61,927 nt of DNA. Source: Spirochaetia bacterium (lineage in GTDB: Bacteria; Spirochaetota; UBA4802; UBA5550). The DNA lies in the NCBI GenBank assembly GCA_009885955.1, contig VFJS01000025.1:1-61927 (forward strand). Direction: 5' to 3'. Below are positions 1 through 61,927 of the stretch, piece after piece (the first letter of the stretch is position 1; each line of letters begins with the position of its first letter). The notes below the pieces were generated by a model. The model was not told where the DNA came from and did not search any database. It saw only the letters and a list, made by a program, of their open reading frames with translations. The position numbers and the translations under genes were made by a program.

Positions 1-140
1 AATTCATGTCTCTGGCACCCAATTCATGTCTCTGGCACCCAATTCATGTCTCTGGCACCCAATTCATGTCTCTGGCACCTATTTCATGTCTCTGGCACCT
101 ATTTCGTGTCTCTGGCACCTATTTCGTGTCTCTGGCACCC
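1..140. repeat. 20-bp tandem repeat, 7 copies
   Basis: Seven head-to-tail copies of a 20-bp unit in exact register. The core TCTCTGGCACC is invariant. Changes fall at the copy junction (AATTCATG, ATTTCATG, ATTTCGTG) and change stepwise from left to right, as expected for unequal-crossover growth. The array starts at the window edge, so its true length is unknown. No spacers separate the units, so it is not a CRISPR. The same 12-mer TCTCTGGCACCC occurs once more at 19988-19999, and a shorter related piece lies upstream of the transposase gene near 24816. Confidence 0.9.
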
Positions 141-254
141 GGAACTTCAAAATGAAGAAACTGCCTTGTCCCGGACGATTAAATATAATTTGACACAGGG
201 CTTATAAAAAAAAGAATGAGACCCATATTAAAAACAGGGAACAGGGCGCATGCT

Positions 255-1736
255 ATGGAAGATATAAACAGTCTTATTAAAATCCGGATCGATAAAATAA
301 ACGAAATCAGGGAAGTATTGAAAATTAATCCCTACCCTTACACGTATAATGCAAGCCATATAAGTTCAGAGATAATAGATGATTACGAAAAATTATTCGC
401 CTCTCAGGAGACGGTATCCCTGGCAGGAAGGGTTATGGCCGTCAGGGACATGGGTAAGGCCGCCTTTCTTTCGATTCTCGACAGGGGCGGAAGAATGCAG
501 ATATATATCAGCAATAAAAATCTCAACGAGCAGGATTACAAGCTCTTCGAAAAAATAGATATGGGGGACATCATAGGCGCCAGGGGCGTGGTGAAAAAAA
601 CCAAGGTGGGGGAGATAACTGTATTTGCATCGGAACTTACCATGCTCACGAAGAGCATCCGTCCGCTTCCTGTTGTCAAGGAAAAGGACGGAGTCACTTT
701 CGACCTCTTTTCCGACAAAGAACTCCGTTACAGGAACAGGCCTGTTGACCTCATAGTCACACCCGGTGTAAAAGAGACCTTTCAGAAACGGCTCATGATA
801 ATAAAAAACATCAAGGGTATCCTTGACGGCAAAAATTTCCTTGAAGTTGAAACACCCATACTACAGCCGATATACGGCGGAGCAGCGGCATCGCCATTTA
901 CCACGCACCACAATGCCCTGGACATTCAGCTCTTCATGAGAATATCACCGGAACCATATTTAAAAAGGCTCATTGTCGGAGGATTTGACAGGGTCTATGA
1001 AATGGGGAAATGCTTCAGAAATGAGGGGATAGACAGGACCCACAATCCCGAATTCACCATTCTGGAAATATACCAGGCCTATGCCGACTATGAGGTAATG
1101 ATGAACCTTACCGAGGAACTCATCACAGACACCTGCATGAAAGTCAACGGCTCCCTGGAAACTGAATTCAGCGGAAAGAAGATTGATTTCAAAAAACCGT
1201 GGCAAAGGCTTAAAATGGCCGATGCGCTGAAGGAATTTGCCGGTATGGACATTGAATCTATGTCCGATGATGAAATAGAAAAAAAACTGAAGAGCCATGG
1301 GGGCGAAGTTAAAGGGGGATACGTGAGGGGCCTTGCCATTGACAGCCTCTTTAAAATTCTCGTGGAAGAGAAACTGATACAGCCCGTATTCATAACCCAT
1401 CACCCTGTGGAGACAACACCCCTCTGCAAACCGGATTTCAGTGATGAAAGGTACCTCCAGCGGTTTGAACTTTTCATAAACGGGACAGAATTCGCGAACG
1501 GGTACAGCGAGTCGAACGATCCCCTGTTCCAGAGAAAAACCCTGTACGAACAGTCACTCAGAAGGGATATCGATGATGAAGCGCCGCCGATGGACGAAAA
1601 TTTCATCCAGGCAATCGAAACAGGCATGCCTCCCACCGGGGGTCTGGGCATTGGCATTGACAGGCTTGTCATGATACTCACCGGCGAGGTATCAATACGT
1701 GATGTGCTCTTTTTCCCGACGATGAAGCCGGAATAG
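255..1736 (+). CDS. lysS: Lysine--tRNA ligase, class II
   Basis: Charges tRNA-Lys with lysine in the cytoplasm. The product of 493 aa matches the usual bacterial LysS length. An N-terminal OB-fold anticodon-binding domain (about residues 50-140) is followed by the class II catalytic core: motif 1 around NFLEVETPIL (194-203), motif 2 FRNEGIDRTHNPEF (254-267) and motif 3 GLGIGIDRLVMIL (463-475). The ATG at 255 is chosen because AGGG lies 8 nt upstream and the protein then begins like family members; an in-frame ATG at 216 would add 13 residues. The gene converges on the next gene with only 3 nt between stop codons. Some spirochaetes use class I LysRS instead, so the class II form is a weak taxonomic clue. 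Confidence 0.96.
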   Translation: MEDINSLIKIRIDKINEIREVLKINPYPYTYNASHISSEIIDDYEKLFASQETVSLAGRVMAVRDMGKAAFLSILDRGGRMQIYISNKNLNEQDYKLFEKIDMGDIIGARGVVKKTKVGEITVFASELTMLTKSIRPLPVVKEKDGVTFDLFSDKELRYRNRPVDLIVTPGVKETFQKRLMIIKNIKGILDGKNFLEVETPILQPIYGGAAASPFTTHHNALDIQLFMRISPEPYLKRLIVGGFDRVYEMGKCFRNEGIDRTHNPEFTILEIYQAYADYEVMMNLTEELITDTCMKVNGSLETEFSGKKIDFKKPWQRLKMADALKEFAGMDIESMSDDEIEKKLKSHGGEVKGGYVRGLAIDSLFKILVEEKLIQPVFITHHPVETTPLCKPDFSDERYLQRFELFINGTEFANGYSESNDPLFQRKTLYEQSLRRDIDDEAPPMDENFIQAIETGMPPTGGLGIGIDRLVMILTGEVSIRDVLFFPTMKPE

Positions 1737-1739
1737 CAA

Positions 1740-2582
1740 TCAGTAAATGTAGAAACCCCTGCCTGACTTTTTCCCAAGGTAGCCTCCGCTCACATACTGC
1801 TTAAGCAGCGGGCAGGGGCGGTATTTAGGATCAGAATAACCGGTATACATCTCTTCTATGACCGCAAGGACATTATCGAGCCCTATGAGGTCTGCAATGG
1901 CAAGGGGGCCCATGGGGATATTGAGCCCATCCCTCATGATCTTATCTATCGCTTCCGGCGCGGCCGCGCCTTCCTGGACAAGGAATATGGCCTCATTTAT
2001 CATAAGGCAGAGCAACCTGTTTACAATAAAACCCGGGCAGTCTTTTGATATGACAAAATCCTTCCCCATTTTTTTTACGAAATCCTTGGCCGTCTCCACG
2101 GTTTCCCGGGTGGTAAGGAGCCCGGGGATCATCTCCACAACTTTCATTATCCGGGCAGGAATGAGAAACTGAATGCCGATTACCGATTCAGGCCTTCTTG
2201 TTGCAGAACCCAATGCGGTTATTGAAATGGAGGAAGTATTTGACATGAGTACTATGCCGCCCCTGCAAATCCTGTCGAGCTCGGAGAAAACCTTCATCTT
2301 CTCCACCTTGTCCTCGGTAACGCATTCCAGGACTATATCAGAGAGTGAGAGTTTTTTCATATCAGTCTCAAAGCTGATATTCGACAATATCTCTTCAGAT
2401 CTGACTTTATCTATCCTCCCCTCTCCCAGATATTTATTGAGCCTTTCTGATATTGTATTCCTGGCCTGTTCAAGGGCATTTTTGCTGATGTCCTGAATCA
2501 TTACATTAAACCCGGACTCGGAAGCAAGCTGACCCACATCCGACCCCATTGCTCCAGCGCCAACAATTCCGAGTTTATTCAT
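1740..2582 (-). CDS. 3-hydroxyacyl-CoA dehydrogenase family protein, catalytic His replaced by Gln
   Basis: A 280-aa protein of the 3-hydroxybutyryl-CoA dehydrogenase family, which normally interconverts 3-hydroxyacyl-CoA and 3-ketoacyl-CoA with NAD(P)(H). It has the N-terminal Rossmann fingerprint GAGAMG (8-13), the SNTSSIS segment (114-120), CPGFIVNR (182-189) and the usual helical C-terminus ending GRGFYIY. The family's catalytic dyad is a His in a GMHFFNP-type motif plus a Glu 12 residues on. Here the motif reads GIQFLIP, so the His position is Gln138 (codon CAG), while Glu150 remains. The start is set by AGGGAGGAATCC directly before ATG at 2582. Enzyme activity is therefore uncertain. 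No beta-oxidation partners lie nearby. Confidence 0.88.
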   Translation of the reverse strand: MNKLGIVGAGAMGSDVGQLASESGFNVMIQDISKNALEQARNTISERLNKYLGEGRIDKVRSEEILSNISFETDMKKLSLSDIVLECVTEDKVEKMKVFSELDRICRGGIVLMSNTSSISITALGSATRRPESVIGIQFLIPARIMKVVEMIPGLLTTRETVETAKDFVKKMGKDFVISKDCPGFIVNRLLCLMINEAIFLVQEGAAAPEAIDKIMRDGLNIPMGPLAIADLIGLDNVLAVIEEMYTGYSDPKYRPCPLLKQYVSGGYLGKKSGRGFYIY

Positions 2583-2820
2583 GGATTCCTCCCTGTTTTT
2601 TGATATTGCGGCTGACGGTTTTATTCTGGAAAGCCTGAAATATTTGATTGACACCATTCCGGCCAGCCCCGAAACTTCTTATACTCCAATATACCACAAA
2701 ATACGCCGGAGGCAATAATATTTTTCCTCCCATTAACATGGAACATGAAACAATTATGAAAAATTTTATAAATCAATGTAATTTGCATGATTTTAAACAA
2801 AGATGGAGGTCATCTGAAAT

Positions 2821-3288
2821 ATGCAGATAAAAAAACGGATAGCGCTGGTAGCGCATGACAATAGAAAGAAAGATCTCATAGAATGGGTAATCTGGAATAA
2901 AACTATTTTATTGAAACATATCCTTATCTGTACCGGCACAACTGGAAAGCTCGTGGAAAGTGCTTTATCCATGAATTTGAAAGGCGAAAATCTCCCTGGA
3001 GATTTTATAAAAAAATTAAAGTCAGGGCCTCTCGGAGGGGACCAGCAGCTCGGATCGATGATATCGGAAAGTGAAATTGACTGCCTCATTTTTTTATGGG
3101 ACCCCATGCAGCCCCAGCCCCATGATGTTGATGTCAAGGCCCTGCTCCGGATTTCAGTACTCTATAACATCCCCACCGCATGCAACAGGTCAACAGCTGA
3201 TTTTATCATATCATCCCCTTTGATGAACGAGGATTATCATCCCTCGGTGGGTGATTTTTCGAAATACATTAACAGGGACCTTGTTTAA
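2821..3288 (+). CDS. mgsA: Methylglyoxal synthase
   Basis: Converts dihydroxyacetone phosphate to methylglyoxal and phosphate, a glycolytic bypass used when phosphate is limiting. At 155 aa it has the family length. Visible signatures are the N-terminal AHD (11-13), the phosphate-binding GTTG (39-42), GPLGGDQQ with the catalytic Asp74, the HDVDVKALLR segment with His101 and Asp104, and IPTACNRSTADF near 117-128. GGAGGT lies about 12 nt upstream of the ATG, a slightly long spacing. The gene stands alone, divergent from the dehydrogenase homologue and convergent with a thioesterase. Confidence 0.95.
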   Translation: MQIKKRIALVAHDNRKKDLIEWVIWNKTILLKHILICTGTTGKLVESALSMNLKGENLPGDFIKKLKSGPLGGDQQLGSMISESEIDCLIFLWDPMQPQPHDVDVKALLRISVLYNIPTACNRSTADFIISSPLMNEDYHPSVGDFSKYINRDLV

Positions 3289-3295
3289 TCATATA

Positions 3296-3718
3296 TCATC
3301 CTTCAACAATATGCTTTCCTGTCCGGTAAAGGGTGCTTTTCATCGTGGCGATAAGTGTCTTTCCAGAACTTTCCTCAGTATATACCGTAAAAAGGAATGT
3401 GCCGATTTTTCTCGATGATGACAGGACAACCCCGTCCACGTGGAGGATTGCATTATCCTCCGGGCTCGCGTGATAGCTGATGGAGCATTCAACAGCCACG
3501 GAGATGTTGTTGCAGTTATTCCCAAGCACAGAAAACGCAGCGTCCGCGAGCCCGTAGATGGCGCCGCCGTGGGCCCTACCGTAAAAATTGTTCTTGGAAG
3601 GATCAAGTTTCATATGCATCCTGATGGTATTCCCGGTGAGATCATCGAGAATGATGCCCATGGTATTCGCAAAACCGTCGTTTTTAAACTTATTCCTGAC
3701 TATTTCAAGACTGTTCAT
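3296..3718 (-). CDS. PaaI/YdiI-type hotdog thioesterase
   Basis: A 140-aa single-domain hotdog-fold protein of the PaaI-like group, which hydrolyses acyl- or aryl-CoA thioesters. The diagnostic segment GRAHGGAIYGLADAAFS (about 48-64) holds the HGG loop and the long hotdog helix; it is followed by the beta-sheet segments ISYHASP and DGVVLSSSRKIGTFLFTVY. The substrate cannot be told from sequence. It starts 4 nt after the stop of a 34-codon ORF, so the two may be cotranscribed. Its 3' end faces mgsA. Confidence 0.85.
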   Translation of the reverse strand: MNSLEIVRNKFKNDGFANTMGIILDDLTGNTIRMHMKLDPSKNNFYGRAHGGAIYGLADAAFSVLGNNCNNISVAVECSISYHASPEDNAILHVDGVVLSSSRKIGTFLFTVYTEESSGKTLIATMKSTLYRTGKHIVEG

Positions 3719-3722
3719 GATT

Positions 3723-3827
3723 TTACTTCATTGCTATTCTGTCTTCCAGTTCTTCAATAAGATCATGATAATGAGAAGTGATTTTAAATTCTTCCCAAAT
3801 GGATAGCGGGATTGTTATAGTTTTCAT
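3723..3827 (-). CDS. Small hypothetical ORF (34 aa)
   Basis: An ORF of 34 codons beginning MKTITIPLSIWEEF and ending EELEDRIAMK, just upstream of the thioesterase with a 4-nt gap. The N-terminal ITIP...WEEF pattern followed by a charged helix recalls the start of small ribbon-helix-helix or VapB-like antitoxins, but it is too short to assign and no toxin follows. No strong ribosome binding site is visible. It could be a real leader peptide, a truncated antitoxin, or chance. Confidence 0.35.
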   Translation of the reverse strand: MKTITIPLSIWEEFKITSHYHDLIEELEDRIAMK

Positions 3828-3982
3828 ATGACCATCATCTTTGCAGGCAAAATAATAGTACACCTAATATAAAAAACATTCTTCCTTTGGTGCTTTTAAT
3901 AATAAAATTCAATTAATTAATGTCAACGGTTTTTTGTTAATAAATAAAATGACATTAAAGCAGTTCCGGCCACACCCCCCGA

Positions 3983-4005
3983 CCCCTCTCCGAATCGGAG
4001 AGGGG
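3983..4005. repeat. Short hairpin, CCCCTCTCC repeat family
   Basis: A near-perfect 23-nt palindrome with a 10-bp stem (CCCCTCTCCG/CGGAGAGGGG). The identical sequence occurs at 8058-8080. It sits just past the stop of the TlpA-like gene, so it may also act as a transcript end. It belongs to a dispersed repeat family whose fuller members lie at 5244-5342, 8044-8173 and 60355-60458. Confidence 0.7.
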
Positions 4006-4042
4006 AGAAAGAGAGTTATATCTCGATTAACCCACTCTTTTT

Positions 4043-4528
4043 TTATCTCACCTCCTTCCGTATGGAATCAATCCCCTCTTTTGTGTATCCGTCAAAGCGG
4101 CCCAATATTTTCCCATCCTTTCCTATTACAAAGGTAACAGGAAAACTCTGAACCTGGAAGATATCCCGAATTTTGTGAAAAGGGTCAACAATAGCTTTGC
4201 CGAGTATTCCGAATTCTGATGCATGTTCCTTTACAGGCTGGCAGCATTCGGCATAGATGAAAAGAATCTTTACTTTCCCAGTCATCTCTTTCTGTATGTT
4301 AAGTAGTTCGGGGATCTCCATTTTGCAGGGGGCACAGCTGACAGAGGTGAAGTTTATAATCAGGAATCCCGCCACCGGCATGCTGTTCAATAATGCAAAA
4401 TAGGTGTATCTTCTACCATGGACATCAAAGAATTTAAAATCATCGACCATGGAATGGACAGGAGAAATAAATAAAATGGCAGCGAAAATAAATATCAGTC
4501 TGATTATCCTCTTTTTTAAATGAAACAT
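4043..4528 (-). CDS. TlpA-like thioredoxin-fold protein, exported
   Basis: A predicted extracytoplasmic thiol-disulfide protein of about 161 aa. The N-terminal segment (KKRIIRL then a hydrophobic stretch and SPVHS) is a signal peptide or anchor. It is followed by a thioredoxin fold with the redox motif CAPC (about 65-68) and the cis-proline segment FPVTFVIGKDG. The family acts in cytochrome c maturation or periplasmic disulfide reduction. The start at MFHLKKR is preferred because it puts a normal signal peptide at the N-terminus; an upstream in-frame ATG at 4585 would add 19 residues. No cytochrome maturation genes are adjacent, so the partner is unknown. Confidence 0.8.
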   Translation of the reverse strand: MFHLKKRIIRLIFIFAAILFISPVHSMVDDFKFFDVHGRRYTYFALLNSMPVAGFLIINFTSVSCAPCKMEIPELLNIQKEMTGKVKILFIYAECCQPVKEHASEFGILGKAIVDPFHKIRDIFQVQSFPVTFVIGKDGKILGRFDGYTKEGIDSIRKEVR

Positions 4529-4652
4529 GAATTTAATTCTCTTGGAAGTATTAAAAGCACATCTAAAAATCAAAATTTTAATCAAAAATTTTGATTTTTC
4601 CCTTGATTTGTGCCTTTAAAGGAACCACAAATCTTAATTATCCCAGGTTCCC

Positions 4653-4919
4653 TTAAATTATCAAATTTTTGTAAACATCCTTACGATTCCGGATATACAT
4701 AATTTTCACGACTCTTTCTTCTTCTTTAATCTCAAATAGAATCCTGAAATCTCCAGACCGGATTCGCCATAGATTATCAATACCCTTTAATTTTCTGCAT
4801 CCAGGGGGCCTTGGATTATTTTTCAATTCCTGAATATCTTTTATTATTGCGGAAAAAATTTTTGAATGCTGCTTTTTCAGCCATTTTTGTACATTCTTTT
4901 CAATGTATACTGCATACAT
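4653..4919 (-). CDS. RelE/ParE-family toxin
   Basis: An 88-aa protein with the RelE/ParE toxin layout: a helical N-terminus (KNVQKWLKKQ), the PRPPGCRKLKG segment, then the core beta strands LWRIRSGDFRILFEI and a C-terminal VKIMYIRNRKDVY. RelE members cleave mRNA in the ribosome; ParE members inhibit gyrase. This one has the basic and aromatic residues typical of RelE. It follows its antitoxin gene with a 2-nt gap, so the two form a type II toxin-antitoxin operon. Confidence 0.88.
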   Translation of the reverse strand: MYAVYIEKNVQKWLKKQHSKIFSAIIKDIQELKNNPRPPGCRKLKGIDNLWRIRSGDFRILFEIKEEERVVKIMYIRNRKDVYKNLII

Positions 4920-4921
4920 AA

Positions 4922-5119
4922 TCAGCTATTCTGTAAAAAATCATCCAGTTTAACAAATGATTGGGGTCTTTTCATGATCTTATTAAGGGCTTTCATATCC
5001 TCAATATCCTCAAGCCGTTCTACCATTTCCTTATATTGTTTTATATCAATAATCACCGAAACCGGTTTACTACCCCTATAAATGACCTGTGGAGATTTTT
5101 TGATCCCTTTTGTTCTCAT
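4922..5119 (-). CDS. Phd/YefM-family antitoxin
   Basis: A 65-aa antitoxin placed directly upstream of the RelE-type toxin. The N-terminal half shows the Phd/YefM pattern (PQVIYRGSKPVSVIIDIKQY) that forms the DNA-binding dimer. The acidic, helical C-terminus (RLEDIEDM...LDDFLQNS) is the expected toxin-neutralising tail. AAGG lies a little upstream of the ATG. Such antitoxins usually repress their own operon. Confidence 0.82.
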   Translation of the reverse strand: MRTKGIKKSPQVIYRGSKPVSVIIDIKQYKEMVERLEDIEDMKALNKIMKRPQSFVKLDDFLQNS

Positions 5120-5243
5120 ATTCTTGCTGCCTTAAAATTGGAATTTTTTAAACTTATTATTAAAATAATAATGTAAAAGGCAAGAAATTATTGATAGATG
5201 GATTTAAATAATCTTATATCTTCGTCCCCAATGTATTCAATCT

Positions 5244-5342
5244 TCCCCCCTCTCTTGCCAGGAGAGGCGACAAGCAGGAAGCTTTAGTGTCGAGCGCGGA
5301 CATGGATGTCCGAAAAGCGCTCGACGAGACGGGGGTGAGGTC
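5244..5342. repeat. Dispersed hairpin repeat with double stem
   Basis: An element of about 100 bp starting with a CCCTCTC...GAGAGG hairpin and ending GGGGGTGAGGTC. Inside, 5289-5325 folds into an outer 9-bp stem (GTCGAGCGC/GCGCTCGAC) around an inner 6-bp stem (GGACAT/ATGTCC). A second copy of the same plan lies at 60355-60458, differing at a few positions but keeping most of the pairing. It sits in the 258-bp gap between the Phd antitoxin gene and the end of the SUMF1-domain gene. Confidence 0.8.
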
Positions 5343-5377
5343 AGATCCCATTCAGGAGACGAGACCGGGGGATAATG

Positions 5378-7873
5378 CTATAAATCCTTCACAAGACGGA
5401 AGCCCCGGTAGTCGTACTTGTAGCTCGGGGTGAAGCCGCCCACGTTGCCGGACTTCAGTATGCCTGTGTCGTGGTTCCAGCTCCCGCCGCGAGCCACGCG
5501 GCTGGACCCGCTATTTTCATACCAGTCGAAACACCATTCCAAAACATTACCGGCCATGTCGTAGAGGCCCCAGGGATTCGGTTTTTTTGAGCCCGCTTTA
5601 TGTGTTCCGTATTCGGAACTATTATACCCTTTTTTGGAGCTATTTTCATCAAAAACAGCATATTGATCTACTGTTGAAAAATTATAACTATCTCCCCAAA
5701 AAAAATTTGAAGTTGTTCCTGCTCTTGCAGCATATTCCCATTCCTCGGATGTCGGTAATCTAAATCCATTTGCTCCTTTATTTATGGTTACAGTCCATTT
5801 GATTTTATCAATGGACATAGATATTGTGTTTTCATCACCATTTTCATTTTTTGGATCCTTGATCAATTTATCTATATTATAATAGGGTGCGAGCCCAGTC
5901 TTTATGCTCATTTTATTGCAGAATTCTACAGCGTTGTACCAGCTCACTTGCTCAACTGGATTGTTTGGCTTCCCCTCGAATAAGCTAGGGTTAACGCCCA
6001 TCACCTTTTCGTACTGCCTCTGTGTAACCTCGTATTTACCCATCAAGAAGGCAGTAACTTTGCCTGAAGGGATATTGATAAATTCCACATCTCCAATTTT
6101 TATTGATTCTTTTCTTCTCGCTTCTTCTTCCGTTTTCTCAATTCTTTTTCTCTCATCTTTTGCAAGCTTCCTGGCTTCAATTTCAGCTCTTTCTGCTTTC
6201 TTCTTCTCCTCTGCAACCTGTATTCTCTTTTTTTCCACTATCTGCGGTGCAAATAACTCGGGCTCGCTTTCTTCAGTAATCTGGTCCATGCCCATGCCCA
6301 GTGCCATCTTGTTATAGTCGTCTATGACTTCAAGTTTGGTAAAAATCATCAAGGGACCGGTCAACAGTTTTCTTGCCTCCTTCATCATGGTCTTCGCCTC
6401 GGAGATCTTATCCTGAACATTGAAATATTCTGCCTTGTCGGTAAAGGATTTGATGCTATTGAGCATGTAGTTCTTCCCGGTCATCAAAGTGGCATTTATC
6501 TTTTCATTACAGTGCTTTTCCAGCTCAACCCTTTTTCCGTCCTTTCTTATCTCCGCTGAACGCGCCAGGGATTCCCGGTAAATCTTCAGCGCATCATGGA
6601 ACCTGTATTCCCTGTAGGCAGCGTCGGCCTTTCGGTGCCAGAGACCGATAATGAGCCCTAAAACAGTGTCGTGCCTGTCGCCCAGGGCGCTCTTTATGTC
6701 GATAAAAACAGACCGGTTTACTTCCTCTGGCACCTCTTTTATGTCATCTTCAATTTCTTTGTAATCTTTAAGGAACCCGGAAAGCGAGGACTCATCGGCG
6801 CCCTCTTTTTCCTTCAGTTTCCCGTCAACTTTCTCAATTTTATTCTTGATCTCGATTACCCATGTGGCTCCAATGCGCTGCTTCAGGCCCGCCTTTATGT
6901 CGTCTACGTATTTTGAATAATCAGGCGGAACATTTTTATTTACATCTTTTATAACAGCGTTGAATTTTTTCCTCGCGGACTTCCACTCCCCCGCTGCCAT
7001 AATGGCATCAACTTCGTCCACGGAAATCTTGTATTTCATGCCATAGGCTGCACCCGTGCGCTTCTCCACTTCAACCACGAAACCGGAAATCCTCGTCCTG
7101 CTCTCCTCGCGGAGCTTATTCCTAACCCTGTCAATAACAAGGGAATACTTCTCCACTGCATCGTCGTATTTTTTGTCTCTAAAAAAGGCGTCCCCTTCGG
7201 TGACCAGCCCTTTCAGGTAATCCAGAATTCTCCCGGCAATCTCGTCGGTAGTAGTAAATTTCATCACCGAGATCCCCAGCTCGTCTATTCCGGTGATACC
7301 CTTTATCCCCCCTATCCGCTCCATCTCGATGGTTTTGAGTGATACTTTCCCCTCGGTGTCCACAACAGGGTGTTTTACCGCATAACCTTTATCGAGAAGT
7401 TTTCTCCCTGCCTCGCGGCTGTAATGGTCGATATTGGTCTCGCTGAAGATCAGGCTAACCAGGGATTTCACGTCAAGGGTCGTTTTTCTCCGGATCATGT
7501 TGGAGATGTCGATCTTGATCTTTCCGTCAATGGAGCTTACAGCACCGTAGATGATTTCATCGGCGTTTATGCCCTCGGCTATTTGTTCCACGCAGGAGGT
7601 GTCGGAGCACCCCGAGGAGAGAATCCTCGAGGCCTGCACATACATCACCTTTATCGCCTCGTCGTCCAGGATCTGGTAGTCGCTCCCGTAGTTCTCGAAG
7701 ATGGAGAGCTTTATCCCCTCCTTCACCCTGTCGGCTACGGAACCGGCTACACCCGAGGCCCGTATGGTAGATATATATAGCTTTTTCTTTTTGGTTACAA
7801 TGTCAGCGCTCTCACCAGTGGAAAAGATGAATATGATGACTATGAGTGTGGAGGTGATATACTTAACCCTCAT
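5378..7873 (-). CDS. Exported multidomain protein with C-terminal SUMF1/formylglycine-generating-like domain
   Basis: An 831-aa exported protein. A signal peptide (1-22) is followed by a domain at about 30-180 that resembles the TolB/CsgG-like amino-terminal modules of spirochaete proteins and holds CSDTSC. A long charged helical region with coiled-coil character follows (about 220-590, with a KKAERAEIEARKLAKDERKR-type segment). The end (about 592-831) is an FGE-sulfatase/SUMF1 fold: GKYEVTQRQYE, NPVEQVSWYNAVEFCN, GFRLPTSEEWEYAARAG, GLYDMAGNVLEWCFDWY, RVARGGSW, YRGFRLV. The paired catalytic cysteines of true formylglycine-generating enzymes are absent near the C-terminus, so a binding role is more likely than catalysis. 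It appears monocistronic. Confidence 0.82.
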   Translation of the reverse strand: MRVKYITSTLIVIIFIFSTGESADIVTKKKKLYISTIRASGVAGSVADRVKEGIKLSIFENYGSDYQILDDEAIKVMYVQASRILSSGCSDTSCVEQIAEGINADEIIYGAVSSIDGKIKIDISNMIRRKTTLDVKSLVSLIFSETNIDHYSREAGRKLLDKGYAVKHPVVDTEGKVSLKTIEMERIGGIKGITGIDELGISVMKFTTTDEIAGRILDYLKGLVTEGDAFFRDKKYDDAVEKYSLVIDRVRNKLREESRTRISGFVVEVEKRTGAAYGMKYKISVDEVDAIMAAGEWKSARKKFNAVIKDVNKNVPPDYSKYVDDIKAGLKQRIGATWVIEIKNKIEKVDGKLKEKEGADESSLSGFLKDYKEIEDDIKEVPEEVNRSVFIDIKSALGDRHDTVLGLIIGLWHRKADAAYREYRFHDALKIYRESLARSAEIRKDGKRVELEKHCNEKINATLMTGKNYMLNSIKSFTDKAEYFNVQDKISEAKTMMKEARKLLTGPLMIFTKLEVIDDYNKMALGMGMDQITEESEPELFAPQIVEKKRIQVAEEKKKAERAEIEARKLAKDERKRIEKTEEEARRKESIKIGDVEFINIPSGKVTAFLMGKYEVTQRQYEKVMGVNPSLFEGKPNNPVEQVSWYNAVEFCNKMSIKTGLAPYYNIDKLIKDPKNENGDENTISMSIDKIKWTVTINKGANGFRLPTSEEWEYAARAGTTSNFFWGDSYNFSTVDQYAVFDENSSKKGYNSSEYGTHKAGSKKPNPWGLYDMAGNVLEWCFDWYENSGSSRVARGGSWNHDTGILKSGNVGGFTPSYKYDYRGFRLVKDL

Positions 7874-8043
7874 GATTCCTCCCGTTGACTATAAGAAAAT
7901 GTATCTGATATACTGGAAATAAAATTATACTTTCTACCTGGACAGGCATATGAGGCTTGTGTCAATAAAAATATTATTGGATAGGATGGGTATTTTCATA
8001 CACATACACTTTTTCTAAACGTCCTTTTTCCAATTTACGGTTC

Positions 8044-8173
8044 GACCTCACCCCCGGCCCCTCTCCGAATCGGAGAGGGGAGTGTTGCATGAATATCAGG
8101 TAATTCAAAAAAAAAATAATTTTCACAATCTCCCCCCCTCTCTTGCCAGGAGAGGGGGCCGGGGGGTGAGGTC
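8044..8173. repeat. Inverted pair of CCCCTCTC repeats
   Basis: Two arms of about 40 bp face each other: 8044-8080 begins GACCTCACCCCCGG and 8132-8173 ends CCGGGGGGTGAGGTC. Each arm also contains its own small hairpin. The whole could fold into a long stem with a loop of about 50 nt. It lies in the 400-bp gap between the SUMF1-domain gene and the ankyrin gene; the rest of that gap shows nothing recognisable. Confidence 0.8.
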
Positions 8174-8274
8174 AGAGGATTCAATAAATCTTGCTGTTAT
8201 AAAAAGATTACATTGCCTTCCCATGACTAAAAGATTTCTTGACAATATAGAGTATCTCCATCATTCATCATATT

Positions 8275-8982
8275 ATGAAAAATGAACAAACCATAAAAAT
8301 ATTCAAAGCCGCTGCAGAAGGCAATATTAAGTCCATCGGGAAGGCCATAAAAAACGGAGCCAGCATTAAGGCAAGGGAGAAAGGGCATTCACCCCTTTCA
8401 ACTGCAGCCAGGGAGGGTCATCTGGATGTCGTCAAATATCTCATATCATTGAATGCCCCGGTAACAGACAAGGCACTGGCTGCTGCTTCAGTATCACCGA
8501 AAAACAGAATGGAAATCCTGAAACTGTTACAGATCACACAGATGAGGCAGGTTAAGCCCGATACAAAATTTAACACGACAGTTGATACAAATGTCCTCGT
8601 AGGAGCATACAAAGGCGACATGAAAAGGCTGAAATTGGGATTGAGCAAGTATGGCGACCCTGATTCTATAGACGGCCTGGACACATCGGCCCTCAGGTGG
8701 GCTGCAAGGTTCGGCCGGGTGGAGATTGTTGAAGAGCTCATACATGCAGGCGCAAAAGTTAACCTGGCAAGCAAGGCCGGTTGGACCGCAATCATGGAGG
8801 CAATAGTTGCCGGATCTCGGGAGATTGTTGAACTTTTAATCAAAAAAGGGGCCGATGTAAATTCTGTCACCTTTGTCAATGCCTCACCCCTCTACTTTGC
8901 CATGGAAAAGGGTGATGATGAAATAATAGATCTGCTAAAAAAACAGAAGGCTAAGTTAAATTCCCCTGTAGACATCAAGTAA
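8275..8982 (+). CDS. Ankyrin repeat protein
   Basis: A 235-aa protein built largely of ankyrin repeats. Clear repeat cores are GHSPLSTAAREGHLDVVKYL (about 39-58), DTSALRWAARFGRVEIVEEL, GWTAIMEAIVAGSREIVELL and ASPLYFAMEKGDDEIIDLL. No signal peptide is apparent, so it is probably a cytoplasmic protein-binding module. The start codon has no good ribosome binding site. The middle (about 80-110) is a less regular linker. The partner is unknown. Confidence 0.85.
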   Translation: MKNEQTIKIFKAAAEGNIKSIGKAIKNGASIKAREKGHSPLSTAAREGHLDVVKYLISLNAPVTDKALAAASVSPKNRMEILKLLQITQMRQVKPDTKFNTTVDTNVLVGAYKGDMKRLKLGLSKYGDPDSIDGLDTSALRWAARFGRVEIVEELIHAGAKVNLASKAGWTAIMEAIVAGSREIVELLIKKGADVNSVTFVNASPLYFAMEKGDDEIIDLLKKQKAKLNSPVDIK

Positions 8983-9348
8983 AGTTACCCTTAAACCCTT
9001 AGCCCTGGATGTCATTTATTACAATTTTTTCTCAACAAACCGGGCAACTATATATAAAAAAAATAATATACCCTCATCCTGACAGTGAGTCCGGTCCAGT
9101 CAGCTGCAGGAATATAAAACAACGATAAGAAATAATATTTTTTATAAAATATTATTGACACAATTAAATTCAAACTTTCATATTTCTGGACGACCATAAA
9201 ATATAAAAAATCTAAAGTTCTGCCTTTGCCCCGGGGGAAAGGCATGAAAATAACCGATCAATCTCCTGGCTATTTATTCAATAATAAAACCAGGAAATCA
9301 GATTATAATTTCACAACGGCATAAACTAATCATGTTAAGGAGAATATA
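8983..9348. other. Intergenic gap with one palindrome
   Basis: A 366-bp AT-rich gap without a convincing gene. It holds a 24-bp near-perfect palindrome at 9221-9244 (TGCCTTTGCCCC/GGGGGAAAGGCA) not followed by a T-run on the plus strand, so it may be an operator or weak transcript end. The ribosome binding site AAGGAG of the next gene is at the right edge. Confidence 0.55.
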
Positions 9349-10971
9349 ATGAGAGCAAAAAAAATAAAAATCAGAAACCTTGATTTACGCGACGGTCACC
9401 AGTCCTATTTTGCAACGAGGATGACTGATGCCCAGATAGATGAAGTCCTCCCCGATTTAATAGACGCCGGTTATTACTGCCTTGAAGTCTGGGGGGGGGC
9501 AACCCTGGACTCATGCATACGTTTCCTGAATCAGGACCCGTGGGAAAGGCTTGAAAAAATTGCAGCCGTCACTGCCAAAAAGACAGAGCTGGCCGCCCTG
9601 GCAAGAGGGATAAACCTTTTCGGCTACAACCCCTATCCTGATGATGTTGTTTATGAATTTATAAATCTGGCTGTTCGATCCGGTATTACCATCATGAGGA
9701 TCTTTGATGCGCTCAACGATATGGACAATCTGAAAATTACGATAAAAGCGGTTCAGGAGGCCGGTGGAAAAGCGGACTGCGGGCTATGCTACACAACAAA
9801 CCCCGTTTACACCTTCGGAGACAAAATGAAAAATCTCCTGAAAAAGGGCCGCTTCCCTAAATCAATTTATAATGTAAAATATTTCGTGGACAAGGCAATA
9901 GAAGTGGAGAAGATGGGAGCTGACATCCTCACCATTAAGGATATGGCCGGCCTCGTTGATCCGAAGATGACCTATGAACTCATTTCGGAGCTTAAGGCAA
10001 ACGTAAAAATACCCGTAAACCTCCATTCCCACTGCACGCCGGGTTACGCCCTCACCTCCCATGTCGCGGCGATTATGGCCGGTGTTGATGAACTCGATAC
10101 AGTGTCCTATACCTTTTCCGGAGGGCCCTCGCACCCGGCTGCGGAACTGGTTCATGAATATGCGAAAAAGCTCGGAGTTGATACAGGGCTCAATGAAAAA
10201 GTATTCCCGAAATTAAGGGAAAAACTGGTAAAAATAAGAAAGGAACTGGCCCCCTTTGATAACTACAAGGATTACAAATATGATATCCCGCTAACCCTGA
10301 CGCCGGAACAGCACGGCCTCATGGATGAATCCATACACCAGCTTCAGATGAAAAATTTTGACGGGGCGCTGAAAACTGTGCAGAAACTTGAAGCAGGCCT
10401 GGGGCTCCCTGAGCCCGATGAAGCGGTACGGCTGGCGCAGATTCCCGGCGGAATGTACTCAAACATGATATCCCAGCTGAAGGAGCTGAATCTTTCCCAC
10501 CATCTCCAGGAGGTACTTGAAGAAGTTCCCAGAGTCCGGATAAATGCAGGCATTGTTCCGCTGGTCACCCCGACCAGCCAGATTGTAGGGGTACAGGCTG
10601 TAAAAAATGTAATTTTAAAACACCAGGGTAAGGAGCCCTATTCCGATTTAACCGACCAGTATATTAATCTTGTGAAGGGTGAATATGGGAACACCCCGTC
10701 TCCAATATCCCCGGAATTCAGGAAGAAGATTACCGGGTCAAGGGAGGAGAAAAGGTTCGATACTGCAACATGGAAACATGCCGATGTTCCGGCAGGAATG
10801 AACCTGAGCAGAAAAGATATCATGCTCCTTGATCTTTTCCCGTCGGTTGCACTGAAGTTTCTCCAGCAGCGGGAGAAAGATAATGCTCCGGTGGTGCCTG
10901 ATGCAGGCATTCTGTACAATGAAGAATTTGCACGGATGATATCAGGGCTGTCAGGAAATTATTTGGTTTGA
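9349..10971 (+). CDS. Pyruvate carboxylase subunit B / oxaloacetate decarboxylase alpha-type carboxyltransferase
   Basis: A 540-aa carboxyltransferase that moves CO2 between biotin and pyruvate/oxaloacetate. The N-terminal TIM barrel has the metal-site motif RDGHQS (14-19), EVWGGATLDS, the TIKDMAGL segment with the presumed carbamylated Lys197, and LHSHCTPG with His226 and His228. The C-terminal conserved carboxylase domain follows (to about 460). The protein ends without a biotin carrier domain, as no AMKM motif is present, so the biotin protein and biotin carboxylase must be encoded elsewhere. AAGGAG precedes the ATG. The gene converges on an APC permease. The physiological direction cannot be told. 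Confidence 0.88.
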   Translation: MRAKKIKIRNLDLRDGHQSYFATRMTDAQIDEVLPDLIDAGYYCLEVWGGATLDSCIRFLNQDPWERLEKIAAVTAKKTELAALARGINLFGYNPYPDDVVYEFINLAVRSGITIMRIFDALNDMDNLKITIKAVQEAGGKADCGLCYTTNPVYTFGDKMKNLLKKGRFPKSIYNVKYFVDKAIEVEKMGADILTIKDMAGLVDPKMTYELISELKANVKIPVNLHSHCTPGYALTSHVAAIMAGVDELDTVSYTFSGGPSHPAAELVHEYAKKLGVDTGLNEKVFPKLREKLVKIRKELAPFDNYKDYKYDIPLTLTPEQHGLMDESIHQLQMKNFDGALKTVQKLEAGLGLPEPDEAVRLAQIPGGMYSNMISQLKELNLSHHLQEVLEEVPRVRINAGIVPLVTPTSQIVGVQAVKNVILKHQGKEPYSDLTDQYINLVKGEYGNTPSPISPEFRKKITGSREEKRFDTATWKHADVPAGMNLSRKDIMLLDLFPSVALKFLQQREKDNAPVVPDAGILYNEEFARMISGLSGNYLV

Positions 10972-10980
10972 AAACCGGTT

Positions 10981-12384
10981 TTATCTAACCTCTTTCCGGA
11001 ATATTTTTCCCTTCTTCCAGAAGTAAAAAATAAATCCGGAAGAGGTCATGAGAAGCCCCAGCATGGACGGAATGAATGCCGTCCATAGAGTTATAAATAA
11101 AAATATCAGATAGAGTATTATTATTCCAATCAGGCTGTAAGGATACAGCCAGGCCTTGTATGGCCTTTCCATGTCCGGGAATTTTTTTCTCAGTACAAAA
11201 ACCGATGTAAAAGTCATGATATTAAATATTGCGCCTGTTGCGGCAAAAAAGGCGATGAGTTCTTCATAGGAATTCTTTTTAAACGCGGCAAAAATCAGCA
11301 GCACCGACGCCCAGAGCGCCTGTGCAATCAGGGAATTATTGGGTGATTTGTATTTAGGATGGAGCACAGCCAGTTTGTCGAAGAAAAGCCCATCCCTTGC
11401 CATAACCTGCCACGACCTGGCCTTGCAGAGGATCTGGGTGCTCACATTGCCGAAGGTGTTGAGCATTACCGCTATGGAGAGCATAATTCCCCCTGCGCTC
11501 CCGAATGCCATCTGCATGGCATCCACTGCCACCGATTTTGATTCCATGATCTGCTGGACCGTGAGCTGGTATATGTATGCCGCGTTTGCGCCTGCATAGA
11601 GGAGCATGACACCGCCGATTCCAAAAAAAAGGGACAGGGGAAGGTTCCTCCTGGGATTCTTGACCTCCTCTGCCACGTAGCTCGCCCCCTCCCATCCGCT
11701 GAAGGCAAAAAAGGAGTACCTCATGGCCGCGCCAATGCTCACAATGCTGTCCCATGAAAAATTTTCCGGCCAGAAGGGATTCCCGAAATTGGCAAAACTC
11801 CCTTTGGCCGCGAAGGATATGCCTATAATGAGCCCGATTGCAATAACTTTCAGCGAGCTTAAAATATTCTGTACTATCCCGCTGATATGGACTCCAAAAA
11901 AATTAATAAATGTCAGGAGCCATATGCATGCCAGGGCTATTATTATCACCCATGGATGAGAATAGGATTCGCCATAGATTATGTTACAGAAGGCATTCAG
12001 GTATTCTGAAAAGACAAGGGCCACCGCGGCAATAGCAGCCGACTCTGACACGAAGAACATGGCCCAGCCCCGGAGAAAAGCCCACACAGGCGGATACGCT
12101 GCCCTGAGATATACATAGGGCCCCCCTGATTCGGGGATCATGGCAACAAGTTCGGCGTAGCACACGGCACCGAAAATAGTGACAAGCCCGCCAAGCGCCC
12201 ACACCAGGCCGAAGAGGGACGTGGAGGCCACAAGGGCCATAATCGGCCCGGGGGTCCGGAAAATTCCCGAGCCGATAATCTTTCCTATGACAATTGATAT
12301 TGCTTCAATAAGCCCGAGATCTCTTTTATATTCCGCTCTGCCGTCTGACGATTCGCATTTCCCTTTTGTATTATCGCATTCCAT
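10981..12384 (-). CDS. APC-superfamily amino acid permease
   Basis: A 467-aa inner membrane protein with about 12 hydrophobic segments. The first helix carries the APC signature IGKIIGSGIFRTPG (about 32-45), the loop that binds the substrate backbone. It resembles the LAT-like branch of the family, with YAELVAMIPESGGPYVYL in helix 3. The substrate is probably an amino acid but not predictable. It ends 10 nt from the convergent carboxyltransferase gene. Confidence 0.87.
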   Translation of the reverse strand: MECDNTKGKCESSDGRAEYKRDLGLIEAISIVIGKIIGSGIFRTPGPIMALVASTSLFGLVWALGGLVTIFGAVCYAELVAMIPESGGPYVYLRAAYPPVWAFLRGWAMFFVSESAAIAAVALVFSEYLNAFCNIIYGESYSHPWVIIIALACIWLLTFINFFGVHISGIVQNILSSLKVIAIGLIIGISFAAKGSFANFGNPFWPENFSWDSIVSIGAAMRYSFFAFSGWEGASYVAEEVKNPRRNLPLSLFFGIGGVMLLYAGANAAYIYQLTVQQIMESKSVAVDAMQMAFGSAGGIMLSIAVMLNTFGNVSTQILCKARSWQVMARDGLFFDKLAVLHPKYKSPNNSLIAQALWASVLLIFAAFKKNSYEELIAFFAATGAIFNIMTFTSVFVLRKKFPDMERPYKAWLYPYSLIGIIILYLIFLFITLWTAFIPSMLGLLMTSSGFIFYFWKKGKIFRKEVR

Positions 12385-12598
12385 TTAATGAATCCGGGTT
12401 CGTTTCAATTTCTAATGTTAATTGTCCCAATTTGCATTTCCTTACTATGCCGGCTTACAGGATCCCAGGCAGAATTGTAAAATAATTGATATGACAGATG
12501 TGGATGCGCAAACTCCAGTATTACCTGCAGTGATATATATATTAATAATTTCAGCTCTGAGATGATGCGGGGCCAGACCCCAGGGAATATATTTGCGC
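12385..12598. other. Intergenic region with short GGGG/CCCC hairpin
   Basis: This 214-bp stretch between two minus-strand genes holds a small GGGGCC...GACCCC inverted repeat near 12570-12583 that could end transcripts leaving the flavin reductase. No further structure is evident. Confidence 0.4.
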
Positions 12599-13105
12599 TT
12601 ACCTGCTGTTACAGGAAATTATTTCACCAATATACATTCTATGGTAATCCTGCGTTGGATATTTTTTTTCAATGCCTGGATCGATAAAATTGGACGGGTT
12701 AATATCCTGATAATATATTTTCCTGCATTCAATAACAATCCTCGCCTCATTAAATGCCACACTGCCTGAACCGGTCTCCACAACTGTAAGGCCTGTTTTG
12801 GATATCTTATCCACGTTTCTGCCGGAGTTAGATCCGCAGAATTTCAGGATGTCCCTGTGCTTCTCTTCAAAAAAGGAAAGTGTAAAGAGGTCATTTTTTT
12901 CTGCAAATTCATAGGTATACCTGTGGGGCCTGATGAATATGAAGCAGACATTTTTATCCCAGAGAACCCCCATTCCGCCCCATGATGCAGTCATAGTATT
13001 AAAGGAATCCTTTGCGCCAGCTGTGATGAGCATCCAGTCCGTGCCGATAAGCCTGAATGTATTATCATTAATCTGGCCCGGTTCTATAGAGTTAAAATTC
13101 TTCAT
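12599..13105 (-). CDS. Flavin reductase-like, FMN-binding split barrel protein
   Basis: A 168-aa protein of the flavin reductase-like/FMN-binding split barrel family. Recognisable parts are DWMLITAG, the FMN-phosphate segment NTMTASWGGMGVLW (about 36-49), FIFIRPHRYTYEFAEKND and the FTLSFFEE strand followed by the CGSNSGRNVDKISKTGL stretch. Members bind FMN and reduce flavins or act as NAD(P)H-linked oxidoreductases in anaerobes. It stands alone between the permease and parA. Confidence 0.85.
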   Translation of the reverse strand: MKNFNSIEPGQINDNTFRLIGTDWMLITAGAKDSFNTMTASWGGMGVLWDKNVCFIFIRPHRYTYEFAEKNDLFTLSFFEEKHRDILKFCGSNSGRNVDKISKTGLTVVETGSGSVAFNEARIVIECRKIYYQDINPSNFIDPGIEKKYPTQDYHRMYIGEIISCNSR

Positions 13106-13181
13106 TTAATTCCGCCATAGGACAAATTAGTACTGCCTGCTGTATTTTAATCATTATCAAATAAAATGATGATACCTTGAA

Positions 13182-13928
13182 TTATTTTGTACGTTCAAGT
13201 ATCTCTTTTGTCAGGTTCATGTAATCATCAGCACCGCTGCTGTCCGGTTTGTACTCAAAAATTGTTTTACCCCAGCTGGGGGCCTCCTGCAATGATACAT
13301 TGTCCCTGATCAAAGTATCAAAAAGCTTTCCGGGAAGCCTCTTTTTTGTTTCAGCGATGACTTCATTGCTGATCGATTTTTTTGAATTAAACATTGTACC
13401 GATAATACCGGTAATATCAAGATATTTATTGAGCCTCTTTTTGACCATCTGAACACCCTCAAAGAGGTTGTACATCCCGTGAAAAGGAAGAAACTGAACC
13501 TGGAGGGGAACAAATATCTCCCTGCAGAATGTCAGGGCATTGAGGGTAAGAACACCCAGCGACGGGGGGCAGTCAATGAGAATAAAATCATACCCTTCAG
13601 CCCTTTCAAATGCGTCCTTTAAGAGAAATTCCTTGGCCGGGATGGGTAAAAATTCGAGCCCCTTCAAATCGGGATTTGCCGGCACAAGATCAATGTTGTT
13701 CCGCTTGATAATGACATCTTCAAAACCCACATCACCCTTCAGGACATCATAAACAGAGAGTTTAATATTATTCGGATTGAATCCGAAATGATAGGTCGTC
13801 TGCGCCTGATGGTCAATATCGATTACCAGCACCTTCTTGTTTAAAAGTTCAAGGCCGGCGGCGATGTTGACCGTGCTGGTGGTTTTCCCGACGCCCCCTT
13901 TATTGTTTGATATAGATACAATTCTCAT
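13182..13928 (-). CDS. parA: ParA/Soj-family partition ATPase
   Basis: A 248-aa P-loop ATPase of the ParA/MinD superfamily. The N-terminus is MRIVSISNNKGGVGKTT with the deviant Walker A lysines; then IDIDHQAQTT and the Walker B region DFILIDCPPSLGVL. ParA coats the nucleoid and moves parS-ParB complexes. The start at 13928 (GGTGA 6 nt upstream) is favoured over an upstream in-frame ATG at 13973. No parB follows. It lies downstream of mnmE in the same direction, a place where parA/parB often sit in bacteria that keep the rpmH block near the origin. Confidence 0.9.
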   Translation of the reverse strand: MRIVSISNNKGGVGKTTSTVNIAAGLELLNKKVLVIDIDHQAQTTYHFGFNPNNIKLSVYDVLKGDVGFEDVIIKRNNIDLVPANPDLKGLEFLPIPAKEFLLKDAFERAEGYDFILIDCPPSLGVLTLNALTFCREIFVPLQVQFLPFHGMYNLFEGVQMVKKRLNKYLDITGIIGTMFNSKKSISNEVIAETKKRLPGKLFDTLIRDNVSLQEAPSWGKTIFEYKPDSSGADDYMNLTKEILERTK

Positions 13929-13992
13929 TATTTCACCGTTATTTATTGGATAAATTGAATCACAATTTGTCAATGAGAAAATGTTTTTTTCC

Positions 13993-15351
13993 CTATTTGC
14001 CTATGCAGAACTTGCTGAAGATTGAATGCAGAACATCATCGGGAGAAATCTCTCCGGTTATCTCGGAAAGGGAGTCAATGAGAGCCTGAAGCTCAAAAGC
14101 AATAATCTCAATGGGCTCCGATGCATCTATCAAATCCAGGACATTCTTAATGATACCCAGCGCATTTTCCAGGATCAATATGACACGCATATCAGCAACA
14201 AACGTGTTGTTAATCTCCGGGAGTTCACCGGCCAGGATGGATAATAGTTCCATTTCAAGCTCTTTCAGACCCGATCCCTTAAGAGCGGAAAACCGTATCC
14301 CCACGGACCCTAATTTTTTTTCAATTCTATCAACATCCTCACCGGACGAAATATCAATTTTATTGATCAGATAAACGGTTTTTTTCCCTGAAAGAGTTTC
14401 AATTATTTTCATGTCGTCATCATCCACGCCGGTGGAGGAGTCGATAACCATGAGAATAATTGATGAGGACTGGATCTTTTTTCTGCTCAGTTCTATCCCC
14501 AGCTTTTCAATTTTATCTTCAGAGATATTAATTCCTGCAGTATCAATCAAATTTATCTGTATCCCATTTAGATGAAAGCTTTCCCGTATGATATCCCTGG
14601 TTGTTCCCGGAATGTCGGAAACAATAGCCCTCTCCTGGTTCAGTACATAATTAAGGATACTCGATTTCCCCACATTGGGCTTCCCGATTATCACCACATC
14701 AATGCCGTGGGATATCTTCTCACCGAGCCTGCACCTTCTCAGGAGATCATCAATCATATCATGAATTTTAGCTGCTTTTTTCAGCAGCTCAGATCCCGGT
14801 GTGAGATCAATTTCCTGATCAACAAAATCGATAGAAGATTCTATGTCGCTTTTTATGTCGATGATGTGATCTTTAATTTCGTAGATGATCTTCTTCAGAG
14901 AGCCATGCATCTGACGAAATGCCGTATCGACCTCCCATTCACTCCCTGCTCTGATGATATGATTTATCGCCTCTGCCTCGGTAAGGTCCATCTTGCCGTT
15001 CAAAAACGCCCGTTTGCTGAATTCCCCGGGTTCCGCCATCCTGAGGCCGCGGCTTATCAGAAGCTTCAATATCCGGTGGATAATTATGAGATTCCCATGG
15101 CAGATTATCTCAACCATATCCTCCCCGGTAAAGCTCTTCGGGGAGATATACTTAATCAGGATCACATCATCTATCTTATTGTCATTATCAGCAATTGTTC
15201 CAAAAGCGGCATAGCGCGGTTTACTTTTGATGGGGGCGGTGAAAATAGAATCAGCAGTAGAGAATGATTCCGCGCCGCTGATTCTTATAATACCGAGGGT
15301 TGAGTTTATTGAGGGTGTTGCCTGCGCGCAAATTGTTTCATCATGATACAT
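13993..15351 (-). CDS. mnmE: tRNA modification GTPase MnmE
   Basis: Works with MnmG to make cmnm5U/nm5U at the wobble position of certain tRNAs. At 452 aa it has the full family layout: the N-terminal folate-binding domain (IRISG, GEDMVEIICHGN), the central helical domain, an inserted G domain with GKPNVGKSS, the switch GTTRD, DTAG and NKID, and the invariant C-terminus FCIGK, whose Cys is catalytic. It follows jag after only 5 nt, so they share an operon. No mnmG lies in the window. Confidence 0.97.
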   Translation of the reverse strand: MYHDETICAQATPSINSTLGIIRISGAESFSTADSIFTAPIKSKPRYAAFGTIADNDNKIDDVILIKYISPKSFTGEDMVEIICHGNLIIIHRILKLLISRGLRMAEPGEFSKRAFLNGKMDLTEAEAINHIIRAGSEWEVDTAFRQMHGSLKKIIYEIKDHIIDIKSDIESSIDFVDQEIDLTPGSELLKKAAKIHDMIDDLLRRCRLGEKISHGIDVVIIGKPNVGKSSILNYVLNQERAIVSDIPGTTRDIIRESFHLNGIQINLIDTAGINISEDKIEKLGIELSRKKIQSSSIILMVIDSSTGVDDDDMKIIETLSGKKTVYLINKIDISSGEDVDRIEKKLGSVGIRFSALKGSGLKELEMELLSILAGELPEINNTFVADMRVILILENALGIIKNVLDLIDASEPIEIIAFELQALIDSLSEITGEISPDDVLHSIFSKFCIGK

Positions 15352-15356
15352 GGAAC

Positions 15357-16001
15357 CTATTTACTTGTACTGGGAATGATCTTTATTTTTCTGTATATCC
15401 CCTGGCCTTCACTTTTCGTAATGACCCGATTATCATTCTGAAGGGTAAGATGTATCAGCCTGCGCTCAAAGGGGTTCATAGGCTCCAGGGTCCATGGCTT
15501 TCCGGTTTTTATCACCTTCATGGCAATGTCCTTTGACATTTTTCTGAGAGACCTCTCCCTTTTTTCCCTGTAGAGTTCAATATCGAGTATAATTTTCTTG
15601 TCACTTTTTGTTATGCTGTTCACCATCAGGTTTACCATGAACTGAAGGGCTTCCAGTGTTTTCCCCTTTCTCCCGATAATAAGGCCGGAATGCTTTTCGC
15701 TCTCAAGCTCCACATACACCTTTGACTGCCCTTCCTTGATATCCTTAATGGCCGCGATTATCTCCATTTTATTCAGTATATTTTCAATCACTTCCTTAGT
15801 TGTGACTTTTACTTCCACACTGTTTTCATTATAGTAAAGCCTGATTTTCGCAGGCCTCGATATACCGAGTCCGAATATTCCGCTTTTCCCTTTGTCGGTC
15901 ACTTCTATATCAACCTTGGATGCATCGGTTATTCCTAATTCGGCAAGGGCTTTTTTTGTTGCTTCATCAACTGTTCTCCCTTCTATCTCTATAACCTTCA
16001 T
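15357..16001 (-). CDS. jag: RNA-binding protein Jag/KhpB
   Basis: A 214-aa RNA-binding protein with the three Jag parts: Jag-N (MKVIEIEGRTVDEATKKAL), a KH domain with the IIGRKGKTLEALQ loop (about 112-124), and an R3H domain with RRLIHLTL (about 185-192). In several bacteria KhpB acts with KhpA in post-transcriptional control of cell envelope growth. It sits between yidC and mnmE in the classical order with short gaps. Confidence 0.93.
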   Translation of the reverse strand: MKVIEIEGRTVDEATKKALAELGITDASKVDIEVTDKGKSGIFGLGISRPAKIRLYYNENSVEVKVTTKEVIENILNKMEIIAAIKDIKEGQSKVYVELESEKHSGLIIGRKGKTLEALQFMVNLMVNSITKSDKKIILDIELYREKRERSLRKMSKDIAMKVIKTGKPWTLEPMNPFERRLIHLTLQNDNRVITKSEGQGIYRKIKIIPSTSK

Positions 16002-16023
16002 ATAGTTACCTCCAAATATATAA

Positions 16024-17757
16024 TTATTTCTTTTTCTTCTTCAGCATCTGTTTCACAATCTCCAGTTTTGGCTGCCCGTTTTTGTTCCTCGTGACATAGA
16101 GCTGCTGCGCCACCTGGAAAACGTTCTGAAGCGTCCAGTACAGAACCAGCCCGGAAGGCATGGACCAGAATATAAAGATAAATACCGCGGGCATCATCAT
16201 GGTCATCATCTTCTGCTGCGGTCCTGCCTCCACAGTAGTCATCTTCTGCTGCAGATAGGTTGATGCGGTCATCAGTACCGGCAGAATATTGATATCGAAA
16301 CCGGAAATATGCCCCACGGTATCGGGCATTGACAGATCCTTAATCCAGAAAATAAATGGAGCATTCCATAGATCGATGGAATTGATGAGGGCGCTATACA
16401 GGCCGAAGAAAAAAGGCATCTGGAGCACAACGGGAAGACAGCCCCCAAGGGGATTAACCTTTTCCTGCTTGTACAGCTTCATCGTCTCCTTTTGTATTAC
16501 ATCCGGTTTGTCCTTGTATTTTGCTTTTAACTCATTTATTTTTGGAGTCAGCCCCTGCATTTTTTTCATGGAATTGGTTGATTTATTGGTAAGAGGCATA
16601 AATACAATTTTTGTAATGATAGAAAAAAATACGAGGGCCCAGCCCATGTTGCCGAATATTTTATTAAGTCCAAGGAGGCTCCACATGACAAAATATCTTA
16701 TCGGCTCAATCCATTTGCTCACATCAGCCGCATCGACTATGGACTCGCTGATAGCCCTAAGCCTGTCCTTGTCTTTCTCGCCTACATAAATGCGGAATTT
16801 TTTTATGATATCCGTATCCGGCTTCAGGTTTGCTCCTTTAACGGCAAGCCCTGTCCTGAAAGCAGTTTTATCCCTGTTATCAGAAATAACTTCGCTCCCC
16901 TGAAAACTCTCAGGCATCATGATCAGTAAAAGGTACCTGCTCATCAAACCGACCCAGGCCACATTTCCCTGAGCCTTCTTAATAACGCCTTCTTTTGTGA
17001 AAAAACCGCTCCCCTTGCTCTCCTGAACAAAGCTGCCATTTAACGAATATATCCCTGAAACCTGGTTGTACGTATTTTTAAAGTCAATTGCAGGGCCGAG
17101 CATATCGGAAGAAGAAAATATTATATTTTTATCATCAAGAAATAATTCTTTTTTTCCCTTATTAATGATCCGGTACTCCACGGCAAAATCATCCCCTTTC
17201 TCGGTAAAGGCATAGGTTTTATGGATTTGTACCGGAGTATCGTTAAGCATAATGTCAGTGAAAAAAGTTATGCCTTTTTCCGATTTTTTTTCATGGCCCC
17301 AGATGACCCCATCAATTTCGCTTCCGGTCATGAATTCATCTTCGCTGAAATGAATGGGAAAATCTATGATATTTCTGGAGTTATACGGGGTATTGTTTAG
17401 AATAATTTCAAGATTTGAACCGTCTTTATCCTTTCTCTCTTTGAGCTTTAAACTCTTAATAGCACCGCCTCTGTTGGTCATTAAAAAACTGAATTTTTCA
17501 GAATTGAAAGCAAATGTTTTTTCTTCTGCCCTATCCGGTTTTTTTAAGGCTTTTACAGGTTTTGATACCGGAATGATTCCGGGATCAGTTTTACGGCTTT
17601 GATCCCCTCCAACAGTTTTATCAGCTTTCTCAGTTACAGTACTTTTCCCGGGCGTTTCGTCCTTTTTAACATTCTGGGTATCGGGTTTAATAATCAGAAA
17701 CCAGACCCCCCAAAGTGCGGCAGTTAGTAAAAAAGCAATTAAAGTTCTCTTTTCCAT
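16024..17757 (-). CDS. yidC: Membrane protein insertase YidC
   Basis: A 577-aa inner membrane insertase of Gram-negative type. An N-terminal membrane anchor (TLIAFLLTAALWGVWFLI) is followed by a Lys/Asp-rich linker, a large periplasmic domain (about 80-350), and the conserved five-helix core with FVMWSLLGLNKIFGNMGWAL, MKKMQGLTPKINELKAKYKD, NPLGGCLPVVLQMPFFFGLY and FWSMPSGLVLYWTLQNVFQ. The tail is very basic. YidC inserts and folds membrane proteins alone or with SecYEG. The order yidD-yidC-jag is the usual one. Confidence 0.97.
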   Translation of the reverse strand: MEKRTLIAFLLTAALWGVWFLIIKPDTQNVKKDETPGKSTVTEKADKTVGGDQSRKTDPGIIPVSKPVKALKKPDRAEEKTFAFNSEKFSFLMTNRGGAIKSLKLKERKDKDGSNLEIILNNTPYNSRNIIDFPIHFSEDEFMTGSEIDGVIWGHEKKSEKGITFFTDIMLNDTPVQIHKTYAFTEKGDDFAVEYRIINKGKKELFLDDKNIIFSSSDMLGPAIDFKNTYNQVSGIYSLNGSFVQESKGSGFFTKEGVIKKAQGNVAWVGLMSRYLLLIMMPESFQGSEVISDNRDKTAFRTGLAVKGANLKPDTDIIKKFRIYVGEKDKDRLRAISESIVDAADVSKWIEPIRYFVMWSLLGLNKIFGNMGWALVFFSIITKIVFMPLTNKSTNSMKKMQGLTPKINELKAKYKDKPDVIQKETMKLYKQEKVNPLGGCLPVVLQMPFFFGLYSALINSIDLWNAPFIFWIKDLSMPDTVGHISGFDINILPVLMTASTYLQQKMTTVEAGPQQKMMTMMMPAVFIFIFWSMPSGLVLYWTLQNVFQVAQQLYVTRNKNGQPKLEIVKQMLKKKKK

Positions 17758-17843
17758 TATATTTTCCTTAAATAATTAATCATAATCAAGCTGCAATAGC
17801 AAGCCATGAAAATCATATCCATTATCTGAAAGTTTTTTGCAGA

Positions 17844-18116
17844 TTATTTAAAAAGGCGAAATGTGTCGGGGACAGGGTCGTAACCGCCATCTTTCCAGGG
17901 ATTACAGGATATAATCCTTTTCACAGATAAAAAAATTCCTTTAAAAACCCCATGCCGGTTAAGGGCATCAATTGAATACCTGGAGCATGAAGGATAATAT
18001 CTGCAGGAAGGATGTAAAAGTGCAGTGATAAAATTCTGATATATTTTAATAATAACTATAAGAATATAAACTATCAGTTTGCCTGAATGCCCAGCTATTT
18101 TTAATATAAAACTCAT
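17844..18116 (-). CDS. yidD: Membrane protein insertion efficiency factor YidD
   Basis: A 90-aa protein with the complete YidD signature: an N-terminal amphipathic/hydrophobic helix, CRYYPSCSRYSIDAL (about 38-52), HGVFKGIFLSVKRI and CNPWKDGGYDPVP. It assists YidC-dependent insertion. Its ATG overlaps the stop of rnpA by 4 nt, which indicates translational coupling. Confidence 0.96.
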   Translation of the reverse strand: MSFILKIAGHSGKLIVYILIVIIKIYQNFITALLHPSCRYYPSCSRYSIDALNRHGVFKGIFLSVKRIISCNPWKDGGYDPVPDTFRLFK

Positions 18117-18496
18117 CGTTTATTAATAATCCCTGATTTCTGGAGCAATGACTTGATATCTGATTTTGATTCTTCATATGATAAATTCCTAAATTCATCC
18201 CCAGGGTTAATAATAAAAATATAACCATCATTCATTATATCTAAAAATTCACGGCAAATTGACCTGATTTTCCGTTTAGCCTTATTTCTGAAAACCGCAT
18301 TTCCATATCTCTTCTGAATTGCTATTCCAATCTCTATCTTTTTCCTGTTCAATGGCCAGATTTTATCAGAAAATATTTTATTAAAATTATCAATTTTAAG
18401 TACGAATATCCTTGCGCCCTTCCCTTGTATTTTTTTCCCCTTTTTATAAACTTCCTTAAATAATTTCCTTCCTTTTAATGAATATGACCTCTTCAC
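18113..18496 (-). CDS. rnpA: Ribonuclease P protein component
   Basis: The 127-aa protein subunit of RNase P, which helps the catalytic RNA remove 5' leaders from pre-tRNA. The RNA-binding motif is visible as RYGNAVFRNKAKRKIR (about 64-79). The start codon is GTG at 18494-18496, giving V/M-KRSYSLKGRKLF; it begins 11 nt after the rpmH stop. It overlaps yidD by 4 nt. Confidence 0.94.
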   Translation of the reverse strand: MKRSYSLKGRKLFKEVYKKGKKIQGKGARIFVLKIDNFNKIFSDKIWPLNRKKIEIGIAIQKRYGNAVFRNKAKRKIRSICREFLDIMNDGYIFIINPGDEFRNLSYEESKSDIKSLLQKSGIINKR

Positions 18497-18507
18497 CTAA
18501 CTTTATG

Positions 18508-18666
18508 CTACTTCGGCAACCTTTTTTCATCAGATACTGTTAACTTATGCCTCCCTTTTCTTCTTCTTCTCTGGAGAACTTTTCTCCCTGCAGCGGTGCT
18601 CATCCGCTCAAGAAAACCATGTTTTCTGTGTCGTTTAATCCTGCTTGGCTGAAATGTTCGTTTCAT
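18508..18666 (-). CDS. rpmH: 50S ribosomal protein L34
   Basis: A 52-aa very basic protein starting [18 protein letters not shown] and containing [20 protein letters not shown], the L34 signature. It is slightly longer than the usual 44-46 aa because of an extra tail ([13 protein letters not shown]). It heads the rpmH-rnpA-yidD-yidC-jag-mnmE series. The 200 bp upstream are very AT-rich and should hold the operon promoter. No dnaA gene is present. Confidence 0.96.
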
Positions 18667-18863
18667 TTAATCACCCCTATATAGAATAATTCATTAATTG
18701 TAAATCTTAAATTTAACAAATAACCAATTTGCGTATTTTTTAAATTATGTTCACTTTTTTATAAAAAACAATTGTGAATAATAAAAATTATTATCACCCG
18801 TTTTTTTGTCAATAATAAATATTTTTTTTAAAAATATTCAAAACAGATAACTTGAAAATTTCT

Positions 18864-19955
18864 TTAAATAACAACTTTTTCGATAATACCGCTCCCAAGT
18901 ACTATATCCCCGTCATAAAAAACAACAGTCTGGCCTGGTGTTACAGCGCTCTGAGGAGTTTGAAACATTATCCTGTATTTATCCCCTTCAGGATAAATGA
19001 CAGAAGGCTCTGCCCTATGGGCCTGCCTGATCTTCACATCAGCGCTTAAATTACCGGTAATTGAATCGATAGATATAAGGTTGATATTTCCAGCTATGAG
19101 CCCGCTGGACAGAAGGTTTTCCTTTGACCCCACGACAATTTTATTCTCCCCGGCATCTATTCTTATCACATAGAGCGGTTTTTCTGATGATATTCCCAAA
19201 CCCTTTCTCTGGCCCACTGTATAATGAATAATACCTTTGTGGTTCCCGAGAAAATTATTTTCTGTATCAACAATCTTACCCTCAATACTCTGGTCCGGGG
19301 TAAAAAGCGGCCCATAATCCCCGCCGGAAATAAAATCCTGACTCTCCCTTTTCTCAGCAGATTCAAGGTTATTTTTAACTGCAATTTCCTTTACCTGGAC
19401 TTTGGTTAGATCGCCCAGAGGGAACATGATATTACCAAGAATTTTCCTGTCCAGCCCGGATAAAAAATAAGACTGATCTTTTAATTGATCCACACCTTTT
19501 TTTAAAATAAAACCTCCAACACGATCTGTATCAATCCTGGCATAATGGCCAGTGGCAAAAAGGTCAAATTTAATACCCAGACTTTTTGCTTTATCAATGA
19601 GAAATCCAAATTTCATAACCCTGTTGCACCTGACGCATGGATTTGGAGTCCTTCCAGACACATACTCATTGGTAAAATATGAAAGAACAGTTTCCTTATA
19701 TTCCTTCGAAAGATCAATGACATGATAGGGAATATTCAAGTCCCTGCACAGCTTTGAAGCTGATGAAATATCCTCCTCTTCATCAGGTCCGAAACAGGCA
19801 TTTTTCCCTGGATTTACAATTTCAAAGGATTGATCCCATATTTTCATAGTTATGCCAATAACTCTGGCACCACCACTGGACAGAAGACAGGCAGCAACTG
19901 ATGAATCCACTCCTCCGCTCAATCCGACAGCAATTATTTTATTTTTTATATCCAT
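18864..19955 (-). CDS. mnmA: tRNA-specific 2-thiouridylase MnmA, variant cysteine pattern
   Basis: Thiolates U34 of Lys, Glu and Gln tRNAs with ATP. The 363-aa protein has the PP-loop SGGVDSS (about 13-19), NPCVRCNRVMKFG (105-117), ATGHYAR, KDQSYFL, HYTVGQRKGLG and the C-terminal beta-barrel ending. The usual second active-site Cys, which falls in a SQDICF-type motif, is absent: the segment reads ESQDFISGGDYG. Cysteines present instead are Cys54 (ACFGPDEEED), Cys107 and Cys110. This pattern suggests the subtype that may hold an iron-sulfur cluster rather than using a persulfide relay. It lies upstream of rpmH on the same strand, 197 bp away. Confidence 0.94.
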   Translation of the reverse strand: MDIKNKIIAVGLSGGVDSSVAACLLSSGGARVIGITMKIWDQSFEIVNPGKNACFGPDEEEDISSASKLCRDLNIPYHVIDLSKEYKETVLSYFTNEYVSGRTPNPCVRCNRVMKFGFLIDKAKSLGIKFDLFATGHYARIDTDRVGGFILKKGVDQLKDQSYFLSGLDRKILGNIMFPLGDLTKVQVKEIAVKNNLESAEKRESQDFISGGDYGPLFTPDQSIEGKIVDTENNFLGNHKGIIHYTVGQRKGLGISSEKPLYVIRIDAGENKIVVGSKENLLSSGLIAGNINLISIDSITGNLSADVKIRQAHRAEPSVIYPEGDKYRIMFQTPQSAVTPGQTVVFYDGDIVLGSGIIEKVVI

Positions 19956-19987
19956 AATATCAACAAAATAAATATTTTAGAATTTAA

Positions 19988-19999
19988 TCTCTGGCACCC
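19988..19999. repeat. Single copy of the TCTCTGGCACCC 12-mer
   Basis: An exact match to the invariant core of the 20-bp tandem array at 1-140, in the same orientation, just upstream of mnmA. It is too short to prove common origin. Confidence 0.4.
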
Positions 20000-20097
20000 T
20001 TGAATTTTGTTTTTATTAAAACAGAGGAAATTACAAATAGTTACTGTCAATATTAATTTGTAATGAATTATTTGTGTATCATTTCCAATTAAAAAAA

Positions 20098-20127
20098 AAG
20101 CTGTTGATATTAATATCGACAGCTTTA
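20098..20127. terminator. Hairpin terminator downstream of the rrf2 gene
   Basis: An A-run precedes a strong hairpin (AAGCTGT..GATATTAATATC..ACAGCTT), whose right arm is followed by T/A-rich sequence. Read on the minus strand it lies just past the Rrf2-type gene and gives a stem followed by a T-run, the layout of a Rho-independent terminator. Confidence 0.75.
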
Positions 20128-20151
20128 AAAATTATTAAATATGTAATAAAA

Positions 20152-20601
20152 CTATATATAAAACATCTTTTCTACATTTTTATTTTCTATGATATTTATC
20201 TGCTGATACGCCAGATCTCTCAGTGAAACAGATTTTAAAAAATCAATCATTGCTGTATTAAAATTCGACCAGAATACCTTTGCCGCGCATTTTTCACTTC
20301 TCTGGCAGGCCATATCTGATTCGATACAGTCAGGCCCAAGAAGATTGCTTTCAAACGCAGAAAAAATTTCAAATACATTAATCTCTTCCGACCTTTTTGT
20401 GAGTTTATAACCGCTTTTTTTTCCTTTCACATTTTTTATAAGACCCGAGACTTTTAATGAGGCAATAATATGATCGAGATATTTGTCCGAAATCTCCTGG
20501 TTTTTTGCGATGTTTTTCTGTAATGTTCCAATATTTTCATTAATTAAAGCAAGCTCAATCATTGTGCGCAGGCCATACCTGACTTTTGTATTAAATCTCA
20601 T
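20152..20601 (-). CDS. Rrf2-family transcriptional regulator, IscR-like cysteines
   Basis: A 149-aa winged-helix regulator. The N-terminus RFNTKVRYGLRTMIELAL is the family signature, followed by the recognition region DKYLDHIIASLKVSGLI and GKKSGYKL. Three cysteines at 92, 99 and 105 match closely the cluster-binding positions 92, 98 and 104 of E. coli IscR, so binding of an iron-sulfur cluster is likely. GAGG lies 7 nt before the ATG. It is divergent, across 172 bp, from the Cys-rich/DUF2318/ABC operon, which makes that operon a candidate target responding to iron or redox state. Confidence 0.87.
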   Translation of the reverse strand: MRFNTKVRYGLRTMIELALINENIGTLQKNIAKNQEISDKYLDHIIASLKVSGLIKNVKGKKSGYKLTKRSEEINVFEIFSAFESNLLGPDCIESDMACQRSEKCAAKVFWSNFNTAMIDFLKSVSLRDLAYQQINIIENKNVEKMFYI

Positions 20602-20773
20602 ATCCTTACCTCATTTTAGTGTTAATTATTTAGTATATATGAATATATTATGTAACAAATTTTTTTATTTAATCACAAAAACATATTGCTTTAAAAATCC
20701 CTGATTTTATTTTGATATTATCTATACGATTTAAATAAATTTATATTTATTATACAAAACAGATTCCAATAAT

Positions 20774-21187
20774 ATGACACGAAAATCAATAAAATTTTTT
20801 ATTCTATTCCTGATCCTGATAAGCAGCGCAGAAGCATTTACAGCCCTTTCAGATAAATGCAAATGCTGCAGCAGCGCCCGCAACCCAGTTAAAATTGAGA
20901 CATCCATTGATATCAGAAAAAATATTCAAATTATCAGTAAAACATGCTGCTGCACTTTCAGTAAAACCAATTATTGCGCAATAAATTACAATTTTAGCTT
21001 TGCCAGTAGATTTGATTTATTCAATAATACCAGTGATAAAAAGATCAATTCAAATCATGCCGCAAAACTTCCCGTATTAATAGTAAATACAATTGAAAGA
21101 AAGGGGTATGTGAACTTTCAGATATCTTTTATCTTGAAAATTGAGACTGTTCCCATATACATACAAAACTCTTCCTACCTGATTTAA
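20774..21187 (+). CDS. Hypothetical secreted cysteine-rich protein
   Basis: An unrecognised 137-aa protein. The N-terminus (MTRKSIKFFILFLILISSAEAF) is a clear signal peptide. The mature part starts with two dense cysteine groups, CKCC (about 29-32) and TCCC followed by a further Cys, then a Cys-free region ending with a hydrophobic strand. The cysteines suggest metal binding or disulfides outside the cytoplasm. It is the first gene of a plus-strand set with the DUF2318 protein and the ABC genes, though a gap of 160 bp separates it from the next, so a shared transcript is plausible but not certain. Confidence 0.6.
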   Translation: MTRKSIKFFILFLILISSAEAFTALSDKCKCCSSARNPVKIETSIDIRKNIQIISKTCCCTFSKTNYCAINYNFSFASRFDLFNNTSDKKINSNHAAKLPVLIVNTIERKGYVNFQISFILKIETVPIYIQNSSYLI

Positions 21188-21348
21188 AATCTTCAACACA
21201 ATTTATTCTTTAAAAAATTGGATAAATGCAGGTGGCACCCTTTATCAAATCTGCTCATCCAGCATAGTATTCCTTTTTCCCGAAAGTGACTTTGATATGT
21301 ATATGTGATTTTAACATATTGAAAAAAATTAATGCAAGGAGAAGACTT

Positions 21349-21945
21349 ATGGAAAAAAACCAGAATCACCAAATGGATAAAAATCAGAAAAATCAGGCTA
21401 AAAAAGAAAGCATTCTGAATAATAAAAGTAAATTTTCAATGTTTCATATAATCTCAATCGCGATTATTATAACCGCAGGAGCTGCCTTGATTATTGTAAA
21501 CAAAGACAGGAGTGGCTCTCTTGCAGATGACCAGGCAAACAGGCAGAATATTCAGGTTAAGATGGCTAATCTTACAGAGTCAGGCATGAAAGAAATAACC
21601 TATGAACTATCAATCTTTGACGACGGCAAGGCAAAATTTTTCCAGTTTCCAAATGGAAATATTGCAGTCAAATATTTCATTATGAAAAGTACAGATGGAA
21701 AAATCAGAGCAGCCTTTGACGCATGTGATGTTTGCTGGAGAGAAGGCAAAGGATATTCCCAGAAAGGCGATAATATGATATGCAATAATTGTGGGAACAA
21801 GTTCCCTTCAAACAAGATTAATGTGATAACAGGTGGATGCAACCCGGCAACGCTTGTCATAACAATACAAAACGGGAAAATCAACGTTTCAAGAGACGAG
21901 ATACTTAAAGGGGCAAAATATTTCGATTTTGCAAAAAAGGGATAA
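21349..21945 (+). CDS. DUF2318-type Fe-S-containing membrane-anchored protein
   Basis: A 198-aa protein with a charged cytoplasmic N-terminus, one membrane helix (about 33-52) and an outer domain ending in a cysteine cluster: ACDVCWREGKGYSQ, then MICNNCGNKFPS and ITGGCNPA. This arrangement is that of DUF2318, a family linked to iron uptake. AAGGAG 7 nt before ATG at 21349 fixes the start. The permease gene begins 4 nt after its stop, so the two are cotranscribed. The order DUF2318-ABC permease-ABC ATPase recalls Campylobacter cj1660-cj1663, part of the P19 iron system. P19 and the FTR1-type permease are not present here. Confidence 0.8.
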   Translation: MEKNQNHQMDKNQKNQAKKESILNNKSKFSMFHIISIAIIITAGAALIIVNKDRSGSLADDQANRQNIQVKMANLTESGMKEITYELSIFDDGKAKFFQFPNGNIAVKYFIMKSTDGKIRAAFDACDVCWREGKGYSQKGDNMICNNCGNKFPSNKINVITGGCNPATLVITIQNGKINVSRDEILKGAKYFDFAKKG

Positions 21946-21949
21946 GAGA

Positions 21950-23107
21950 ATGAATCTGAAAGATATAGCGGTAAAAAACCTTCTCCGGAGAAAAGCCAGG
22001 GCGGCATTTCTTTTGACCGGCCTTCTCATCGGAGTTGCAACAGTTGTGGCAATAGTGACATACGGAGATATCATGGAACATGACATCTCCCACAAACTTG
22101 ACAGGTTCGGGGCAAATATACTGATTGTACCAAAAACAGAAAACCTCACCCTCTCCTATGGTGAAGTTTCCATAGGCGGCGTCTCCTTTGATACAGAAGA
22201 GATCAATGAAAAAGACCTGGCTAAAATTTCAGGAATAAAAAATTTTTCCAACCTTGCTGCAACAGGGCCAATGGTACTTGGTGTAGTAGCAGTAAACGGC
22301 AGAAAAGTACTCATGGCTGGAGTTAAATTTAATGAAACAAAAATTCTAAAGCCATGGTGGAAAATTGATGGGAAAATCCCTGATGATAATGAAATTATCC
22401 TTGGATCAAAGGTATCCGTGTTGACTGGACTAAAAATGGGTGATTCAATTAATCTTAAAGGGAAAAAATTGACTGTCACAGGAATTGTACAATCCACGGG
22501 ATCCCAGGACGATCAGCTCATTTTCTCAAAGCTGGAAACTGCTCAAAAAATACTTAATAAGGAAGGCAGGATTACTATGGCCGAAGTGGCTGCCCTATGC
22601 AACGCCTGCCCTATTGAAGAAATGGTGAACCAGATTTCTGAAATCCTTCCAGGTGCCAGAGTAATGGCCATACAACAGGTTGTAAAAGGACGGATGGAGG
22701 CCGTAGCACAGTTTAAAAAATTTTCATATAGTGTATCAATAGTCATCTTGCTGATTGGTAGTCTTGTAGTTCTTGTTACTATGATGGGAAGTGTTAAAGA
22801 GAGGACTGATGAAATTGGAATATTCAGGGCAATAGGATTCCGGAGGAGTCACGTAATGAAAATTATATTTATAGAAGCAGGGATTGTTTCTGGAATAGCC
22901 GGGTTTCTTGGCTATTTTATCGGGCTGGCATTAACAATGGGGGCAGTGAAAATTTTTTCCGACGGCCATGGCCAGGTCATCCCTTTTCAGCCGGAAACAG
23001 CCGCGGGGGCACTTTTCCTTGCGTTAACGATTGGTCTTACAGCTACAATATACCCGGCCCTGGTAGCTGCAAAACTCGATCCCAGTGAAGCATTGAGATC
23101 ATTATAG
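21950..23107 (+). CDS. MacB/FtsX-like ABC transporter permease
   Basis: A 385-aa permease of the MacB/LolC type. One N-terminal membrane helix (RRKARAAFLLTGLLIGVATVV) is followed by a periplasmic domain of about 210 residues and three C-terminal helices of the FtsX fold, ending DPSEALRSL. The periplasmic domain carries an unusual ALCNACPIEEM segment (two cysteines, CxxC), near residue 218, which could bind metal or react with thiols. The start at MNLKDIAVKN follows GGGATAAGAG. The ATPase gene follows 10 nt later. Confidence 0.88.
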   Translation: MNLKDIAVKNLLRRKARAAFLLTGLLIGVATVVAIVTYGDIMEHDISHKLDRFGANILIVPKTENLTLSYGEVSIGGVSFDTEEINEKDLAKISGIKNFSNLAATGPMVLGVVAVNGRKVLMAGVKFNETKILKPWWKIDGKIPDDNEIILGSKVSVLTGLKMGDSINLKGKKLTVTGIVQSTGSQDDQLIFSKLETAQKILNKEGRITMAEVAALCNACPIEEMVNQISEILPGARVMAIQQVVKGRMEAVAQFKKFSYSVSIVILLIGSLVVLVTMMGSVKERTDEIGIFRAIGFRRSHVMKIIFIEAGIVSGIAGFLGYFIGLALTMGAVKIFSDGHGQVIPFQPETAAGALFLALTIGLTATIYPALVAAKLDPSEALRSL

Positions 23108-23117
23108 GAGAATTAGT

Positions 23118-23816
23118 ATGAGCTATATATCAGCAGAGAATCTGGTAAAAAAATACGGGGCCGGCGAGACAGCGGTACATGCTATTTCCGGAATATCCTT
23201 CATGATAGAAACCGGTGAATTTATCGGCATAATGGGTGAATCAGGATCGGGAAAATCGACTCTCCTTACAATTTTAGGTGCTATGAACAGCCCGTCAGAA
23301 GGGGTGTTAAAAATCGACGATATGAATATATACTCCCTGTCACCGGATAAAATGGCGGATTTCAGGAAAGAGTTCCTCGGGTTTGTTTTTCAGAGTTTTC
23401 ACCTTATGCCTTATCTGACAGCCCGGGAAAATGTAATGCTGCCCCTTACAACTACTAAATTCAGCAAAAGGGTAAAAATAAAAATGGCCGATGAGACCCT
23501 TAAAAGGGTAGGCCTTAATGGGAAGGAGATGAGGCTCCCAAATGAATTATCAGGTGGAGAAAAAGAAAGGGTCGCAATAGCACGGGCCATAGTAAACGAG
23601 CCGCCTATACTCCTTGCAGACGAACCTACTGGAAATCTTGACACAGCAACAACACGAGAAGTTATGGAGCTTTTAAAGTCATTAAATTCAGATGGAATGA
23701 CTATACTGATGGTTACACATAACCACGAATGCGCATCATATACCGACAGGATTATAGAATTGTCTGATGGCAAACTGGCAAATTATGATCTGAAGCTTAA
23801 AAAAATAAAAGCATAA
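23118..23816 (+). CDS. LolD/MacB-type ABC transporter ATP-binding protein
   Basis: A 232-aa ABC ATPase with Walker A GESGSGKST (about 39-47), the Q-loop segment GFVFQSFHLMPYLTARENV, signature LSGGEKERVAIARA, Walker B ILLADEPTGNLD and the H-loop THNHE. AGGAG lies just before the ATG. It energises the permease encoded immediately upstream. The pair most likely forms a MacB/LolCD-like machine acting on a periplasmic partner rather than a classical importer. A hairpin terminator follows the stop codon. Confidence 0.93.
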   Translation: MSYISAENLVKKYGAGETAVHAISGISFMIETGEFIGIMGESGSGKSTLLTILGAMNSPSEGVLKIDDMNIYSLSPDKMADFRKEFLGFVFQSFHLMPYLTARENVMLPLTTTKFSKRVKIKMADETLKRVGLNGKEMRLPNELSGGEKERVAIARAIVNEPPILLADEPTGNLDTATTREVMELLKSLNSDGMTILMVTHNHECASYTDRIIELSDGKLANYDLKLKKIKA

Positions 23817-23830
23817 ACTCTTACTGAGTG

Positions 23831-23866
23831 TTTACCCCCTTTTCTCATAATTTGGGAAAGGGGGTA
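23831..23866. terminator. Rho-independent terminator after the ABC operon
   Basis: ACCCCCTTTTC and GGGAAAGGGGGT form a strong hairpin with a loop of about 10 nt, followed by TATTCTGTTTTATTT. It lies 15 nt past the ATPase stop codon and would end the plus-strand operon. It also lies past the small minus-strand ORF at 23874-24014. Confidence 0.82.
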
Positions 23867-23873
23867 TTCTGTT

Positions 23874-24014
23874 TTATTTCTCCTCCTTGGGGCATGATAC
23901 CACATTATCCCTGTCAACAATTCTATGCTCCATATAATTTTCATATTTGCAAAGAATAGAGTCGGAGAGATGCCCTTTATGGAATTCGCAGTTTTTACAA
24001 TCAATTAATTTCAT
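23874..24014 (-). CDS. Small CxxC protein (46 aa)
   Basis: A 46-codon ORF starting MKLIDCKNCEFHKGH and ending VVSCPKEEK. It has four cysteines (6, 9, 22 and 41) with a CxxC pair, the look of a small zinc- or cluster-binding protein. No strong ribosome binding site is visible. It lies convergent to the ABC operon, between its terminator and the RAYT gene. I know of no named family for it; spacing of the cysteines is the main argument that it is real. Confidence 0.5.
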   Translation of the reverse strand: MKLIDCKNCEFHKGHLSDSILCKYENYMEHRIVDRDNVVSCPKEEK

Positions 24015-24138
24015 ATTATTATCAGATATCCTGAAAAATTAATTTTAAATTTTATTAAAATAAGTAATTATCAATCAAAATTGTCAAGTAAATTGTTTAT
24101 TAAAAGTTTTGAACATTACAAAACACTATGCCATGATA

Positions 24139-24720
24139 TTAACTAAATCCTTTAATATATAATTCCTCATATATAAGAAATGCCTTAACCCTTTTTGTAT
24201 GAGACAACCCAAGATTTATAAAAATTTTGTGAAGTTTTATTTTAAGTTTTGAACTCCAATTTTCATTTAAATAATAATTTATTGAACCATATTTATACTC
24301 TCTTGGGTTTTTAACTTTATTTTTCCTGCATGAATTATATGCCATATACCATAAATTTCGGAGAAAATAATTAACTGAATCTTTTAATTGTTCAATAATA
24401 ATAGATTTGAATCTTTCATTCCACACCGGCCCGATTCTTCCATGAATTTTATTATATCTCCTTGCAAAGACAGATTTAATCCTCTGCATTATTTTAGATA
24501 TTGTTTCACCCATAGGAAGTGTTCCGATAACAAAATGAAAATGATCATCAAGTATCTCAAAAACAATAAGATCAAAATGATACTTATCCTGTGTTTCTTT
24601 AATAATTGTAATCATCAATTCCTTGTTTTTATCATCTTTAATCATATTGTCATGATTAATACATCTAGAATAAATTTTATATGTTAAATCTGGCTCACAA
24701 TGTCTTAGTTTTCTAGTCAT
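24139..24720 (-). CDS. REP-associated tyrosine transposase (RAYT, Y1/HUH family)
   Basis: A 193-aa Y1-type transposase of the IS200-like superfamily. It has the HUH motif as HFH (60-62), the candidate nucleophile Tyr89 (ARRYNKIHGR) and the typical VWNERFKS and FLRNLWYMAYN segments. The start at 24720 (AGGTG 5 nt upstream) makes it begin MTRKLRHCEP, as in relatives. RAYTs are single-copy domesticated transposases that move or maintain short palindromic repeats. Upstream, 24816-24825 (GTGCCAGAGA) and 24848-24855 (GGGTGCCA) resemble pieces of the 20-bp array at 1-140. No IS200-style ends were seen. Confidence 0.88.
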   Translation of the reverse strand: MTRKLRHCEPDLTYKIYSRCINHDNMIKDDKNKELMITIIKETQDKYHFDLIVFEILDDHFHFVIGTLPMGETISKIMQRIKSVFARRYNKIHGRIGPVWNERFKSIIIEQLKDSVNYFLRNLWYMAYNSCRKNKVKNPREYKYGSINYYLNENWSSKLKIKLHKIFINLGLSHTKRVKAFLIYEELYIKGFS

Positions 24721-25024
24721 ATAGCACCTATAAAAATAATATCTGATTATATATATACGAATTATAAAGTCTGATTGATAAAAAAAAATTTTAATACATA
24801 AAAATTTCAGGGCTAGTGCCAGAGATGATTTTTGGTTACAAAACATTGGGTGCCATAGAAAAAATTTGCAAACTACTATTTACACAGAATTTTTAAAACA
24901 TTTTTCTTTATAATGATTAACTTGAACAATAACTCCAAAAAATTAAATAATTTATATATTGATATATTTTATCCGGACATAATAATTATCCTATTTTCAT
25001 TATACTAATAGGAAAGCGCTTAAA
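24721..25024. other. AT-rich gap upstream of RAYT and debranching enzyme genes
   Basis: This divergent region of 304 bp holds the promoters of both neighbours. The only sequence of note is the pair GTGCCAGAGA (24816-24825) and GGGTGCCA (24848-24855), fragments related to the tandem array at the left edge of the window. Confidence 0.5.
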
Positions 25025-27157
25025 ATGGGTTATTCTTTAAATCATAATTCAAAAAAAAATATTTTTCCGGGAAAATGTTACCCCCTGGGTGCAACCCCTT
25101 CAGAAAAAGGGGTAAATTTCGCTATTTATTCCCAGAGTGCCAGAGATATCTTTCTTCTCCTATTTGACAATCTTTGTAATGAACCAACTGATATAATCCG
25201 GATTCAAAACACTACAAAGAATATCTGGCATGTTTTCATAGAAGGCATAAAAGATGGACAGCTTTATGCCTATAAGATTAAGGGTGATTATAATCCTGCC
25301 CATGGTTTCAGATTTAATGAAAACAAACTCCTCATCGACCCCTATTCGAAAGCCCTGACTGGAAAATTTTTATACTCTGACAACCTTCTCCTGGCTTATA
25401 ATCCAGCGTCCCAGGACAAAGATCTCTCTTTTGATGTCAGAGATGACTCGGCTGTTGTACCGAAATCAGTTGTTGTCAATGATGCCTTTGACTGGCAGGA
25501 CGATTCCCATCCTGATATCCCTATTGAAAAAATAATCATCTACGAAGTCCATGTCAAGGGCTTCACTGCTCATACATCTTCAGGTGTACAGAACCCCGGC
25601 ACCTATACTGGTTTTATTGAAAAAATACCCTATCTTACATCCCTCGGCATTAATGCTGTTGAATTCCTGCCGGTCCATGAATATTATATCGATGATTTTC
25701 TGACGCATAAAAAGCTGACTAATTACTGGGGATATAACAGCATTGCATTTTTTGCTCCCGAATCTTCCTACGGCACAGGTTCATATCCCGGGTGCCAGGT
25801 AAATGAATTTAAGACAATGGTGCGGGAACTCCACAGGGCGGGAATTGAGGTCATACTTGACGTTGTGTACAATCACACCGGAGAGGGAAATGAACTGGGC
25901 CCGACGATCAGTCTCAAAGGGATTGATAATCCGACATATTATTGTTTAACCGGCAACCTCTGGCACCCCGGCCGGTATTACATGAACTACACCGGATGCG
26001 GGAACAGCCTTAACCTCTCAAATGTCCCTGTGATACGGCTCGTCCTCGATTCTCTCCGGTACTGGGTGGAGGTTATGCATGTGGACGGATTCAGATTTGA
26101 TCTCGCCTCAGTCCTTGGGCGGGATGGAGGAGATTTCCATAAATCCGCGTCTTTTTTTGACGCCATTTCACAGGACCCGGTACTGAACCATGTGAAACTT
26201 ATTGCCGAACCATGGGACCTGGGTACATTCCAGGTGGGAAATTTTCCCATTGACTGGTGTGAATGGAACGGAAAATTCAGGGACACCCTTCGTAAATTCG
26301 GGAAGGGGGATCAGGGGCAGATGGCGGAACTCGGCTGGAGGATCACCGGTTCGGCAGATCTCTATGGCGATGACGGCAGGTCAGCATATAACAGCATCAA
26401 CTTCATCACATGCCATGACGGCTTCACCCTCTACGATTTAGTGTCATATAATGATAAGCATAATGAAGCAAACTTTGAAAATAACTGTGACGGGACAAAT
26501 GACAATTATTCCTGGAACTGCGGGGTGGAAGGGGAGAGCGATAATCCGGAAATTATGCGTCTCCGGAAAAAACTGATAAAAAATTATTTCACCTATCTCC
26601 TCTTTTCTCTGGGGACCCCCATGATTCTCGGCGGCGATGAGTTTATGAGGACACAGCGGGGCAACAACAATGCATATTGCCAGGATAATGAAATCAGCTG
26701 GTTTAACTGGAACGGGATTGATAAGAACAGGGATGTGGTGGATTTCGTTAAAAAATGCATTGCTTTTACCAGAGAGTACACAGTTTTACAGAAACGAAAA
26801 TTTCAGGATTTATCAAAAGACAGCGACGGAAACAGCCTGCCCCTTGTAACATGGTATGGAAAGGATGGAAATATTCCGGACTGGGCCGACGTTAATTCAA
26901 AAACACTCTGCTTCATGCTGGATGGGAGTGAGGTGCAATCGGATAATGCGGGATATAAACTCTTTTTCATTTTAAATGCAGATCACCACAGCCGGCATAT
27001 TATACTTCCGGGCCATGGAATCAACTGGGCGCGGATCATAGACACATCACTGGAATACCCCGATGATTTTCTGAGCAGCGGAATGGAAGTTACTCTTAAT
27101 CCGCAGCAGAGCTATCATGCTAATTCAAGGAGTACCGTACTCCTCCTGGGTAGATAA
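25025..27157 (+). CDS. glgX: Glycogen debranching enzyme GlgX/TreX type
   Basis: Hydrolyses alpha-1,6 branches in glycogen or limit dextrin. The 710-aa protein has an N-terminal CBM48 domain (PLGATPSEKGVNFAIYS), then a GH13 barrel: YEVHVKGFTAH, DVVYNHTGEGNE, the nucleophile region DGFRFDLA (Asp near 359), the acid/base in IAEPWDLG (Glu near 394) and TCHDGFTLYDL (Asp near 463). GDEFMRTQRGNNNAYCQDNE is typical for the GlgX/TreX branch. No other glycogen genes are adjacent, so it seems monocistronic. The start has only a weak ribosome binding site. Confidence 0.94.
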   Translation: MGYSLNHNSKKNIFPGKCYPLGATPSEKGVNFAIYSQSARDIFLLLFDNLCNEPTDIIRIQNTTKNIWHVFIEGIKDGQLYAYKIKGDYNPAHGFRFNENKLLIDPYSKALTGKFLYSDNLLLAYNPASQDKDLSFDVRDDSAVVPKSVVVNDAFDWQDDSHPDIPIEKIIIYEVHVKGFTAHTSSGVQNPGTYTGFIEKIPYLTSLGINAVEFLPVHEYYIDDFLTHKKLTNYWGYNSIAFFAPESSYGTGSYPGCQVNEFKTMVRELHRAGIEVILDVVYNHTGEGNELGPTISLKGIDNPTYYCLTGNLWHPGRYYMNYTGCGNSLNLSNVPVIRLVLDSLRYWVEVMHVDGFRFDLASVLGRDGGDFHKSASFFDAISQDPVLNHVKLIAEPWDLGTFQVGNFPIDWCEWNGKFRDTLRKFGKGDQGQMAELGWRITGSADLYGDDGRSAYNSINFITCHDGFTLYDLVSYNDKHNEANFENNCDGTNDNYSWNCGVEGESDNPEIMRLRKKLIKNYFTYLLFSLGTPMILGGDEFMRTQRGNNNAYCQDNEISWFNWNGIDKNRDVVDFVKKCIAFTREYTVLQKRKFQDLSKDSDGNSLPLVTWYGKDGNIPDWADVNSKTLCFMLDGSEVQSDNAGYKLFFILNADHHSRHIILPGHGINWARIIDTSLEYPDDFLSSGMEVTLNPQQSYHANSRSTVLLLGR

Positions 27158-27210
27158 CACCCTATATCCGTATCCTTATAAATCAGGATCTGACGATGGT
27201 GCCGGATATC

Positions 27211-29799
27211 TCATTCATAGAATACATATACCGCGCCCGATTCAAAGGCATTATTATCCGATGACGCAGTAATCCCGTTTGTTATACTATTCTGAGTGCT
27301 TGATTCCACAGGGGCTCCAACAGTTATTGTATTTCCCCATACTGCAAGTGAAGACCCGAAATAATCATAGGTATCGGCATTGGGCGCTTTCAGATAGGAG
27401 TCATTCGACCAGGTTGATCCGCTCCTCTTATATACATACACCGCCCCTGCTCTTGCAGCACTGTTATTGCTGCTGGTTGAGGTACCATAGGAACATGTCT
27501 TCTGATTGCTGGCTTCATAAAAGGCGCTTACAGCAATTATATCAGCATATACAGCCACCCTGTAGCCGAAATAATCCCCGCTCTCTGCATTAGGGGCAGT
27601 CAGAAATGCCTCCTCGGCCCAGGCGGTACCTGTCCGCTTAAAAACATATGCCGTTCCTGCCTGAGAGCTTCTATAGTACGCCCCCGCCACAATAGTGTCC
27701 TCATGAATGGAGACTGAATTGCCGAAATAATTGCCGGAAGCATTATTTGATGCCTTGAGATACGCCTCCTGTGCCCAGTCAGTCCCGGTTCTCCTGTAAA
27801 CATAAGCAGCTCCGGAACTTGCAGCGGAATTATTAACGCTGCTGCTTGTTGCATTTGTTATTGTAGTCTGATTGCTGTCCTCCTGGTATGCTCCGACGAC
27901 GATAGTATCTCCGGATATTGCAACACTTATACCGAAGTTATCTCCGGGATCATTGTTGGACGCTTTAAGATAGGCTTCCTGATCCCAATTCCCCCCGGTT
28001 CTCCTGAAGACATAGGCAGCTCCTGATCTCAAATTTGAATTATCGTCGCTGGCACCGATGCCATTAGTTGTTGTTGACTGGTTGCTGGATTCAATGTACG
28101 TTCCAACAACAATCGTGTCCCCTGATATACCCAGGCTGCTTCCGAAATTATCATTTGCATCTTCATTCGATGCCTTGAGATAGGCCTCCTGAACCCATGC
28201 TGTCCCGGTCCTCCTGAATACATAGACTGCCCCGGAAGCACAGGAACTGTTATCGCTGCTTGCAGTAGAACCATTGGTCACACTTTTCTGATTGCTGTCC
28301 TCCTGAGTTGCGCTCACGGCAATGACATCGCCGTCAATTGCCACGATTCTGCCGAAATTGTCATCGGCATCGGCGTTTGAGGCCTTGAGATAGGCCTCCT
28401 GCACCCATATGCCGCCGGTTTTCCTGTAAACGTAAACAGCCCCGGAGCCTGGTGAGTTGATGTCGGCCGGTGTCCCGGTGCCGTTCGTAATTGACATCTG
28501 ACTGCTCGATTCATAGGGCGATCCAACCACCATGGTGTCGCCGGAAATTGACACACTCTGTCCAAACCTGTCCATGACCTTGCTGTTGCCGGCCTTGACA
28601 TATGCCTCGGGGAGAAACCCTTTCACTCCCCTGAATGTATATGTGCTCGTTGTATAGGCGTCACCGGCTGTGACGATAATTGAAATTATATTTTCCCCAT
28701 GATTTGTCGCAATACTCCCCGACTGCTGTCCTGAGACAACAGAGATCCCGTTTACCGTTATTAATGCCCCTGTGAAATCAGATGCCGTGGGTGTTACGGT
28801 TATGGAACTGGTACTGGATGCCAGCCGTATGGTATAGCCCGATGTGAAAGGATTGAAATCGGAAAACAGTATGCCCGATGATAATGATAATGACGAAAGG
28901 AGGGCATCGGCCTTAACCTGAATAGCTATTGTTGTAGATGCTGTACCTTTTGAATTTTCAGCGGATACTGTATAAGTCGAAAGAGACTGTACAGAGACTG
29001 GAATTCCGGAGATAATCCCGCTGGCTGAATCAAGAGAAAGGCCGGCAGGAAGTGCAGTATTCATCGAAAAGGTAATGCCCGACCCGCTTACATTGGGAAT
29101 ATTGTTTGATATGATGTGCCCCGCCGTATACACTGAATTGGGGCTGGAGTATGAAAGACTTCCGGGCGGATTTAACAGGGTAACTGTCATATATAGCACG
29201 GTACCGGCAGATCCGCTTGAATTAGCCGCTGTGACGGTATATTCAGTCCTTCCCGATGCTGCCGAAGGGGTCCCCCATATAATGCCGGTATTTGGATCCA
29301 GGGAAAGCCCTGCCGTCAGGGCCGGACTTATGCTGAAGGTTATCCCGGAACCCGATACAGCCGGAACATTATTTATGATAACCCCCCCCTCGTTATATAT
29401 ACACTCGGTATACAGGTAGCTCAAATTCAATGGGGGCGATATATTGACGGTGATGCTTATTTCCGTTGATGTATCTCCCGTTGCATTGGATGCAGTTACT
29501 TTATACGCCCTCTTTTCCTGGACAGCAATGGGGGTGCCGGAAATTATTCCTGTCACAGAATTGAGAGACAAACCCACCGGAAGCATTGGATTAACAGACC
29601 ACTTTGTTATTGTTCCGTTCACCGTGGGAATATTATCCAGTATTTTCCCGTCCTTTGTATACACTGCATCGGGCATTGAATAGCGTAATCCCCCTGGCCC
29701 GTTCGAATTTGAGCAGCCTTGAAAAATCAGCATTGCTGATATGAAAAAAGCAAAGCACAGGGAATAAGAAATATCAATAATCCATATTTTACCTTTCAT
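27211..29799 (-). CDS. Lipoprotein with putative-Ig, cadherin-like and seven FG-GAP propeller repeats
   Basis: An 862-aa surface-type lipoprotein. A lipobox (MLIFQGC, Cys near 29) follows the signal peptide. Next come three putative-Ig (He_PIG) repeats marked by GLSLNSVTGIISGTP, GLSLDPNTGIIWGTP and GLSLDSASGIISGIP, then a cadherin-like beta-sandwich (about 300-390). The C-terminal half has seven repeats of about 65 residues, each starting AYLKASN...DNFG, with SGDTIVVGAY and GAAYVFRRTG segments: FG-GAP-type blades, and seven would close a beta-propeller. It directly follows the multiheme cytochrome gene in the same operon (29799/29800), so it may help dock or display that cytochrome. Confidence 0.85.
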   Translation of the reverse strand: MKGKIWIIDISYSLCFAFFISAMLIFQGCSNSNGPGGLRYSMPDAVYTKDGKILDNIPTVNGTITKWSVNPMLPVGLSLNSVTGIISGTPIAVQEKRAYKVTASNATGDTSTEISITVNISPPLNLSYLYTECIYNEGGVIINNVPAVSGSGITFSISPALTAGLSLDPNTGIIWGTPSAASGRTEYTVTAANSSGSAGTVLYMTVTLLNPPGSLSYSSPNSVYTAGHIISNNIPNVSGSGITFSMNTALPAGLSLDSASGIISGIPVSVQSLSTYTVSAENSKGTASTTIAIQVKADALLSSLSLSSGILFSDFNPFTSGYTIRLASSTSSITVTPTASDFTGALITVNGISVVSGQQSGSIATNHGENIISIIVTAGDAYTTSTYTFRGVKGFLPEAYVKAGNSKVMDRFGQSVSISGDTMVVGSPYESSSQMSITNGTGTPADINSPGSGAVYVYRKTGGIWVQEAYLKASNADADDNFGRIVAIDGDVIAVSATQEDSNQKSVTNGSTASSDNSSCASGAVYVFRRTGTAWVQEAYLKASNEDANDNFGSSLGISGDTIVVGTYIESSNQSTTTNGIGASDDNSNLRSGAAYVFRRTGGNWDQEAYLKASNNDPGDNFGISVAISGDTIVVGAYQEDSNQTTITNATSSSVNNSAASSGAAYVYRRTGTDWAQEAYLKASNNASGNYFGNSVSIHEDTIVAGAYYRSSQAGTAYVFKRTGTAWAEEAFLTAPNAESGDYFGYRVAVYADIIAVSAFYEASNQKTCSYGTSTSSNNSAARAGAVYVYKRSGSTWSNDSYLKAPNADTYDYFGSSLAVWGNTITVGAPVESSTQNSITNGITASSDNNAFESGAVYVFYE

Positions 29800-32313
29800 C
29801 TAATTCCCCCCTTTAATAGTAATCTTACCACGATAGGGGACTCCTTTTGTATCAAGTATAGACCAGTTATACACAGTAAATTTATTATACCCTACGCCAG
29901 ACTGGTAGGGTGCTAATGTAATGATATCATTAACTGCTGCGGGGCTTGCATCAGGTGTATTGATGGTGACAGTAAGCTTTTTGTTGGAATCCGACCAGAC
30001 TGCACTGACAGTTCCCCACTTATGGCTGTTGTTCAGGGGCAGAACCTGGTCAATGCTGAAATCCGAAGTTGTTGTGCTGTTTGCCGATACAATAGAGAGT
30101 CCCTTTGTTGGATCGGAAAAAATTATTGTAACCACATCCTCGGAAACAAGGGTACCGGTTGCCTTTGATGCATATGTATAGGCCTCGTTCAGGCTCGTCC
30201 TGGCATAGCGGTAGGTGCCGTCCCAATGGCAGTTTGCACTGCAGTATTCAGGATACTGCGTAGCGGGAAAATTGGCATTCCCGAATTTCCCGTATTCAAT
30301 TCCATCTTCAATTTCTATGGTAAAGTACCATTCGTCCCAGATGTAGGAATATCTTCCATTTGTTCCGTGTACATTATGACAGGTGACGCAGCTCTGGGCG
30401 CCGCTGGAGGTCACCCCCCTGTAATACCACATAGATATCTGGAGATGGTAAAGGTGCAGGTTAAACTGCCGGTCATAATTATATGCCTTGTAATCATGAA
30501 ATCCTCCTGACATGAATCCGGTCTGGTAGGGAAACTGAGTATAATTAGGCTGATTCTGGGAATAATTGCCTCCCGGGGCAACACGCACAAGCTCCTCAAC
30601 AGTCGGCAGGCTGGAGTAATTGTTGTGACAGTCCAGGCAGAGCTTGTAGCGCGTCTCGTCCCACGTCGCGTTCGGCACAGGGAGCACCATTTTATTTGCC
30701 AGGAGCCCGGTATTCCCTGAGCCATGGGCATTTATCGTGCTTGTTGCCGTACTTGAATTATAATTTCCATGGCAACCGGTGCCCGGAGTCCCGTCCCCGA
30801 GGCATGTGAGCCCCTTTCTCCTGTGGCCGTTCTGCATCTCCCATGCGGATTTGATCTTTGTCCCGGCAATATTTCTTCCCGTTCCCAGGGTATTTGTGGT
30901 TGAAGCAAAGGGCTTCATATTTCCGTTGGCCCCGTCGGTGTCATGGCAACCCAGGCAGAATGCCTCGGCGCTGGATGGAGTGGCAGGGTTATAAAGAACT
31001 ACCTGTCCCGGATTATTATAATCCTTCAGCCGAATGAGCCCGCTCATGTGCCTGTCCTGGTCATGGCACGCGGTACAGTCAGATTCCTGGACTATCTGCC
31101 TTGTACTGCTTGCGTAATCTATGACATGGTGTGAAGTCTTGTTGAAATCGCCGCCGGTTCCTGTGCCGTTGCCGTTGGAGTCGAATACCTGCCTCCTGCT
31201 CCCCACGGCTGCCTTGTGGCAGTCTGAACAGGCAGGGATCGGCCAGACCGTTGTACCGTACCAGTCAAGTGCCGCAGAGGGATGGCATGTGAGGTTTGTA
31301 CAACTCCCTGTCTGCGCCCCTGTATCATTTATCCATTGCCCGCCGGTATTTGATGAATCAAAGGTAATAAGCTGGGCCGATGAAGATTCCTGATCGAAAA
31401 TACCATTTTTATGTAAACTGTATGAGCCATACCCTGAATGGCACTTCTCGCAATAAATTCCCGCATGCTTGACATGCCTCCCCTTGCCGGCTGCCGTGTC
31501 TATGACGGCCGGGTCATTCTGGCTCCCGGTGGAATGGCATGCATAACAGCCGTTTGTTTTAGTCTCAATTTTTGATATTTCCACAGGAGATTCATCGGCA
31601 TACCAGGATATTCCGTTTGAATACCCATGGCACGATATGCTGTTGCAAGTTCCCGATGTATCATTAAATGCCCCCGAGACCGTACTCCCCTTGAAGCTGT
31701 CCCCGAAATAAATTATTGTAGCGGTCTCGGTCCTGCCATAAATTCCATTCATATGGGTAGTCTGTTTCTTGTATCCATTATGGCAGTTGACACATTTAAA
31801 GCCTGCAGCCTCCCTGTGGATGAAATGTTTGCCGTTTATTCCATCCCTGTTTGTAACAATAGGATCAATGGAAGATCCATCCTGGTGACATGCCTTGCAT
31901 TCATTGCTCAATGAATCATACCAGCCGGCAGAACCTGTCGCGCTTCTATGGCACGATATATTGCTGCAGTTTCCGGCGCTGTTGTCCCATGAAGCGGTAC
32001 TTTTCTGCTGATCAAAATAAATTATTGCATTTGTGCTCCTGGCATTATAGACTCCGTTCCTGTGTTCCGGTTTATTGTAATATTCAAAATGGCAGTCCTC
32101 ACAGATATATCCGCGGGTAAGATGCTCAGTATGCTTGCCGGTATTAGGCGGGTATTGCCTGAGTAACGTAGATACATGACACTCTGACGCGGTACAGGTA
32201 GAATTTTTTTCTGTGCTGCCTGTAGTATTTACGGCACTGCACCCGGTTATTGATAAAAATATCAGCAAAAATAAAAATTCACTTTTACGCGAAAAATTTA
32301 AACTACATTTCAT
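29800..32313 (-). CDS. Multiheme c-type cytochrome lipoprotein, about 15 hemes (CxxxxCH/CxxCH type)
   Basis: An 837-aa exported cytochrome. The signal ends with a lipobox (LSITGCSA). I count ten CxxCH motifs (such as CEDCH, CKACH, CVNCH, CYACH, CEKCH, CTACH, CVTCH), four CxxxxCH motifs (CTASECH, CSNISCH, CNSISCH, CTNLTCH), one CxxxCH (CSANCH) and a possible wide motif CLGDGTPGTGCH. The alternation of CxxxxCH and CxxCH with HxxGIY spacers is the pattern described for Geobacter cytochromes. The last 130 residues have no heme motif and look like a beta-sandwich. Such proteins carry electrons across or outside the outer membrane. The propeller lipoprotein gene follows without a gap. Confidence 0.92.
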   Translation of the reverse strand: MKCSLNFSRKSEFLFLLIFLSITGCSAVNTTGSTEKNSTCTASECHVSTLLRQYPPNTGKHTEHLTRGYICEDCHFEYYNKPEHRNGVYNARSTNAIIYFDQQKSTASWDNSAGNCSNISCHRSATGSAGWYDSLSNECKACHQDGSSIDPIVTNRDGINGKHFIHREAAGFKCVNCHNGYKKQTTHMNGIYGRTETATIIYFGDSFKGSTVSGAFNDTSGTCNSISCHGYSNGISWYADESPVEISKIETKTNGCYACHSTGSQNDPAVIDTAAGKGRHVKHAGIYCEKCHSGYGSYSLHKNGIFDQESSSAQLITFDSSNTGGQWINDTGAQTGSCTNLTCHPSAALDWYGTTVWPIPACSDCHKAAVGSRRQVFDSNGNGTGTGGDFNKTSHHVIDYASSTRQIVQESDCTACHDQDRHMSGLIRLKDYNNPGQVVLYNPATPSSAEAFCLGCHDTDGANGNMKPFASTTNTLGTGRNIAGTKIKSAWEMQNGHRRKGLTCLGDGTPGTGCHGNYNSSTATSTINAHGSGNTGLLANKMVLPVPNATWDETRYKLCLDCHNNYSSLPTVEELVRVAPGGNYSQNQPNYTQFPYQTGFMSGGFHDYKAYNYDRQFNLHLYHLQISMWYYRGVTSSGAQSCVTCHNVHGTNGRYSYIWDEWYFTIEIEDGIEYGKFGNANFPATQYPEYCSANCHWDGTYRYARTSLNEAYTYASKATGTLVSEDVVTIIFSDPTKGLSIVSANSTTTSDFSIDQVLPLNNSHKWGTVSAVWSDSNKKLTVTINTPDASPAAVNDIITLAPYQSGVGYNKFTVYNWSILDTKGVPYRGKITIKGGN

Positions 32314-33068
32314 TGAAACCCCTCAAAATAAATATATTTAAATTTGAATATATTTTTTATTTCATTAAAATTTACATTATATCAAATGCTTAATACAAAA
32401 CTATATATATAATCAAATTTTAGCAAATATTGTCAATATGTATTTCTACTTAGTAAACTAAAAAATTAAATTTTATATAAATTTATCATATTGCCGCCGC
32501 CACCTATAGTTTGGTATGATAGATTTTTATACTACTAGAAAAATACCCTCTCCCCCAACCCCTCTCCCAAAATAGCTGACTCCTACCCACATCTTTCGAA
32601 TCAGCCCCCGGCCGATGATACTTATAATAAATCTTTAATATTTTTCGGCCACCCCCGGGGGTTAGTAAAAATAGTGGTTTTTTATTGTATAATATATCAT
32701 TTCAAATATGTTTATCCAATTAGATTGTGACGATACTTTCTCTGTAATAAAAATCGATGTTAATAACCACCTCCGGGGGTGGCGTCAGTATGTAATAATC
32801 AAGCACTGAGTCTATCCGCCGGGGGCTTATGTTTGGGCGTTACTAATGTAGAAAGGTGGGTAGAAGTGAGCCCAAAATAGGGTGAGGGCACTTAGTGTCC
32901 CATTTAGGGGTCAGTGGGATGATTGATGATACATCTTCAGCATAAAAAAGTTCATGAATAATTCAAAGATTTTTTATCATACTCATACTTTATCGTATCA
33001 ATGAAAAAATATTTGAAGCCGGAAATGAACATCAAATGCGGCAATTTTATATTATGTTAGGATACAGA
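32314..33068. other. Long intergenic region holding two nested repeats
   Basis: 755 bp between the divergent cytochrome operon and the Nramp gene. From the left: a very AT-rich stretch with the cytochrome promoter, a degenerate GCCGCCGCCACC fragment near 32493, the left part of a CCCTCTCC-type repeat (32545-32575), the MITE-like element (32576-32870), then the right part of the older repeat (GGTGAGGGCAC, from 32881). The last 100 bp should hold the promoter of the Nramp gene. Confidence 0.7.
32576..32870. mobile_element. MITE-like element, copy 1, with 10-bp target duplication
   Basis: A noncoding element of 295 bp. Its ends are inverted repeats: CTgACTcCTACCCAC at the left and, read from the other strand, CTcACTtCTACCCAC at the right (lower case marks mismatches). 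It is flanked by the direct repeat CCCAAAATAG at 32566-32575 and 32871-32880. Inside are GC-rich patches CCCCCGGCCGATGATAC, GGCCACCCCCGG, CTCCGGGGGTGGCG and CCGCCGGGGGC within AT-rich DNA. A closely similar copy lies at about 58997-59282 in the same orientation; diverged, inverted relatives lie near 37095-37290 and 41344-41456. It has no coding capacity. Confidence 0.85.
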
Positions 33069-34334
33069 ATGAATATACGTAATTTCATAAAAGACCTGAA
33101 AAGCAAAGACCACAAACCGCAATTTTCAGCCCTTGATATATTCAAATATATAGGCCCCGGTCTTCTTGTCACCGTAGGTTTCATCGATCCCGGGAACTGG
33201 GCCGCCAACATAGCCACAGGGTCGGAATTCGGCTACACACTTTTATGGATCGTTACCCTGTCTACAATTATGCTGATTATCCTCCAGCACAATGTAGCAC
33301 ACCTGGGCATTGCCACAGGGCTCTGCCTCTCTGAAGCAGCTGCCATTTATGTGAAACCCATTGCGTCAAAATTTGTACTTTACTCAGCGATGCTTGCGTC
33401 AGTTTCAACATCCTTTGCAGAAATTCTCGGCAGCGCCATTGCCCTGAACATGCTCTTTTCACTCCCCCTTGAACTGGGAGCCCTCATGACCGCGGCATTA
33501 TCGGGGATAATTCTCTTTACAAATTCCTACCGGAAAATTGAAAAATGGATAATCGGATTCGTATCAATAATAGGCATATCCTTCATCTACGAATTATATC
33601 TCATCGACGTCCCATGGGCCCATGCTGCAAAATCCTGGGTAGTCCCGTCAATACCCGAAGGATCAATAGCGGTAATCATGAGCGTCCTGGGGGCGGTTGT
33701 AATGCCCCATAATCTCTACCTCCATTCAGAGGTTATACAGAGCCGTCAATGGAATTTAAAGGATGATACGATAATAAAAAGACAGCTGAAATTTGAATTT
33801 ACCGACACCCTAATATCAATGATCGCAGGGTGGGCAATCAACAGCGCCATGATTATTTTAGCAGCCGCAACTTTTTTCAGCTCCAATATAAAGGTCGAAG
33901 AGCTTCAGCAGGCTCAACAATTATTAAAACCACTGCTCGGTGACAGCGCATCCATTGTTTTTGCCATTGCCCTTCTCTTCGCGGGCATCAGTTCATCGAT
34001 TACATCAGGGATGGCCGGGGGGACAATAACCGCCGGAATTTTTAAAGAGCCCTTTAATATCAGTGATAATCATACCAGGCTGGGAATTGGAATATCTCTC
34101 TTCCTCGCGCTGATAATCATCTTTTTTATATCAAATCCCTACAAGGGTTTGATATACTCCCAGGTTATATTGAGCATACAGCTCCCCTACACGATATTTC
34201 TGCAGATTTACCTGACATCATCAAAAAAAGTAATGGGGAAATATGTGAATGATAAATTTACCTTAACCATCCTTTTAACTACCGCTGCCATAGTTTCTTA
34301 TCTGAATATCAAACTTCTTATTAACTTTTTATAA
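33069..34334 (+). CDS. Nramp-family divalent metal transporter
   Basis: A proton-coupled Mn2+/Fe2+ importer of the Nramp/MntH family, about 421 aa with 11 membrane helices. The metal-site motifs are both present: DPGNWAANIA in helix 1 and VVMPHNLYLHSEVIQ in helix 6. The start at MNIRNF is chosen because AGGA lies 6 nt before the ATG at 33069; upstream in-frame ATGs at 33036 and 33054 lack such a site. The gene is alone and convergent with the polyferredoxin gene (6 nt between them). Metal choice between Mn and Fe cannot be told. Confidence 0.92.
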   Translation: MNIRNFIKDLKSKDHKPQFSALDIFKYIGPGLLVTVGFIDPGNWAANIATGSEFGYTLLWIVTLSTIMLIILQHNVAHLGIATGLCLSEAAAIYVKPIASKFVLYSAMLASVSTSFAEILGSAIALNMLFSLPLELGALMTAALSGIILFTNSYRKIEKWIIGFVSIIGISFIYELYLIDVPWAHAAKSWVVPSIPEGSIAVIMSVLGAVVMPHNLYLHSEVIQSRQWNLKDDTIIKRQLKFEFTDTLISMIAGWAINSAMIILAAATFFSSNIKVEELQQAQQLLKPLLGDSASIVFAIALLFAGISSSITSGMAGGTITAGIFKEPFNISDNHTRLGIGISLFLALIIIFFISNPYKGLIYSQVILSIQLPYTIFLQIYLTSSKKVMGKYVNDKFTLTILLTTAAIVSYLNIKLLINFL

Positions 34335-34340
34335 ACAAAC

Positions 34341-35939
34341 CTAAAACCTGTTGACCCCGGAAAAGAGCTTCGGCGCCGCCACCCGGATCGCGCCCCTGCC
34401 GGGCACCGGGCATTTTGTTTCGCAAACGCCGCATCCGATGCAGAGCTTTTCAATAACATAGGGGAGCATGACTTCAACCATCTCGCCTTTCTTGTTCAGC
34501 ATCTTTCCGTTATTGAATTGTATAGCCTTGGTCTTCGTGGGGCACATCTCCTCGCATACCAGGCAATTGATCCCTTCAGACCATGGAATGCACTGGTCCT
34601 TCACGAAATATGCCGTGCCGATTATTGTTGTCTCCTTATCCTCGACCTTGATTTTTTTCAATGCATTGGTGGGGCAGATTTTTGAACAGAGTATGCAGTT
34701 TTTTTCGCAATACCCGAGCCGTGGAACAAGCCTCGGGGTGAATATTCCCTCCAGGCCGGCCTCCATGATGGTGGGGTGAAGGGCGTTCGTAGGGCAGATC
34801 TTCATGCACTCGCCGCATCTGATGCAGTTGCTGAGAAATTTGTCCTCAGCCAGGGCTCCGGGCGGCCTGATGAGATCAAGGTGTTCATTTTTATATTCAG
34901 GATTTATTTTAAAAACAGGGATAATCATAAGTGACGACAGGGCCCCGTATAATATTCCCCGCCTTGAAAAATCGAAATCTTCCGGCCTTTTAAGCCTGGC
35001 CTTCTCCTCCGGTTTTACAATATCCCTTGTCGATAAAATAGGAAACCTGAACTTAAATTCTATGGCATCATATTTGCACGATTTGAGGCATTCAAAACAT
35101 TTTACGCACTCCCCGTGAAGAGTTTCAAGCCCCTTGCCGCTTATAGCATTCATCCTGCACTCCTTTTCGCATGCAAGGCACGATGTGCATTTACCCTCAT
35201 CAGCCTCCCTCTGAAAGATATTTATCTTTGCGGTCAGGGCAAGGACCGCCCCCAGGGGGCAGAGTGACTGGCACCAGAACCTCCTGGCAAAAAACGACAG
35301 CACGATAATTACAAAGAAAAAAGTGAACACCGTCAGGTGCCCGAGAAACATGATATTCCTGTAGTCAAGAACACGCTTGTTCAGCAGGGCATATACCGGC
35401 TCGGAAACAAGGTTGACGCCGGGTATCTGGTACAGCCCGTTGAAAAAGAGCTTTGCCGTCGTGTCAAAATAGGGGTATAGTACGGTTCCATAGGTCCTGA
35501 ATGAGAGTGAAAGGGGATCAATAATTCCTGCAATGTGTATCCCGGCAATTGAAAGTACCACAGAGAAAAAAAAGACAAGGTACTTGTAGGGTTTTATGTT
35601 AATCTTCCCGCCCTGCTTTGCTATATGGTTCTTTTTTTTCCTGTTAAAGATCCTGTCCGTGATATCAAGGGTTATCCCCAGGGGGCATACCCAGCCGCAG
35701 AAAAATCGGCCCAGGACAAATGTCAGAAAGAGGAGAATGACAGAAATGTAGAGTGAATCAATAATTTTCCTCCCGGCAATGGATGAGACAATACCGAGAT
35801 GGATTGAGAGCTTTGGAAGGAGATTGTAGATAAAAGAATTTTCTATGGGGTCACGGGTGTTGATTAATATGACGATGAAAGAGAGCCAGAAAAAAAGCTG
35901 GCCCCATGCCCTTGCCTTCGACCACCTTCCGCTCTTCAT
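34341..35939 (-). CDS. Membrane-bound polyferredoxin (NapH-like plus NapG-like)
   Basis: A 532-aa electron-transfer protein. The N-terminal half has about five membrane helices with the NapH-type motifs FCGWVCPLG and WCQSLCPLG. It is followed by cluster motifs CTSCLACEKEC and CVKCFECLKSC, one more hydrophobic segment (RRGILYGALSSLMIIP), and a C-terminal ferredoxin part with CIRCGECMKICP, CEKNCILCSKICP, CLVCEEMCP and CIGCGVCETKCP. About six 4Fe-4S clusters are expected. It reads like a fusion of a NapH quinol oxidase unit and a NapG/MauM ferredoxin. It overlaps the DUF362 gene by 4 nt, so the two are coupled. Confidence 0.88.
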   Translation of the reverse strand: MKSGRWSKARAWGQLFFWLSFIVILINTRDPIENSFIYNLLPKLSIHLGIVSSIAGRKIIDSLYISVILLFLTFVLGRFFCGWVCPLGITLDITDRIFNRKKKNHIAKQGGKINIKPYKYLVFFFSVVLSIAGIHIAGIIDPLSLSFRTYGTVLYPYFDTTAKLFFNGLYQIPGVNLVSEPVYALLNKRVLDYRNIMFLGHLTVFTFFFVIIVLSFFARRFWCQSLCPLGAVLALTAKINIFQREADEGKCTSCLACEKECRMNAISGKGLETLHGECVKCFECLKSCKYDAIEFKFRFPILSTRDIVKPEEKARLKRPEDFDFSRRGILYGALSSLMIIPVFKINPEYKNEHLDLIRPPGALAEDKFLSNCIRCGECMKICPTNALHPTIMEAGLEGIFTPRLVPRLGYCEKNCILCSKICPTNALKKIKVEDKETTIIGTAYFVKDQCIPWSEGINCLVCEEMCPTKTKAIQFNNGKMLNKKGEMVEVMLPYVIEKLCIGCGVCETKCPVPGRGAIRVAAPKLFSGVNRF

Positions 35940-36892
35940 ACCCGGAACTCTCTGATATTCATATTTCTCACATTGATTTCACCCATACCCTCGGCGGCAG
36001 CCATTTTGAGGTATCCTAATTTTTCCGGGGTAATGTTTCTGTGCTTCTCCGTCTGCCTGAAGAGGCCGACGGTATAGGCATCAACGGTAACGGGGTTTGT
36101 GCCGAATATAACGGTCCTTGTTTCCAGAATATCCCTCAATGTCCCTGAAGCCGGCCCATGGTCAGTGAGGATACGGAGCGCGTCCAGAATGACAAGGTTT
36201 ACCGGTATCGCCTTGTTAAAGTCAACAATGTTCTCGTGCATTTTTCCATGATATCCCCCCCTGTTCAGGCCGATGACACCCATGAGGTTCTTCATGGCCA
36301 TGGTAAGCGTGGATGCGGAATGGTGCTTTGCAATGGGCATGTTGATGATAAAATCGGCATTGATAATATCTGCATAGACCTCCAGGCTTGTGAGGTTCAG
36401 CCCCCCTTTAACCTGAACAGTCTTAAATTTCCTTTCATCTACAAATTCTATTGCAGCCCCTGCATTGTCTGCGGCTGCATTCATCCCGCTCCGCCTGTAT
36501 GCCAACTGCGCCGTATGCACCGGCCTGTCGAAGATCTTTACCGAGGCCCCTGCATTCACACAGAGCCTGGCCACGGCTTCCACCAGGTCGGGGTTGGTAG
36601 TATGTGCAAGTTCCGGCGTAGAGTTCCATCCGATATTAGGTTTAATGACGACTTTCATCCCGCTTTTGATAAACCGTCCGATACCGCCAATCTCATCGAA
36701 TCCCCTGGCAGCCATCTTTTCCACGGTCCCCTTGCTCAGGTCATCACCCTTGATTACGGTGACAGTTTTATCTTCTGCCGTGAGTCCGCTTCCGGCAAAA
36801 AGTTTTTTCGAAAAAAAAGTATGTGCGGCAATCCCGGCACAGGCAAGTTTTAGTCCTCTGATTATTACATCCCTTCGTGATATTTTTTCCAT
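35936..36892 (-). CDS. DUF362 protein with Tat signal
   Basis: A 318-aa protein of the DUF362 family, whose members often occur with ferredoxins but lack a proven reaction. The N-terminus has a twin-arginine type signal (SRRDVIIRGLKLACAGIAAH), so it is probably exported folded. Family markers are VVIKPNIGWNSTPE, ARLCVNAGASVKIFDRP, FIINMPIAKHHSASTLTMAMKNLMG and FGTNPVTVDAYTVG. It lacks its own cysteine cluster motifs. Its 4-nt overlap with the downstream polyferredoxin gene suggests a joint periplasmic redox function. Confidence 0.85.
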   Translation of the reverse strand: MEKISRRDVIIRGLKLACAGIAAHTFFSKKLFAGSGLTAEDKTVTVIKGDDLSKGTVEKMAARGFDEIGGIGRFIKSGMKVVIKPNIGWNSTPELAHTTNPDLVEAVARLCVNAGASVKIFDRPVHTAQLAYRRSGMNAAADNAGAAIEFVDERKFKTVQVKGGLNLTSLEVYADIINADFIINMPIAKHHSASTLTMAMKNLMGVIGLNRGGYHGKMHENIVDFNKAIPVNLVILDALRILTDHGPASGTLRDILETRTVIFGTNPVTVDAYTVGLFRQTEKHRNITPEKLGYLKMAAAEGMGEINVRNMNIREFRV

Positions 36893-37312
36893 ATCAGCCC
36901 GCCCCTCCCGATTGATTAGAATTATTCAACACTAATGGGAACCCTGATTCAGGTATCAGGCATCCCATATTTCATTACATGGAATGGGTTAAAAGTTATC
37001 AATAAAAAAATTATCCGGTTAATAGTAAATTTATTGGCGTGAATTAAATTCGTGCAAGTAAATTGGAAAATACTCCGGCATTCTCTGTCAATTTAATAAT
37101 TACCCACATCTGTTGCATTCCAGCCCCCTAAATCCCCCGGAGGGGGACTTAAAGATTGCTTTACTGAACTTTACCCATTTTTCAACCCCTGCCGGGGGTG
37201 GCCGAAAAATATTAATGAAAAATAAGAAGTTCCATCGGCCGGGGGCGGATGCTGGGGATTTGGGGCCTCTTTCGGATGGGGGATTCTTACTGTCTATGAT
37301 TCTGGAGCAAGG
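36893..37312. other. Intergenic gap with a diverged inverted relative of the MITE
   Basis: A 420-bp gap between two minus-strand operons. Its right half (about 37095-37290) carries TACCCACATCT, CAGCCCCCTAAATCCCCCGG and, further on, CCGGGGGTGGCCGAAAAATATTAA and ATCGGCCGGGGGC, matching the left part of the element at 32576-32870 on the opposite strand. The left half is AT-rich and should hold the DUF362 promoter. Confidence 0.65.
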
Positions 37313-38068
37313 TCAGTACTCGCTGTTACATACCGGGCATTTCTGCATCACCAGGGGCCTCTCCAGCTGGCTTTTTTCGAGGATCTCACCATTGCTGAAA
37401 ATATCCTTTGTTGTGCCGTCCGCCATGATTTCGCCGTTATGCATGACGATCGTGCGCCCGCAGAGATCCAGTGCCATGTCAAGGTCGTTTGTGGCAATGA
37501 TCTTGGTATGCTCAAAGCTTGATAACAGCCTGATGAGCCTGCGCCGTGCCCTGGGGTCAAGATTTGCCGTGGGCTCATCCATGACCAGAATATCAGGCGA
37601 CATGGCCAGGACACCGGCAATGGCCACCGCCTTTTTTTCACCGCCTGACAATTTGTACGGCGGCCTGTCTTTCAGCCCCAGGGCGCCGACCCTGGTAAGG
37701 GAATTTTCAACTATTTTTTCCACCTCTTCAGGCGGGATCCCCAGGTTCAGCGGGCCGAAGGCAACATCATCCCTCACCGTGGGCATGAACAGCTGGTCAT
37801 CGGAATTCTGAAAGACCATGCCCACGGTCCTTCTTACGGAATTCAGGGTGTTCTTTGTAACCGGAAAATCTCCAATCCTCACTGAGCCCGAAGCAGGAAC
37901 CAGGTAGCCGTTTAAATGAAGGAGCAGGGTGGTTTTCCCTGTGCCGTTTGCTCCAACGATGGCAACCGATTCTCCATGGGTGATCCTGAAAGAAATATTT
38001 TTTAATACCGGAATGTTATCGGGATAATTGAAAAAGAGATCCTTCACTTCCACGATATGATGGCTCAT
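37313..38068 (-). CDS. Nickel/cobalt ECF transporter ATPase CbiO/NikO, H-loop His replaced
   Basis: A 251-aa ABC ATPase powering group I ECF nickel/cobalt import. It has Walker A GANGTGKTT (about 37-45), MVFQNSDDQLFMPTVRDDVAFGPLN, the signature LSGGEKKAVAIAGVLA, Walker B ILVMDEPTANLD and a CPVC near the C-terminus. At the H-loop, where relatives read ATHDLDL, it reads ATNDLDM: the switch His is Asn (codon AAC). It is the last gene of the nikR operon and overlaps cbiQ by 4 nt. Confidence 0.9.
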   Translation of the reverse strand: MSHHIVEVKDLFFNYPDNIPVLKNISFRITHGESVAIVGANGTGKTTLLLHLNGYLVPASGSVRIGDFPVTKNTLNSVRRTVGMVFQNSDDQLFMPTVRDDVAFGPLNLGIPPEEVEKIVENSLTRVGALGLKDRPPYKLSGGEKKAVAIAGVLAMSPDILVMDEPTANLDPRARRRLIRLLSSFEHTKIIATNDLDMALDLCGRTIVMHNGEIMADGTTKDIFSNGEILEKSQLERPLVMQKCPVCNSEY

Positions 38069-38877
38069 CTGAACATTCCCCCTGTAACTTTTCCGATAAT
38101 ACCGGGAATATCATAAAACCTGAAACAGAGAAAAGCTGAAGACCAGGCAACAATGAATAATGCATCGGCAGGCCTGAATTTCATGGCCCTCATGATATGG
38201 ATATCCCCTTCAAAACCCCTGCAGTGCATGGCAAGATGAATCCGCCGCGCCCTGTCTATGGTTCGGAGAAGGAGATGGCCGATGATACCGCCGGCAACTT
38301 TATGCCCCATTCCCCTGCCGTTAAAAGACCTCAGGGCCCTGGCTGCCATCATGCTGTGGACTTCCTCAATAAGCACAAAAATGTACCTGTATAAAAACAG
38401 GAGCTGTACGGCAAATATCTTCGGGACCTTCATCCTCTCCAGGGCCAGGCAGACGCCGGTGAACCCGGTAGTGGAAATTAAAATGAACACTGCGCTGATT
38501 GTAAGAATAAACCTGAGCATAATTGAAATAAAGGAAATCCATCCCCCCGATATTCCCGTATCCCCGATATGCATCAATATGCCCCTGTCAAACACGGGAT
38601 TAAATATTCCCACCATTACCGCAAAAGGGGCAACGATCATAATTTTTTTTGCCAGGTACGCAAAGGGAATTTCTCCAAGTGAAGCAATGGAAACGGGAAA
38701 CAGCATAAAGGGGAGAAGCATTGAAATTTCATATTTATGAAACGATACAATGACAAAAATAAAGATGAGAGAGGTGATGAGCTTTGATCTGGGATCGAGC
38801 CTGTGGACAGGCGTGTCCAGGTATGACAGCCTGTCCAGGTAGCCAAGGTTAAAGAAAGCTGAATCAATTTTAGCCAC
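38065..38877 (-). CDS. Nickel/cobalt ECF transporter transmembrane protein CbiQ/NikQ
   Basis: The 270-aa T-component of the ECF transporter. It has about five to six membrane helices, with the two cytoplasmic coupling motifs near the end: AARALRSF and MHCRGFEG, the Arg-centred motifs that seat into the ATPase. The N-terminus carries HRLDPRSKLITSL, a strong family marker. It overlaps the ATPase gene downstream by 4 nt and lies 12 nt after the barrel protein gene. Confidence 0.9.
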   Translation of the reverse strand: MAKIDSAFFNLGYLDRLSYLDTPVHRLDPRSKLITSLIFIFVIVSFHKYEISMLLPFMLFPVSIASLGEIPFAYLAKKIMIVAPFAVMVGIFNPVFDRGILMHIGDTGISGGWISFISIMLRFILTISAVFILISTTGFTGVCLALERMKVPKIFAVQLLFLYRYIFVLIEEVHSMMAARALRSFNGRGMGHKVAGGIIGHLLLRTIDRARRIHLAMHCRGFEGDIHIMRAMKFRPADALFIVAWSSAFLCFRFYDIPGIIGKVTGGMFR

Positions 38878-38889
38878 AATATTTTTATA

Positions 38890-39615
38890 TTAAAATTTAA
38901 GGGTAAAGCCGGTTGAGAAAAACCAGTCATTTGCACTTTCATTTATTCCCTTGTGAATAATAAAATCAATAACCAGGCCGCCGACGGCTTCGTACATGAA
39001 TCCCCCTCCTGCCTTTAGCGGTTTTTCTCCCTTACTCCTGATGCCGAAAATCTCTCCGGTGAGACTGAATTTTTCAGTCAAAGCAAAATCGATGGAACAG
39101 CCACCGAAGTAAAAGTTATCTTCTGCAATACCGCCCCTGACATAATTATAACCTGCCTGAAAATCAAATGAAAACTTTGACAATGACTTCGTGAAAACTG
39201 CAGAACCTGCATATTCCTGGTTTCTCCCGCCAAGTCCTTTCTTCTCATTTCCCGAAGTAGTCAGAAATTCTCCTTTAAATGTGAACATGCCGCTTTTCTC
39301 ATCCTTGCCAATCAAGAGAATCTTGGTAAAAAAAAGCATGTCCGATAATCCTTTTTCGCCTTCCGGGGTTTTCAGATACCTTCCTTCGACACCTACTACC
39401 GCCCTTTCCAGACCGAGAATAAAAGTATAAAAACCTGCATGTTCTTTCACTCCCTTGTCCCTGGTCTGTTCATAGGCTCCCTGAATTTCAATTTCGCCAA
39501 GAGGCCCAACTCCTGCATCTTCCGTATTTGTAGGCCTGTGTGCATATCCCTGTACTGCCAGCGTGATAATCAGGGTAGCGGCGCTGAATACCTTAAAAAT
39601 TTTCATCCATTTCAT
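38890..39615 (-). CDS. Predicted outer-membrane barrel protein within the nickel operon
   Basis: A 241-aa exported protein with a signal peptide (MKIFKVFSAATLIITLAVQGYAH) and amphipathic beta-strands throughout, ending in an aromatic (TGFTLKF), as outer membrane barrels do. The mature start HRPTNTEDAGVGPLGEIEIQGAYE recalls transporter-like barrels of the phenol-degradation type. AAGGAAGG 8 nt before ATG at 39615 sets the start. It sits between cbiM and cbiQ, so a role in passing nickel through the outer membrane is a fair inference. Function is unproven. Confidence 0.7.
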   Translation of the reverse strand: MKWMKIFKVFSAATLIITLAVQGYAHRPTNTEDAGVGPLGEIEIQGAYEQTRDKGVKEHAGFYTFILGLERAVVGVEGRYLKTPEGEKGLSDMLFFTKILLIGKDEKSGMFTFKGEFLTTSGNEKKGLGGRNQEYAGSAVFTKSLSKFSFDFQAGYNYVRGGIAEDNFYFGGCSIDFALTEKFSLTGEIFGIRSKGEKPLKAGGGFMYEAVGGLVIDFIIHKGINESANDWFFSTGFTLKF

Positions 39616-39730
39616 TTTATTAACCTTCCTTTTCACATACTTTATCGGGATAGTTATTTTGTTCTACCTATCCAGTCTGACATACCTTAACTCATAATAA
39701 TAACCATTATTAACATTTTCAATTAAATAA

Positions 39731-40765
39731 TTATTTTCTTTTCTTCTTTAAAATAAATCCAATGAAAAAAATCAGTAGAATTGTAATGCATCCCCCCATG
39801 ATTCCCGAGAGAGACCTGCCCCCGTCAACCGTTGAACGGGATTCCACTTTCTGAATGGTATGTGGATCTTTTTCATCGCCCTTTTTATCAGACGTAAAAT
39901 CATAGTCAGGGAGAAAGGATATTTTACCCTGCAGTTCTTCAAAAAAGGAATGAATGCTTCCCCCAGAATTCTTCAGTTCCTCCCTGCCGGAAACCCTGAA
40001 CATTGCCCATTCAAGGCCATCGGGATTTTTGGATGCAAACCATGAAAGCACCCCGGCAGTTACTGTAGTCACGAGGAGAAGCCCGATGATGATTTTCCTG
40101 AAACCCGGAACCCCCCGCTGCGCGATACCGCCATCAAGGAGCAGCGGCTCTGCCTTATGGATAAAATTAAGCACCGCTGCCGTGACCAGGCCCTCCACAA
40201 GGCCGATGGCAAGATGAATGGGCTGCATCATGAGCACAAAGGATCTGAAGGGGAGCTCAGAGACACCGGAAAATACAGTTTCCAGGACCACAAAAAAGGC
40301 GCCCAGCTGGAGCCCCAGGAGAACCGATACAATCGACCCTGCCGTTATCCGGCCCGAGCTCCTCACCGCGCCGGCTATGGGCCGGTAAATAAAAGGATAG
40401 GCAATGAAGGCCGGGAAAAAACCGAGGTTAAACATGTTGCAGCCCAGGGCCAGCAGCCCGCCGTCTGCAAAAAAAAGCGCCTGCACCAGGAGGACCGAAG
40501 CCATGACAAGAAAGGCGGCATGGGGGCCCAGGAGAACCGCGAGGATCATTCCCCCTCCAAGGTGGCCGCTTGAGCCTGTGCCGGGAATGGTGAAGTTAAT
40601 CATCTGCGCGGCAAATATAAAAGCGCCGAGAACGCCCATGAGGGGGACCTTTTTATCGTCGAGGCCGTCCTTGATCTTTTTCGTGCTGTAGGCAATGGCC
40701 GCACCGGAAGCTGCCCACATTGCCCCGCCGACCCCTGGTGATAGTAACGCATCTGCCATGTGCAT
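39731..40765 (-). CDS. Nickel/cobalt ECF substrate-binding protein, CbiM-CbiN (NikMN) fusion
   Basis: A 344-aa membrane protein joining the S-component CbiM/NikM to a CbiN/PDGLE-type C-terminal part. The start at 40765 gives MHMADALLSP, needed because the N-terminal amine and His2 bind the metal in this family; AGGA lies 8 nt upstream. A further ligand candidate is His68 in SGHLGGG. The C-terminal third has KNPDGLEWAM, a periplasmic loop and a last helix. The upstream in-frame ATG at 40774 would bury the metal site. It lies 78 nt after nikR. Confidence 0.9.
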   Translation of the reverse strand: MHMADALLSPGVGGAMWAASGAAIAYSTKKIKDGLDDKKVPLMGVLGAFIFAAQMINFTIPGTGSSGHLGGGMILAVLLGPHAAFLVMASVLLVQALFFADGGLLALGCNMFNLGFFPAFIAYPFIYRPIAGAVRSSGRITAGSIVSVLLGLQLGAFFVVLETVFSGVSELPFRSFVLMMQPIHLAIGLVEGLVTAAVLNFIHKAEPLLLDGGIAQRGVPGFRKIIIGLLLVTTVTAGVLSWFASKNPDGLEWAMFRVSGREELKNSGGSIHSFFEELQGKISFLPDYDFTSDKKGDEKDPHTIQKVESRSTVDGGRSLSGIMGGCITILLIFFIGFILKKKRK

Positions 40766-40842
40766 AAAAAACATCCTGCGTGTATAATAATATTATTATG
40801 ATATTCGTGTTACTATTTGTTAAAAAAATATTACCGGTATCC

Positions 40843-41253
40843 TTATTTCAGATCCTCCCCGGTGCTGCTCATGGAAAGGCTGATATGCTTGACACCCCGG
40901 AGGGCCCCGAGTTTTTCCGAGAGTTCCTTCACTTTTTTCGCCTTTCCGCGCACTATAACCACCTCAAGGCAGTTGGAATGATCCACATGGACATGGGTTG
41001 TTGACGTTATCTGGTGGTGGTAGTCGTGCTGGGCCTCGGTAATCCTGTCCTGGAGCCGGCGCATGTGATGGTCATATATAATAGAAATGACCCCGATGAC
41101 CTCCTTATCCCCCTCCCATTCGTCCTTAACAAAAGAGCGGCGTATGAGATCCCTGATGGCCTCTGACCGGTTCTCATAGCTCCTCTCCTGGATGTACCTG
41201 TCGAACTTTTCCAGGAGGTCCTCTTCAAGAGATATAGAAAATCTTTTTAACAT
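40843..41253 (-). CDS. nikR: Nickel-responsive regulator NikR
   Basis: A 136-aa repressor with an N-terminal ribbon-helix-helix (KRFSISLEEDLLEKFDRYI) and an ACT-like metal domain. All four high-affinity nickel ligands of E. coli NikR fall at the same numbers: His76, His87, His89 and Cys95. It heads the operon nikR-cbiM-barrel-cbiQ-cbiO and probably regulates the whole set, itself included, via sites at 41258-41284 and possibly 40807-40813. The assignment points to nickel rather than cobalt for the transporter. Confidence 0.94.
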   Translation of the reverse strand: MLKRFSISLEEDLLEKFDRYIQERSYENRSEAIRDLIRRSFVKDEWEGDKEVIGVISIIYDHHMRRLQDRITEAQHDYHHQITSTTHVHVDHSNCLEVVIVRGKAKKVKELSEKLGALRGVKHISLSMSSTGEDLK

Positions 41254-41257
41254 GTTA

Positions 41258-41284
41258 GTAACACTTTTATTAATTTTGTGTTAA
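41258..41284. promoter_or_regulatory. Candidate NikR operator upstream of nikR
   Basis: An inverted repeat GTAACAC-N13-GTGTTAA lies directly before the nikR start codon. The same heptamer GTGTTAC occurs at 40807-40813, between nikR and cbiM. I recall GTGTTAC/GTAACAC half-sites as the NikR signal in delta-proteobacteria, though there with the arms in the opposite order, so the match is partial. Confidence 0.5.
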
Positions 41285-41343
41285 CATAGCATATACCTGA
41301 AAAATGTCAATAGTATTAATGAAAATTTTTGGCTTAGCATTAG

Positions 41344-41490
41344 CCCCCGGCGGATAGATTCATTGTTTAAATGTATCATGCTGCCGCCGCCCCCTCAAGG
41401 GGGTAGCCGCAAAATATTAATACTATATTGGAATACCATCTGCCGGAGGTTACAATGGAAGAGCGCGCGCATAGCGCTGGTGAGGCAGCA
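41344..41490. repeat. Degenerate repeat fragments
   Basis: 41344-41456 begins AGCCCCCGGCGGATAGATTCA and continues with GCCGCCGCCCCCTCAAGGGGG, matching the right end of the MITE-like element at 32576-32870 on the opposite strand. It runs directly into 41459-41490 (GAGCGCGCGCATAGCGCTGGTGAGGC), which resembles the end of the hairpin repeat at 60433-60458. Confidence 0.6.
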
Positions 41491-41493
41491 GAT

Positions 41494-42378
41494 CTAGTCT
41501 ATGACAGCCGGAATATTGGGAACGGTTTTTTTACTGCCGCCGTTTAATTCCGGTTTTTGGCGGCTTTTAATCATATTCAAAGTTTCAGAATTAATTCTTT
41601 TCCTCTCTTTATCAAAAAGCCAGCCCCATTTATTGTAATAATAAATTGACGATATGATAAATTTCTTAAGCAGTTTCAGACTTTTATATGCACCTTTATG
41701 GTACTCATGGTATACAGTGGCCCCCGGGAAAAAAACAGTCCTGTATTCTTTTTTTATCCTTCTGCAAAAATCGACATCCTCCATATACATGAAAAAATTT
41801 TCATCAAACATTCCGATTTTTTTGAACACTTCCGTCCTGATAAACATGAAGCAACCCGATAAAAATGGAATATCCAGAGTACTATTGTAATCGAAATTTC
41901 TCAGCTCATAGGTATAATTCACCCTTTCTACAAAAGAAGGAATCGGCATAAATCTTCTGACAATTTGGATATAAGGTGTAGGGAGCAGCTTACAGAGAAA
42001 TTGATTTCTTCCGTCAGGATAAAGAACCCTCGGCATAAGGAGCCCCAAATCTTTATTTTCTTCCATAAAATTAAACATTGATACTAAAGCCTGGCTGTCA
42101 TAATATGTGTCGGGATTCATAATGAGATGATATTTTGACTGGTTCAATATTTTTTCAATTGCTACATTGTGGCCGATTCCAAATCCAAAATTTTTATTAT
42201 TATAAATATATTCAATTCTTGGATCACTGAAAGTTGATTCTATCTTATTATGGGGTGAGTTATCAATAATAAAAAGCCGCACATTGAGTGATGTGTTTAA
42301 AAAACTGTTTATTGCCCTCTGTAACATTGAAAAATCACTGTTAAAAATGACAATTGATGCTGTTATATTAAATTTCAT
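41494..42378 (-). CDS. Glycosyltransferase family 2 (rhamnosyltransferase-like)
   Basis: A 294-aa GT-A fold glycosyltransferase. The N-terminal nucleotide-binding part is TASIVIFNSDFSMLQRAINS, followed by FIIDNSP, NKNFGFGIGHNVAIEK and the DXD-equivalent MNPDTYY (about 91-97). The acceptor region has FLSGCFMFIRTEVFKKIGMFDENFFMYMEDVDFCRRI. This layout is that of WbbL-type enzymes that add rhamnose or related sugars to cell surface polysaccharide. It is divergent from the next glycosyltransferase. Confidence 0.88.
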   Translation of the reverse strand: MKFNITASIVIFNSDFSMLQRAINSFLNTSLNVRLFIIDNSPHNKIESTFSDPRIEYIYNNKNFGFGIGHNVAIEKILNQSKYHLIMNPDTYYDSQALVSMFNFMEENKDLGLLMPRVLYPDGRNQFLCKLLPTPYIQIVRRFMPIPSFVERVNYTYELRNFDYNSTLDIPFLSGCFMFIRTEVFKKIGMFDENFFMYMEDVDFCRRIKKEYRTVFFPGATVYHEYHKGAYKSLKLLKKFIISSIYYYNKWGWLFDKERKRINSETLNMIKSRQKPELNGGSKKTVPNIPAVID

Positions 42379-42638
42379 ATATCAAATTTATTAATTAAAT
42401 TGTCTGCAAGAAGGCATAATCAGTATATATACTTAAGGGAATCTTAAAACAGTAAAATTTTCATCTACTGTAGTTACCTGAGATGCCCTTCCATGACATT
42501 TTCAAAATTACAAATAATAAATATGATTAAAAAGGAGCCAAAATTTAACCGGTACATTAAATCCGTAAAGAAAAATTTTGTTGACGTATCATTTTACTAT
42601 TAATATATATAAATACAAAAAAAAATCAATTTAATGCA

Positions 42639-43601
42639 ATGAAAAAACGAAAAATATTATTAATGATGGAAAACCCTAAAATAGATATTTTAATTGCCAC
42701 ATACAATGGAGGCGAATTTATTAAAGAACAGCTGGAATCGATTATTAATCAGACCTATACGAATTGGCTGGTGATCATCCGTGATGATGATTCAATTGAT
42801 AATACAAAGGAAATAATCCGTTCCTATAAAAAAAAATATCCCGGAAAAATCAGGATTATTAATGATAATAACAGAAACCTGGGCGTAGTAAAAAATTTCT
42901 CCTGTCTCCTTTCTCAATCATCATCAGAATATATCATGTTCTGCGACCAGGATGATGTATGGCTCCCTGATAAAATTGAAAAAACATTAATAAAAATGCT
43001 TAAAATTGAAAAACAGAATAAAAATGTCCCCATACTTGTTCATACTGACCTTAAAGTGACAGATGAAAAATTAAATATCATTTCTGATTCCTTTTATTCT
43101 TACCAGAAACTCAATCCCTATAATAAATCTTTGAGCAGGCTGCTGATTCAGAATAATGTGACAGGATGCACGGTAATGATTAATAAACTTTTAAGAGATG
43201 CATCCCTTCCCTTTCCTGAAAAAATAATTATCCATGACTGGTACCTTGCCATTATTGCTTCATACAAAGGGATAATCGAATATATACCGGAACCTACATT
43301 GCTGTACAGGCAGCATGAACGAAATACGATAGGAACAAATAAATTTACGACAATGGATATAATAAATAAAATTTTTGAAATTCGATGGGTTTTTTTCCCG
43401 AACCACAAAATGAAGAATTCGAGCTATAGAAATATTATTATATGCATGGAGCAGGCAGGAGATTTTAAAGACAATGAAACTGCTATTATCTTTTCCAGGC
43501 TCCCTGCCTATAACTGGATCATGAGAAGGTTTTATATTCTCAAATATGGTTTTTATAAATATGGATTTCTAAAAAATGTAGCTCTTTTTATAGTTATATA
43601 A
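42639..43601 (+). CDS. Glycosyltransferase family 2
   Basis: A 320-aa GT-A glycosyltransferase: IDILIATYNGGEFIKEQLESIINQTYTNW at the N-terminus, RDDDSIDNT, the metal-binding DQDDVW (about 108-113), and LLYRQHERNTIG, typical of the rhamnan/rhamnosyltransferase RfbF-like group. The start could also be at the later ATG just before ENPKIDI. It lies upstream of a DUF6056 protein on the same strand with 29 nt between them. Sugar donor unknown. Confidence 0.87.
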   Translation: MKKRKILLMMENPKIDILIATYNGGEFIKEQLESIINQTYTNWLVIIRDDDSIDNTKEIIRSYKKKYPGKIRIINDNNRNLGVVKNFSCLLSQSSSEYIMFCDQDDVWLPDKIEKTLIKMLKIEKQNKNVPILVHTDLKVTDEKLNIISDSFYSYQKLNPYNKSLSRLLIQNNVTGCTVMINKLLRDASLPFPEKIIIHDWYLAIIASYKGIIEYIPEPTLLYRQHERNTIGTNKFTTMDIINKIFEIRWVFFPNHKMKNSSYRNIIICMEQAGDFKDNETAIIFSRLPAYNWIMRRFYILKYGFYKYGFLKNVALFIVI

Positions 43602-43630
43602 TAAGCTGCTGTGCATAGATACTTAATTTA

Positions 43631-45148
43631 ATGATGCCATTGAAAAAGTTTGTATTCCCGAAAATATCAGAAAATTTTCTGTTGCTGAATACTTATGGTA
43701 AAACGGGTAAATTATTTACGTATCTATTCATCTTTACTGCCTCGATATCCCTATGTTTCTTTATTCTTCTCGGTGTTTTCAGCTGGCCCATGGGTGATGA
43801 TTTTGTTCTTTCTCTCTATAAATTCTCAGAATCACCCCTTCAATATATCATCCGGAGCTATTTAAGCTGGGACGGGAGATTATTTTCATATATCATATAC
43901 AGCCTTTTGTTTTATCATTTCAATCTGCAGCCATTCCTCTCGCCTGTCATTGTCGTAATCTTCTTTTTGCTCTGCTATTATCTGGTTCTTATATCCAAGT
44001 CATATACGATCAAACCAAAAAGAAATTTCATCATTATTGAAACCACTATGATGATCTGGATAGTATGGCTGGGGGGAATAAAAATCAATGCAGAAGCCAT
44101 TTACTGGTACACCGGCGGGGTTCAATACACCATCATTCCCATGCTCGGTTTTCTCTGGTTGTATTTGATCCATACATTATTAGTAAATACAAATATCTTT
44201 AAACACAAAATTTTTTCAATACCGGCATTCTTCATCTTCAGCTTTTTCATCGGTACCGGGAATCAGACTTTTTCTCCATCGGCTATTGTGATTGTTACGG
44301 TAATATTCATGGTATCAGAAAAAAAATTATCAGAAAATAAAGCGGCCTTTGCCGCATTCATGTTTTTCATCCTGGGCACGATCTGTATGTATGTAACACC
44401 GGGAAATCTTTCACGGGCAAATGCCGAAGGTGTCTCCTCATCAATGATCAATCTATCTTTTTTGCAGCTGGTGATGAACTATTTTACTGTTTTAAAAAAA
44501 TTTTTTCTCCTGTCAAAAAACCTGATTATTATCGCGATTATCGGCAAACTATCCATATCAATACTGACTTATATAATGGGAAATACTTTCCCGCTGATTG
44601 AAGTCAATCCGTCATCACAGGAAAAATCTTTTTTTATAAAATACAGGTCGATGATTTTCACCTTCACCTTTCTCATCGCAGCATTGATAAACATTCTGCC
44701 CTTCAGTTTATTTCCCGATTCAGCAGCGCCCCGTTCAAGCGTATTTTTCAGATTTTTTTTACTCTTATTCATCTGGGGAGCGATGGATTATAGTATCATT
44801 TTATTTATCAGAAAGGCAGAATCTTTTTATTCAATTATTAAATTTTCTTCTTTGATAATCTGCCTGTCCCTGGGGGTTGCCGCTTCGATTATATCAGTCA
44901 AATACAGTGTCGAGGGCCACAAAATAAAAAAGCAGATGAACCGGAGATATGATAAGCTTTCAAATTTGACCTCCGGTGAAAAAAAGAGTGACATACTTTT
45001 AGATCAAATTGAGGGGAAGGCTCCCCCCTGCTATATCAGTTTATACTGGAGTGATATTAAGGATGATAAAAATCATATATTCAACACGTCTCTGGCTAAA
45101 CGCTTCGGCGTGAAAAGCATATCATTGGATAGTGACTCTAAAAAATAA
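43631..45148 (+). CDS. Multi-pass membrane protein, DUF6056/GtrII-like
   Basis: A 505-aa membrane protein with about 10-12 helices. The early loop SWPMGDDFVLS (about 50-60) has the acidic pair expected of GT-C fold glycosyltransferases, and INAEAIYWYTGGVQY is a marker of the DUF6056/GtrII-like group. The tail (about 410-505) is soluble. It is probably a transferase modifying the O-antigen at the periplasmic face, working with the GT2 encoded just upstream. Convergent with the O-antigen ligase gene. Confidence 0.75.
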   Translation: MMPLKKFVFPKISENFLLLNTYGKTGKLFTYLFIFTASISLCFFILLGVFSWPMGDDFVLSLYKFSESPLQYIIRSYLSWDGRLFSYIIYSLLFYHFNLQPFLSPVIVVIFFLLCYYLVLISKSYTIKPKRNFIIIETTMMIWIVWLGGIKINAEAIYWYTGGVQYTIIPMLGFLWLYLIHTLLVNTNIFKHKIFSIPAFFIFSFFIGTGNQTFSPSAIVIVTVIFMVSEKKLSENKAAFAAFMFFILGTICMYVTPGNLSRANAEGVSSSMINLSFLQLVMNYFTVLKKFFLLSKNLIIIAIIGKLSISILTYIMGNTFPLIEVNPSSQEKSFFIKYRSMIFTFTFLIAALINILPFSLFPDSAAPRSSVFFRFFLLLFIWGAMDYSIILFIRKAESFYSIIKFSSLIICLSLGVAASIISVKYSVEGHKIKKQMNRRYDKLSNLTSGEKKSDILLDQIEGKAPPCYISLYWSDIKDDKNHIFNTSLAKRFGVKSISLDSDSKK

Positions 45149-45156
45149 TTTCCGGT

Positions 45157-46452
45157 TTACCGGGGATGTTCAAACAGATGAGATTCATGATCTGCCGCCT
45201 CTGCCCCCCACCAGATGAGAAAAACAACGATAACCATCATTCCCACGAAGTTATAAAGGAAAGGATTTGTATGAGCGGAAATCAGATAGCTCATCAGTCC
45301 GCCGGAGAAAAGCAGATTTGAAAACTTCCATTGCCGGCGGAAAAAAAATATTTTTAAAATCAGGCCTGCCCAGAACAGCACGTAGCAGAGAAATCCAATT
45401 ATCCCCAGTTTCATCAGCAAGGCCACCGGAAGCATTTCATAGGAAAAGGGGGCATGCGGATCGCTGAAATTTGACTTGTCATAGGCGCCGTATCCCCATC
45501 CAAATAACGGCCGCTGCTCCCACATTTTCAGCAGTGCCAGAGACTGTTTCATCCTTGCTGAAAATCCGCTGTCGTCCTGTTCAACATAGGTAACTCTGCT
45601 GAGAAAACCGTATTGGCCCCTGGCAAAGTAGTCAATGGAAGAGATGACTGCCGCAGCAAGAATGAGCCCGGCCAGTACACATCCCCATCTCTCCTTTTCC
45701 AATTTCGATAGCGGCATAATGAACAATAATATTGTGCAGACAACAGCGCCTGAAAAAACCCCCAGCCATATCCCCCGCGTATAAGAAACATAGGCGGCAG
45801 CGCCCAGGATGAATTCTATCGCGATTACATTGAACCGCCTCTTAATCACAAGCGGAGCAGTGAAGATTGCCATGACAATCCAGATGCTGGATATCCAGAA
45901 AACCCTGACATACCCTCCTCCCGAACGGGAGTAGGTGACGAAGATGGATTTATCCGTGTTAAATAACCAGACTAAAAACGACCTGGGCACATCGGACAAG
46001 GGAGAAAACAATTCCAGCCATAACCAGATGGCGAGCTGAAAGAGAGCCAGGCAGGCAGTCACGACCACTACAATTTTTAATAAAATCCGCGCCATCGATT
46101 TCAAATCTGTTGCCGCATAAAACAGCAAAGAAGCAAAGGGAAGAAGTATTAACGACTGGGCATCCTGCACAGCCAGGCGAAATTCAGAACCTGATACCAA
46201 TGGAACGATAAAAACCCATATCAGGCTGATTCCAAAAAAAAATGCAGGCCATAGATAGATATTTGCGAAAGTAAGATTCAAAGGCAATTTATGGGGCCGG
46301 GTAATGATACCGTATATAGCCGACATTACAAGGGCAGCAAGCAGCAGATGCCGCTCCCCCCTGAAAAACAGGCCTAACGGCCCGCCAATAATTGTATCGA
46401 CTATCAAAAGTCCGGTTATAATAATTATCAGTCTATCCTGCTTATTCATCAC
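45157..46452 (-). CDS. O-antigen ligase family protein (WaaL/RfaL-like)
   Basis: A 431-aa inner membrane protein with about 11-12 helices and a large periplasmic loop near residues 275-340, which contains RPLFGWGYGAYD and DPHAPFSYEML. The H/R pattern in this loop is that of the Wzy-C/WaaL family, which joins undecaprenyl-linked glycans to lipid A-core or polymerises them. The sequence does not separate ligase from polymerase. It lies 12 nt downstream of the YfhO-like gene. Confidence 0.82.
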   Translation of the reverse strand: MMNKQDRLIIIITGLLIVDTIIGGPLGLFFRGERHLLLAALVMSAIYGIITRPHKLPLNLTFANIYLWPAFFFGISLIWVFIVPLVSGSEFRLAVQDAQSLILLPFASLLFYAATDLKSMARILLKIVVVVTACLALFQLAIWLWLELFSPLSDVPRSFLVWLFNTDKSIFVTYSRSGGGYVRVFWISSIWIVMAIFTAPLVIKRRFNVIAIEFILGAAAYVSYTRGIWLGVFSGAVVCTILLFIMPLSKLEKERWGCVLAGLILAAAVISSIDYFARGQYGFLSRVTYVEQDDSGFSARMKQSLALLKMWEQRPLFGWGYGAYDKSNFSDPHAPFSYEMLPVALLMKLGIIGFLCYVLFWAGLILKIFFFRRQWKFSNLLFSGGLMSYLISAHTNPFLYNFVGMMVIVVFLIWWGAEAADHESHLFEHPR

Positions 46453-46464
46453 AAACCCTGCCGC

Positions 46465-48585
46465 TCATCCTTCTCTTCTGCGAATTAATATAATACCTGA
46501 AATAAGTGAAACCGCCATATATATAAAACTCGCCAATACAAGCGGGGTCCAGTATCCCGGATCATATCTCCATTCTATCCTATGACGCCCCTCGGGAACA
46601 TAGAGCCCCCTGAAAAACACATTATGCCTGATAACCGGTTTCTCAACCCCATCGATAAAAGCCTTCCATCCTCTGGCAAAACGCTCCGTACTTGCCAGGA
46701 ATCCTCCTTCCCTGTCAGGGACAGAGACATTTATTTTAATATATTCAGGCGAATATATTAAAATTTCTGTTTTGCCATATTGCCCGAATTTTACCGGCTT
46801 TTTATGGAGTGGAATATTTTCTTCTGCAAAGACAGGTATAACATCTCCTTTCCCCACAGTGCCAAGCGCAGATAATACGTTATCATCTGAACCCGATTTT
46901 ATCACTCCCGGGGAGAGCCAGTAAAAATCCGGCAGTTCCATCACAGAAAGAAATTTGCTTTCATAGGTGAGTTTCGTGAATGCCGGAGTGGTCAGGGTTG
47001 TATAAGAATATACCATGAAATCCTTGTTTATATACTGCCTGTTGAAGGCCATCTCATTGTCGGTATATCTTGACATTCTGGGACCCGGGCCTTTTTGAAG
47101 ATAGGTATTTTTTTTGTAATTCAGATTATTATCATCTGTGAGTTTTCTTTTTGTAAATACAGTTTTTCTATTCGTATACAGATGAAATCCTGAATCTGCA
47201 ATTATTAATATAAAAAACACCAGGGCAAGTTTTCTCATATCTTTGATAATATTTCTTTTATGGAGAACAATGCATGCCAGCAATAATGGAAGTATCATTA
47301 GTGAAGGGGCAAATAACCGGAAGAGATATTTTAATTTTAATATATTTTTCATTTCGAGGAAATAGATAACAAATAAAACAATACCCATTACCATTAAAAA
47401 CCATATATTTAAAATCACTCCATTGATCCTGAAATTTTCATTTTTCTTTTCAAATACTGAAAATCCGATACCTGCCCCCAGGGCCAGAATAAATATCCAC
47501 ATATAACGGAAAGGGCTGCTGTAGTGCATATATCCGAATGGTGGAAGTATGTAATAGAGTAATAGTTTTACACCACCGTACCCGCCCAGGGAAACCAGTA
47601 TGAAAAATATGAAAAGAATAATATACTTAACAATATTCTCTTTTTTTCTATAATGATAAAGAGCCATGGCTGTTAATGGAATTGAAAATATCCCGGTATA
47701 GCCGTTAGCCATTGATATGTCTGTGCCGAGAAAATCCCTGCCTATAATGTTTGTAAAAGGCGATACCAAAGATAATGCTGATACCGGGGTGAATATATAG
47801 GTATAATTGGCATCATGGAGGGACAGCGGCCCGGTCCTGATAGTAAAATCCGGGCCTGCAATGAAAAAGGATACCAGTACCGGTGACCAGATAATTATAG
47901 CCCCTGCAGCTATGACGGCAAGATGAATAATAATCCTGGGAAAATTCTCCCTTGAAGCGTACCTGATAAAAAGCCACAGTGCCAGAGAAAATCCGGTGTA
48001 AAAAACTAACACAGGATATCCCCCCAGGGAAGACAAACCAAGAAAAAGTGAAGAGATAATTGCATAACCGGAATTTTTTCTGATGATCGATAATTCCCCT
48101 GTAAAAAATACCCATGGGAGCCATGCTGCGGCACACAGGAAGGATGTATGTTCTGCATGGCCGATAAAAAACCCCGAAAACACAAATGCCAGTGCGGCAG
48201 CGATTCCGCCACGGAATGAACATGAATACAGCCTGCACAGAAAAATCATTCCCACCCCGCCCCACCACCATAACGTGAGCCAATATGCCATAAATGCGGG
48301 GAATGATTTGGAAAAAATAAACGTATAAAGAATGGCAAGGGGGCTTACTATGGGGTTAACCGGTTCAGCATGAAAGGGGATGCCTCCATTTGAATAGGGG
48401 TCCCACAGAGGGAAACGGAAATCTTTTAATGAATCCATGAGATATGAAAATGCAGGGAAATCATAATCCCTGGCGTCCCACATCGGTTCAAATAAACCGG
48501 TTAAGAGCGGAGATACCAGTATAAAAAAAATAAAGGTAAAAAATACAGCCTGTTTCAGTTCTTGTTTTTCAAAAAATTTATTCAT
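46465..48585 (-). CDS. YfhO-like multi-pass membrane protein
   Basis: A 706-aa protein with 11-13 membrane helices and a C-terminal periplasmic domain. PMWDARDYDFPAFSYLMDSL near residue 33 and the DPYSNGGIPFHAEP loop that follows are typical for the YfhO branch of GT-C glycosyltransferases; FARGWKAFIDGVEKPVIRHN and VPEGRHRIEWRYDPG are the usual YfhO C-terminal segments. In Gram-positives YfhO adds sugars to teichoic acids; here a role in O-antigen or lipid-linked glycan decoration is inferred from neighbours. Confidence 0.82.
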   Translation of the reverse strand: MNKFFEKQELKQAVFFTFIFFILVSPLLTGLFEPMWDARDYDFPAFSYLMDSLKDFRFPLWDPYSNGGIPFHAEPVNPIVSPLAILYTFIFSKSFPAFMAYWLTLWWWGGVGMIFLCRLYSCSFRGGIAAALAFVFSGFFIGHAEHTSFLCAAAWLPWVFFTGELSIIRKNSGYAIISSLFLGLSSLGGYPVLVFYTGFSLALWLFIRYASRENFPRIIIHLAVIAAGAIIIWSPVLVSFFIAGPDFTIRTGPLSLHDANYTYIFTPVSALSLVSPFTNIIGRDFLGTDISMANGYTGIFSIPLTAMALYHYRKKENIVKYIILFIFFILVSLGGYGGVKLLLYYILPPFGYMHYSSPFRYMWIFILALGAGIGFSVFEKKNENFRINGVILNIWFLMVMGIVLFVIYFLEMKNILKLKYLFRLFAPSLMILPLLLACIVLHKRNIIKDMRKLALVFFILIIADSGFHLYTNRKTVFTKRKLTDDNNLNYKKNTYLQKGPGPRMSRYTDNEMAFNRQYINKDFMVYSYTTLTTPAFTKLTYESKFLSVMELPDFYWLSPGVIKSGSDDNVLSALGTVGKGDVIPVFAEENIPLHKKPVKFGQYGKTEILIYSPEYIKINVSVPDREGGFLASTERFARGWKAFIDGVEKPVIRHNVFFRGLYVPEGRHRIEWRYDPGYWTPLVLASFIYMAVSLISGIILIRRREG

Positions 48586-48667
48586 TCTGTTTTAACTATC
48601 AAAACATCAATCATTTGTCAACACCGGCATTTGAGCTGCTTATTGAGGTCAGACGATGATACATCCA

Positions 48668-49426
48668 TCATTCCTTCCTGGCAATTAAAAATATAGAACT
48701 TCCGAAGGGTTTAACATTCAATAAAAAATTTTCAAACAGGACAATTTGATAGAGCAGTTCATTTACTATTTTATTCGGTATGGTAAGGTCGGACGTAATA
48801 ATAGTATTATGAAATAATTGTAATTTCATCCTCTGTACCAGCCTCACTGCATAAATAACCGGAGACAGTAAAAAAGGCCAATACATCTTTTTCATTATTT
48901 TAAAATGATGATTATCAAAAAGTCTAACAACATCCTCATTGGAAAAACGGCTCCCGATTCCCACGGCCCTATCATGCACACCCCTGAATATCTTCATGGC
49001 CGGGAGATTCATGATCAATATCCCGTTAACCTTCAGTATTTCATGAATATCCTTTATGATTGCTCTCCTTTCATCCTCGGTAAAAAAATATAAAACATCG
49101 TTGCAGATGATAACATCAGCGCTGCCAGTTGTATATTTTTTTTTTATATTTTTCATATCGCACCTGGCTGCAGGCAGATGTTTTGCAAGGCATATATCAA
49201 CGGCATGTTCCGACACATCAATTCCGCTGGTATTATTATATCCTTCCCTCAAAAGGTATTTCATAGTCCCGCCGGTACCGCATCCGGCATCGATGATTGT
49301 TATATTATTATCATAAAAATTATTTTTTATCCCCTTCATCACCAGATCCCGAAGGCTTTTGTACCACCAGTGGTTCTCTTCCGCTTCCGACATCTTTGCA
49401 TATTCATCAATGCGATTAATCATCAT
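48668..49426 (-). CDS. Class I SAM-dependent methyltransferase
   Basis: A 252-aa methyltransferase. Motif I is IIDAGCGTGGTMKYL (about 43-57), followed by SGIDVSEHAV and DVIICNDVLYFFTEDERR, the usual order of the Rossmann-like SAM fold. It begins EYAKMSEAEENHWWYKSLR, a start often seen in methyltransferases beside glycosyltransferases. The target could be a sugar or a lipid-linked intermediate. Its ATG touches the stop codon of gtrA, indicating cotranscription. Confidence 0.87.
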   Translation of the reverse strand: MMINRIDEYAKMSEAEENHWWYKSLRDLVMKGIKNNFYDNNITIIDAGCGTGGTMKYLLREGYNNTSGIDVSEHAVDICLAKHLPAARCDMKNIKKKYTTGSADVIICNDVLYFFTEDERRAIIKDIHEILKVNGILIMNLPAMKIFRGVHDRAVGIGSRFSNEDVVRLFDNHHFKIMKKMYWPFLLSPVIYAVRLVQRMKLQLFHNTIITSDLTIPNKIVNELLYQIVLFENFLLNVKPFGSSIFLIARKE

Positions 49427-49818
49427 TATGCCTTGAACACATACAACTTCTGGAGCACAAAAGATATCAAGACAATAATTATTATTGAAAAAAACTGCCC
49501 CACGTACAGATCTACATTAATTTTCTCAACCATAAATTCCAATAAGAATACATTTATAAAAAAAATACAAACATATGAAAAAATCATTTTAATGACCATG
49601 AGTGGATTAGTCTTTTCATCTTTTTTGAATGTATATTTCTTGTTCAATATAAAACTGACCGCAATGCCCAGGGCATAATCTACTGCAAGGGAAATCCTGT
49701 ATCCGACACCGGAATAGATTAATAGGGAATATATCAGATAATTCAGTACTGTATTTATTATCCCGACAATATTGAATTTTATGAATTGGATTAACGTATC
49801 TCTTTTTTTATGGTCCAT
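49426..49818 (-). CDS. GtrA-family membrane protein
   Basis: A 130-aa protein with four membrane helices and the GtrA start FIKFNIVGIINTVLNYLIYSLLI. GtrA proteins are thought to flip undecaprenyl-phosphate-linked sugars, working with a GtrB-type glycosyltransferase. Exactly such an enzyme is encoded immediately upstream, overlapping by 28 nt, so the pair is a Gtr module for side-chain glycosylation. Confidence 0.87.
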   Translation of the reverse strand: MDHKKRDTLIQFIKFNIVGIINTVLNYLIYSLLIYSGVGYRISLAVDYALGIAVSFILNKKYTFKKDEKTNPLMVIKMIFSYVCIFFINVFLLEFMVEKINVDLYVGQFFSIIIIVLISFVLQKLYVFKA

Positions 49819-50702
49819 TGGGGGGTTTTATTGATATCCAGGTATTGCTTTCCGATATATTCCCCGATGAGGCCCAGGAAGGTGAGCTGTACCCCGGAGA
49901 AGAGAAGTATCACGATAACAAGAAAAGTCCATCCCACGGGCGTGCCGGGATAAAAAAGTTTTTCTATAACAGCCAGTATTATCAGGATGAATCCCAGGCA
50001 TGAAAGTGCAATGCCGAATCCGGTAAATACCCTCAAGGGCTTTATGGAAAAATTGATAAACATGTTAAGCCAGAGGGATATGAGCTTTTTTAGCGTATAT
50101 CCGGACTTTCCGGCCTGTCTATCAGAATGTTCAACGGTAACTGATGAAATATTATCAGTTACCCTGAGGATAAGGCCGTCAATATAGGGGAAAGGCCCCT
50201 TGTATTTAATAATTTCCCTGATAACATCCTGTTTTATAACCTTGAAACTGGATAGGTATAAATCTTTGGGCTTATTCAGAAGCCAGGTGGATACAATATT
50301 ATTAAACCTGCTCCCCAGATTTCTGAAAAGGTGATGCCTCTTTTTCTCATACCGGGAATAGACAACGTCAAAACCTTTCGCTGCCTCTTCCACGAGCTTG
50401 ATAATTTCCCCCGGGGGGTTCTGAAAATCATCATCGATGATGGCAGCAAAGTCCCCGCCGGCATAATTCAACGCGCACATAACGGCATTATGCTCGCCGA
50501 AATTTCTCCTCAGGGAAATAAATGTCACCGGCCTGTTTTTCCTTGCAAGCCTTTCGCAAATCTCTTCACTGGCATCGGAACTTCCGTCATTCACCAGGAT
50601 GATCTCCAGCTTGTATCTCCGGAGCTCCCTGATAACACTATATACCAGTTTCTCGATTGATTCAGCCCCGTTGTAAACGGGAATACAGACCGATAATTTC
50701 AT
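49791..50702 (-). CDS. GtrB-like polyprenyl-phosphate glycosyltransferase (GT2)
   Basis: A 303-aa DPM1/GtrB-type enzyme: SVCIPVYNGAESIEKLV, ILVNDGSSDASEEI, the DXD region AIIDDDFQNPPGEI (about 87-100), then two C-terminal membrane helices and QYLDINKTPQW, all as in relatives that charge undecaprenyl phosphate with a sugar. It overlaps gtrA by 28 nt, which couples the two. Confidence 0.9.
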   Translation of the reverse strand: MKLSVCIPVYNGAESIEKLVYSVIRELRRYKLEIILVNDGSSDASEEICERLARKNRPVTFISLRRNFGEHNAVMCALNYAGGDFAAIIDDDFQNPPGEIIKLVEEAAKGFDVVYSRYEKKRHHLFRNLGSRFNNIVSTWLLNKPKDLYLSSFKVIKQDVIREIIKYKGPFPYIDGLILRVTDNISSVTVEHSDRQAGKSGYTLKKLISLWLNMFINFSIKPLRVFTGFGIALSCLGFILIILAVIEKLFYPGTPVGWTFLVIVILLFSGVQLTFLGLIGEYIGKQYLDINKTPQWTIKKEIR

Positions 50703-50711
50703 GTGCCCTGC

Positions 50712-51797
50712 CTAAAATTTATTCAAAATCTCTATTACTTTATACATATCATTTTCTCCATGAAAGTATGCAATGGGGAGGCTGATGGTTGTATCATGAA
50801 TCTTCTCAGATATGGGAAAATGCTGATTGTCCAGGTGTCCCTCCAAAGCCTTCTGCCTGTGGGGCGGTACGGGGTAATGAATCTCAGTCATGATTTCATT
50901 CCGTAAAAGATATTCCCTGAGCCTGTCCCTCTCCTCATGCCTGATGGTGTAAATATGATACACATCAAAATAATCATCCTCGACAACAGGTTTGATAAAA
51001 TCATCTTTTAGATTTGAATTGTAGAGAGATGCGAGCATTCTCTTATGTGAATTTATATCATCCAGTTTTTTTAGTTTAATCAAAAGAAAGGCAGCCTGTA
51101 TTTCATCAAGCCTGGAGTTGTATCCGATAGTGGTGTTGTAATATTTCTTTTCGAAGCCGTAGTTTCTCAGGATTTTCATCGATTCAGCAAGATTTTTATC
51201 ATCGGTGATAATCGCGCCGCCGTCTCCCAGGGCGCCGAGGTTTTTCGTAGGGTAAAAACTGAATGCACCGATTTCACCGAAGGTTCCGGTTTTTTTTCCT
51301 TTATACATGGCCCCATGGGACTGTGCACAGTCTTCAATAACCTTTAATCCATACTTACCTGCTATATGCAAAATTGAATTCATGTCGCAGGGCTTTCCAT
51401 ATAAATGGACAGCAATTAAGGCCCTGGTTTTACCGGTTATTTTTTCCTCAATTTTCCCCGGATCAATATTGTATGTAGCTATGTCAGGTTCTACGAGTAC
51501 CGGTTTTAATCCATTGTGAATGATGGATAAGATGGTTGCAATGTATGTGTTTGACGGGACGATTACTTCGTCCCCTGCGTTGAAGTTCAGGGCCCGCAAT
51601 GACAGCATTAAGGCATCAAGCCCCGAAGCCACACCGTGGCAGAACCGGCTGCCGTTATATGCAGCAAAGTCCCTTTCAAATTCAGCAACCCGTTCCCCCA
51701 GAATAAACCAGCCGCTTTCCATGACTTTCTGAAAGGCTGCCGTATATTCCTGGAAAAAGGGCATATTGGAATATTTCAGATTTTCATATTCAATCAC
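50712..51797 (-). CDS. fdtB: dTDP-3-amino-3,6-dideoxy-hexose transaminase (FdtB/QdtB-like DegT family)
   Basis: A 361-aa PLP enzyme of the DegT/DnrJ/EryC1 family. It has [16 protein letters not shown], the PLP contact [11 protein letters not shown] and the lysine segment [16 protein letters not shown] (about 180-195). Pairing with the ketoisomerase FdtA (4-nt overlap upstream) points to synthesis of a dTDP-3-acetamido-3,6-dideoxyhexose (Fuc3N or Qui3N). The acetyltransferase FdtC and the dTDP-glucose genes rmlA/rmlB are not in the window. Confidence 0.88.
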
Positions 51798-52168
51798 GAA
51801 TATTTCTCATCAATGTAATCATGAACATCATAATGCTCCGAAGCGAGTACAAGGAGTACGGCATCAGCGCTGAAATTATACATGGTATGCCAGTCCTCGC
51901 ATTTCACGATAAGGCATTTCCCCGGCTCATCAAGGAGAAAGATCTCCTCGGATTTCCCATTATTAACGTAAATATCACACGTTCCATGGACAGAGATCAG
52001 GGCCTGTATATTTTTATGGTGCCGGTGCCCGCCCCTTACAACTTCTTTTTCTACACCGTAAATGTAAAATACTCTGTTGATCTTAAAGCCAATTTCCTTT
52101 CCTTCTTCCAGGACCGTCAGAATTCCCTTTTCATTGGAAAATGTATGCAGATTTAATAAATATGCCAT
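51794..52168 (-). CDS. fdtA: dTDP-4-keto-6-deoxyglucose 3,4-ketoisomerase (FdtA/QdtA-like cupin)
   Basis: A 124-aa WxcM-like cupin. The signature [27 protein letters not shown] (about 32-58) carries the conserved His pair of the active site. It turns dTDP-4-keto-6-deoxyglucose into the 3-keto isomer for the transaminase encoded next. Sequence alone does not decide between the galacto (FdtA) and gluco (QdtA) product. It is the first gene of the minus-strand operon running to 45157. Confidence 0.88.
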
Positions 52169-52510
52169 TATATTCCCTTATTTTTATAGGTTCATATTTA
52201 TACATCTTATTTAAAAGTGAAGCCAAATTTATGTGGAGTACCATTTTATTTTAATAAAGCATATATTTATTGCATGATTCAATGAATATCATGAATTAAA
52301 ATATTTCTTGACATAGCACTCTTGCATTCTTATTTAGAAATTACCACCTGAAAAATATTAATCATATATATTATGATTATCAATCAATCGGGAACATATA
52401 TCATTTATAAAATAATGTAATTGTCAAGATATTTTAAATCAAATGAGTATTACCTTTTTACATATTAAAAAATTAATACTTTTTTTGTTCTCCCTTTTTT
52501 TAATTGAATT
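52169..52510. other. AT-rich divergent promoter region
   Basis: 342 bp with nothing recognisable beyond very AT-rich sequence. It separates the fdtA operon (minus) from a glycosyltransferase (plus), so it must contain both promoters. Confidence 0.5.
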
Positions 52511-53791
52511 ATGAATTTTAAAAATACTATCATTACCAAATCAATCTTTACTCTAAAAAAATATGGATTAAAATATTATATTAAATTATTATTTAAAATA
52601 TTATTTAACTCAATTTTTATTCATATATCATATCTCTATTATCGTTTTACTTCCAATTATAAAAACGGTATTAATATTTTTGGATATTTCAGGTATTCCT
52701 TTGGCAATGCTGAAGCATCTCGAAGTTTTGTGAATATTTTTCTAGAAACAGGCATTCCTCTATGTCTTATTAATCTTGAAGATCGTAGTCACACGAAAAT
52801 AGATGAAAAGGAGATTAGCCACTTTAATAAATATTTTAATACTTATCCGAAATATTATCGGAATATATCCCTCATCAATGCCTTTGAATTTAAAGAAATC
52901 TTCTACCATAAACAGTATTTCAGAAAAAAATATAACATCTCGGTTATCTGGTGGGAATTTGAAAGCGGCCTGGAAAATATCTTAGGAGAATTGAATAATA
53001 TACAGGAAATTATTGTTTTTTCAGATTTTATCAAAAAAACTTTATTAGATTTAAATTTGAAAAATATTAAAATTACGAAACTTCTTTACCCTTTTATTTT
53101 AGATCATTTTGTACATAATCTCGACAGCACTTTAAATAGAAGGGAGATATGCAATAAATATTTGATATCCGATAAAGATTATATATTTTTATTCACCTTT
53201 GATTATTTAAGCAGCTATAACCGCAAAAATCCGGAACATATTCTTCAAGCCTTTGCCAACCTGCCTCATAGCACCATGAGTGCCAGGCTGATCATAAAAT
53301 CCATAAATGGATATAAATTTCCGGAAAAGGTTCAAACTTTAAATGATGCTATTAAGATGTATAAATTGGATAAGACCGTAATCCTTGAAGACACACCTTT
53401 TTCAAGAAAAAAGATTATTTCATTGCTTGATTCTGCTGACTGCTATATTTCTCTTCACCGGGGCGAGGGACTTGGTTTAGGAATGCTTGAGTCCATGGCC
53501 CTGGGGAAGCCGGTAATAGCATCACGGTATGGCGGTAATCTTGAATTTATGAATGATGAAAATTCCATCTTAATTGATTGTAATTTAATTCCGGCAAAAG
53601 ATGATTATTCCGTTTATAAAGATGTAAAATACTGGGCCGAACCTGACATAGAACAGGCTTCAGAAAAAATGTTCATGCTCTATAATGACAGGGAGTATTC
53701 CAGAAACCTGGGGCTCAAAGCAAAAAAATCTATTGAAGAATACTTTACCGTTGAAAAAATATTGGATAGTATGAAGCTACTGTTGAAATAG
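52511..53791 (+). CDS. Glycosyltransferase family 1 (GT-B fold)
   Basis: A 426-aa GT4/GT1-type enzyme. The C-terminal donor-binding half is clear: LFTFDYLSSYNRKNPEHIL, ILEDTPFSRKKIISLLDSADCYISLHRGEGLGLGMLESMALGKPVIASRYGGNLEFM, with the E-x7-E type motif at HRGEGLGLGMLE. The N-terminal half is less conserved. The first part of the gene is strongly AT-rich compared with the minus-strand operon next to it, which hints at separate acquisition. The donor sugar is unknown. Confidence 0.85.
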   Translation: MNFKNTIITKSIFTLKKYGLKYYIKLLFKILFNSIFIHISYLYYRFTSNYKNGINIFGYFRYSFGNAEASRSFVNIFLETGIPLCLINLEDRSHTKIDEKEISHFNKYFNTYPKYYRNISLINAFEFKEIFYHKQYFRKKYNISVIWWEFESGLENILGELNNIQEIIVFSDFIKKTLLDLNLKNIKITKLLYPFILDHFVHNLDSTLNRREICNKYLISDKDYIFLFTFDYLSSYNRKNPEHILQAFANLPHSTMSARLIIKSINGYKFPEKVQTLNDAIKMYKLDKTVILEDTPFSRKKIISLLDSADCYISLHRGEGLGLGMLESMALGKPVIASRYGGNLEFMNDENSILIDCNLIPAKDDYSVYKDVKYWAEPDIEQASEKMFMLYNDREYSRNLGLKAKKSIEEYFTVEKILDSMKLLLK

Positions 53792-53793
53792 TT

Positions 53794-54062
53794 TCATCCG
53801 GAATAATCATTCATTGCCTCAGCAACACGACTCATTACAAAATAATAGTCTTTAAGTTTATCCAGAAGAGGCTGGATCATGCTTTTTTTATAGAGATGGC
53901 TCAACCTGTTTCTTTCATCAATAATTTCAATCATCGAATAAAGAAGGGTTAATATCCAGGCTTTTCCTGAAATCTTCAAGGGCAGTTTTCATTTTTAAAT
54001 GCTTCAAGTACCATCACTTTCAGCATTGTAGAATACTTTTCTTCGTTTTCTGTCTCGCCCAT
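53794..54062 (-). pseudogene. Decayed HI0074-type nucleotidyltransferase substrate-binding (HEPN) gene
   Basis: Two overlapping short reading frames. The first (54062 down to 53976) ends VMVLEAFKNENCP; the second, from 53979, continues KISGKAWILTLLYSMIEIIDERNRLSH. Read together across a frameshift they match the C-terminal half of HEPN-type proteins that pair with minimal nucleotidyltransferases (EAFK...W..M...RN.LSH.Y). The N-terminal half and the nucleotidyltransferase gene are missing. This is a remnant of an MNT/HEPN toxin-antitoxin pair. The second frame could still be translated from a TTG. Confidence 0.55.
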
Positions 54063-54320
54063 AATTTACATATCCTATTCTCTTCGATGACTTTGTCGTT
54101 ACCTGCTATTATCAGTTCTTAAATTTAATGTTGCGTGAGATAACAAAACTTCATTTTATTGATTCCGATAAATTTAGACTATACTTTTAAAAAAACATCT
54201 TATTTTACTGTTGTCAAGTTTTATTATAACTTTTTGTACAAGCCTCAATAATATGAGGATGTGGAAAAATATTTATGTATCCTGAATATTACATAAATTT
54301 TAATTGTTTCAGGAGAGAAT
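54063..54320. other. Intergenic region with a shared promoter-like repeat
   Basis: 258 bp upstream of the decayed HEPN gene. It contains the first of three copies of a motif of about 45 bp (about 54188-54232: AAAAAACATC...TTGTCAAGTTTTATTATA), the others being at about 58956-58997 and 60176-60214. Read on the minus strand each carries CTTGACAA, a -35-like box. Confidence 0.6.
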
Positions 54321-55607
54321 TCATATTCCCCATTCAATAAGCCACTTCCATAGCGGTACAATAAAAATCTTCTTTTTGCCTACGGTTATTATATCATCCG
54401 AATCCCCTGTAATTAAAAATGACTCGGTAAGTTTTATATTTTCCATGGCCTCAATCAACCCGTTTATTTCTCTCTGTTTTGTATTCTCTTTATCGATATC
54501 ATAGCATACATTGATAATAACTTTCCGGTTTTCTATTACCGCGTAAAAATCGACTTCCTGTTTTTGTTTTAAATAAAATATTTCCCTCGTTCGTCTCCGT
54601 AAATGCTGAAAAACGACATTCTCATAAATTTTACTAAAATCGGAAGTAAACGAAGCCTCAAAAAGGCTTTTAAAACCGGTATCAACGGAATAAATTTTTT
54701 TAGGATTCCGGTTCTCTTCCTTCACTGAATCGCGAAAAACCGGGACGCTGAAGAGCGCGTAAACATCCTCAAGATGTGAAAAATAATCAAATAGAGTATC
54801 TTTTCCAAGCCTGTGCCCCTGGGATTTAAAATCATTATAAAGCCTTGTTAAGCTTACAAGTGTTGAAATGTTTGTAAAACAGTATTTAATCAAATGCCTG
54901 AGAAAAACGGTATTCTGCACACCAAACCTTTCAATAATGTCCTTGTAAATAATCAGATCAAGATAATCGCTAAGGATCCTTCGTTTCATATCCGCCGTTT
55001 CAGCGATAAGCTCAACAAAACCTCCATAGGTAATATATTCGTTTAAAGAATTTTTAATAAAACTCACAGATTTGGACGAATGAGAGTTTATCTCCACATC
55101 TGTAAAAAACAAATATTCCCTGAATGACAGTGGAAATATCTCATACGTGATTGTCCGTCCTCTAAGACTTGTTGTTATTTCACTCCCGACGAGTTTTGAT
55201 GACGAGCCCGTAATAAAAATAGATACATTCAGGGTATCATATATTCTTCTAACGAATAGTTCCCAGTTTGAAATAGTGTGTATCTCATCTAAAAAAAGAT
55301 AAATCCGTTCATTCCTTTTGCGGGGATAGAGCTCATAATATCCTTCAATAAGAGAATCCAAATCCTTCAATGCTGCCGGGAAAAGACGATCATCTTCAAA
55401 ATTTATATAGATGATATTTTCCCGATTTTCAGTTTTACGGAGTTTATTTATTGTATCGAATAGAACCGATGTTTTGCCGCTTCGCCTGATACCGACAAGC
55501 GAGATGATCTTTTTACTGTGAAGCGGTATATCGGTATCACGCGGATGTATACCGGTTATTTCCCTTTCAACGAAATCAGTAATAATTTTTTTAAAAGTCT
55601 CTTTCAT
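54321..55607 (-). CDS. ATP-binding protein, AAA_14 plus DUF4143
   Basis: A 428-aa ATPase. Walker A is GIRRSGKTSVLFD (about 39-51) and Walker B IYLFLDEIHTI (about 101-111); GSSSKLVGSEITTSLRGRT and FPLSFREYL are family hallmarks. The C-terminal DUF4143 part has an EVDFYAVIENRKVIINVCYD segment, akin to a nuclease-like core. The family is very common in anaerobes, often in multiple copies, and its role is unknown; mobile or defence functions are suspected. It probably has its own promoter, flanked by direct repeats (55623-55668). Confidence 0.87.
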   Translation of the reverse strand: MKETFKKIITDFVEREITGIHPRDTDIPLHSKKIISLVGIRRSGKTSVLFDTINKLRKTENRENIIYINFEDDRLFPAALKDLDSLIEGYYELYPRKRNERIYLFLDEIHTISNWELFVRRIYDTLNVSIFITGSSSKLVGSEITTSLRGRTITYEIFPLSFREYLFFTDVEINSHSSKSVSFIKNSLNEYITYGGFVELIAETADMKRRILSDYLDLIIYKDIIERFGVQNTVFLRHLIKYCFTNISTLVSLTRLYNDFKSQGHRLGKDTLFDYFSHLEDVYALFSVPVFRDSVKEENRNPKKIYSVDTGFKSLFEASFTSDFSKIYENVVFQHLRRRTREIFYLKQKQEVDFYAVIENRKVIINVCYDIDKENTKQREINGLIEAMENIKLTESFLITGDSDDIITVGKKKIFIVPLWKWLIEWGI

Positions 55608-55622
55608 TTATGTCCTTTTCAA

Positions 55623-55668
55623 CAAGGACAATTTAACATATTATTGTCATACTTGTCAAGGACAATTA
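55623..55668. promoter_or_regulatory. Direct repeats flanking a promoter of the DUF4143 gene
   Basis: The 11-mer CAAGGACAATT occurs at 55623-55633 and again at 55657-55667. On the minus strand TTGACA lies just after the first arm with a -10-like TTAAAT 17 nt on, before the second arm. The layout suggests an operator that could repress the ATPase gene starting at 55607. Confidence 0.5.
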
Positions 55669-55672
55669 TGCA

Positions 55673-57202
55673 TTACGGCAAAACTTCAATCCCATACTCT
55701 TTCAGATTCCGCCCAACCCCGTCTATCTCGATTCCGACAAGGGTTACTTTTTTTCCACGGTACTTTCCGCCGTATCCCCTGCTTTTTATCTGCTCCAGTG
55801 AAACTGATACAGAAGATTTCTTTAATTCGATTATATACACATCGTCACGGTATTTCAACACAAGGCCGCTCATTCCAAGGCTTGTTTTTTCTTCAGCAAT
55901 AACATTGAGCCCGCAGGCCCATAATAGCGTCAGCAGCACTGAATGATAATAGCTCTCCTTTTTATCATAGAGATTAAATGGTATGTTTGAGAAAGTGCGC
56001 TTCATCTGAATAAATACTTTATCAAAGTCCTTTCCTTCAAATCCGTCAATTATTGCGCTCCGAATATCGTTCACGTCCTCCTGAGAAACATTGAACGAAC
56101 CAAGCATTATGAGTTTTGAAAAACTATCTCTCACCTCAATATTCGGGAAATCAATCAAATACCCTTTTTGTTCATGCCTGTCCTTAAATGTCAAATATCC
56201 CGATTGTATTAAAAAATTAATCGGCGGCGCCTGCTCAATTTCATACGTTGAGATATCTGTTTCCTGAATATACCCGCCTAACAAATTATCAATTTTAATT
56301 TTATTCATCCTGGCGTAGTTAATCATAAAAGAAAGCGAACCGCTCTGAATCCAGTAATTATTAAATGCTCCCTTACTGAAATAATTCAGAATTGAAAAAG
56401 GATTATACATGAAATGTATGCCGTCAAAGGAAAAACCGTTGTAGTATTCCTTTATATCAAACATGATATCTTCACGGCTTCTAACCTTTTCGAGAACTAT
56501 CCGGTCAATATATTCCTTAAAATTAAACTCAAGCTCTTCCTGGGTATATCCTATCATTTCCGAATATTTCTCATCGGTACTTAATTCGTTCAGATTGTTC
56601 AGCGTTGAGAATACTCCGGTTTTTGTGAATTTTGTTATTCCCGTCATCAGCACAAACTTCAAATACGGGTCCGCATCCTTTATCACCTGGTAAAAATTCC
56701 GAAGAACCTCTCTTATCGATTCCGCCTTCACTTTATCCTTCAAATGGTCCAGTATCGGCTTCTCATATTCGTCTATTAATAGCACAACCTTACCCTGTTT
56801 GGACATTTGAAAAATTAAATCCGAAAACATCAATTTTACATCATCAGTCCTGATTACGGCTCCATATTCTTCGTAAAGGCGTTTTAAATGAAATTTTAGA
56901 CTTGCCTCTACTGAATGTTCATCTTTAGTATTTAACTCTGTCATACTGAGTTTAATAACAGGATACTCTGCAAACTCCCACTTATCATAAATATATGTTC
57001 CCCTGAAAAGTTCCTTCTCGCCTTTGAAAAGATAATAGAGCGCGGAAATGGTCAGGCTCTTGCCGAAACGCCGGGGGCGGGATATGAAATAAAACTTACC
57101 ATTTTCTATAAGTTCGTACATATACTGTGTCTTATCTACGTATATATAATTCCCGGTGATAATATCTTTAAAGTCCTGTATTCCAATTGGCAGTTTTTTC
57201 AT
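55673..57202 (-). CDS. AAA-ATPase-like protein with PD-(D/E)XK nuclease domain
   Basis: A 509-aa protein of the AAA-ATPase-like/PDDEXK_9 family. The N-terminus IGIQDFKDIITGNYIYVDKTQYMYELIE is diagnostic; Walker A-like RPRRFGKSLTISAL (about 39-52) and Walker B VVLLIDEYEKPI follow. The C-terminal nuclease core is GMSGLVLKYRDDVYIIELKKS (about 456-476), with the E-x-K of the PD-(D/E)XK fold. The family is widespread in spirochaetes and Bacteroidetes, with unknown biological role. Confidence 0.9.
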   Translation of the reverse strand: MKKLPIGIQDFKDIITGNYIYVDKTQYMYELIENGKFYFISRPRRFGKSLTISALYYLFKGEKELFRGTYIYDKWEFAEYPVIKLSMTELNTKDEHSVEASLKFHLKRLYEEYGAVIRTDDVKLMFSDLIFQMSKQGKVVLLIDEYEKPILDHLKDKVKAESIREVLRNFYQVIKDADPYLKFVLMTGITKFTKTGVFSTLNNLNELSTDEKYSEMIGYTQEELEFNFKEYIDRIVLEKVRSREDIMFDIKEYYNGFSFDGIHFMYNPFSILNYFSKGAFNNYWIQSGSLSFMINYARMNKIKIDNLLGGYIQETDISTYEIEQAPPINFLIQSGYLTFKDRHEQKGYLIDFPNIEVRDSFSKLIMLGSFNVSQEDVNDIRSAIIDGFEGKDFDKVFIQMKRTFSNIPFNLYDKKESYYHSVLLTLLWACGLNVIAEEKTSLGMSGLVLKYRDDVYIIELKKSSVSVSLEQIKSRGYGGKYRGKKVTLVGIEIDGVGRNLKEYGIEVLP

Positions 57203-57262
57203 TACATACCTTTATCTTTTAAATTCGTCAGTACTGCATAATCTTTTGTCATAGAATCCCTT

Positions 57263-57931
57263 TTATTTTATCAATAAACTGTTCTGTTCTCCATTGATTA
57301 TATCATTGACTAATGTAAAATAATTATTCTTTATAAAAGTGGGGAAATCATTATCTTTAATAACCAGTTTATCAAGCATTTCAACGGGAAAGGTTTTCAG
57401 CCTGTATTCAAGGGTTTCAAGATCAAAATAACCTTTCTTTAACGCGATATCAATAATATCATTCCATAAAAAATCAGTACAGGCAGATAAAACAAAAAGG
57501 TCAAAGACATCTTTTGGCTCATCCCTTCCCATGACAGCGCTTATTTTATTCGCGAGCATATTATAGGGATTATCCATGAAGTAGCCCATTGAACTGATCG
57601 ACACCTTCCCGTAATAATATGTCCTGTCATTGACAAAATCTACTTTCAGAATATCTGCCGCTTTCAGCCTTATAAAATCCCGTGTATCAACAATAATTTC
57701 AAATGCAATGTGCTTTTTTGCAAATATTTCAAATGTTGTCCTGATCATCTGTCTGAATAAATTATTATCACATGAAAAAAAATCAAGATCATCAGAATAT
57801 CTTTTTTCATTATAAAACCTGTTAACGCATGTTCCGCCTGTAAGGTAAAATGTACTCTCCCCGGAAAAAATGGCATCAAGAATAGTATCCTGTACATTGT
57901 ATAATTTTAAATAATCTATTTTTTCTTCCAT
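57263..57931 (-). CDS. AbiEii-type nucleotidyltransferase toxin
   Basis: A 222-aa nucleotidyltransferase of the AbiEii/AbiGii group. The core is FYLTGGTCVNRFYNEKRYSDDLDFFS (about 29-54), with the GG and DxD motifs of the fold; MLANKISAVMGRDEPKDVFDLF is the second family block. AbiEii toxins transfer nucleotides to tRNA and act in phage abortive infection. It overlaps its upstream partner gene by 16 nt, which suggests a two-gene toxin-antitoxin or defence unit. Confidence 0.85.
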   Translation of the reverse strand: MEEKIDYLKLYNVQDTILDAIFSGESTFYLTGGTCVNRFYNEKRYSDDLDFFSCDNNLFRQMIRTTFEIFAKKHIAFEIIVDTRDFIRLKAADILKVDFVNDRTYYYGKVSISSMGYFMDNPYNMLANKISAVMGRDEPKDVFDLFVLSACTDFLWNDIIDIALKKGYFDLETLEYRLKTFPVEMLDKLVIKDNDFPTFIKNNYFTLVNDIINGEQNSLLIK

Positions 57932-58239
57932 GTCAACTCTCTGATTTCGATATCCTCACCCAGAACATTGGCCATAACCAGTTTTTTTCTTAAATTATAA
58001 TATTGATTGTTGTTTAATAATTCTTTCGAAAAAAACGACTTAATTTCAATTTTAGAAAACAGCAGCCTTAAATATTTTGACGGGTAGTTTGAATTATTCA
58101 TAATTTTGGAAAAAAGAAACAGCCTGAATTTTTCATCTCCCGAATTTAAATTACTCCTGATCTCATCAGGAGTGTAGCTGTAATCGCCCCAGAAACATTC
58201 CCTGATTATATCTTCAAATATTTTGTCCTCGTGGTTCAT
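57916..58239 (-). CDS. Hypothetical partner of the AbiEii-type toxin
   Basis: An unrecognised 107-aa protein starting MNHEDKIFEDIIRECFWGDY. It is acidic at the start and basic at the end, mostly helical, with no cysteines beyond one. It overlaps the AbiEii-type gene by 16 nt. Small genes at this place are usually the antitoxin; it does not look like the classical winged-helix AbiEi, so it would be a different partner class. Confidence 0.65.
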   Translation of the reverse strand: MNHEDKIFEDIIRECFWGDYSYTPDEIRSNLNSGDEKFRLFLFSKIMNNSNYPSKYLRLLFSKIEIKSFFSKELLNNNQYYNLRKKLVMANVLGEDIEIRELTWKKK

Positions 58240-58266
58240 TTTTTAGATTCCGGTAAAATTCAAAAT

Positions 58267-58584
58267 TTAAATCTGAAGCATTTCCCTTAATCCGTTATTT
58301 ACTTCTAAAAGTTCTACATCTGTAAAACTACCGATCCTTCCAGCAATCAAATCTTTCCTTAATGTAGCTAATTTAGAGAGCCTCAAAACAGAATCTTTCT
58401 TAAGCCCATTCCTATCGCTTTTCACAAGAGAAACATCACCGATAATTTTCACGGATAAAATGCTGGTAATAAACGCAACAATCACATCATTACCCGATTC
58501 AAAAAGTACCAGTGCCGGACGCAATTTACTCCCCGAAAGGTCGGTGAAAGGAAATTTGATCAACACTACATAACCTTTCTTCAT
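58267..58584 (-). CDS. MazF/PemK-family toxin
   Basis: A 105-aa toxin with the MazF/PemK start GYVVLIKFPFTDLSGSKLRPALVL (about 4-27) and the later KSDRNGLKKDSVLRLSKLATL segment. Members are sequence-specific mRNA endoribonucleases. It overlaps the upstream antitoxin gene by 4 nt, a standard type II operon. Confidence 0.9.
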   Translation of the reverse strand: MKKGYVVLIKFPFTDLSGSKLRPALVLFESGNDVIVAFITSILSVKIIGDVSLVKSDRNGLKKDSVLRLSKLATLRKDLIAGRIGSFTDVELLEVNNGLREMLQI

Positions 58585-58808
58585 TCGGGAAGCTCTTTAA
58601 CATCATTAATTGTATAGATGTCTTCTTCATATTCAAGAAAATCAAAACTTTTTGATTTTGCCGCAAGCCGGCTTATTCCTTCGGTTAAAATAGAATTATC
58701 GTTCTTATTATATAGGTATTCGATATAGTCCAATGCCTCTTCAACTTTATCTTCAGGTAATATTTTTAGATAACCAATTGTTTTTTCAATTGCTTGTTTA
58801 CGTTGCAT
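58581..58808 (-). CDS. Antitoxin partner of the MazF-type toxin
   Basis: A 75-aa acidic protein. MQRKQAIEKTIGYLKILPEDKVEEALDYIEYL is the LPEDK...DYIEYL helix pattern of DUF2281-like antitoxins, followed by a disordered acidic tail. The start at 58808 is fixed by AAAGGAGG immediately upstream. Overlaps the toxin gene by 4 nt. Confidence 0.8.
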   Translation of the reverse strand: MQRKQAIEKTIGYLKILPEDKVEEALDYIEYLYNKNDNSILTEGISRLAAKSKSFDFLEYEEDIYTINDVKELPE

Positions 58809-59329
58809 TATTCCTCCTTTTTCTTCCATGACAACTCTCAAATCTCATTATTTTCGCCTTGAACATTCACCTTCTCCGGTTTTTATATAAATTATAATGA
58901 TACCGGTCCATTTTGTAGATTCCATTAAAATTCAAAATTAAGATGATACTTTTATAAAAAACCATCCCATTGTACAATTGTCAAGTTTTATTATATCTAC
59001 CAACATCTTTCGAGTCAGCCCCCGGCCGATGATACTTAAATAAATCATTAATATTTTTCGGCCACCCCCGGAGGTGGTTAATAAAAATAATGGTTTTTTA
59101 TTGTATAATATATCATTTCAAATATTTTTATGCAATTAGATTGCGACGATACTTTCTCTGTAGTAAAAATCGATGTTAATAACCCCTTCCGGGGGTGGCG
59201 GCAGTATGTAATAATCATACATTGAGTCTATCCGCCGGGGGCTTATGTTTGGGCGTTACTCATGTTAAAATGTGAGTAGAATTTCGCCCTATCGGTGAAA
59301 GCATTGGAATTATTTTGGGGAAAATTATA
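58809..59329. mobile_element. Intergenic region with MITE-like element, copy 2
   Basis: The element occupies about 58997-59282 and is nearly collinear with that at 32583-32870, with scattered base changes and no large gaps. Its terminal inverted repeats are more decayed (CTACCAACAT at the left, TGAGTAGA at the right) and no clear flanking duplication is visible, so it is the older copy. The left flank contains copy 2 of the TTGTCAAGTTTTATTATAT motif (58977-58997) upstream of the MazF-type operon. Confidence 0.8.
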
Positions 59330-59530
59330 TTATTTCTCCGACATTATAGTCCTAATTTTTTTTTTAACATCCTTATGACTATGAAACTTTTTTGTCGTCC
59401 TTATTGCCTTTATTCCGTTTTCGTAATCCTCTCTGTCTTCGGCAAGTTCAGTCAGTCGTAAATATTCTTTATAATCAAGAATAACCGCTTTCGGTTTATC
59501 ATTTTCTATAATTATTTGTGTCTTAATCAT
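59330..59530 (-). CDS. Phd/YefM-like antitoxin, orphan
   Basis: A 66-aa protein MIKTQIIIENDKPKAVILDYKEYLRLTELAED..., the Phd/YefM fold plus an acidic helix. The start at 59530 follows GGGGGT at 5 nt. No toxin follows downstream; the sequence upstream is a broken vapC. It may be an orphan antitoxin. Confidence 0.7.
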   Translation of the reverse strand: MIKTQIIIENDKPKAVILDYKEYLRLTELAEDREDYENGIKAIRTTKKFHSHKDVKKKIRTIMSEK

Positions 59531-59813
59531 TATATACCCCCTGTCTATGTCTGATTTCTGCAATAACAATCGAAGAAAAAGAGCGACTAAAGCAGGATCT
59601 GAAAAAAAAAATTTATAGCGGCTCGTAATTCGTTTTCCAAGAATGCTCGTAAAAATCCTAAAACCTAAGTTAATAGTTATCATTAACCACTTGAGTACTT
59701 AATTTTATTTCATCTACGGAAGTTAAGATTTCAATGGATTTATTTTTTTTTAATGCCTCAGTCGATGAATATGAATATATCAGTATATTGGTATCTATAA
59801 AACTATGCTTCAT
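59531..59813 (-). pseudogene. Broken vapC (PIN-domain toxin)
   Basis: From 59813 a frame of 47 codons starts MKHSFIDTNILIYSYSS and ends LSTQVVNDNY at a stop (59670-59672). This is the N-terminus of a PIN-domain RNase with the first catalytic Asp (FIDTN). A second piece in another frame, ending near 59531, reads TSRYKFFFSDPALVALFL...SDIDRGYI and resembles the conserved C-terminal RYxFSFxDSLIVAxAL stretch. The middle with the remaining acidic residues is deleted. The toxin should be inactive. Confidence 0.65.
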
Positions 59814-60006
59814 TTTGATAAATATCTTCCCGTCTGAATTTCCATTTTCTTGTGTCGATACTGATCTCTCCTAACAAAAGAAGATCCTCAATTTTATCAT
59901 CTTTCGTATTAATTATTACCTCAATCTCTTTATTTAAATATTCTTCAGGAATTTCTATGGAGAACATTGTTTTATTGAGTTTTAATTTTTTTTTAATTAT
60001 ATTCAT
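59803..60006 (-). CDS. VapB-like antitoxin
   Basis: A 67-aa protein, MNIIKKKLKLNKTMFSIEIPEEYLNKEIEVIINT..., with an AbrB/VapB-like start and an acidic then basic tail (DTRKWKFRREDIY). AAAAAGGAG lies right before the ATG. It overlaps the broken vapC by 11 nt, the normal vapBC arrangement, so it is the surviving antitoxin. Confidence 0.7.
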   Translation of the reverse strand: MNIIKKKLKLNKTMFSIEIPEEYLNKEIEVIINTKDDKIEDLLLLGEISIDTRKWKFRREDIYQNEA

Positions 60007-60483
60007 AATTCTCCTTTTTCATTTCTTTTAATAATCCTAATGAATTCAGCATCAAAGTAATAACAAAACCGTTTCATATTTAAATTATCAATAAAGTGAG
60101 AGGGTTGTCAAGCAAAAATGAGCATATTAATCAAGGCCAAGGCATCACTCATGAAAAAGATAAATAAAAATTGCAAAAAACATCCTATTAACCAATTGTC
60201 AAGTTTTATTATATCTTTTAAGCTCAGACCTTAATTCAAGTATTAAGTAAAAAATCATGGAAAAAATGATTGAATAACACCAGTTAATATTTATTATAGT
60301 TTTATAAGACTTAAAATGACTCCCCCCCATATGACTTTAAGTTATGGGTAAAAAGCCCTCTCCCTACCGGGAAAGGCGACAGGCAGGAGGCCTTAGTGTC
60401 GAGCGCGGACAGGATGTCCTAAAAGCACTCGACGAACGCGCAGTAGCGCGGTGAGGGCATTCGTTTTGCCTTAGGATGTTCTT
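60007..60483. other. Intergenic gap with promoter-like motif and hairpin repeat
   Basis: 477 bp between vapB (minus) and the membrane fusion protein gene (plus). Contains copy 3 of the TTGTCAAGTTTTATTATAT motif (60194-60214), then a hairpin repeat (60355-60458) which ends 25 nt before the next start codon. Confidence 0.65.
60355..60458. repeat. Dispersed hairpin repeat, second full copy
   Basis: GCCCTCTCCC...GTGAGGGC ends enclose the same double hairpin as 5244-5342. At 60398-60433 the outer stem GTCGAGCGC/GCACTCGAC has one mismatch, and the inner stem GGACA/TGTCC is kept despite a 1-nt length change. A further short stem CGCG...CGCG (60437-60450) is unique to this copy. It lies directly in front of the membrane fusion protein gene, so it would be in its leader. 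Confidence 0.82.
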
Positions 60484-61683
60484 ATGAACAAAAAATTATC
60501 AGATATATTGAATGAAACAAATGTAAACAAACTTGTTGACCTATTCTTAGTTCTTTTTGACAAACTTAAGACTAATTCAATAAATAAATGTAAGCAATTA
60601 ATTTCTTTCTATAAAAAGAAAAAATTAATATCAATCATACTTTTCATTTTTTTATTACTATCAATTGTCTTTATAACCCGGTTCTCATGCAGCAGCGAAT
60701 TATCAAATTTTAAATTTGAAAAAATTTCTATTGGAGAGGTGACTAAAAATATCCAGGAAATTGGAAAACTGGAAATTATTAATCCGGTAAATATTTATAG
60801 CCCGGCTGGGAATATACAGAAAATATATGCAGATCATAATGACAGGGTTGTAGCCGGTCAGCTTCTTTTGGTAATGGATACACCGGATGTGGATAAGCAG
60901 ATCACTCAAACCTTTGATAATTTGCAAATAACAAAAATGAATGTTGTAAGGGCGGAAAAAGAATATGAAATCAGTAAAAAATTGTATGAAAAAAAATTAC
61001 TATCTAAAGTCGATCTCATAAATTCAGAAATTAATGTAAATACTTTAACAACAACCTATAAATATGAAAAACTAAATTATGATTTAATAGCGACAAATAA
61101 AGATTGTGGAAAAATTAAATCTCCTGTTTCCGGAATTATTGTATCAAGAAATGTCGATGTAAACTCATCTATTAATGGAGGAACCTTTCTCTTTCTTATT
61201 GCTCCTGATATCAAGACAATGCGTATAATATTAAATGTAGATGAAAGTGACATCACCTTTGTCAGTGCCGGGCAAGATGCTACTGTTGCAGTCTATGCCT
61301 TTTATGAAAAAAAATTCCAAGGTAAGGTTATCCAGGTAAGGTCGAATAATCCAAAAATGATCGATGAAAGAATAAAATATGAAGTGGTGATAGATTGCTA
61401 TAATGAAAATGAAATGCTGAAGCCCGGGATGAATGCAACTGTATCAATTCTGGTTGCCAGGAAAGAAAATGTTATCAGGGTCCCCAATCAATCATTTATT
61501 ATTGCACCCTTTGGATATAAGCATGATCCGGCAAAAAAATATATATGGATTAAGCAGGACAAACTTTTAACTTTGAGAAAAATAAAAAGGATTCAGCCGG
61601 TTATAGGTTTGGCTGGCGACCAATATACTGAAATATTGGATAAGGTAAAAATTGGCGATGAGGTAATAGTTGGAACCAAATGA
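60484..61683 (+). CDS. RND/HlyD-type periplasmic membrane fusion protein
   Basis: A 399-aa adaptor of tripartite efflux or ABC export pumps. A soluble N-terminal segment of about 50 residues precedes one membrane helix (LISIILFIFLLLSIVFIT). Then come the biotinyl-lipoyl halves (INPVNIYSPAGNIQKIYADHNDRVVAGQLLLVMD and GKIKSPVSGIIVSRNVDVNSS), a coiled-coil hairpin between them, and the beta-barrel and membrane-proximal domains (VIRVPNQSFI, VIGLAGDQYTEIL, KIGDEVIVGT). The extra cytoplasmic N-terminus is unusual. Its pump partner would lie beyond the right edge. Confidence 0.87.
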   Translation: MNKKLSDILNETNVNKLVDLFLVLFDKLKTNSINKCKQLISFYKKKKLISIILFIFLLLSIVFITRFSCSSELSNFKFEKISIGEVTKNIQEIGKLEIINPVNIYSPAGNIQKIYADHNDRVVAGQLLLVMDTPDVDKQITQTFDNLQITKMNVVRAEKEYEISKKLYEKKLLSKVDLINSEINVNTLTTTYKYEKLNYDLIATNKDCGKIKSPVSGIIVSRNVDVNSSINGGTFLFLIAPDIKTMRIILNVDESDITFVSAGQDATVAVYAFYEKKFQGKVIQVRSNNPKMIDERIKYEVVIDCYNENEMLKPGMNATVSILVARKENVIRVPNQSFIIAPFGYKHDPAKKYIWIKQDKLLTLRKIKRIQPVIGLAGDQYTEILDKVKIGDEVIVGTK

Positions 61684-61927
61684 TTATTTTTAATCATATA
61701 AGAGATTTTTTATAATTTTTAACTGAATTACCTTTAATCACAACATAACCCAATCCCCAGATAATTTTTTAACAATGTGCGCCAATAAATTGTAGAATTT
61801 AAAAAAATTTAGTAAAAATTTGTAACTACTCAGCTCTTCAGCTTTGAAAATCCAAATATATCTGTCTACCGATCATGATCTGATAAATAGATTCAATAAC
61901 ATTTAAGCCCTGTTTTCTGACAGTCGA
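61684..61927. other. Noncoding right edge of window
   Basis: 244 AT-rich bases after the membrane fusion protein gene. I see no gene, terminator or repeat that can be supported. Confidence 0.5.

Follow-up and report, generated by a model that had tools for sequence, protein, structure and literature searches.

Hairpin-loop-targeting MITEs with shared 17-bp ends in one spirochaete order, and a GxxExxY gene between the same ends

REP-like hairpins are among the commonest repeats of bacterial genomes. Several insertion sequences target REP sequences, namely ISRm22 (IS4 family), ISPsy8, IS1397, ISKpn1, IS621 and ISPpu9/10 (PMC1525189). Insertion of ISRm22 and the other REP-targeting elements occurs at or near the symmetry axis of the REP palindrome, as it does in the elements described here, and ISRm22 likewise makes a target duplication that is mismatched in some copies, for which recombination between copies has been proposed (PMC1525189). 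However, the REP-targeting insertion sequences are full elements with a transposase gene, whereas the element here is non-coding; their duplications are 0-6 bp long (PMC1525189), as against 9-11 bp here; and, unlike them, the elements here use different hairpins in different genera. In the literature searched, hairpin landing sites are described for full insertion sequences only; here they are used by a whole group of MITEs.

Tn5/IS50, also of the IS4 family, typically duplicates 9 bp. Its targets are palindromes whose duplicated stretch ends in GC pairs (PMC1525189), and those seen here are similar. In addition, the consensus end of the present elements, CTGACTTCTACCCACATTT, starts with CTGACT, as does the Tn5/IS50 end, and agrees with the outside end of Tn5, taken from PMC3347997, at 13 of 19 positions. 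In contrast to Tn5/IS50, the duplication here varies in length, and no Tn5-like transposase with these ends was found among PF01609 genes. Among bacterial MITEs, MITEAba12 is, in the accessible part of its description (PMC6382973), similarly short and non-coding, with inverted ends and a target duplication, and is moved in trans. Going by the same part, it differs from the elements here in the hairpin-loop target, in the several unrelated interiors found behind one set of ends, and in the relative that bears a GxxExxY gene. The present elements form a new group of MITEs that target hairpin loops; the group is restricted to one order and is a variant of REP-targeting mobile DNA as already known.

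The window, that is, the whole stretch of DNA analysed (61,927 nucleotides), belongs to a genome of 4.77 Mb in 117 contigs. An earlier note on it had described a MITE-like element with inverted ends (13 of 15 bases) and a 10-bp target duplication on both sides, inserted into an older repeat, and each of these points is borne out. A 295-bp non-coding element occupies exactly 32576-32870 (Table 1), flanked by a multihaem cytochrome gene (29800-32313, minus strand) and a divergently oriented Nramp transporter gene (33036-34334, plus strand). Its terminal inverted repeats are 17 bp long; of their first 15 bases, 13 are identical between the left end (CTGACTCCTACCCAC) and the reverse-complemented right end (CTCACTTCTACCCAC). 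The duplication CCCAAAATAG is exact over 10 bp and lies at 32566-32575 and 32871-32880. Excision of the element with one duplicate gives CCCCTCTCCCAAAATAGGGTGAGGGC, a REP-like hairpin (CCCTCTCCC-AAAATA-GGGTGAGGG) that is kin to uninterrupted hairpins elsewhere in the window. A single strand of the element folds into one long hairpin (z -3.9, beating 200 of 200 shuffles), and an Rfam search of the element region gave no match up to an E value of 1. The hairpin-loop target, the 9-11-bp range of duplications, the shared ends on differing interiors and the gene-bearing relative go beyond what the note had claimed.

Table 1. Positions in the window of the element, its target and related sequences.
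Feature	Position	Strand	Basis
Whole MITE, family A copy, 295 bp	32576..32870	.	no ORF of 150 aa or more overlapping
Left terminal inverted repeat CTGACTCCTACCCACAT	32576..32592	+	sequence of window; consensus CTNACTTCTACCCACAT, 52 ends
Right terminal inverted repeat, CTCACTTCTACCCACCT on minus strand	32854..32870	-	sequence and end scan
Core of family A, including inverted arms of its own, AGCCCCCGGCCGAT / ATCCGCCGGGGGCTT	32603..32829	.	genome matches, folding
Left half of split REP-like hairpin: arm CCCTCTCCC (32560-32568) and loop including duplication copy 1 CCCAAAATAG (32566-32575)	32560..32575	+	sequence; at least 64 intact stems genome-wide
Duplication copy 2 CCCAAAATAG (32871-32880) and right hairpin arm GGGTGAGGG (32880-32888)	32871..32888	+	sequence, copy comparison
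Second family-A copy, 91% identical, ends degraded, flanks without hairpin	58997..59281	+	genome matches, copy comparison
Family-A core fragment without terminal repeats	37192..37250	-	genome matches, window inspection
Family-A core fragment without terminal repeats	41338..41394	-	genome matches, window inspection
Uninterrupted hairpin of the target kind CCCTCTCCGAATCGGAGAGGG	8059..8079	.	window inspection
			

A search of the genome with the 295-bp sequence gave 21 matches, the element itself and 20 others, nine of which extend over about 250 bp or more; the whole-length copies share its ends. Family A comprises about ten related copies, aligned at full length and with common ends, at 74-96% pairwise identity (matching orientation). 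A second group, family B, was recovered with a looser end scan and consists of seven copies of ~205 bp (85-92% pairwise identity) with the same ends and an interior unlike that of A. The element at 32576-32870 is thus short, non-coding, bounded by terminal inverted repeats and present in many copies, as a MITE should be. Some family-A copies are truncated, run to a contig edge or are broken internally (L006, L010, L012/L014 and L013), and those at contig edges show the assembly breaking at family-A repeats. A scan of the genome contig collection with a family-A interior pattern gave zero matches.

Pieces of the family-A core are also present in the genome without terminal repeats (L016-L021). 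In the window, such end-less pieces adjoin other REP-like sequences (AGCCCCCTAAATCCCCCGGAGGGGGACTT) at 37130-37330 and 41338-41460, which suggests that the core is an older repeat captured between the ends. Paired REP-like hairpins make up the core, an arrangement known from BIMEs and REPINs, and on this ground the element might be classed as REPIN-like and its mover as a REP-associated tyrosine transposase (RAYT, Y1). However, REPINs are, to our knowledge, without terminal repeats and duplications, and no duplications are expected when a Y1 enzyme transposes REPINs, whereas here perfect target duplications stand next to defined terminal repeats. The likeness to REPINs and BIMEs with their RAYTs lies in the REP-unit look of both the target hairpins and the family-A core, as judged from the accessible parts of the sources (PMC3116915, PMC2817692). 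A REPIN/RAYT-type mobility of the element as a whole is very improbable, and such an origin may apply to the family-A core alone.

Uninterrupted hairpins of the form CCCTCTCCC-N(2-9)-GGGWGAGGG are found at least 64 times in the genome, versus 0 for a reversed control pattern. Among them is CCCTCTCCCAAAATAGGGAGAGGG at C70:99196, with a loop identical to that of the site at 32576-32870. Further uninterrupted hairpins in the window, at 3984-4004, 8059-8079 and 8134, are of the same general family with a shorter stem. Independent copies of the element are likewise duplicated at their flanks, with the same CCCAAAATAG on both sides of L007 and CCTGGCAGG at L003. Neither outcome that the earlier note had named as contrary to its reading, copies with other ends or a duplication missing from all other recent copies, was seen. 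Exact duplications adjoin both ends in 15 of 47 copies (seven genomes), with 9 bp as the commonest length (seven copies, against six of 10 bp and two of 11 bp), and a further 11 of the 47 have duplications with one or two mismatches. These lengths are unambiguous, since the register of the duplication is fixed by the ends of the element. When the empty sites were reconstructed and compared with random 42-mers from the same loci (not GC-matched), folding was below the 5% level of the 42-mers in 10 of 14 cases in the source genome (G000), in 14 of 19 in G012 and in only 2 of 6 in G028; in the two best-sampled genomes, the targets are mostly hairpin loops. Several copies have two hairpin flanks whose loops differ, and these, like the mismatched duplications, are as expected after recombination between copies.

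REP arms flank most family A and B copies in the source genome, and the arms could accordingly be part of the mobile unit, with the whole CCCTCTCCC...GGGTGAGGG block moving and the apparent duplication being the repeated loop of the composite. However, the loops differ among copies and match across each intact copy (CCTGGCAGG, CCCGAATAGGG, CCCGGCAGGG and CCCAAAATAG), intact hairpins outnumber split ones, and in other genomes the same ends lie in unrelated sequences with duplications (TTGATCAAA, AGTATGCAC and AATATGACG). The REP-MITE-REP composite was rejected as a mobile block on the behaviour of the loops, and we give it hardly any weight.

Family-A DNA was not found in the 19 relatives searched. 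The 17-bp end, in contrast, recurs: seven of 20 genomes from the family have it when one mismatch is allowed, and 8 of 46 genomes of the order have it exactly. Among 393 genomes sampled across the phylum it is found in seven, all of them in this order, and in none of the 347 searched outside the order. Ends close to these are confined to one spirochaete order. A scan of viral contigs with the ends returned two chance matches only, both within coding sequence. One relative, G012, carries 39 ends, many of them on a 196-bp element (family C) of which most copies are 96-99.5% identical, and which has therefore been recently active in that genome. Exact duplications in G012 include CCCTCTGGG, CCCCTCGGGG, CCTCCTCCGGG, CCCCGGAGGG and CCCAAAGGGG. 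The first of these surrounds a 196-bp element that lies within a 412-bp element with an imperfect duplication of its own (G012:C1:15120-15531; L083:221-632), and thus one MITE landed in a hairpin carried by another. Nesting of this kind, together with the uninterrupted sites, makes the order of insertion directly readable. Duplications were also found in G004 (TTGATCAAA) and in G029 (CCGCCGAAG, at the tip of a strong hairpin).

At two further loci (L072:1501-1744 and L107:1208-1517) the same ends enclose an inverted pair of GCCCCCTAAATCCCCCGGAGGGGG-type repeats; elements of the group thus carry REP-like units and also target such units. At L069:1501-1620 (G012:C23:13789), the left end of an element and a REP-like stretch lie inside an unbroken frame of 1005 codons that is polyketide/fatty-acid synthase-like, as though the gene had taken up the remnant of a MITE in frame.

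In G028, from another family of the order, the ends enclose an element of ~499 bp (482-500 bp) with one ORF of ~130 aa. Its protein is a member of the GxxExxY family (TIGR04256, E 4.5e-38; PF13366, E 4.2e-38). There are at least six copies, of which two keep the frame intact and the rest are damaged or have stops. Six of the seven G028 elements with these ends carry the gene. The seventh, at C15:75666-75925, is 260 bp long and has arisen by internal deletion, but still codes for the C-terminus (VNVAKEGADFRRIEI). G028 thus contains both the GxxExxY element and a shortened form derived from it, and no PF01609 transposase gene of the source genome, G012 or G004 is bounded by these ends. Among the G028 copies, one has an exact 9-bp duplication (AGTATGCAC) and others have imperfect duplications, among them TGTGAATAC/TGTGAAAAC of 9 bp. 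Among the GxxExxY-bearing genomes of the order with checked loci, G028 alone has the gene within these terminal repeats; the genes of the other checked loci are not inside them.

Subterminal arms are common to the G028 element and to families B (source genome) and C (G012). The family B interior scored 49 against the G028 element, with a maximum of 36 in 500 shuffles, and the arm layout of family C matches by eye (GTGTAAG, and iterated GGAGAT-like runs with their complement). In contrast, the family A interior scored 21, with a shuffle mean of 22, and has the ends alone in common. No significant GxxExxY remnant was found inside families A, B or C, the G028 deletion copy being the only one. The catalytic D..ExK residues are invariant in the GxxExxY proteins compared. 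The predicted structure of L165, a 66%-identical Nitrospinae relative (pLDDT 89), has a PD-(D/E)XK fold; its nearest structural match is SSO0001 (Z 10.8; 98 residues at 3.2 A), which we take to be a Cas4-like protein, with the Holliday junction resolvase Hjc at Z 8.1. The profile matches, the D..ExK residues and the fold, the last from the L165 model, are those of the GxxExxY / PDDEXK_3 family; a search of solved structures with the GxxExxY protein sequence found none.

These observations raise the alternative that mobility is due to the GxxExxY PD-(D/E)XK protein, acting as the enzyme or as a partner that the enzyme requires, with the ~499-bp G028 element as the autonomous form and the MITEs as its internal-deletion derivatives. 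No other gene was found between these ends, a deletion series with a coding derivative exists, the G028 copies have 9-bp duplications, families B and C have the G028 arms, the catalytic residues are invariant, and the modelled fold is near SSO0001 and Hjc. However, G012, with its recently mobile near-identical MITEs, has only a 79-aa fragment of GxxExxY, the GxxExxY genes of the source genome are without the ends, and family A is linked to the G028 element through the ends alone. Among the G028 copies, non-synonymous/synonymous ratios come from few changes and are scattered, and purifying selection is not clear. Arms of the cassette also surround GxxExxY genes that lack these ends (L136 and L165), which fits a cassette captured as cargo. 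We know of no PD-(D/E)XK protein that acts alone as a staggered-cut transposase. On the movement in G012 without an intact gene, the end-less genes of the source genome, the arms at L136 and L165 and this lack of precedent, cargo with an unseen DDE transposase is favoured, and a GxxExxY mover is unlikely. Slightly less likely still is its strongest form, a new class of mobility nuclease in which ~0.5 kb, made up of 17-bp ends and a ~130-aa protein, would be a complete minimal element that makes 9-11-bp duplications, prefers hairpin loops and spawns MITEs.

The favoured reading, to which we give a probability of roughly 0.72, is that of a group of hairpin-loop-inserting MITEs with 17-bp ends, moved in trans by a staggered-cut transposase that is putatively IS4/Tn5-like, with GxxExxY as cargo. 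The element would belong to a non-autonomous terminal-inverted-repeat (MITE) subfamily in a group defined by the 17-bp ends (CTNACTTCTACCCACAT). A protein supplied in trans would bind the ends and insert the element within the loop region of REP-like hairpins, probably with a cut 5' of the C run on each strand, and repair of the gaps would leave the 9-11-bp duplication, with a length tending to follow the hairpin core. The mover may be a DDE enzyme of the IS4/Tn5 kind, and the gene in the G028 element would be cargo.

The earlier note had seen no fitting transposase in the window, and this extends to the whole genome, where none of the six DDE_Tnp_1 (PF01609) genes bears the ends. Neither do the two PF01609 genes in G012 nor the two in G004, and no PF01609 genes were found in G024, G008 and G025. 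The search used this one Pfam model on genomes of draft or MAG quality, from which a multi-copy transposase could be missing. End pairs spanning a stretch the size of a transposase or insertion sequence are absent from the source genome and G012, and unpaired ends in G012 and at contig edges have neighbouring genes only, with transposase absent. The IS4-family trait of a CTGACT-type end with a 9-bp duplication is present, as a resemblance rather than membership. This, together with the 13/19 end match and the palindromic GC-clamped targets, makes an IS4/Tn5-like mover the leading inference, and the mover is plausibly of this kind. Against it, the only gene-bearing element with these ends encodes another kind of enzyme, and duplications that vary over 9-11 bp are unusual for Tn5 itself.

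The GxxExxY connection is the part worth following. In the literature searched there is no description of GxxExxY function, the name being mentioned in passing, nor of the repeats that flank the genes. The ends shared with the G028 gene give this widespread protein family a concrete mobile-element context, in which its function is now testable. GxxExxY loci were noted in many phyla (L165-L244, 80 loci, and L114, L116, L117, L121, L123, L126, L139-L143, L151, L152 and L155), and L136 (G040) and L166 (CALMJO010000345.1) have identical GxxExxY genes. Among those with long flanks, 44 of 56 loci from many phyla show direct or inverted similarity between the two 300-bp flanks (score of 32 or more), versus 5 of 168 control windows taken from elsewhere in the same loci. 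The pattern suggests an architecture, that of a cassette or an element, which is widespread. If GxxExxY were the mover, the iterated repeats that surround its genes across many phyla would represent the ends of related elements or the scars they left. The flanks are made up of iterated short motifs, for example AACCGCCAAGACGCCAAGGACGCCAAG or ACAGGATTTACAGGATGAACAGG.
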